Below the pieces are notes generated by a model that was given only the letters and a program-made list of their open reading frames with translations, was not told the origin of the DNA and made no database searches. This document shows positions 1-24,764 of a stretch of 24,764 nt of DNA, one piece after another; the stretch's first letter is position 1; each line of letters opens with the position of its first letter. Position numbers and translations under genes: made by a program. Source of the DNA: a virus; IMG/VR virus record IMGVR_UViG_3300021963_000621, positions 1 through 24,764 of that record. One strand, 5' to 3'.

Positions 1-38
1 ACACGGCATAATTATTTTTCTTTAAAGTGTTAAAATTA

Positions 39-66
39 GGGGAGTCGCATCCAAGCGATACTCCCC
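39..66 (-). terminator. Intrinsic terminator after the major capsid gene
   Basis: A 7-bp perfect inverted repeat, GGGGAGT at 39-45 and ACTCCCC at 60-66, has a loop that holds a further 3-bp CGC/GCG pairing. On the minus strand it lies 20 bp past the capsid stop codon and is followed by TAATTTTAAC. The U tract is imperfect, so termination may be partial. It probably ends the long structural transcript. Confidence 0.7.
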
Positions 67-85
67 GAACTTATTTGTAAGATTA

Positions 86-1048
86 TTAAGCTAAGATGAA
101 ATCAACCATCTCATCAGGGAATGCAAATTGCACACCGAACTTAAACGCTGCCATGAACTTAATGTTCATTGCATAAGGGTCATGCAATAATTCAAATTGC
201 TCTTCTTCGTTCAACAAGTCAGTACCGATAAACAAGTTAGAAATACGACCAGCGTATATCTTAGAAGTTCCGTTCAATCCTTGAACTGCGATAACCTTGA
301 TAGTTGTTCCTGGTAAAGTTAATTCTCCCGTAGCTTGACCATCAAAAGTATAGTTGAATAAATTTGAATTTTTTAATGCGATAGTGTAAGTACGGAAAAC
401 ATCGTTTCCTACAAAAATAGCAACGTCATCCTTATCAACGATTTGCGCTGGGATAGCTTTGTAAACTGCGTCTAAAACCGCAACAACTACACCACTTGTA
501 ATACCAGCGGAGGCAGCCAAAGCAGTTCCGTAATAAGTAGTTGTGTTTGCGTGAATAACTGAAGCAGATGCAGCCGCAACTAACTTAACAAAACCATCAA
601 ACTTATTTAAGTTACCATTTGCTGAAGCAGTATCTCCAGTCCAAATAGCAGTTTCTAATTGAGAAGCAATACGTGATGCTTTCTTAGAAGTATAATCGGC
701 AGCAAAAGCTATTGAATCATACATTGAACCAGCAGATAATGCTTTTTGTAAGTACTTAGACTCTAATCCTTTTGGACATAATGCCTCTTGTACTTTAATT
801 TTACCAACCGTTACACTACGCTGAGTGAAAGTAGTTGTACCTGATGCGTTAAAACCGCAATCGCTATCATCTTGAAAGAAAGCATCAGTATCCATAATAC
901 CAATTTTCTCTGAAGACTTTACTCCAACTAAAACATTACCTTGAGACTTAATCAAAGTAGCAGTTTTAGAGCCAAGAACCGAAGATGTTACTAATAAAGC
1001 TTCGTTTTCTTTGGCGTAATCCGTTAATGTGCTTACAACAAATGCCAT
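86..1048 (-). CDS. Major capsid protein (HK97-fold type)
   Basis: This 320-residue protein begins at ATG 1048 and is probably the major capsid protein of the head shell. It is rich in alanine, threonine and aromatic beta-strand segments. It has no signal peptide or membrane segment. The C-terminal part (about 240-320, including KIYAGRISNLFIGTDL and FKFGVQFAFPDEMVDFILA) resembles the P-domain end of capsid proteins in Bacteroidetes phages. It sits directly after a protease-like gene and a scaffold-like gene, the usual protease-scaffold-capsid order, and is followed by a terminator. The identification rests on context and overall character, not on a diagnostic motif. A structure prediction showing an HK97 fold would settle it. 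Confidence 0.8.
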   Translation of the reverse strand: MAFVVSTLTDYAKENEALLVTSSVLGSKTATLIKSQGNVLVGVKSSEKIGIMDTDAFFQDDSDCGFNASGTTTFTQRSVTVGKIKVQEALCPKGLESKYLQKALSAGSMYDSIAFAADYTSKKASRIASQLETAIWTGDTASANGNLNKFDGFVKLVAAASASVIHANTTTYYGTALAASAGITSGVVVAVLDAVYKAIPAQIVDKDDVAIFVGNDVFRTYTIALKNSNLFNYTFDGQATGELTLPGTTIKVIAVQGLNGTSKIYAGRISNLFIGTDLLNEEEQFELLHDPYAMNIKFMAAFKFGVQFAFPDEMVDFILA

Positions 1049-1069
1049 AATTTTTCTTTTTTAAAATTT

Positions 1070-1648
1070 TTAATTTAAAGTTTTAACTCTCTCTAAGAAT
1101 CTTTCAATTTTGTCTGCCTTTGGCTCAACGATTCTAAAGTTATTTTTAGGGTTTTGAATTGGGTCAGCGACTGGAGTCTTTGAAAATCCTTCCAATACGC
1201 TTAACATTTCGCTAAATCCTTGATTAAACTTGCTTTCTAATTCTACTAATTTGCTTTTTAATGCCTCATTCTCGGCTTGCAAGTAAGTAATAGTAGCATT
1301 CATTTCATCAAATTGAGAATCGGCTTCAATAGGAGCCTCTTCTGATGTTGGTAATTCAGCTTGTGGGGTTTCTACACCTTCAACTTTTCCACCAACAACG
1401 GTAATCATAGTACCATCTGCTAATTCGTACTCGCCATCGGGAGCAGATACAGAGTTACCTGATTCATCAACAAGCATAGCATCTGCGCCAATCTCTAATG
1501 CTGATAAATCAATCTTACTTCCATCTTTAAGGTCGTAAGTTTCAAATATTAGCTGAGTCGCTGGCTCGGATGCAATTTCATTAGGTTTTTCAGCAGTATT
1601 ATCTGCTAACAAAACCTTGATTTTTTCAATCGCTTCTGAAACGTTCAT
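1070..1648 (-). CDS. Capsid scaffold-like protein
   Basis: This 192-residue acidic protein is probably the internal scaffold for head assembly. Residues about 40-95 form a compact Gly/Asp-rich segment that looks like a small beta domain (GADAMLVDESG, PDGEYELADGT, ITVVGGKVEGVE). Residues about 112-150 form a coiled coil with heptad-like leucines (ATITYLQAENEALKSKLVEL). The C-terminus is basic (residues about 165-192), as expected for a segment binding the capsid protein. It lies between the XkdF-like protease and the capsid gene, 21 bp upstream of the capsid start. The coiled coil and position support scaffold. The beta domain, also seen in other Bacteroidetes phage proteins, is unusual for a plain scaffold. 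Confidence 0.65.
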   Translation of the reverse strand: MNVSEAIEKIKVLLADNTAEKPNEIASEPATQLIFETYDLKDGSKIDLSALEIGADAMLVDESGNSVSAPDGEYELADGTMITVVGGKVEGVETPQAELPTSEEAPIEADSQFDEMNATITYLQAENEALKSKLVELESKFNQGFSEMLSVLEGFSKTPVADPIQNPKNNFRIVEPKADKIERFLERVKTLN

Positions 1649-1702
1649 AAATTGTTTTACTATTGTTTAATTATAAATACTTATTTTAAAATACATTATC
1701 AT

Positions 1703-2293
1703 TTAACATTGTTCTAAAATCGAACATATTTCTGACCACAATGATTCTTCAACACTCATCGGTTGTTTTCCTTTCTTGTAATTAAATATGCCTTCAACAC
1801 TAAATCCCTTAAACTCTCCTGATTTAATCTTATTCCAAACGGATTCGTTTTCTACTTTAAAACTTCCAAACCAAGAACCTTCAGGTGCATCCTCAAATCC
1901 TTTCATTGCTACAACTCCCCTCGAAGAATCTACAATAAATGATTCGTACATGGTTACTCCTTCAACTGCTAATGCCTCATCGTGCATTAAATTTACGTTT
2001 GATTGATAACCTTTCTTAAAGAACTTTTGCGCTATCTTCTCAATCGTGTCTTTAGTAAACGTAACATAGTATTCTCCATTTTGGTCGTTCCTATAAATAG
2101 GAGTATTAGCTAACATTAAAGCACCTGAAACAATTCTTCTATCTTCCGACTGAATAACGAATTTAGCTTTGTCTTCATTAAACTTCAGGAAATCTCTTTC
2201 GATAGCTGGTTTGTCTACTAAAGCAACAAAGTCAACTTCAACATCGTCATTTAAATCCTCGCTTATTTCTAATTGATAAATTGGTAATTTCAT
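1703..2293 (-). CDS. XkdF-like prohead protease candidate
   Basis: This 196-residue protein resembles the XkdF-like putative serine protease family of phage head genes. It opens with a segment typical of that family (DVEVDFVALVDKPAIERDF, residues about 17-35). It then has a stretch reading VSGALMLANTPIYR, a conserved histidine in NLMHDEALAVEGV (about 101-113), an ESFIVDSSRG segment, and GSWFGSFKVENESVWNKIKSG followed by EFKGFSVEGIF, where the GFS serine is the likely nucleophile. It would cleave scaffold and capsid during head maturation. It follows the tape measure gene by 12 bp and precedes the scaffold gene. The catalytic assignment comes from the family pattern and has not been tested. 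Confidence 0.72.
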   Translation of the reverse strand: MKLPIYQLEISEDLNDDVEVDFVALVDKPAIERDFLKFNEDKAKFVIQSEDRRIVSGALMLANTPIYRNDQNGEYYVTFTKDTIEKIAQKFFKKGYQSNVNLMHDEALAVEGVTMYESFIVDSSRGVVAMKGFEDAPEGSWFGSFKVENESVWNKIKSGEFKGFSVEGIFNYKKGKQPMSVEESLWSEICSILEQC

Positions 2294-2305
2294 ATTATTT
2301 GTTTT

Positions 2306-4270
2306 TTAAATTCTTGCAGAGTTTTCAATTCTCCTTATTCTTTTTTGACTTCCCGTAATATCTGACTCGACAACAAATGCCCGTGTATTAATATTCCCTA
2401 TGGCATTGATTGAAGTTTGGTCTAAAGCAGTTGGCGCATTAGGTATAAAATTTGGAGTTATTGGTGCGTCAGCCGTAGGTACTGAAATACTTGGGCTTGA
2501 TGCTGAACCCCCACCAGGGACACTATTTATAATATTCCTCGCTTGAGCAATATTTGCAAGTATTTTAATTATCCCGCCAGCATATTTAGCAAACCCTGAT
2601 ATACCTCCAGTTGCTAAGTTATCTGCACTTGGCGCTGAAGTCGATGCAGTTAATCCCGATATTGCAATACCTGTGTCAATAGCTACTTGACTCAAAGCTA
2701 ATACTTTTTGTAATGCAGTACCTTGTTCTGCTAATCCTGATAATGCTCCTAATATATCTCCAATTGCACTTGCGTTTTCTTGTTTTAATAAACGTTCCGC
2801 ATTATCAATATCTCTTCTTTGTAAACTTAATTCTTTTACTCTTTTATTGTAATCTCTTTCGGTTATTAACTTATCTTTAAGTTGCTTATCTAATAATTCT
2901 TGTTCATCATCAACTGCTTTACGTTTAGCATCAAATTTAGCAAGTTCATTATTTTGGATAAATTGCAGATCTTCTAATTCCCTATTATATTTAATAGTTC
3001 TAATCTCATTATCAGCAATTAATTTATTGCCCTCAATTTCTTGCTTCTTGTTTGCAAATTCAATTTCAGCATCAACCCTTGCTTGAGTTCCTAAGCCAGC
3101 TATGTTAATATTATCTTGTAATCTTTTTAATTCAAGTTCTGCCTCTTCATCTAAAATATTTCTTTTTGCTTGAGCCTTATCTAATTCATCTACAATTAAA
3201 TCAGCATTAGCTTTCTTTTGGGCAATTACTAAAAGGCTTTGATTTTGTATTCTTGTTTTATCGAGATTTTGTTGTTCTAATAATAATGTATTTACCTGAT
3301 TTAATTGCTCTGACCTAAATCCTTCTACTTGCGCTAAAACCGCTGCATATTGATTTTCTGCATTAATTTTTGCTACTATAAGTTGAACATTAGTAGAATC
3401 TTTTTTTAAATTAGCATCTGCAGCTTGAATCAATAAACTAGCTTGTGCTAATTGTGCTGTTTGCGATTTTTCTATGACTTCGCCTAATCTATTATTAGCC
3501 TCAATTCTTTCTTTAATAGATTTTGTAGTATTATCTCGAGTTTGTCTTTCCTTTTCTGCAAGTCTATCATATTTTTCTACTAAACCACCTAATCTCGCTG
3601 CAGCGATTTCTGCATTATTTTGTAAGTCAACGTTAGCAACTGAAGCCTTAACTACATTTTTTGTATAATCAATTATTTTTTTACTAGCCTCTGCTAATTT
3701 ATCGCCAGTATCGTCAATACCAGTTACTACATCTAATGATTCTTTTGCAGCGCTTTTAACATTTTCTAATGCTTTATCAAATTCACCAGCAAATAAATTT
3801 TTAAATGCAGATGCTAAATAACCACCAACTTCTATTAAAGAGTTAAATCTTTCAATTAAATTTTCTTTAATCTTTTTACCTAAACTTTCTACAAATTCTC
3901 CTGGTTTTTCAAAAGCATTTTTAAAGAAATTAATAACATCGTCACTATTATCAACAAGAAAATTAACAAAATCGCTAACTATAATTGAAAGCGCTTCTGT
4001 TGCTACTGCTAATACTTTTGTAATCTTTGAATTACCTGAAAGTATTTCTCCGAACTTTGTAAATACCGTTAAAATAATAGATGCTACCCCAAGTGCTTTA
4101 ACCGCTTGACCTAACGAGCCAAATGCCCCTTTACTTTCAGTGGCTTTTTTACCAGCTTTCTCGGCACTTTCTCCAGCTTCATCGATTTTGTCTTTTAAGT
4201 CTTTTACATCCTTAGCAGAATCTCCAGTCTGTGCTTCAACCTTTATTATTACATTTTCTTTTTGAGCCAT
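2306..4270 (-). CDS. Tail tape measure protein
   Basis: This 654-residue protein shows the usual features of a tape measure protein. It has an N-terminal Lys/Glu/Ala-rich helical region, hydrophobic stretches near 55-75 and 88-105, and a long charged coiled coil (about 220-490, rich in Q, A, E, K and R). A Gly/Ala-rich hydrophobic part follows (about 505-590), then a Pro/Ser-rich tail. The C-terminus (RAFVVESDITGSQKRIRRIE) matches an ending seen in other Bacteroidetes phage tail proteins. At roughly 1.5 angstroms per residue, 654 residues would specify a tail near 100 nm, an estimate only. It follows the preceding tail gene by 2 bp. No contractile sheath gene is visible, so a siphovirus tail is the simplest reading. 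Confidence 0.82.
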   Translation of the reverse strand: MAQKENVIIKVEAQTGDSAKDVKDLKDKIDEAGESAEKAGKKATESKGAFGSLGQAVKALGVASIILTVFTKFGEILSGNSKITKVLAVATEALSIIVSDFVNFLVDNSDDVINFFKNAFEKPGEFVESLGKKIKENLIERFNSLIEVGGYLASAFKNLFAGEFDKALENVKSAAKESLDVVTGIDDTGDKLAEASKKIIDYTKNVVKASVANVDLQNNAEIAAARLGGLVEKYDRLAEKERQTRDNTTKSIKERIEANNRLGEVIEKSQTAQLAQASLLIQAADANLKKDSTNVQLIVAKINAENQYAAVLAQVEGFRSEQLNQVNTLLLEQQNLDKTRIQNQSLLVIAQKKANADLIVDELDKAQAKRNILDEEAELELKRLQDNINIAGLGTQARVDAEIEFANKKQEIEGNKLIADNEIRTIKYNRELEDLQFIQNNELAKFDAKRKAVDDEQELLDKQLKDKLITERDYNKRVKELSLQRRDIDNAERLLKQENASAIGDILGALSGLAEQGTALQKVLALSQVAIDTGIAISGLTASTSAPSADNLATGGISGFAKYAGGIIKILANIAQARNIINSVPGGGSASSPSISVPTADAPITPNFIPNAPTALDQTSINAIGNINTRAFVVESDITGSQKRIRRIENSARI

Positions 4271-4272
4271 TA

Positions 4273-6459
4273 TTAACTTGGATAAAATAATTCAATTACT
4301 CTTAACAATTCACATTTGGTTGTTTGAGGAATACTCGGATTAAAATCAACTACTTTATTTAACCTCCACAATGCGCCATCAATATAAATCAGTTGAGCAA
4401 AGTCAAGTGAATGAATATCCTGAACGGTCAAATATAAATAGCAACTTAATAGCTTACTATCTTTGTTTATTATTTCAGCTAAATATTCATCCCACCACGC
4501 ATTGTATAAATTAGCCGATGGATAAGGATTTGTTAACTTGAAATAAAACTCATTTGGCGCTCCATAATTTAAATCTAACGTTGGCTCTATCGGGTCATCT
4601 AAATGACCAGCATACCCAAAAGTGCTTATTGCTGGATTTGTTAAATTACCGTTAGCTGGATATACATCTTTTATATGGTAACTGCTATCACTTGTTGATT
4701 TTTTAAAAAACATAATACGGATATTATTGTCTTTGCGTTCTTCAACATCATTCGTTGCTTTAAATAAATTTGCCCTTAATTTAGTATCTGCATTTGAAGC
4801 AGTTAAAATACTTGGACTAAAAATGATTTTAGTTTCCGACCTATCTTCAGCAAATTGATATCTTGTATCTTCCTTTCTATCTGCATAGGTTTCATTGTAT
4901 TTTTTATTATAGGCTTCATTGTAATAATCGTCATCTTCAGTATAAAGAAAATCGTAATACCTCGCATTTAATTCCGACATCGGTTTAATCGAAATTTCTT
5001 TTGAATAGTCAACCTTATTAGACCAATCGATTGAATCAGCAATAGGGTCAGATAGCAAAAGTAATCCCGTAGTATCTCCCGTTTCCCCGTGCAATAATAA
5101 CTCGCCGACATCATTTACTTTTAAGAAGCCAGCGCCTCTCCTATAAAATTCAATATATGGCTCAATTAATAAATGGGTTGTTTTTTGTGGGTCTTCATAA
5201 ACGTATAAATTAAACATCCGACATATTGAAGCAAAGAAATCTTTTTGTTGTATTCCTTTTGGCAATAAATGTTTCATATTTAATACAATGTCTATCGTAG
5301 CATTAGCACTTTGAGCGTAATCGGAAACAAATTCCAAAACCAAATCAGGGTCTAATGTCACATAGGTTTCAGATGCTAAAAAAGTAGCATTTACACTTAA
5401 TACATCTCCTAAATCTAATGAAGTAGTTACAAGCCAATCGATAGGTATTTGCTGATAATCGACATAAGTTGTGTAAGTTTCTTCGTAAACTATTGACGCA
5501 GATTGATACAATTTAATTGTCATCGTGCCTGGTCTTGATAATGATACGCTACCTGATAATCTAATTTTACCTAAAGTATTATTAGTGCCTGGTGCTATAA
5601 ATGTAAACGATGAATTAGCCGTATTTGAAAATAAAACTAAATTTGTTATTACATTAAATACCAAATCTCCAGCAGTACCATAACTTGAACCACTATCTAA
5701 AGCCGTATTGCTTGCAACTCTTAATAAATCTTGTGTTAATTGCTCAAGGTTTGCTTTGTTATTTGGAATGATTAAACTTTTAAAATAAGGAGTATCAAAA
5801 AATGCAGAAGTATAAGTGTAATTTGAATTAGTAATAATACTATCCATTATTTCGTGGACAAAAAATGCTGGTCTAAACGAATCTAAATGCCAATCTTTTG
5901 TGCCGTGCTTACAATTACCAAAATCAATTAAAGGATAAACAATGCCTAAACCACTTGCGACACCTGAAGCATCCCAAGAATTTACAACTGTATTTTTATT
6001 CCATTGCTGATTATAAACATTAAAGTTATCCATATCCTCAAGCAATTCGTTTCCTATTGCTGAGGCGAATCCGCCTAACTCTCCAAATACTGCACACTGA
6101 TATTCTATTACTCCGTTCTGAATAGTTATCTCCAAAAGGCGAAGAACTCCCTTAAATACTTGAATCTTATTGACAAATATCTGACAATTTGCTTGCTTGG
6201 TCGGGTCAAAATTATAACCCACATTTGGTAAATTATCTTGACCGTTTTCATCAACAAGTTTAATGTTACCACTGGTAAAATTATAGATATGACCAAACAC
6301 TTTATTATTATTTGCGTTACCAGGTACGTTAATTGTTTTAGAATAATTTGTATTCCTTGCTGAAAAGTCTTTGATGTCATCGATTGCATAGTTTAGTTCT
6401 GCTCCTATATCTTCAAATAAATCGAGCCTTTGTTGTTCAATTATTATTTCGGTTATCAT
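4273..6459 (-). CDS. Large tail or baseplate-type structural protein
   Basis: This 728-residue protein is conserved in Bacteroidetes phages, where it lies beside tail genes. The N-terminal block (QQRLDLFEDIGAELNYAIDD, then KDFSARNTNYSKTINVPGNA, residues about 9-47) is the recognisable family signature. The body is beta-rich, with many aromatic residues and few charged helices, and has no membrane segments. The start at 6459 shares one base with the stop of the preceding gene, and the stop lies 2 bp before the tape measure start, so the two are surely co-translated. It probably forms part of the tail tip or baseplate, or a tail-adsorption protein. The exact structural role cannot be read from the sequence. 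Confidence 0.65.
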   Translation of the reverse strand: MITEIIIEQQRLDLFEDIGAELNYAIDDIKDFSARNTNYSKTINVPGNANNNKVFGHIYNFTSGNIKLVDENGQDNLPNVGYNFDPTKQANCQIFVNKIQVFKGVLRLLEITIQNGVIEYQCAVFGELGGFASAIGNELLEDMDNFNVYNQQWNKNTVVNSWDASGVASGLGIVYPLIDFGNCKHGTKDWHLDSFRPAFFVHEIMDSIITNSNYTYTSAFFDTPYFKSLIIPNNKANLEQLTQDLLRVASNTALDSGSSYGTAGDLVFNVITNLVLFSNTANSSFTFIAPGTNNTLGKIRLSGSVSLSRPGTMTIKLYQSASIVYEETYTTYVDYQQIPIDWLVTTSLDLGDVLSVNATFLASETYVTLDPDLVLEFVSDYAQSANATIDIVLNMKHLLPKGIQQKDFFASICRMFNLYVYEDPQKTTHLLIEPYIEFYRRGAGFLKVNDVGELLLHGETGDTTGLLLLSDPIADSIDWSNKVDYSKEISIKPMSELNARYYDFLYTEDDDYYNEAYNKKYNETYADRKEDTRYQFAEDRSETKIIFSPSILTASNADTKLRANLFKATNDVEERKDNNIRIMFFKKSTSDSSYHIKDVYPANGNLTNPAISTFGYAGHLDDPIEPTLDLNYGAPNEFYFKLTNPYPSANLYNAWWDEYLAEIINKDSKLLSCYLYLTVQDIHSLDFAQLIYIDGALWRLNKVVDFNPSIPQTTKCELLRVIELFYPS

Positions 6460-7607
6460 TATCTAAATTGGCTAAATTGTTTTTTACCTAAATCAAATTG
6501 TAATTGGTAATTAAATAATTTATCCGAAGTACTAATCTTCTCTTGATAGTTAGTATCCTTCATAACGATAGGATAATAGTCGCTTGTGCCTCCCGTAATT
6601 AAATGCAAATAAACCTCGTTTGAAGCAAGCAATTCAGCGCCAAGAGCATAATCTACTGCTGAAATATAATCACTTGTTACAAGGTAACTATAATCAATTT
6701 GAGTGGCTAATGCTTGCACTCCACCGTAATGAACTCCCGAACTATTTTTAAAAGCCATTGAAGTTCCGCTTCTTTGATAATCAGCAGTTTGATAAGTCGT
6801 TCTTTTAAAATTCTTTTGTTGGCGAGAAAGTAAGCGAAAACCAAAAGTGTCATATCCTCCAAATTGATTTTGAAATACTAAATTAACTGGCGTAAATCTT
6901 GGCGCACAAACTTGCTTTAATATCATTGTATCTGAGCCAATCGTTACCTTGTAGCCATACGTTGAATCCGTAATAAAAGAACTACCTAAATAAGTATTAA
7001 TTGCGCTTGGACTTAAATCTAAAAGCAAAGATGAAAGACTTGATAATGTTGCACCCGTTGAAGAACTTCCGCTATTGCTACCATCTTCATTTATCTTTTG
7101 AATCGTTGCCGTTACTGCTGATAGGTTAGCATTAAAATAAGTTATATAAAACTTCTCGCCATTTATTACCTCGCCAGCAGTTCTATCTCTTGTCGTTAAA
7201 AATTTGTTTGCATAAGTAGAAATCGATGCTCTAAAAGGATTTAAAGAATAGTTCCAACCTTTATCATTGCTTGTTGCAATATTTAATATTGGTTCTTGAC
7301 CTAACCATTCTTCTCCAACTTTTACCGTATAATCTACAAATAAAAATGACCCAGCAAAATGTAATAAAGAACTACCCGATGGAGTAAAACCGCTGGTTAA
7401 ATAATTTCGTACAATAGGTGCTACATCTACAACACCATATCCCCCACTATCAGGATAGTTTCTCAATGTTGCAACCTCTAAACTATTTACATAAATATCA
7501 AATACATATTTATAACTTGCTTGTGCTTTGTTATCAAAATTTGCTCTAAACCATAAACTATCGTGTGCCGATGTATATGAATCTGGTACATATAAATTGT
7601 TTGCCAT
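6459..7607 (-). CDS. Beta-rich tail structural protein
   Basis: This 382-residue protein has no motif that I can name. It is rich in Ser, Thr, Tyr and Asn, has almost no long helices and looks like an all-beta virion protein. Its start at 7607 follows an A/T-rich leader (AAAAAATAAATAATG). It overlaps the next gene by one base and lies in the tail block between a head-tail joining candidate and the large tail protein. Its composition could fit a major tail protein or a tail-tip component. There is no other clear tail tube gene in the window, so it deserves a check for the tube fold. Confidence 0.5.
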   Translation of the reverse strand: MANNLYVPDSYTSAHDSLWFRANFDNKAQASYKYVFDIYVNSLEVATLRNYPDSGGYGVVDVAPIVRNYLTSGFTPSGSSLLHFAGSFLFVDYTVKVGEEWLGQEPILNIATSNDKGWNYSLNPFRASISTYANKFLTTRDRTAGEVINGEKFYITYFNANLSAVTATIQKINEDGSNSGSSSTGATLSSLSSLLLDLSPSAINTYLGSSFITDSTYGYKVTIGSDTMILKQVCAPRFTPVNLVFQNQFGGYDTFGFRLLSRQQKNFKRTTYQTADYQRSGTSMAFKNSSGVHYGGVQALATQIDYSYLVTSDYISAVDYALGAELLASNEVYLHLITGGTSDYYPIVMKDTNYQEKISTSDKLFNYQLQFDLGKKQFSQFR

Positions 7608-7623
7608 TATTTATTTTTTAAAA

Positions 7624-8301
7624 TTATATCTTTATTGTTTCTACAATATTTATTTTAATATCAGTCCCTAATGCTTTTGCTAAATTCTTAAAAAACTGCT
7701 CATTAAACGCTGCATCATATCCCGCCTTTGCAAATCCTATCGATGGTAATCCTTCTCTCTTAATTTTTAATCCAGTAGCATAGGCAATTCCTTTAATTTT
7801 ATTTTCAACATTGCTTCCAAGTTTTGCTCTTTTCTTTTGAATAGTTCTTAGGTTCTTTTTTTGGTCTTCATTCTTTATGTAATTTTTGTGCCTACCATAC
7901 CATGCAATTAGCTTTTCTAAAAACGCCCCTCCAACCGTTAATGATTTATAAGCATATGGACTATTTGCGGGCTGACCACTTGTAATTCCTTTTACCCCTT
8001 TATCTTGATATGCCCAATATTTACTAGCTGGATTATTTTCAGCATATCCAATATCATATTTATAACTACCATTAGAAAATTCTCTTCTAACTAATACAAT
8101 GTCTTGCATATTGCCATTATCAATTCTGCCCTTTTGATTGATTTTGGCTATTGCTCTATTAAGAAATAATTTTACTGAATTATCTAATAATTTTCCAACT
8201 GAATCTAAGGCTTTAGGAGTACCATAATATTTGGCGTCCTTACCCGTTAATTCGAGTATGTCTAAATTTGCTAATTGCTCCTTAGTTATATTTGTTGCCA
8301 C
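7624..8301 (-). CDS. Neck or tail-completion-like protein
   Basis: This 225-residue basic protein resembles HK97 gp10-type neck proteins. A region reading SKYWAYQDKGVKGITSG (about 92-108) mimics the YxxFQEYGTxG element of those proteins. It is followed by a helical Lys-rich segment and a C-terminal stretch typical of proteins joining head and tail. The reading frame begins with GTG at 8301, because an in-frame TAA stop lies immediately before it and no upstream ATG is possible. The first internal Met lies too far in (about residue 65). The start overlaps the previous gene by 20 bp. The function is inferred from that pattern and from position. Confidence 0.5.
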   Translation of the reverse strand: MATNITKEQLANLDILELTGKDAKYYGTPKALDSVGKLLDNSVKLFLNRAIAKINQKGRIDNGNMQDIVLVRREFSNGSYKYDIGYAENNPASKYWAYQDKGVKGITSGQPANSPYAYKSLTVGGAFLEKLIAWYGRHKNYIKNEDQKKNLRTIQKKRAKLGSNVENKIKGIAYATGLKIKREGLPSIGFAKAGYDAAFNEQFFKNLAKALGTDIKINIVETIKI

Positions 8302-9043
8302 TTATCTTTTTCCTTTGTTCGTTATCGTAATTTATTTTAGCGGATATATAACTTAAATCATTTAAAAACTGAATTGCTGGTAATTCAAATACATCTTCAA
8401 GTTTAATCTTTTCGTGTTCACTAATTAACGAAGCCTGATATATCCAACCAAACTGATTCATAAAACTATTTTTAACTTGCCTTATATCTTCAACTTCTCC
8501 TTTCCCTTCTGAATTAAATAATCCCTTAAATCCTGAATCAAGATTTTTAATATTAGTAATCCAATTCATTACACTTCCAAACACTTGTTCAAATGGTGCA
8601 GACAATAAATCTTCTGCATAATCAATATGATATTTAGATTCATATTTATCTTCTTTCCATCCTAGCCAAGTAGGTCGCATAGGTAAAATCATTGATGCGC
8701 CTATCTTATGTAAGTTTGCTTTTATATCAGTTAAGAAATATTTAGTTTCAATGTACCTGCCCGCTGGACTAAACTTAGCATCGTAATTGCATTTATACTT
8801 TTTCTTTCCTACCCTTATAAAATTAACCGCTTTAAATTCAGGATTTGAATTATTTAAAAATTCAATGTCCTTTACTATTTGGTTTATTTTATTTTTATCT
8901 AATGCAAGAATTTCTTGCTTTGTTTTATGTTGTAAAATTGCAACCGTTTCAAGAATCAAATCATAATCTTTGATTAAATCCTTTTTATCGGATAAGACTT
9001 GAATTTGTTGCCATTGCCATACCGTGACATCTTTCCAGTTCAT
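8282..9043 (-). CDS. Tail assembly chaperone-like or connector protein
   Basis: This 253-residue protein opens with MNWKDVTVWQWQQIQVLSD, a start seen in a family of Bacteroidetes phage proteins next to tail genes. A helical, charged region follows, then FSPAGRYIETKYF (about 91-103) and an aromatic-rich middle (PTWLGWKEDKYE). It has no signal peptide or membrane segment. It sits directly after the large terminase (16 bp gap) and before the neck-like gene. The composition is consistent with a tail assembly chaperone or head-tail connector, but no slippery frameshift site was found that would prove a chaperone pair. The role is therefore tentative. Confidence 0.45.
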   Translation of the reverse strand: MNWKDVTVWQWQQIQVLSDKKDLIKDYDLILETVAILQHKTKQEILALDKNKINQIVKDIEFLNNSNPEFKAVNFIRVGKKKYKCNYDAKFSPAGRYIETKYFLTDIKANLHKIGASMILPMRPTWLGWKEDKYESKYHIDYAEDLLSAPFEQVFGSVMNWITNIKNLDSGFKGLFNSEGKGEVEDIRQVKNSFMNQFGWIYQASLISEHEKIKLEDVFELPAIQFLNDLSYISAKINYDNEQRKKISGNKYN

Positions 9044-9059
9044 AATTATAAATAGCTAA

Positions 9060-10220
9060 TTAAGCAAAGTTGTATCGACCCGTACCTGACTTAAAATCAA
9101 ACTTGCGCCAAGCTAATGCTAGTGCGCATACGGTGTCATCGTGAAATCCAGTAGGGGCTGAATACGTAACTCCATAAGAAGTATATTTAAATTCAAAAAT
9201 ATCTAATTCGTCTTTTATTATATTGTCAGGGAAATGTATCCTTTCTTGGTGGATAGCTACTTGTAAACCTAACATTAAATCTTGCTTTGACTGAGAAGTA
9301 AATTTAAATCCCTCTACATCTAATCCTTCTCTTTGTAATTGTTCTACCACCGGGTCGCCTACTCCCGTGCAATCTATAAGCATAGGCGCTTTAGGTAAAT
9401 TACGTATTGTATTTTGAGTCGATGCCCAATCTTTTTGAAACCTATCGAAATAACATACATTTCCTGAACTATCTAATCCTATTATAACGGTAAAATCAGA
9501 GTATTTAGCAAGGTCAATTCCATAAACCTTAACTGGATTTATTGATATATCAGAAACGCATTTAATTATATTAGAACTACCAAATGGATTAGATGAATTT
9601 TCCATTGGATTAGCCATATATTCTTGTTCAAATATAGGCATCGGTAAACTTATTTTAGCATCGTCTATTTCAGACTTAGAAATATGTGGATTATCGTATG
9701 TAGTATATTTAAAACTTTCCCATTGCTCTTCATCTTGTTTCATCCATAAACTATAAAAATAGTTTTTACCTTTAGGTGTAGATAAAAAAATTGCAGTACC
9801 CTGATAATCGGTTAATGTAGGTCTTATTGAATTCATCCATCCCTTTTCTAAATCAGGAATAAAAGATGCTTCATCTATAATTACACGATGAAATTTTAAT
9901 CCCCTAAATGAATCAAGCCTTACTCCAGTAAAGAATCTAATTTGACCTCCAGTAATAAATTTGATTATTAATGAAGACATATTGGTAGTATAACTACCTT
10001 CAGGCAACAAAGAACAAACTTCCCCAAAAAATACTTTAGCTAATAAGAATGTCGGTGTAACGTATGCAACGCTTTTACCTTTTAAGCAATCTTGTATTGC
10101 TATAACTTGAGACACAAGCGATTTGCCCCATCTCCTTCCACACATTAAAACAATAAATCTACTTTTAGAATTTAATACATTTAATTGTGTACTATGTGGC
10201 TTCGGTAATATTATTTCCAT
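9060..10220 (-). CDS. terL: Terminase large subunit
   Basis: This 386-residue packaging motor has an N-terminal ATPase and a C-terminal nuclease. Counting from ATG 10220: Walker A GRRWGKS at 28-34, Walker B VIIDEA at 113-118, coupling motif STPKGKN at about 147-153. The nuclease acidic residues are GIDLA (D about 236), LIDCTGVGDPV (about 286) and a late HDDTV (about 360). I chose ATG 10220, not the TTG at 10235 that gives a five-residue-longer frame. It overlaps the small-subunit gene by 29 bp, a common terS-terL arrangement. It cuts concatemers and pumps DNA into the prohead. Confidence 0.95.
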   Translation of the reverse strand: MEIILPKPHSTQLNVLNSKSRFIVLMCGRRWGKSLVSQVIAIQDCLKGKSVAYVTPTFLLAKVFFGEVCSLLPEGSYTTNMSSLIIKFITGGQIRFFTGVRLDSFRGLKFHRVIIDEASFIPDLEKGWMNSIRPTLTDYQGTAIFLSTPKGKNYFYSLWMKQDEEQWESFKYTTYDNPHISKSEIDDAKISLPMPIFEQEYMANPMENSSNPFGSSNIIKCVSDISINPVKVYGIDLAKYSDFTVIIGLDSSGNVCYFDRFQKDWASTQNTIRNLPKAPMLIDCTGVGDPVVEQLQREGLDVEGFKFTSQSKQDLMLGLQVAIHQERIHFPDNIIKDELDIFEFKYTSYGVTYSAPTGFHDDTVCALALAWRKFDFKSGTGRYNFA

Positions 10221-10587
10221 TGTCGTAAGGTTCAAATCTAACTACTATTTTATTATCGCTTTTAATATCAATATTAGATTGTTCCGATGGTCTTCCGTAA
10301 ACTCTTGTAAGCAATGTTTCTAAACTATATAGACTCCCCTTGTCAATGCTTTTCTTCATTGCATTAGCAATAGTCTTTTCTAATATTGTGCTACTCTCAT
10401 CAATAAATATTTCTTTTAATTCATCCGTAGTCATTGCCATCATAGACTGAATCGTGTCATTTATCTCAGATAGTTTATATCCATTTTCTTTTAACAATGT
10501 AACATATTTTCTAGGTCTTCCATTTTTATTTATCCTTTCAGGATTTGTATGAAATCCTTGATTTAATATATTTTCTGCATTTGCCAT
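10192..10587 (-). CDS. terS: Terminase small subunit
   Basis: This 131-residue protein would recognise the packaging site and recruit the large subunit. It has an N-terminal basic NGRPRKYVTLLKENGYKLSE segment (about 22-41), resembling the helix-turn-helix of terminase small subunits, then helical charged segments and an acidic tail. It lies directly before terL, overlapping it, and follows the ParB-like gene by one base. No diagnostic catalytic residue exists in this family, so the call rests on position, length and the DNA-binding-like start. Confidence 0.75.
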   Translation of the reverse strand: MANAENILNQGFHTNPERINKNGRPRKYVTLLKENGYKLSEINDTIQSMMAMTTDELKEIFIDESSTILEKTIANAMKKSIDKGSLYSLETLLTRVYGRPSEQSNIDIKSDNKIVVRFEPYDNGNNITEAT

Positions 10588-10588
10588 T

Positions 10589-11233
10589 TTATTTATTATT
10601 ATACTTCTGTCTGATTTTTACTTGCTCTTTAGATTCCCAAGCCTTTTTGTATTCTACGTTCTCAAATAGTTTACTAAATCCAGTTATGTGTTTTAGCCTT
10701 AATATTTCCTCTGACTCCATCCCTAACTCATTACAGATCTCTGCATCAGACCACCCATTTTCTAGCATCTGAAATACCATACTTGACATTCCCGATATAC
10801 TATGTTTCCCCCTTGCTCTGTTGTGCCTAACAGTACTTGCCATTCTATCGTTAATATCTTTTTCAATTACAACAATAGGAAGACATCCATTATTTCTTTC
10901 AAGAATATCTTTATTTGATTTACAAGTAAAGTACCTATGAAAGCCATCAACAATAATATACTTATCTAGTTTTTCATCGTAGATTGTAACAACGGGTTGC
11001 GTGTACCCATCGTGTTTAATTGAAGTATAAAGCAATCCCATTTCAGTCCTTGCAACTGAATTAGGATTGTAATCATTAGCTTGTACCTTATCAATGTTGA
11101 CCCATCTAACTAGGTCAATAGGTTGCCCACTTAAAGGACTTAACTCCTTATGAATAAATTCTCTTAACTCATAAATAAATTGCATTTTATCTTCTGAATT
11201 ATTAAATGCTTCTTTTAATTTCTGATGTATCAT
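10589..11233 (-). CDS. ParB-like nuclease-fold protein, IbrB type
   Basis: This 214-residue protein has a ParB/sulfiredoxin N-terminal fold. The VDGFHRYFTC segment (DGFHR at 96-100) is the typical nucleotide-binding loop. The box TVRHNRARGKHS (about 135-145) is characteristic of IbrB-type ParB proteins and distinguishes it from plasmid ParB. The C-terminal part (about 147-200, GWSDAEICNELGMESEEILRL) looks like a helix-turn-helix. Its start overlaps the stop of the upstream PAPS-reductase-like gene by 4 bp (ATGA), matching the known ibrA-ibrB pairing. Its substrate and action are not known. DNA modification or regulation is an inference from neighbours. Confidence 0.8.
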   Translation of the reverse strand: MIHQKLKEAFNNSEDKMQFIYELREFIHKELSPLSGQPIDLVRWVNIDKVQANDYNPNSVARTEMGLLYTSIKHDGYTQPVVTIYDEKLDKYIIVDGFHRYFTCKSNKDILERNNGCLPIVVIEKDINDRMASTVRHNRARGKHSISGMSSMVFQMLENGWSDAEICNELGMESEEILRLKHITGFSKLFENVEYKKAWESKEQVKIRQKYNNK

Positions 11234-12384
11234 ATATACTTACATTTGATTGTGTGTCTTGATATTGTGCCTTTTTGGTATTTTCTCCAAGTATGTACAT
11301 CAGGATTCCTTTCCCAATTTGTTATTTTTACAAACCCAAAGTCATTAATAACTATTGATTGAACGCATACTTTATAAAAGGTATCTTTATTGCGCATTGT
11401 TCCGTACTTATTATCTAATTTATCAAAATGCTTTTTAAACAATATTACTGAAGTTTCGGGCAATAATTTATCTATAAGGAAATCCCTATATTCCTTCCAA
11501 TCAGAAAACATATATGGTAACTCTTTAATAAAGAAATCGTCTTCTCCAAACCTGCTAGCCGTTGACACCCCTTGCAATCTTTCAGTAAGTTTGTTATATG
11601 TATCTCCTTCTATTTCTTGAAGAAAGAAAAGTTGTTTAATAGCAGTTTCGTGATGCAAGTTACTTACACGCATATCTTTAACTTGATATCCATGCTGATA
11701 CATATAATCATAAACCTTGCAGTAATTCCAATCATGCTGATGTATTGCTTTCCACACATCAGTATAAGACCAATCATATAATGGATAAAATGTATAATGC
11801 TCTTCTGCTTTATTAAGTGTTTTACCCCAAGTAATATCTTTGTATGTTACTGAGTTTGTTAAAGCTACTGCCCTTGTTGGGCTTTCCTCTGCTCTTACTC
11901 CAGCTAAATATGCTGATTTAATATTAGGAAATTGATATTTAAAGAAGTTAGGAAAGAACTTATAGAACTCATCTAAATGCGATGAATTTTTACCAGTCTT
12001 ATAAATATTCTCTTTAATAGATATTGGGTCTTTATCCCTCATCCATTTTTGTCCTTCTCCCCAAGCCTCTAAATGGTCTGAGGTTGTTGATGCTGAATTG
12101 GTTATTTTAAAAGGTACTTGTATCCAATAAGGTTCTACATCATCTCTGTACATTATCTCTTTTACATAGTCAATAGCAGATTGCCATTCAGCCTCTTGGT
12201 CGACAAACATTACCTTTTGTGGCAATCGGTTTCTTTCTTTTGCTATTTGAAGAGCAAGATTTAATACGCAAGTACTATCTTTGCCTCCACTAAATCCTAC
12301 AACTACATTATTAAATTCATCAAATATTCTATTAATTCTAGCTTTGGCTTCCTCTAATACATTTGTGTCTTTATAGAATTTCAT
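11230..12384 (-). CDS. PAPS reductase-like PP-loop protein, IbrA type
   Basis: This 384-residue protein carries the PP-loop SGGKDS at residues 32-37, the ATP-pyrophosphatase signature of the PAPS reductase/DndC superfamily. A DQEAEW motif follows at about 62-67, then a long insertion and a C-terminal region (about 190-384) like the DUF3440 part of IbrA proteins, including HHETAIKQLFFLQEIE (about 245-260). It forms a tight pair with the downstream ParB-like gene (4-bp overlap) and its own start overlaps the GNAT gene stop by 4 bp. DndC relatives activate adenylated intermediates for sulfur transfer to DNA. Whether this one uses sulfur is unknown. Confidence 0.85.
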   Translation of the reverse strand: MKFYKDTNVLEEAKARINRIFDEFNNVVVGFSGGKDSTCVLNLALQIAKERNRLPQKVMFVDQEAEWQSAIDYVKEIMYRDDVEPYWIQVPFKITNSASTTSDHLEAWGEGQKWMRDKDPISIKENIYKTGKNSSHLDEFYKFFPNFFKYQFPNIKSAYLAGVRAEESPTRAVALTNSVTYKDITWGKTLNKAEEHYTFYPLYDWSYTDVWKAIHQHDWNYCKVYDYMYQHGYQVKDMRVSNLHHETAIKQLFFLQEIEGDTYNKLTERLQGVSTASRFGEDDFFIKELPYMFSDWKEYRDFLIDKLLPETSVILFKKHFDKLDNKYGTMRNKDTFYKVCVQSIVINDFGFVKITNWERNPDVHTWRKYQKGTISRHTIKCKYI

Positions 12385-12752
12385 ATTGCTAATTTAATGT
12401 TTGTACATATTTTATATTCTCTTGTAATTATTGCCCCTCTATTTAAATATTCAGGTAAAGACATTTTAGTGCAAGATGCAATTATATTAGTACAATTATT
12501 GGCTTTTGCTTCTTTAATTCTAAAGTCTAATAATTCTCGAAAATATCCATTTCTTCTATGCTCTTTAAATATATAAAGATTATTAAATTTTGCCGTTTTA
12601 TTATAATATTGAATAGAACAAAATCCAATTAACTTGTTATCAATAAATGCTCCATAATAATTTGCCTTATTAGAATATCCAGCAAGACCTTCTCGTTTTG
12701 TCTGAGGAATATACGATTTTATTAATTCTAAATTAATTGCAGATATTGTCAT
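12381..12752 (-). CDS. GNAT-family acyltransferase
   Basis: This 123-residue protein is a compact GCN5-type acyltransferase. The core strand YGAFIDNKLIGFCSIQYY (about 33-50) is followed by the CoA pyrophosphate-binding loop HRRNGYF (65-71), a basic RxxG element. The third motif appears as NIIASCTKMSLPEYLNRGA (about 89-107). Its ends overlap both neighbours by 4 bp, between the methyltransferase and the PAPS-reductase-like gene. The phage Mu Mom enzyme also has a GNAT-type fold and alters adenine, so a role in a base hypermodification is possible. No direct resemblance to Mom is visible, and acetylation of a protein is equally possible. Confidence 0.78.
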   Translation of the reverse strand: MTISAINLELIKSYIPQTKREGLAGYSNKANYYGAFIDNKLIGFCSIQYYNKTAKFNNLYIFKEHRRNGYFRELLDFRIKEAKANNCTNIIASCTKMSLPEYLNRGAIITREYKICTNIKLAI

Positions 12753-13372
12753 TTAGATAATTTATTTATAGTAGTTTGTAATCTTTTCTTATTTAGCTCA
12801 TTCCCATAAAAATTCATCCCAAGCGATATAGCCATTTCAGCAGTCATTCCTAATCCACAACAAGGGTCTAATATAATCCCTTCTTTAACAGCAAAAGGAA
12901 TTGCAGACTTTATAATATTTTTTAACCCAGTCCCTCCAGTGATTTCTTTAATTATTTCATTTATGTTGCCATTCCAATTGTAGTCTTTAGTTTTAAAAAA
13001 ATGTTTATGATGTGGCAACATTTTACTGCCTGATTTATAGCAAACTTGTGCTACACCCAAATGCTCTAAATTATGATTAATTCCAATATCTATTAAATCC
13101 TTTTCCCATTTTATTCCATATTCAATTAATACAATACCTGATGTATGCTTTGATGCTAAACTAAATATTTGATTTAGAAAATCATTGTAATTAATATTTT
13201 CTGGGTCAATATTATTATGTCTTTTATTAATTGTTTGCCAATAAGAAATATTGCCTTGCCCCCAAGGTGGGTCGGAATAAAAGATATTTGCTTTCCTGCC
13301 TTGCATCAATTCATCTATGCCTAGCATTACGTTTTGATTTTGTACTCTGTGGTTTTTAATATTAGTTATCAT
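12749..13372 (-). CDS. DNA adenine or cytosine-N4 methyltransferase, DPPW type
   Basis: This 207-residue protein has the amino-methyltransferase catalytic motif DPPW at 34-37 near its N-terminus. The SAM-binding motif DPCCGLGMT lies at about 169-177 near its C-terminus, followed by FYGNELNKKRL. Motif IV before motif I matches the beta class (permuted order). At 207 residues it is short and lacks an obvious separate target-recognition domain, so specificity is hard to predict. It would transfer a methyl group to N6-adenine or N4-cytosine in DNA. Its stop overlaps the GNAT start by 4 bp, and its start overlaps the small gene above it by 11 bp. Confidence 0.85.
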   Translation of the reverse strand: MITNIKNHRVQNQNVMLGIDELMQGRKANIFYSDPPWGQGNISYWQTINKRHNNIDPENINYNDFLNQIFSLASKHTSGIVLIEYGIKWEKDLIDIGINHNLEHLGVAQVCYKSGSKMLPHHKHFFKTKDYNWNGNINEIIKEITGGTGLKNIIKSAIPFAVKEGIILDPCCGLGMTAEMAISLGMNFYGNELNKKRLQTTINKLSK

Positions 13373-13652
13373 ATTTATTTATTTTTAATGCTCTATTAAT
13401 TAAAATAGGTTGATGACCAACTCTTTCCATTGTCCAATATTTATATTCCCCAAAATAAAAATAGCTAAAATATGTATTAAAAAATCTTTCTTTATTTAGA
13501 TTCTGTTTCATATGCAAAACAAATCTATTGTATTGCTCTCTATCTTTACTTTTATTAAACAAGCAATATTCATGCGGTGTTGTTTTTGCGTATGTCTTAG
13601 CAAATATCCATTCATTGTTATTAATGAATTGTTCTATTTCTATGTCTATCAT
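13362..13652 (-). CDS. Small conserved phage protein with HEY and YKYWTM motifs
   Basis: This 96-residue protein belongs to a small family that I recall from phages and bacterial genomes, of unknown function. Its conserved parts are visible: WIFAKTYAKTTPHEYCLF near the N-terminus (HEY at about 27-29), a middle Phe/Tyr-rich region, and FGEYKYWTMERVGHQPILIN (about 67-86) near the end. It has no signal peptide or membrane helix. It overlaps the methyltransferase by 11 bp and the ParB-like gene by 4 bp, so it belongs to the modification cassette. The conserved His, Tyr and Trp suggest an enzyme or nucleic-acid binder, but I will not assign a reaction. Confidence 0.6.
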   Translation of the reverse strand: MIDIEIEQFINNNEWIFAKTYAKTTPHEYCLFNKSKDREQYNRFVLHMKQNLNKERFFNTYFSYFYFGEYKYWTMERVGHQPILINRALKINKYDN

Positions 13653-14179
13653 AGTTGTACTTTAAATTCGTGACCACAAGAAGGACAAAGAATATCAGCT
13701 TCTAAGGATTCTTGAATAAACTTGTCGGCGAGTTCCCGTGCTTTTTTCATTACATCATTATCGGTTACCTCCTTGTAATTTGTTTGTGGCTCTAATGTTG
13801 GCTGATACTCAGGAATATCCCATTGAATTAATCCCCATTCATTTAGGTTATTGTCATTCCACTCGTTAGCTAGATTATCCCAATCCCATTCTCCCGAACC
13901 TAAATTATCTTTAATTATAAATTCTTTTTGTTGTGCTTCAGATAAATCGGATGCCATTATAACAGGAACCTCTTTTAGGCCAGCCTCTTTGCAAGCCCTT
14001 AATCTCATATTGCCACCAAGAACTATCATATCGTTATTAACAACAATAGGTCTTAATGCTAACATTTCAGGAAACTCTTTAATTGATGCCACCAATTTTT
14101 TAAATTTATGGTCTTTAATGATTCTTGGATTATTAGGATTAGCCTTAATATCCGTAATTTTGGTTGTTATGATATTCAT
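13649..14179 (-). CDS. ParB-like nuclease-fold protein with C-terminal CPSC motif
   Basis: This 176-residue protein has an N-terminal ParB domain (residues about 1-95): TKITDIKANPNNPRIIKD starts the fold and LGGNMRLRACKEAGL (GGNMRLRA at 55-62) is the nucleotide-binding box. The middle is acidic with repeated Trp and Asn residues. The C-terminus reads ILCPSCGHEFKVQL, with CPSC at 165-168. This looks like one half of a zinc ribbon, though no second CxxC pair is seen. Such ParB-domain proteins are often found beside phage methyltransferases. It differs from the IbrB-type ParB further left, so the operon carries two distinct ParB proteins. Confidence 0.78.
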   Translation of the reverse strand: MNIITTKITDIKANPNNPRIIKDHKFKKLVASIKEFPEMLALRPIVVNNDMIVLGGNMRLRACKEAGLKEVPVIMASDLSEAQQKEFIIKDNLGSGEWDWDNLANEWNDNNLNEWGLIQWDIPEYQPTLEPQTNYKEVTDNDVMKKARELADKFIQESLEADILCPSCGHEFKVQL

Positions 14180-14709
14180 TTTTTAAAAAGTAATGACCAC
14201 TCGGTCGGTAAAGTTAATTTTTTTTCTAATGTAAATCCAAACTGACTAAAAAATTCAATCCACTTTTCTTCTGATTTAATATTGATATGACCCCACGAAG
14301 CATCTTGCTCAGGAGTTGTGTAATAAGGAGTTGATGAAAATAAGAAATATTCACAACTAATTTTATTTAAATAATCTTGAATCTGCTTATCAGTCAAATG
14401 CTCCATAACTTCTATGCTAACAATCATTTGGCAATTAGTAGGATAATCTTCTAAATCACATAATATTAATCCTCTTGAATAAGCAAAATCTCTATGATAT
14501 TTATTTGGCTCAATGCCATAGTAATTAATACCCTTCTTTTGCAAGCATTCTCCAAGCGTTCCCATACCAGCGCCTATCTCGATTATGTTTTTAGAATAAT
14601 CAATAATTATATTAGCCGTTGCATCCATCAAATTATAATAGTCAGGATTTTCGGGAGTTATGCCCCAAGATATTTCACAATCAAAAAATTCTTTGTCAGT
14701 TACGCTCAT
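14176..14709 (-). CDS. SAM-dependent methyltransferase
   Basis: This 177-residue protein has a class I methyltransferase fold. The SAM-binding motif EIGAGMGTLG lies at about 44-53, followed by YYGIEPNKYH (about 64-73), then MIVSIEVMEHLTD (about 92-104), the type-11 signature MEHL. Such enzymes usually methylate small molecules, sugars or lipids, not DNA, because the catalytic NPPY or DPPW box is absent. Its start overlaps the glycosyltransferase stop by 4 bp and its stop overlaps the ParB gene by 4 bp. Working with the glycosyltransferase it could modify a surface glycan or a glycosylated base. The substrate is unknown. Confidence 0.78.
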   Translation of the reverse strand: MSVTDKEFFDCEISWGITPENPDYYNLMDATANIIIDYSKNIIEIGAGMGTLGECLQKKGINYYGIEPNKYHRDFAYSRGLILCDLEDYPTNCQMIVSIEVMEHLTDKQIQDYLNKISCEYFLFSSTPYYTTPEQDASWGHINIKSEEKWIEFFSQFGFTLEKKLTLPTEWSLLFKK

Positions 14710-15722
14710 TCTATTAGTTTAGAATAAATAGCAAATCTATCCTCATTAATTTTAAATAAATCGTAATGCTCTCGGACATATTCAGCATTTGATTCTCCAA
14801 AATCCGTTCTCATTTGTTTTGAGAATACCATTCTTTTAATATCTCTTTCCCAATTATTAACCCAGCATACCGTTGGAATGTCATCGTATGGCGCTCGTTT
14901 AATTGCCATCAATGGAATCCTTTTTGCTCCAGCCTCTAATGCCTTTAGATTAGATTTTAATCGGTTAAATTTATTATCAAGCAATGGAGCAAGCAATATG
15001 TCAGCCTCCAAATAGAAATTCATGTACAAATCTACGGGCATCGATTCAAGTATCTTGTGGTTTAATCTTTCGCCAGCAGTAAACCAATCCCCCATTTGCT
15101 TCCAATGAAACTCATTTGCTTTATTCCAGCCACAAAGAAGCATTCGTGTCGACTCCTTAAAAGATTTAGACTTTGCTAATTCTCTAATCGGATTCTTTAA
15201 TTGCCTCATATCAGGAAAGTGAGTGATGCTACCCGTGTGAGCAATATTAACAAATTCGTTTACATTTCTTACCGCAGTAAATTGGTCTTTGTCAAACGGC
15301 AAAGCATTCGGCAGAATAAAGCAGTTAGGATTTATCTTAATTATCTCAAGCCGTAATCGGTTATGAGTTGTTGTAACTACATCAGCTACTTTTATATAAT
15401 TTTTAATTATTTGAGTTATTCCTAAAGACCGATATGTTGGCGCAGATAAATGTTGGCTAAACAATTCCCAGTAGTCATCTATATCTACAACTAACTTAAA
15501 GCCTAACTTAGCTTTTAATTTTAATAAATTAGGTAAAGGTATTAATTCGCAGAAACGATTGACTACAACTACATTAATGTTTTTTTCGATAAGCATCTCT
15601 TCGGTCATTGTATCCGTAATAATACAATATTCTTTTTTCATTACAGACAATGGTAACGCAAGACGATGGTATGTAACTCCCGAATGTCTACCCCCGATAG
15701 CGCAGATTCTTAGTTTGGACAT
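14706..15722 (-). CDS. GT-B-type glycosyltransferase
   Basis: This 338-residue protein looks like a GT4-like, GT-B-fold glycosyltransferase. It opens with MSKLRICAIGGRHSGVTYHR, then KLVVDIDDYW in the N-terminal half, and has a C-terminal donor-binding region including ADILLAPLLDNKFNRLKSNL followed by KALEAGAKRIPLMA. I start it at ATG 15722. The longer frame begins at a TTG (15752) and would overlap the preceding gene by 65 bp, while the A/C-rich leader AACCAAACAATG lies immediately before 15722. Its target could be a host glycan, a virion protein or a modified base in phage DNA. The adjacent methyltransferase is probably its partner. Confidence 0.78.
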   Translation of the reverse strand: MSKLRICAIGGRHSGVTYHRLALPLSVMKKEYCIITDTMTEEMLIEKNINVVVVNRFCELIPLPNLLKLKAKLGFKLVVDIDDYWELFSQHLSAPTYRSLGITQIIKNYIKVADVVTTTHNRLRLEIIKINPNCFILPNALPFDKDQFTAVRNVNEFVNIAHTGSITHFPDMRQLKNPIRELAKSKSFKESTRMLLCGWNKANEFHWKQMGDWFTAGERLNHKILESMPVDLYMNFYLEADILLAPLLDNKFNRLKSNLKALEAGAKRIPLMAIKRAPYDDIPTVCWVNNWERDIKRMVFSKQMRTDFGESNAEYVREHYDLFKINEDRFAIYSKLIE

Positions 15723-15972
15723 TGTTTGGTTTTGTTTGGTTGAGTTTTGCAATATACTTTATTCCTTCATAATGTGCAGATAATCTTTTGAGCATATCAA
15801 ATACGCAAGAGCCACACCACGAATTAAAGTTAAAATCCTTGTTTAAATATTTACGGTAAAGGCTCGCATATTCTTCAAGTATTTCTCGGTCAATGTTTTT
15901 AGTAAATCCTAAAGCAACTGCCTCAAAGTTTATAATGTTAGCTTCTATAAATGCTATCTCTTGCTCGTTCAT
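15688..15972 (-). CDS. Hypothetical protein with a WCGSC motif
   Basis: I do not recognise this 94-residue protein. It is helical and charged, with a WCGSC motif near residue 53 (the two cysteines could bind metal or form a redox pair), and it has a basic C-terminus. It overlaps the glycosyltransferase by 35 bp with the revised start and the membrane gene above it by 4 bp. It is not a membrane protein. The overlaps show that it is translated in the same operon as the sigma-like gene. Confidence 0.6.
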   Translation of the reverse strand: MNEQEIAFIEANIINFEAVALGFTKNIDREILEEYASLYRKYLNKDFNFNSWCGSCVFDMLKRLSAHYEGIKYIAKLNQTKPNNVQTKNLRYRG

Positions 15973-16196
15973 AGTTTGTTTATTAATCTAAAAATGACCG
16001 CTCCTAAAATACCCGAACTAAATACGATTGCAATCCATTCTTGATATTGCATAGGAATGACAATTAAAACGATGGCGCTCCATGTACTTAAACAAGGAGT
16101 ACAACTAAACGGCTTAAAGTTTAGTCCAAATGACTGATATAAATTAGTCATTGTAAAAAAAACGGCAAAAGAAACGGCTGCGATTATTGTTATCAT
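15969..16196 (-). CDS. Small membrane protein with CTPC motif
   Basis: This 75-residue protein has three hydrophobic segments (about 2-19, 38-50 and 53-71) with FSCTPCLSTW between the first two (C32 and C35). The motif and layout resemble DUF1360-type membrane proteins, which carry a CPxCLxxW element. Its small size and position in a phage operon make a holin possible, but the conserved cysteines argue for another role. It overlaps both neighbouring genes by 4 bp. Its sure feature is a membrane location. Confidence 0.6.
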   Translation of the reverse strand: MITIIAAVSFAVFFTMTNLYQSFGLNFKPFSCTPCLSTWSAIVLIVIPMQYQEWIAIVFSSGILGAVIFRLINKL

Positions 16197-16375
16197 TTGT
16201 TTGTTTGATAAATTTCATCTTGAACTACACTCCAGTAGGCACGGTCATCTGCCTTTAGTTTTTGCTCAAGCACTAAAGAACAAAAATACAAAGCCAATTC
16301 AAAAGCAAATGATTTATTGCCACAAAAATAAAGGGCATTTATTAACAAACTTTTAGCTTTCTCATCAGGCTTCAT
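16193..16375 (-). CDS. Small helical protein of a Bacteroidetes phage family
   Basis: This 60-residue protein begins KPDEKAKSLLINALYFCG and ends ADDRAYWSVVQDEIYQTNK. The pattern of an N-terminal DPKEKAKEL-like start and a C-terminal YWxxVxxEI ending is one I recall from small proteins in many Bacteroidetes prophages. No function is known to me. It lies between the sigma-like gene (11-bp overlap) and the membrane protein (4-bp overlap). Confidence 0.6.
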   Translation of the reverse strand: MKPDEKAKSLLINALYFCGNKSFAFELALYFCSLVLEQKLKADDRAYWSVVQDEIYQTNK

Positions 16376-16877
16376 CCCTTATCTTCTTTTTAATGTTTGA
16401 AATCGTTTTGACTATTGACATATAAGGTATTCCAGTCTTTCTTGAAATCTCTGTCTGATTAAAATTTAATTCAACGTAAGTATTAAGTAGCATATCTTCA
16501 TACCAAGATAGTTCTTTTCGTGCAATCTCTACTTGATTAAATAGCTTTTCTTTATAATCCTTTGATTCATCTTCTATTTGAACTAAGTCTTCTATTCCAT
16601 CAATGCTTTCAAATTTTGCTCTATAATGCCGAAAGAATGGTTGATTCATTCCAGTTGAATAAATCATATTAAGCATACATCTTACAAGCCAATACTTTAA
16701 TCCACTTGTTCCGTTATTATTATAAATTGACCAAAACTTATCGTCTGTAATCGAGCATAGATTTAAAAACATTTCTTGCTTTAATTCTTCTCGCAGATTT
16801 GCTGGGTGCATTTTCATTAAGGCTTGTTTTATTTCCTTAGAATTATATAGTTCCTCAATGATTTGCGACCTGGTCAT
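16365..16877 (-). CDS. Phage sigma-70-like factor
   Basis: This 170-residue protein has the layout of a small sigma factor. A region 2-like segment lies at about 28-76 (LREELKQEMFLNLCSITDD and LKYWLVRCMLNMIY), followed by a linker. A region 4-like helix-turn-helix lies at about 128-168 (MLLNTYVELNFNQTEISRK, then PYMSIVKTISNIKKKIR). It would bind host RNA polymerase and redirect it to phage promoters, probably for the structural operon that starts further left. It overlaps the tiny membrane gene above it as ATGA (16874-16877). The region 4 part is the more convincing half. A transcription regulator without core binding is an alternative. Confidence 0.72.
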   Translation of the reverse strand: MTRSQIIEELYNSKEIKQALMKMHPANLREELKQEMFLNLCSITDDKFWSIYNNNGTSGLKYWLVRCMLNMIYSTGMNQPFFRHYRAKFESIDGIEDLVQIEDESKDYKEKLFNQVEIARKELSWYEDMLLNTYVELNFNQTEISRKTGIPYMSIVKTISNIKKKIRDEA

Positions 16878-16972
16878 TCCTTTGATTTTCTTATTATCTC
16901 AAAAATGAAATAAACAATAAAAGCCACTTCGATAATTCCTACTAAAATGGCTTTATATATTAATGCTTCCAT
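16874..16972 (-). CDS. Tiny single-pass membrane protein (32 aa)
   Basis: The frame reads MEALIYKAILVGIIEVAFIV and ends in YFIFEIIRKSKE. It has one hydrophobic segment at about 4-26 and a positively charged C-terminus. ATG 16972 shares one base with the stop of the small gene above, and its TGA overlaps the ATG of the sigma-like gene, so the spacing argues for real translation. The function is unknown. Such microproteins can alter host membranes or membrane enzymes. Confidence 0.5.
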   Translation of the reverse strand: MEALIYKAILVGIIEVAFIVYFIFEIIRKSKE

Positions 16973-17115
16973 TATTTATAATACCCTATTATAAATTTCC
17001 ATATTATCCACGAAATTATAATTAAATCATTCCTGCTTTTCTTCTGCAAATTTATTCTAATAGATGGCAGTATTTCAATTACATTGCTTGTTAGCTTTAA
17101 TCCAAAATATACCAT
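16972..17115 (-). CDS. Small hydrophobic protein (47 aa)
   Basis: The frame begins MVYFGLKLTSNVIEILPSIR and has a hydrophobic C-terminal part (LIIISWIIWKFIIGYYK). It runs from ATG 17115 to a TAA that shares one base with the next start (TAATG), the coupled spacing seen elsewhere in this operon. It may be membrane-associated through its C-terminus. I recognise no family. Confidence 0.42.
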   Translation of the reverse strand: MVYFGLKLTSNVIEILPSIRINLQKKSRNDLIIISWIIWKFIIGYYK

Positions 17116-17130
17116 AACACAAAGTTTACA

Positions 17131-17343
17131 TTAAAGATTGTGCTTTTCCAAATAATCCTTAATTTTTTTAGTTTGAAGGTAAGCTGGCCTTGAAGATCCG
17201 TTGTTAATTTTAATTCTGTTTAGGTTTATTTTAAGGCTATAATTTAGGTCTTGATATGTTGCGCAGTCAATAACTAATTGAATTGTACTTCGTTGTACTC
17301 TCGTTGTAATCCATTGAATAGCCTTTTCGTAGTTCTCGTTCAA
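17131..17343 (-). CDS. Hypothetical protein with a TTG start
   Basis: This 70-residue basic protein has no recognisable family. It has ITTRVQRSTIQLVIDCATYQ (about 12-31) and a Lys-rich C-terminus, which may form a small DNA-binding helical unit. It has no internal Met, and a stop lies two codons upstream, so translation must begin at TTG 17343. That TTG overlaps the VRR-NUC stop (TTGA), the same coupling as ATGA elsewhere. Confidence 0.5.
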   Translation of the reverse strand: MNENYEKAIQWITTRVQRSTIQLVIDCATYQDLNYSLKINLNRIKINNGSSRPAYLQTKKIKDYLEKHNL

Positions 17344-17690
17344 ATCTCATTTGATTTAAATTTACGGATTAGACTTTCGCAATCATAAATGCTTCTTACA
17401 ATCGCATAATAATATCCATGTTTAATAGCTATCTGCTCAAATAATTTTTGATTTGGTTGTTGAGTTCCAGTTTTAATTTTTACTTCTACAAATAAACCAT
17501 TCCATTTTTTATTTGAAACCATCCAAAACATATCAGCCACTCCAGCCTTTGCTCCTTCCATCTTTAACTTAATAGCAACAAGCCTATGTCTTGCACCACC
17601 ATTTGGTATTGAGTAATAATAAAAGTCTTGAGTTAAATCTAACCAATGACAAATTGCTACCTGAAGTTTATGTTCGTATTCGTTTCTCAT
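17340..17690 (-). CDS. VRR-NUC domain nuclease
   Basis: This 116-residue protein is a stand-alone VRR-NUC nuclease. The region SIPNGGARHR (about 27-36), the acidic residue in KAGVADMFW (D53), and GLFVEVKIKTG (E69 and K71, the ExK pair) give the PD-(D/E)xK active site order. A QQPNQKLF stretch (about 77-84) follows, as in other members. Phage VRR-NUC proteins are thought to act on branched DNA in recombination or replication. It follows the repeat-rich gap and its start is directly next to one of two 20-bp repeats. Confidence 0.85.
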   Translation of the reverse strand: MRNEYEHKLQVAICHWLDLTQDFYYYSIPNGGARHRLVAIKLKMEGAKAGVADMFWMVSNKKWNGLFVEVKIKTGTQQPNQKLFEQIAIKHGYYYAIVRSIYDCESLIRKFKSNEI

Positions 17691-17750
17691 TATACCTTAA
17701 AGCATATAAAAATTTAATATGTTAATCATTTATACCCTATTGCATATAAA
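17691..17750 (-). repeat. Pair of 20-bp direct repeats before the VRR-NUC gene
   Basis: The units TATACCTTAAAGCATATAAA (17691-17710) and TATACCCTATTGCATATAAA (17731-17750) match at 17 of 20 bases and are exactly 40 bp apart. On the minus strand each unit ends just before an ATG: 17690 for VRR-NUC, and 17729 for a 10-codon frame ending at 17697. A shorter relative (TACCCTATTATAAAT) occurs at about 16982-16996. They may be duplicated translation start regions or protein-binding sites. Confidence 0.6.
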
Positions 17751-17938
17751 TGTATCACAATTATATCTAACTTTGTTAATTGTTAAATTTTAATTTGTTA
17801 AATGTTGTATCACAATTATGCATAATATTGTGACATAATTTGTCGCATTTTACCCTCATTATGTGACATTTTCTCATTTAATGATAGATTTTTGCTACAA
17901 ATAATATAAAACGTATTTTACAAATAGATATTATTTTG
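17694..17938. promoter_or_regulatory. Repeat-rich non-coding region, possible operator or origin
   Basis: This 245-bp region between two minus-strand genes lacks a convincing gene. It holds TGTATCACAATTAT twice (17751-17764 and 17806-17819, 55 bp apart). A perfect 7-bp inverted repeat TCACAAT/ATTGTGA lies at 17810-17816 and 17827-17833 around a TATGCATA core. TGTGACAT-like units follow, near 17829, 17840 (as TGTCGCAT) and 17861. The shared half-site is TGTGAYA. The base content is very AT-rich. A repressor operator, an activator region for the VRR-NUC to late operon, or a replication-related site are all possible. Confidence 0.55.
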
Positions 17939-18109
17939 TTAATTATCTTTAACGTTATTGTTAATTAACTGAGGATTATTCTCTAAGATATTTGCTATTG
18001 CATTTACTATTTCAAGAGTTCCAAAATGAGTTTTCCAATCGCATTCATCTGCTACTCGTTTTACCCATTCCATGTAAAGCCAATGTAACTCTTCTTTATC
18101 GATTTGCAT
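17939..18109 (-). CDS. Small acidic hypothetical protein (56 aa)
   Basis: This frame reads MQIDKEELHWLYMEWVKRVA, then a stretch through CDWKTHFGTLEIVNAIANIL, and ends in Asn-rich residues. It starts at ATG 18109, which lies 14 bp inside the end of the preceding gene, and runs to 17941. The mixed charged and aromatic composition and even codon use look genuine. It has no membrane segment and I know no family. Confidence 0.55.
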   Translation of the reverse strand: MQIDKEELHWLYMEWVKRVADECDWKTHFGTLEIVNAIANILENNPQLINNNVKDN

Positions 18110-18314
18110 TTTCTTTTATATTATATTTTAATCTTCCATGACTTGTATATAACCGTAAATCTATTGTATCGGTGTAAATATCCTCAAATTCGGAAATTCC
18201 GAATACCCACTTTGGCTCAGATTTTATTTCTATTTTCTCTTTATTTTTAATCGCATAATAATAAGCATAGCAAATAAATGCTAGCGCAGTTCCGTAAATT
18301 AGTTTTCTTTTCAT
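18096..18314 (-). CDS. Small membrane-anchored protein
   Basis: This 72-residue protein has an N-terminal basic start (MKRK) and one hydrophobic segment (about 5-22, LIYGTALAFICYAYYYAI), followed by a charged soluble part, so it is probably anchored with one helix. Its leader carries the A/C-rich element TTAAACCAAACTAAAAATG. Its stop overlaps the next small gene by 14 bp. The function is unknown. Confidence 0.5.
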   Translation of the reverse strand: MKRKLIYGTALAFICYAYYYAIKNKEKIEIKSEPKWVFGISEFEDIYTDTIDLRLYTSHGRLKYNIKENANR

Positions 18315-18316
18315 TT

Positions 18317-19051
18317 TTAGTTTGGTTTAATATTTCCTTCGTTATCAATATGGCAATCAAATGTAACTAATGAATTTATAAATTTAATATATAATTGTCT
18401 TTTGCATTCGCTTTTCCTTTCTTCAATGTCTGCAATATTATAATATTTTTTCCATAATTCTAGCTTTTCTTCTTTTGGGATATTTATGATTTGAAATAAT
18501 TCTAGGTTGTCATAAAGTGCACTTAGTCCTTTAAGATTTTTTAATCGAGTTACATTTAATTCGGTTGCATAATCGTTGGCAATTTCTATTGCTTGTTTCT
18601 TTAGGTATTCGTTACTTGGGGGTTCTTTCATTTCTTCGATTGGTTTAGGTAAATTTTTAATTTCTTGTCTTGCAAAATCTAGATAAGCGTTCATTATTCT
18701 TCCAAAATATTCGCAACTAAAATTTTCGTATGATTTAATATCGGTATTAAACTTTCCAGCTACGGCCATTTCAAAAGCTATTCTTATTTCTTCGGGAGTT
18801 TGATTGCCAAAATTTGATTTAATAAAATTTATTAGAATAAACTTTTCCTCATTTGTTGGCATATTGTTTGCCCTTAATCCGACTAATAACATTGAGTACC
18901 TTAGTACTTGCTTTATATCTTCTTCATCTCTTAGTCTAATGTTATTAAAAGATTGTGCTTGTTGTATTGCTATTGCCGTACTGCTACCAATTTTTGAGGG
19001 CTTCCATTCGGTCAATGCTTGTTCCTCTTTGCCTATCATTTGAATTTCCAT
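18317..19051 (-). CDS. Probable replication-associated protein, possible helicase loader
   Basis: This 244-residue, mainly helical, charged protein lies immediately downstream of the initiator gene, overlapping it by 68 bp. The centre reads EKFILINFIKSNFGNQTPEE (about 64-83) followed by YENFSCEYFGRIMNAYLDFA (about 108-127). The latter half is a coiled, Lys/Glu-rich segment. I recall related proteins beside replication genes in Bacteroidetes phages. A helicase loader or replisome organiser is plausible from the position after an O-like initiator (the order of lambda O and P), but there is no ATPase motif. A downstream start at 19039 (MIGKEEQ) is a possible alternative. Confidence 0.5.
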   Translation of the reverse strand: MEIQMIGKEEQALTEWKPSKIGSSTAIAIQQAQSFNNIRLRDEEDIKQVLRYSMLLVGLRANNMPTNEEKFILINFIKSNFGNQTPEEIRIAFEMAVAGKFNTDIKSYENFSCEYFGRIMNAYLDFARQEIKNLPKPIEEMKEPPSNEYLKKQAIEIANDYATELNVTRLKNLKGLSALYDNLELFQIINIPKEEKLELWKKYYNIADIEERKSECKRQLYIKFINSLVTFDCHIDNEGNIKPN

Positions 19052-19658
19052 TGTTGCTTTGTTTTGGTAAGAATATTCCTGAATAATTATTTGATATTGA
19101 AAAACTAATTGCTATTTCTAATTGCTCGTCTGACCATATTTCTTTTGATTTTATAAGTGATTCTTTGCCTATTGGCTTATAAGATTGTTTTTTCTCCTTT
19201 TTATAGTCAAACCATTTATTAAATATTAAATCCCTATTCGTTAAATCGTTACTAATATTACTAATATCTTGTTTACTAATATCTTTTTTACTATAATCTT
19301 GCTTACTATTATTAGTGTGGTTTTCCACCGTAGGATTTTCCAACGGTGGATTATCCAGCGGTGGATTATCGACCACTGGATTTTCAAATAAGATATATTC
19401 TATTTCCCAAAATCCTTTTGAGTTTTTATGCTTTTCTCTATTTAAGTATCCTTTATTTTCTAATTCAATTAATGCTGATTTTACTGAGGACAATCCTTCT
19501 TTAGTTTGATTACTAATTCGTTCTGCGCTAAAATCCCAATCTTCAGGTTTAGATTGTATGTATGCATATATTCCTTTTGCCTTAAATGATATATCGCTAT
19601 CATTTAGAAGATGATTTGGTATTACACCGTATCTGTTTTTAATTATTAGTTTTGACAT
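18984..19658 (-). CDS. Winged-helix replication initiator-like protein
   Basis: This 224-residue protein begins MSKLIIKNRYGVIPNHLLND. A winged-helix domain follows at about 15-88 (SFKAKGIYAYIQSKPEDWDF; SSVKSALIELENKGYLNREK), typical of phage initiators and DnaD-like proteins. The middle (about 93-137) is repetitive with a 5-residue period: a Pro/Asn/Asp part (NPPLDNPPLENPTVEN) and a Ser/Lys/Asp part (SKKDISKQDISN). Because the period is 5 codons, the DNA carries 15-bp repeats. The C-terminus is a basic region, perhaps helicase-contacting. An origin inside the initiator gene is the pattern of lambda O. Its leader has a promoter, a leader frame and a terminator. Confidence 0.78.
   Translation of the reverse strand: MSKLIIKNRYGVIPNHLLNDSDISFKAKGIYAYIQSKPEDWDFSAERISNQTKEGLSSVKSALIELENKGYLNREKHKNSKGFWEIEYILFENPVVDNPPLDNPPLENPTVENHTNNSKQDYSKKDISKQDISNISNDLTNRDLIFNKWFDYKKEKKQSYKPIGKESLIKSKEIWSDEQLEIAISFSISNNYSGIFLPKQSNNGNSNDRQRGTSIDRMEALKNW
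19249..19317. repeat. AT-rich 15-bp tandem repeats inside the initiator gene
   Basis: Units begin TTACTA: 19258-19272 (TTACTAATATCTTGT), 19273-19287 (TTACTAATATCTTTT), 19288-19302 (TTACTATAATCTTGC) and 19303-19317 (TTACTATTATTAGTG), with a 9-bp partial copy at 19249-19257. They are almost pure A/T with TTACTAATA cores. They may form a DNA-unwinding element next to the iteron array. They also encode the Ser-Lys-Gln-Asp repeats, so a purely protein-level cause is possible. Confidence 0.72.
19321..19380. repeat. Four 15-bp iteron-like tandem repeats
   Basis: The units are TTTTCCACCGTAGGA (19321-19335), TTTTCCAACGGTGGA (19336-19350), TTATCCAGCGGTGGA (19351-19365) and TTATCGACCACTGGA (19366-19380). 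The middle two contain the dyad TCCA-nnnn-TGGA. They are more GC-rich than the surroundings and adjoin the AT-rich array. An iteron array followed by an AT-rich array inside an initiator gene resembles the lambda origin. Confidence 0.75.
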
Positions 19659-19728
19659 AGTTTAAAAAATGCCCAGCACTTTTGGGAGGCTGGGCGATTA
19701 AGGTTTTTATTAAAAAATATAAAATCAT
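19639..19728 (-). other. Leader frame of 29 codons across the terminator
   Basis: A frame opens at ATG 19728, just downstream of the promoter, and reads MILYFLIKTLIAQPPKSAGH before ending at TAA 19641-19639 inside the initiator gene in another frame. It runs through both arms of the terminator hairpin. Ribosomes on it could stop the hairpin from forming. It has no run of regulatory codons. Translation is unproven. Confidence 0.3.
19671..19695 (-). terminator. Intrinsic terminator just before the initiator start
   Basis: A perfect 7-bp stem, GCCCAGC (19671-19677) and GCTGGGC (19689-19695), has an 11-nt loop and on the minus strand is followed by ATTTTTT. The T tract ends only about 6 bp before ATG 19658, so there is no room for a promoter between. 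Initiator mRNA must come by read-through from the promoter near 19746 or from further upstream. Confidence 0.8.
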
Positions 19729-19745
19729 TTTTATTTCTTTAGGTA

Positions 19746-19776
19746 CAAATATACTAAGATAACTCGTTGATTACAA
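19746..19776 (-). promoter_or_regulatory. Bacteroidetes-type promoter before the initiator
   Basis: On the minus strand the -7 box TATATTTG (19753-19746) matches TAnnTTTG exactly, and a -33 TTG (19776-19774) lies 20 bp upstream. The spacing and sequences fit the Bacteroidetes sigma-A-type promoter described for Flavobacterium. It overlaps the end of the preceding gene. Transcription would begin near 19739 and run 80 bp to the initiator ATG. Confidence 0.65.
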
Positions 19777-20026
19777 GCCTTTTAGAAAAATATCCATTGT
19801 ATTGTGGAAAATCTTTTTCAAATAATCTGGAGTAACCTGATGTATAATTGTTGTTAATTTTAAATTTATCATTTCCAGTTATTTTAGTTTCAAATCTTAT
19901 GTATTCCATTATTTGTTTTGACCCTAATCTAATGTAACCTCTTTTGATTAGTATTTGTGCTAATCTCTTAAACTCTTCATAAATGTGAGGATTGTCTTCG
20001 TGATAATTTCTAAAGCTTGTTTTCAT
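19754..20026 (-). CDS. Conserved phage DNA-binding-like protein
   Basis: This 90-residue protein matches a family common in Gram-negative phages (FRNYHEDNPHIYEEFKRLAQ at about 5-24, and DKFKINNNYTSGYSRLFEKD near the end). The order of two helices and a basic strand suggests a winged helix. Its biochemical role is not known to me. It overlaps the tiny gene above it by 17 bp. The promoter for the initiator lies inside its 3' end. Confidence 0.65.
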   Translation of the reverse strand: MKTSFRNYHEDNPHIYEEFKRLAQILIKRGYIRLGSKQIMEYIRFETKITGNDKFKINNNYTSGYSRLFEKDFPQYNGYFSKRLVINELS

Positions 20027-20123
20027 TTTTTTTACGTTTAGGTATTAAGTTAAGTTTTTTACGATCTTTTTCTAATTGCTTACTTAAATGGTCTTGCCAT
20101 TGATTAAATGATAGTTTTTTCAT
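20010..20123 (-). CDS. Tiny basic protein (37 aa)
   Basis: The frame reads MKKLSFNQWQDHLSKQLEKD and ends in a Lys/Arg-rich tail. It starts at ATG 20123, which overlaps the TGA of the preceding tiny gene as ATGA, and it overlaps the next gene by 17 bp. It would be a small basic helical protein and may bind nucleic acid. I recognise no family. Confidence 0.45.
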   Translation of the reverse strand: MKKLSFNQWQDHLSKQLEKDRKKLNLIPKRKKNENKL

Positions 20124-20239
20124 GTTAATAAATTTACGATTAAATAAAATACCCATACTGCTATGATTCCCACGATGCCTACCATCGTGAGAAATTCTGC
20201 TATTTCGGTTGAGTTATTTGACTTGCCTTGATTTTTCAT
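20120..20239 (-). CDS. Tiny single-pass membrane protein (39 aa)
   Basis: The frame runs from ATG 20239 (MKNQGKSNNSTEIAEFLTMV) into a hydrophobic segment (VGIVGIIAVWVFYLIVNLL) and stops at 20120. It overlaps the previous gene by 26 bp and the next as ATGA. A single membrane helix with a soluble N-terminus is clear. The function is unknown. Confidence 0.5.
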   Translation of the reverse strand: MKNQGKSNNSTEIAEFLTMVGIVGIIAVWVFYLIVNLLT

Positions 20240-20441
20240 CGTGCATTGCTTTAAATATTTCTTCATACTCATTCATTACTTCAGGATATTTAACATAATC
20301 TCCTTCGTTTCTAGTATTCCAGTATACTACTTGCTGAACATTTTCGTTGTTCCATTCTCTTGCGCTAAATGGCAGAATACCTTTCTTGTTTAAACTATCT
20401 GCGACTGCTTTATAAATACTCATTTTTTTGATTTTTATCAT
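20214..20441 (-). CDS. Small hypothetical protein (75 aa)
   Basis: This 75-residue protein is charged, reads SIYKAVADSLNKKGILPFSA near the N-terminus, and has a Trp/Asn/Glu-rich middle. It is soluble and without a recognised family. Its ATG 20441 overlaps the stop above it as ATGA. A downstream start at residue 7 (MSIYKAV) is possible, but the coupled ATG is preferred. It probably supports replication or recombination by location only. Confidence 0.5.
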   Translation of the reverse strand: MIKIKKMSIYKAVADSLNKKGILPFSAREWNNENVQQVVYWNTRNEGDYVKYPEVMNEYEEIFKAMHDEKSRQVK

Positions 20442-20935
20442 AATATTGTTTTTTTAATTGATGTTGTACTTGATTTAGCTGGTGGATAAAATTCGAAAGA
20501 TTCTCCCGTTTCTTCATCTACCGTTATAGTTTTATTTTTAATTGACCTACAAAACTTCTCGACTTCTTTTTGTTTTTCTTTTAACTCATCGATTTGCTCT
20601 TGTAAATCTACCCATTGCTTTGTTGCGCTAAAGTCGTATTTTGTTCCGACCTCAGCAACTTGCATTTCTACGTTATGAATTTCAAATCTACTTTTATCGT
20701 ATTTTAGTAATTCATCTACTGCACCTTCTTTTAAGGTTTTCTCTAGTTCCGAAAATAGTAACTGATATTTAGATGCAATAGCGAGCAAAGACTTTATGTC
20801 CTTGCCCCCTTCTTTTACGCCTTCGCTTATCAAATGCACTAAGTGATTGATTTGCGCCTTGCTCATTTCTTGAATTGGATTATGTCCGAATAACCCTATT
20901 TCAAATTGTTGTGGATTAAATTGTATTTCTTCCAT
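20438..20935 (-). CDS. Coiled-coil early protein
   Basis: This 165-residue protein is helical and charged, with likely coiled-coil segments at about 52-80 and 104-130 (QWVDLQEQIDELKEKQKEVE). It ends in a Ser/Thr/Lys-rich tail. I know no catalytic motif in it. It starts one base from the gene above (overlap at 20935). Its company of ERF and a possible ssDNA-binding protein suggests a recombination or replication accessory role. The family is known to me only as hypothetical. Confidence 0.5.
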   Translation of the reverse strand: MEEIQFNPQQFEIGLFGHNPIQEMSKAQINHLVHLISEGVKEGGKDIKSLLAIASKYQLLFSELEKTLKEGAVDELLKYDKSRFEIHNVEMQVAEVGTKYDFSATKQWVDLQEQIDELKEKQKEVEKFCRSIKNKTITVDEETGESFEFYPPAKSSTTSIKKTIL

Positions 20936-21225
20936 TAGAATGGTAGTACTTTAATACTTACTACTTCTGCGCTTGAATCATAATATTCACTTGGTTTTCC
21001 GTTCCCGATACTATCAAATTCTCTAATCTTAAAGTTGCCTAGAATAGGGGCATTGCTCTCAGCAGTTTTTACTTTGTCTTGAGTAACAAAACCGTAGTTG
21101 CCGTAATTATCAGGGTCTTCCTTTAGAAATCCGCTGATGTTTAGGTAAGTACCTTTCTTACCTTTGTAAAATTTAGATTCGTCTAACAAATCTACATTGA
21201 TTGAAATGCTTACTAATTTACTCAT
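20935..21225 (-). CDS. Possible ssDNA-binding OB-fold-like protein
   Basis: This 96-residue protein reads like a small beta-barrel: MSKLVSISINVDLLDESKFY, GTYLNISGFLKEDPDNYGNY, then GKPSEYYDSSAEVVSIKVLP. Its size and position immediately after an ERF gene fit a ssDNA-binding partner, but there is no recognised SSB signature such as an acidic C-terminal tail. The leader carries a variant of the A/C-rich element (TTAAACAACCAACCAAATG). An alternative is a structural accessory of the annealing complex. Confidence 0.5.
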   Translation of the reverse strand: MSKLVSISINVDLLDESKFYKGKKGTYLNISGFLKEDPDNYGNYGFVTQDKVKTAESNAPILGNFKIREFDSIGNGKPSEYYDSSAEVVSIKVLPF

Positions 21226-21761
21226 TTGGTTGGTTGTTTAATTGTGAAACTTAATTTTTTAGTTGTAAATAATTGAATAATTCTTTGTTCGTCATTAATG
21301 GCTGATATGTTTCTGTCAAAATACGCTTGCAATTCTTCTAGTGATTTACATTTTTCAATTTCTTGTTTCCATATTTGTAAACTTTTAGGTTGCTCTTGTA
21401 CTCCACAAGCGTCTAAATCTTTGTCGGTAATTATAGAAAGCATTGCCGATATAGAGTATCTTTTAAAATACGTTATCCCTGAGCCATAAGACTGATAATC
21501 GTTTTGTCCTTTTAATTCAACTCTTGGGATAGTAATATAGGATTCTAGTGATTCTCCTGATTCCAGATGATATAGGATTGTTCTAATCCCTTTTTTTTCT
21601 AATGGCTGAGTTATGCATAATCCGTGTTTTCTTAAAATTGGATTAATGATTGAATGAATTTTGCTTAGGTCTGCATATGTATAATTAAACCCTTTTGTGT
21701 CTTGATGAATGACTGGGCATTCACTTTGAAAATTTGATAATGCTTTAAATAGATTTTTCAT
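21222..21761 (-). CDS. ERF family single-strand annealing protein
   Basis: This 179-residue protein belongs to the ERF superfamily of phage recombinases. The N-terminal part (GFNYTYADLSKIHSIINPIL, about 24-43) and GLCITQPLEKKGIRTILYHL (about 47-66) lead into the core SYGSGITYFKRYSISAMLSI (about 91-110), followed by DKDLDA (113-118), the conserved end of the core domain. The C-terminal part is more variable. It would anneal complementary single strands during recombination and replication. It starts directly after the TAA of the small gene above (21764-21762), with no spacer. Confidence 0.88.
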   Translation of the reverse strand: MKNLFKALSNFQSECPVIHQDTKGFNYTYADLSKIHSIINPILRKHGLCITQPLEKKGIRTILYHLESGESLESYITIPRVELKGQNDYQSYGSGITYFKRYSISAMLSIITDKDLDACGVQEQPKSLQIWKQEIEKCKSLEELQAYFDRNISAINDEQRIIQLFTTKKLSFTIKQPTK

Positions 21762-21908
21762 TTAGTCAATGATAACTTGTTGAAATTTTGATTTGTATTC
21801 TCTTTCTTCTTTGCAGATTTTTCTCCAAAGATCTTCGATTGTGATATATGACCAAGTGCAGAAATAAAATCCCGCTTGGTCTTTAAATTTGATTTTTATT
21901 GTTTTCAT
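21762..21908 (-). CDS. Small hypothetical protein (48 aa)
   Basis: The frame reads MKTIKIKFKDQAGFYFCTWS and continues through IEDLWRKICKEEREYKSKFQ. ATG 21908 overlaps the TGA of the small membrane gene above as ATGA, and TAA 21764 directly adjoins the ERF ATG. Its mixed charged and aromatic composition is protein-like. The length and the coupling favour a real gene. No family is recognised. Confidence 0.5.
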   Translation of the reverse strand: MKTIKIKFKDQAGFYFCTWSYITIEDLWRKICKEEREYKSKFQQVIID

Positions 21909-22036
21909 AATCCTAAAATTATTGGTATGATGTGACAATATAAAATGTATCCAAAAATTGCGATTGCAATGCTACCAAATAAACCTTCTCGGTCTGTTTG
22001 ATAAAAATCTTTAATCCACTCGATTGTTTTTTTCAT
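21905..22036 (-). CDS. Small membrane protein (43 aa)
   Basis: The frame begins MKKTIEWIKDFYQTDREGLF and continues into one hydrophobic segment (about 20-43). It follows the promoter-like TATATTTG at 22065-22058 by about 20 bp and has the leader TAAACCAATCAAAAATG, the same element seen before other genes here. It is the first gene of the ERF transcript by this reading. The role is unknown. Confidence 0.55.
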   Translation of the reverse strand: MKKTIEWIKDFYQTDREGLFGSIAIAIFGYILYCHIIPIILGL

Positions 22037-22065
22037 TTTTGATTGGTTTATTGTTTACAAATATA
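22034..22065 (-). promoter_or_regulatory. Promoter-like element before the ERF gene group
   Basis: On the minus strand TATATTTG (22065-22058) matches the TAnnTTTG -7 box and lies about 20 bp before the ATG at 22036. It shares the 14-bp context TTAGTATATTTGTA with the promoter at 19746. No good TTG is visible at the -33 position; the bases there are TTT. A short leader with the A/C-rich element follows. Confidence 0.5.
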
Positions 22066-22103
22066 CTAATATTTAAGGAAATAAAAAAGTTTTTTAATTA
22101 TTT

Positions 22104-22310
22104 TTATTCTCCCCAATCTTTAAAATCATCATTTTCATCATATCCTAAAAAATATTCTTCAATCTCTTTTGGGTCTGTTAGTATAACGTATTTCCCGTGA
22201 TAAGTTCCTTCAGGCCATTTATGTGGAAGTCTTCTTCTGCGATAATATGAATCTGCACTTCCTCTGTCGTACGGCGAACCGTGACTTTTGTCTATTGTTA
22301 GATTTTTCAT
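22104..22310 (-). CDS. Phage protein with GSPYDRGSADSYY motif
   Basis: This 68-residue protein belongs to a small family of phage proteins recognised by SHGSPYDRGSADSYYRRR near its N-terminus, then WPEGTYHGKYVILTD and a C-terminal KDWGE. Its function is not known to me. I start it at ATG 22310, which overlaps the TGA of the gene above as ATGA, not at the upstream TTG (22319), which would add three residues. The Arg-rich run and Tyr/His residues suggest nucleic-acid or protein contact. Confidence 0.65.
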   Translation of the reverse strand: MKNLTIDKSHGSPYDRGSADSYYRRRRLPHKWPEGTYHGKYVILTDPKEIEEYFLGYDENDDFKDWGE

Positions 22311-22627
22311 ATGTAGCAAAATGTTATTTGTGATTTTAATTCTTCTATTTTAGTTTTTGCATCTCTAGAGTTTCCGCTATTTGTGTGACCTACTAATATT
22401 CCGTTTCCTACGAAAAACTCTTGATGACTATCTGCTACTTCAAAACCCGTACCTTGATGATTAAATAATCCCTCTTCGTCTACAAAGATTGTGTCGTTAT
22501 TATCATAAGTATGTGCGCCTTCGATATATTCGCACTTTAGAAATTTTGCAATTTCTCTGTAATCCTGAAAGTTACCTTCTACTTCGGTAATTTCTCTTGT
22601 TAGTGAGTTAATTAATAATGCTTTCAT
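22307..22627 (-). CDS. DUF3846-like phage protein
   Basis: This 106-residue protein opens with MKALLINSLTREITEVEGNF and contains FVDEEGLFN (about 48-56) and VGNGILVGH (about 73-81). This matches the pattern MKALLINPxTREITEVE, VDEEGL, GNGLVVG of DUF3846-like phage proteins. The function is unknown. The leader is an A/C-rich TTAAACCAATCAAAAATG with a strong hairpin about 20 nt above it. Its stop overlaps the next gene as ATGA. Confidence 0.6.
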   Translation of the reverse strand: MKALLINSLTREITEVEGNFQDYREIAKFLKCEYIEGAHTYDNNDTIFVDEEGLFNHQGTGFEVADSHQEFFVGNGILVGHTNSGNSRDAKTKIEELKSQITFCYI

Positions 22628-22646
22628 TTTTGATTGGTTTAAGATT

Positions 22647-22666
22647 GCCGAAGAATCCGCTTCGGC
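22647..22666 (-). other. Stable hairpin in the leader of the DUF3846-like gene
   Basis: A perfect 7-bp stem GCCGAAG (22647-22653) and CTTCGGC (22660-22666) with a 6-nt loop lies 20 bp upstream of ATG 22627. On the minus strand the next bases are AATCTTAAACC, so there is no T tract and it is not a good terminator. It could stabilise or stall the mRNA, or serve as a processing site. Confidence 0.45.
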
Positions 22667-22678
22667 TCGGCTTTAAAA

Positions 22679-22918
22679 CTACGTTAATACTATGTTAAAT
22701 TTATATTCTTGGCAATTTTCTAAGTCTTCTATAAAAAACTCTACGTTACCATTAATAAATTTTCCCGTTTTTGATATACGATTAAATGTACTTAATAAAT
22801 CACTTGTAATGTGACCTTGTAGGGTTGCACTATCTTTCCAGATTGTGATTGCGTAAAATGAATCCTCTTGTAAATTTAAGGATTTAATAAATTCTGATGT
22901 TTTTTCTAAATTAGTCAT
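22679..22918 (-). CDS. Small hypothetical early protein (79 aa)
   Basis: This 79-residue protein has a mixed helix-strand character: SEFIKSLNLQEDSFYAITIW near the start, then DSATLQGHITSDLLSTFNRI and a C-terminal FIEDLENCQEYKFNIVL. I recognise similar small phage proteins only as hypothetical. It is the first gene after the operator-like region and the phosphoesterase terminator, so it likely begins the early transcript. The leader contains a variant of the A/C-rich element. Confidence 0.55.
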   Translation of the reverse strand: MTNLEKTSEFIKSLNLQEDSFYAITIWKDSATLQGHITSDLLSTFNRISKTGKFINGNVEFFIEDLENCQEYKFNIVLT

Positions 22919-23086
22919 TTTTTTATGGTTTAAGATTATCCTTATTGGATATGTAAATATACGAAATAATACCCAAATAAAAAATTATTTTAATATTTTT
23001 TTATTATTATTTTAGATTAGGAAAAAAATAGGTCAAAAATAGGTTACCTATTAAAAACCTATTAAATAAATATGTTATAAAACAAA
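22919..23086. promoter_or_regulatory. AT-rich regulatory region with four AATAGGT half-sites
   Basis: Half-sites AATAGGT at 23027-23033 and 23038-23044 and ACCTATT at 23046-23052 and 23057-23063 are symmetric about 23045, with 11 bp between neighbours in each pair. The inner two form a 15-bp near-palindrome. A weak -7-like TATATTTA (22961-22954) lies downstream on the minus strand. This looks like an operator controlling the early genes, probably by a dimeric repressor or activator not in the window. Confidence 0.6.
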
Positions 23087-23115
23087 AATCCCCATCGGAA
23101 TGACCAAAGGGGATT
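23087..23115 (-). terminator. Intrinsic terminator after the phosphoesterase gene
   Basis: The perfect 7-bp stem AATCCCC (23087-23093) and GGGGATT (23109-23115), with a 15-nt loop, is followed on the minus strand by TTTTTGTTTT. The U tract and distance of about 40 bp from the phosphoesterase stop fit a rho-independent terminator. It separates the right-hand operon from the early operon. Confidence 0.8.
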
Positions 23116-23152
23116 CTATTACTTAAACCTATCTAACTATGAAAACACAAAC

Positions 23153-24145
23153 TTAAACAATTTTTCCTTCTTTTATTTGTATATTTTTAACACTTGATTT
23201 TCCGTTCTCAATTTCTACAATGGCAAAGCCGTGATTATGCATACTAAACGGCATATACTTAGGACTTAGCAAAGTTAAGCATCCAATACTATATGTATTA
23301 ATAAATTCCTTAAATCCAGTCTTTTTTTGAGTTGCTGAAGTACGATGCACATGACCGATTAAAGTATTACAAATGGTCTTATTAAATAGATTTTGACTTG
23401 GATTTATCCCTCCAGCGCCTTGTAATTCGTGTCCGTGTAACACTAATAAATCTCCCATTTCCATGCCTTGCCAATCCTCAATCATTGTAATACCTAACTT
23501 ATCAAGCCTAAAAAATACATCAAATTGTAGGTCGTGTAACTGAGCAAATTCTTCAGCCTCCACATTTAACGCTTTTGCAAATCTATTTTCATGGTTTCCT
23601 AACTTGTAATAAATTGGAATTGTTCTAAATAAATCTCTAAGCCTTTGCAAAAAATCCCTGTTCATATCTACTTCACGTTTAAAGTCCCGCAGATCTTTTT
23701 CCTTTTCGTGCCTTGATATAGAATAGAAGTCTTGAATATCTCCATTAAGATATAAGCAATCAATATCTTGCTCCTTTAAATATTTAATAGCGCAAGTCAA
23801 AGCTTGCAAGTCGTGATAAGGGAAATGTATGTCTGAAAGTATTCCAATCTTTTTTAAATGATTTGGCAATTTAGCAGATAAATATTCCTTGCCAATGCTT
23901 TCTTCAATTCCAAAATTGTCTAAAGTTTCAAGATTATAGTTTGCAACTACTGGAGGGATGATTTTATTTATTTCTTGTAATGACCTATCCTTTGAAGTTA
24001 TATTTTTTTTAATCATAAACTTTCTTAAAGAATCAGCATTTTGATATCCATACATTCCAAAGAATGATTTATGAAAATCAGTTTTACTTAGATTTGTAGA
24101 ATAAAAATGTTCTCTTATCTTAGTGATTTTATCTTCCTTGTTCAT
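23153..24145 (-). CDS. Calcineurin-like phosphoesterase
   Basis: This 330-residue protein has the metallophosphoesterase motifs in order: SDIHFPYHD (D105 and H107), LNGDIQD (GD at 135-136), KLGNHENR (GNHE at 183-186), VLHGHE (about 235-240) and GHVHRTS (264-270). These bind two metal ions. About 95 residues precede the domain and read like a small helical region with HTH character (KTDFHKSFFGMYGYQNADSL). It might hydrolyse phosphodiesters or phosphomonoesters in nucleic acids or nucleotides. The exact substrate cannot be deduced. ATG 24145 overlaps the preceding gene by 17 bp. Confidence 0.88.
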   Translation of the reverse strand: MNKEDKITKIREHFYSTNLSKTDFHKSFFGMYGYQNADSLRKFMIKKNITSKDRSLQEINKIIPPVVANYNLETLDNFGIEESIGKEYLSAKLPNHLKKIGILSDIHFPYHDLQALTCAIKYLKEQDIDCLYLNGDIQDFYSISRHEKEKDLRDFKREVDMNRDFLQRLRDLFRTIPIYYKLGNHENRFAKALNVEAEEFAQLHDLQFDVFFRLDKLGITMIEDWQGMEMGDLLVLHGHELQGAGGINPSQNLFNKTICNTLIGHVHRTSATQKKTGFKEFINTYSIGCLTLLSPKYMPFSMHNHGFAIVEIENGKSSVKNIQIKEGKIV

Positions 24146-24320
24146 ATTCTTCCATTATAACATCGACCAAAAATTCGATGTTGTTAAGGACTTTCATCCT
24201 TAAAGCAAATCCAGCATCATCGACATATTGAATATTTTCTAATACATCCATCATTGTATTAAGCAAATCATTTGCTCTTGATTTAGGTTTTTCCACAGGT
24301 TCAATTTCTATTTTATACAT
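24129..24320 (-). CDS. Small hypothetical protein (63 aa)
   Basis: This 63-residue protein is acidic and helical, with a basic Lys/Pro segment near the start (VEKPKSRANDLLNTMMDVLE). It has no membrane segment and I recognise no family. It overlaps the spanin-like gene by 8 bp and the phosphoesterase gene by 17 bp, so it is translated with them. It could be a partner of the phosphoesterase, but this is only position. Confidence 0.5.
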   Translation of the reverse strand: MYKIEIEPVEKPKSRANDLLNTMMDVLENIQYVDDAGFALRMKVLNNIEFLVDVIMEEYEQGR

Positions 24321-24762
24321 AAAATATTTTTATGTAAAGATACCCAAAAATGATTAATCCCTGAAATATGATAGTCAATAAGCACCAAGTAGGAATAATA
24401 TTTGTTACCTTTTCTTTAGCCGAAATTAAACTATCTGTATGCAAACTTGAAATGTACATATTTTTGTACACGTTTTCGATAGAATCAATGTTAACGGTTG
24501 CTTGAATGTTGCCCTTGTAAGACCTTATAATTATCTTACCTTGTGGAACGGTTATCTTTGAATAAAAAGTGTTTAAGATGCCCGTAGAATCGCAAGGATT
24601 CTCAATGATTAGCGTATCATATACCGCATTGAATTTTGTAATTACTTTGTAGTCACGAATCGTATCAATACGAATCTTTTCTTTTTCGATTATGACCGAT
24701 TTTTGTGGTCGACATGAAATAAAAAAGTTTGCAATTAGCAAACTTATAAGTAATCTTTTCAT
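24313..24762 (-). CDS. Probable unimolecular spanin
   Basis: This 149-residue protein has a lipoprotein-type signal peptide (KRLLISLLIANFFISC, Cys17 as the acylation site) and a C-terminal hydrophobic segment (about 125-146, CLLTIIFQGLIIFGYLYI), with a short cytoplasmic-like end. A beta-rich region lies between them (about 35-110, including YDTLIIENPCDSTG and GKIIIRSYKGNIQATVNI). An outer-membrane lipid anchor and an inner-membrane helix in one protein is the unimolecular spanin layout, known from phage T1 gp11. I recall similar DTLxIxNPCDSTG proteins in Bacteroidetes prophages. It would fuse the two membranes at lysis. The ATG at 24762 lies 2 bp from the window end. Confidence 0.7.
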   Translation of the reverse strand: MKRLLISLLIANFFISCRPQKSVIIEKEKIRIDTIRDYKVITKFNAVYDTLIIENPCDSTGILNTFYSKITVPQGKIIIRSYKGNIQATVNIDSIENVYKNMYISSLHTDSLISAKEKVTNIIPTWCLLTIIFQGLIIFGYLYIKIFYV

Positions 24763-24764
24763 AT

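Follow-up and report, generated by a model that had tools for sequence, protein, structure and literature searches.

A recurrent IbrA–IbrB gene cassette in uncultured phages as a candidate modular DNA-hypermodification system

Introduction

The proteins IbrA and IbrB are encoded by more than 200 sequenced phages and have so far been filed as co-activators of gene expression or as sulfur-metabolism genes. Adenine modification by the Mom protein of phage Mu is the work of a GNAT-fold protein. There is a precedent for a ParB-like partner of a DNA-modifying enzyme, since the ParB-like ATPase DpdB serves the DNA-modifying DpdA (PMC12839542), and ParB folds are known to bind CTP, ATP or GTP (PMC12704722). 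In the phosphorothioation system Dnd the PP-loop enzyme DndC requires the cysteines of a [4Fe-4S] cluster (C280, PMC11662687).

Here we describe a phage gene cassette which joins IbrA and IbrB to a predicted DNA methyltransferase, a second ParB protein, a small conserved protein termed HEY and an exchangeable set of enzymes. We did not find a description of this cassette in the literature searched; parts of it may have been predicted earlier in a study on DNA base modification (Iyer et al. 2013).

Results

The analysed window is a stretch of 24,764 nt, a partial phage genome taken from IMG/VR record IMGVR_UViG_3300021963_000621. All six open reading frames of the cassette were confirmed on the minus strand between positions 10589 and 14179 (Table 1). 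Adjacent genes share 4-11 bases, and TerS begins one base past the end of IbrB, followed by TerL. The six overlapping genes before the terminase named in a preliminary description are thus borne out by coordinates and family matches. All six are present, with the small correction that the overlapping run extends upstream of ParB2 into a SAM methyltransferase and then a glycosyltransferase, both of which had been left out. The SAM methyltransferase is a possible additional tailoring gene; it has no conserved counterpart at the same place in two related loci, L001 and L004. In both loci a 42% identical copy of the window glycosyltransferase lies directly upstream of the cassette, and it is uncertain whether this gene is a cassette member.

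Table 1. Cassette genes and their neighbours in the window
Feature	Position	Strand	Family matches and remarks
Glycosyltransferase	14706-15752	minus	phrog_7162 6.8e-58
SAM-dependent methyltransferase (Methyltransf_23)	14176-14709	minus	PF13489 1.3e-7; overlaps ParB2
ParB2	13649-14179	minus	PF02195 5.4e-9, phrog_620 1.7e-31
HEY protein	13362-13652	minus	~90-aa domain; no family match
MT1, predicted DPPW beta-class (permuted) amino-methyltransferase	12749-13372	minus	PF01555 5.7e-6
GNAT acyltransferase, variable-slot member	12381-12752	minus	PF00583 7.9e-9
IbrA, PP-loop ATP-pyrophosphatase	11230-12384	minus	PF01507 1.7e-17, PF11922 5.7e-7, phrog_2302 1.2e-85
IbrB, ParB-fold partner of IbrA	10589-11233	minus	phrog_2159 6.4e-75
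Probable TerS, neighbour outside cassette	10192-10587	minus	position between IbrB and TerL; weak family matches only
TerL, neighbour outside cassette	9060-10235	minus	PF03237 8.1e-10, phrog_2 3.7e-37

IbrA belongs to the PAPS-reductase/CysD/DndC superfamily, carries a DUF3440 tail and adjoins a phrog_2159 ParB protein, as expected of an IbrA/IbrB pair. Isolate phages with IbrA or with IbrB are nearly equal in number, 215 and 218. In 102 homologues of IbrA the catalytic motifs SGGKDS and GVRAEES are near-invariant. No cysteine is invariant in this set, the best column reaching 75%, and the window protein is without the two commonest ones. A catalytic cysteine like that of a canonical PAPS reductase (CysH) is not conserved across these 102 sequences, and we have set aside CysH sulfur chemistry for IbrA for this reason. 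The closest solved relatives, found with weak scores in the PDB, are FAD synthase and CysD, which act on FMN or sulfate. Both ParB proteins possess the P-motif arginine of ParB-CTPases (DGFHR in IbrB, GGNMR in ParB2). In the annotated phages examined IbrA and IbrB are also found without MT1 or HEY, adjoining a helicase-like gene, and the core function may therefore differ.

The superfamily membership of IbrA (PADLOC DndC model, 6.6e-11) together with the ParB fold of DndB could be taken to mean that IbrA acts as DndC and IbrB as DndB in a phosphorothioation of the Dnd/Ssp type. We consider this highly improbable. No IbrA cysteine is conserved above 75%, so that the cysteines for the iron–sulfur cluster of DndC are not conserved and Dnd-type sulfur chemistry is unlikely. 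Furthermore, a PADLOC scan of seven window proteins detected no DndD, DndE or cysteine desulfurase, though DndA could be replaced by the host protein IscS.

In MT1 the motif SDPPWG at 33 precedes DPCCGLG at 169, which is the motif order of the beta class and agrees with the permuted amino-methyltransferase of the preliminary description. The PF01555 match covers the motif I part only. A profile of the MT1 family matched DpnA in the PDB (8e-9) and also CcrM and MboII, and the SDPPW motif is invariant across 31 diverse members. We therefore predict that MT1 is a beta-class DNA amino-methyltransferase like its solved relatives, which are DNA methyltransferases.

The HEY protein is characterized by the conserved residues FAKT..PHEY...YKYWTM...LINRA and has no match in Pfam, PHROG or NCBIfam. 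Its AF2 model is of high confidence (pLDDT 90), and the fold has no match in the PDB (best Foldseek E 1.2, best VIA Z 4.2); one homologue is present in BFVD. Elsewhere HEY is fused to SpeD, to a GNAT or to a SAM methyltransferase. It also stands alone on plasmids. ParB2 has a ParB fold with a C-terminal CPxC...F tail and matches phrog_498 (1.1e-30). No ParA family protein, as would be expected for a ParABS partition system, was found among the window proteins scanned.

IMG/VR was scanned separately with MT1 alone and with IbrA, and non-redundant loci were counted. The two sets of loci were kept apart because mixed counts would be circular, and in some loci a gene is missing because the contig stops there. 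The MT1 scan yielded 63 loci, 57 of which encode IbrA, with HEY in 38 and a GNAT in 12 of the 63. At least three of the six loci without IbrA are contig ends; L077 is a true exception, and in L048 IbrA is absent between the methyltransferase and TerL. All 43 loci of the IbrA scan contain ParB, 32 contain HEY and 10 a GNAT. Of these 43 loci, 40 have a tailoring enzyme from one of the modelled families, and the remaining three carry a class-I SAM methyltransferase, either alone or fused to HEY. The consensus order is ParB > HEY > [slot] > MT > [slot] > IbrA > IbrB > TerS > TerL, with ParB2 as the first cassette gene in most relatives and the tailoring families lying mostly upstream of IbrA (272 upstream vs 14 downstream). 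IbrB is 71% identical between the window and the distant L002 cassette. Loci L058 and L185 represent a cassette-bearing element of Treponema bryantii B25, which may be an active prophage. The linkage of the cassette genes is far beyond chance, and the linkage in other phages on which the preliminary description depended is confirmed, as the set recurs as a unit in dozens of unrelated phages. Neither MT1 nor the HEY protein of L002 had a match when 50,697 phage records were searched by tblastn.

In most loci the cassette is found directly before TerS/TerL, and each cassette has two or three ParB-fold proteins. In phage P1 the cleavage at pac is controlled by methylation. The cassette might accordingly mark pac or cos, or ParB might load there, and so license cutting by the terminase. 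However, at least 25 TerL groups (grouped at 40% identity) occur alongside the cassette and its enzyme chemistry is freely swapped, and a conserved packaging signal is therefore a poor explanation; moreover, some loci have no adjacent TerL. We give control of the packaging site little credence.

The exchangeable slots are occupied by GNATs, a paralogous pseudo-methyltransferase, class-I methyltransferases, glycosyltransferase-like and Fe/2OG-oxygenase-like proteins and pyruvoyl decarboxylases. Between loci L001 and L004 the DNA identity is 90-94% and only one gene is exchanged, a methyltransferase gene (633 bp) for a glycosyltransferase-like gene (588 bp). The slot decarboxylases match AdoMet_dc/SpeD (up to 2e-22) and PvlArgDC (1e-48). 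The L020 protein is 45-50% identical to phage SpeD homologues of a kind that decarboxylates arginine or ornithine (PMC9992855, PMC10407285), and the characterised phage homologues of the slot pyruvoyl decarboxylases yield agmatine or putrescine; the characterised decarboxylase of HTVC201P is not near IbrA. A slot family with an HxD...H motif has a fold like that of AspH and proline hydroxylases. Since the slot glycosyltransferase family gave only weak matches in PHROG, Pfam and PDB, we name these proteins GT-like. The window GNAT matches Acetyltransf_1 and RimI-type models, with no match to Mom among the Pfam, PHROG and NCBIfam models.

In annotations and citations IbrA and IbrB figure as co-activators of prophage gene expression or as possible virulence factors, and the cassette could be a regulatory module acting on prophage or host genes with the neighbouring enzymes as unrelated accessories. 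This appears improbable to us, because the catalytic motifs of IbrA are near-invariant, the pair co-occurs tightly with sets of enzymes and not with regulators, and a single enzyme gene is swapped between near-identical phages. Any regulatory effect could follow secondarily from a mark on the DNA.

As a counter-defence, the cassette could also act on tRNA, on proteins or on free nucleotides, such as a host factor or a signalling nucleotide. Elsewhere, PP-loop, GNAT, glycosyltransferase and Fe/2OG enzymes do have substrates of these kinds, and the weak PDB matches of IbrA to FAD synthase and CysD point in the same direction. Against this stand the DNA methyltransferases related to MT1, the presence of at least two ParB-fold proteins per cassette and its position in the genome region that serves packaging in these DNA phages, so that we regard a substrate other than DNA as unlikely.

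Discussion

We favour, as moderately probable, that the genes form a modular, post-replicative DNA-hypermodification cassette of phages with a core of an adenylating IbrA and an NTP-dependent ParB protein, IbrB. The swappable enzymes and the solved relatives of MT1 support a DNA-modifying role, as far as sequence comparisons can tell. The reading as a DNA-modification system given in the preliminary description is therefore supported in part, by the recurrent gene set, the swappable enzymes and the relatives of MT1, whereas its Dnd-like sulfur analogy is not supported, IbrA being without a conserved cysteine. The ParB proteins might act as specificity factors, as suggested there.

In the mechanism which we propose, IbrA would adenylate an atom of the DNA, either a base carbonyl or a phosphate oxygen, and thereby prepare it for the attachment of a group, and IbrB would load or position IbrA on the DNA as its NTP-binding partner. 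MT1 and the exchangeable tailoring enzymes would then install or finish the attached group; in the window phage this could be done by the GNAT and perhaps by the upstream class-I methyltransferase and glycosyltransferase. The fusions of HEY to SpeD, GNAT and methyltransferase suggest that it may be a domain on which substrates or enzymes dock, and ParB2 may be a second DNA-loading factor. Replicated DNA would receive the mark shortly before it is packaged, which would help in the escape from host nucleases, with slot swapping altering the mark under selection.

Far more tentatively, IbrA–IbrB might represent a new class of DNA-modifying engine, in which a PP-loop enzyme that lacks a catalytic cysteine is loaded on DNA by a ParB-fold NTPase and adenylates the DNA. 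An exchangeable nucleophile, such as agmatine or putrescine from the cassette decarboxylase, would be attached, giving lysidine- or agmatidine-like bases or phosphoramidate-like links to be methylated, acetylated, hydroxylated or glycosylated by the slot enzymes.

The cassette context assigns IbrA and IbrB a specific and testable role and predicts variable, novel DNA modifications in many uncultured phages. Some phage polyamine decarboxylases could alternatively be read as supplying a DNA-attached group and not as serving spermidine synthesis. The one-gene swaps in near-identical phages offer natural experiments on the assignment of enzymes to marks.

Among the known systems, the window proteins are clear members of the phage and prophage IbrA/IbrB pair (phrog_2302 / phrog_2159, DUF3440), but the known pairs of Flavobacterium, Streptococcus, Lactobacillus and Fusobacterium phages lie beside helicase-like or uncharacterised genes, without HEY and MT1. 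Dnd/Ssp phosphorothioation likewise combines an enzyme of the PP-loop superfamily with a ParB-fold protein; the window differs in having neither conserved cysteines in IbrA nor, among the proteins scanned, DndA, DndD or DndE, and in having methyl-, acetyl- and glycosyl-type enzymes. The 7-deazaguanine insertion by Dpd also relies on an NTPase of the ParB fold as partner of the modifying enzyme (PMC12839542), whereas IbrA is a PP-loop enzyme and no TGT/DpdA match was found among the window proteins scanned of this partial genome. In the base hypermodifications of phages (putrescinylthymine of phiW-14, 5-NedU, glucosylated 5hmC of T4) a core step is also followed by tailoring with an amine, a sugar or another group, but the core enzyme of the window is of another kind, and neither a dUMP hydroxymethylase nor downstream kinases or nucleotide-pool genes were recognised in this part of the genome. 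With Mu Mom the window shares a GNAT-fold protein in the context of phage DNA modification, but the families matched by its GNAT are those of ordinary acetyltransferases, and the protein is one of the exchangeable parts of a cassette. Finally, in the ParB–DNA methyltransferase fusions (phrog_498, PMC12704722) a phage ParB fold is coupled to an N6_N4 methyltransferase, whereas in the window the two are separate genes tied to IbrA, IbrB and HEY.

Organization of the window operon

The window (24,764 bases, an IMG/VR virus record) derives from a tailed phage, and its minus-strand genes overlap tightly from a glycosyltransferase through IbrB, the ParB-fold partner of IbrA. The six-gene cluster before the terminase that the preliminary description had reported was confirmed by the ORF positions, and the protein families assigned there were borne out by family searches. 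Compared with solved structures, the profile of MT1 matches the DNA methyltransferases DpnA, CcrM and MboII. Upstream of the late genes there is also a sigma-factor-like protein (16365-16877; phrog_1740, 9.4e-6).

Genes of the overlapping run in the window and the adjoining terminase
Gene	Position	Strand	Remarks
Glycosyltransferase	14706-15752	-	first in run
SAM methyltransferase	14176-14709	-	second in run
ParB2	13649-14179	-	ParB fold (family searches)
HEY	13362-13652	-	no match in family searches
MT1	12749-13372	-	permuted, beta-class amino-methyltransferase
GNAT	12381-12752	-	family searches
IbrA	11230-12384	-	PAPS-reductase-superfamily PP-loop protein with DUF3440 region
IbrB	10589-11233	-	ParB fold (family searches)
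Probable TerS, then TerL	after IbrB	-	

Linkage of the cassette genes

A scan of IMG/VR with the MT1 alignment alone yielded 63 non-redundant loci (numbered L), 57 with IbrA, 58 with a ParB and 38 with HEY. Among the six loci without IbrA two contigs stop shortly 3' of MT1 (L014, L056), one starts just ahead of it (L073) and one reaches 1.4 kb beyond it (L053); in L048 and L077 the absence of IbrA appears genuine. Searching in the opposite direction, with an IbrA alignment, gave 43 non-redundant loci from the lineage near the window and not from the whole IbrA diversity; ParB is present in all, TerL in 37 and HEY in 32. Of these loci 40 carry a tailoring enzyme from one of the families modelled, and the remaining three (L150, L156, L184) have a class-I SAM methyltransferase, either by itself or as a fusion with HEY. 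Such frequencies do not reflect a general background, given that no more than 215 of 50,697 phage records contain IbrA. In L002, the first independent case, all six genes recur, with methyltransferase and GNAT in swapped order, and the terminase is strongly diverged (32% over 106 residues); the TerL proteins of MT1-carrying loci form 25 groups at 40% identity. The cassette is also found in the named strain Treponema bryantii B25 (L185/L058), a possible experimental source.

HEY genes lacking an IbrA partner are present on plasmids of Rhizobium leguminosarum and on the Butyrivibrio plasmid pCY186 (L006:4971-5297; L007:4971-5306), in the latter close to McrBC.

Exchange of putative tailoring enzymes

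The consensus order is ParB, HEY, slot, MT1, slot, IbrA, IbrB, TerS, TerL. The slots hold GNAT, MT2 (an MT1 paralogue with eroded DPPW motif), class-I SAM methyltransferases, many fused to HEY, a glycosyltransferase-like family of about 200 residues (30 of 105 non-redundant loci), SpeD/AdoMet_dc proteins (three fused to HEY), in one case a pyruvoyl arginine decarboxylase, and a family of about 170 residues with an invariant HxD...H. The model of the last (pLDDT 91) resembles the Fe(II)/2OG oxygenases AspH and proline hydroxylase (Foldseek E 1.4e-4; VIA Z 9.7, rmsd 3.8 over 121 residues) and also matches the wider cupin fold. Slot families were counted 272 times upstream of IbrA and 14 times downstream, the sequence available being comparable in amount on the two sides; the MT1 and MT2 counts are not fully independent because their models partly overlap. 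On the IbrA tree slot content shifts 48 times over 102 tips, a figure inflated by incomplete contigs. The cleanest swap is between the window relatives L001 and L004, which are 90-94% identical across the region apart from one exchanged gene, MT1 (L001, 5988-6620) against the glycosyltransferase-like gene (L004, 5045-5632).

In a distant branch of the cassette a conserved family of about 290 residues with no assigned function lies directly ahead of IbrA (L054:6618-7481; relatives in L076, L079, L081-L084). Type IV CRISPR effector genes (Csf2/Cas7, 2e-44; Csf3/Cas5, 6.6e-30; Csf1, weak) and a CysH-like gene share an operon with MT1, GNAT, IbrA and IbrB (L079:3248-10058; L081:2739-9732; also L082, L084), and in L079 Csf3 overlaps the end of IbrB. 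A possible connection of type IV CRISPR complexes to the cassette merits study.

Decarboxylases

The SpeD of the L020 cassette is about 45-50% identical to phage homologues including that of HTVC201P, which was shown to decarboxylate arginine to agmatine; further phage homologues are ornithine decarboxylases (PMC9992855, PMC10407285). Because the unrelated arginine decarboxylase PvlArgDC occupies the equivalent place in L042, the cassette decarboxylases might converge on an amine. This is suggestive only, since the cited papers interpret SpeD-type decarboxylases as polyamine metabolism and HTVC201P has no IbrA near its decarboxylase gene. In the L065-type SpeD the canonical ESH motif is intact, and this protein may genuinely decarboxylate AdoMet.

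Proposed function and comparison with known systems

In the literature searched (subscription literature being outside its scope) we found no description of the cassette; IbrA and IbrB appear there as prophage gene-expression co-activators or possible virulence factors. The proposal that the cassette modifies DNA is partly supported, and is strengthened by its recurrence and linkage and by the slot exchange, while Dnd-type sulfur transfer via cysteine looks unlikely. In 102 IbrA homologues the motifs SGGKDS, GxRxEES and PxxDW and further residues are kept at 93-100%, and no cysteine is invariant. From these sequences we infer that IbrA adenylates its substrate without cysteine-mediated sulfur transfer. 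The window, a partial genome, contains no recognisable nucleotide-pool genes, which fits post-replication modification.

The IbrB of Mycobacterium phage Gaia (L091:4608-5507) is a fusion protein whose N-terminal part carries the annotation ectoine synthase (cupin). Fusobacterium phage phiFN37 encodes a ParB with a queuine tRNA-ribosyltransferase and a queuosine-precursor transporter (L094:8457-9742); its IbrA/IbrB pair lies about 3 kb away, hence two ParB-partnered modification candidates within one phage.

ParB folds, which in phages are often joined to methyltransferases, bind CTP, ATP or GTP (PMC12704722), and DpdB is a ParB-like ATPase serving dPreQ0 insertion into DNA (PMC12839542). On these grounds we propose that IbrA-IbrB could act as a DNA-modifying core that is NTP-dependent; HEY would be a docking domain, and the slot enzymes would do the tailoring. 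Such a core would differ from DndC, which depends on Fe-S cysteines (PMC11662687), whereas IbrA has no invariant one.
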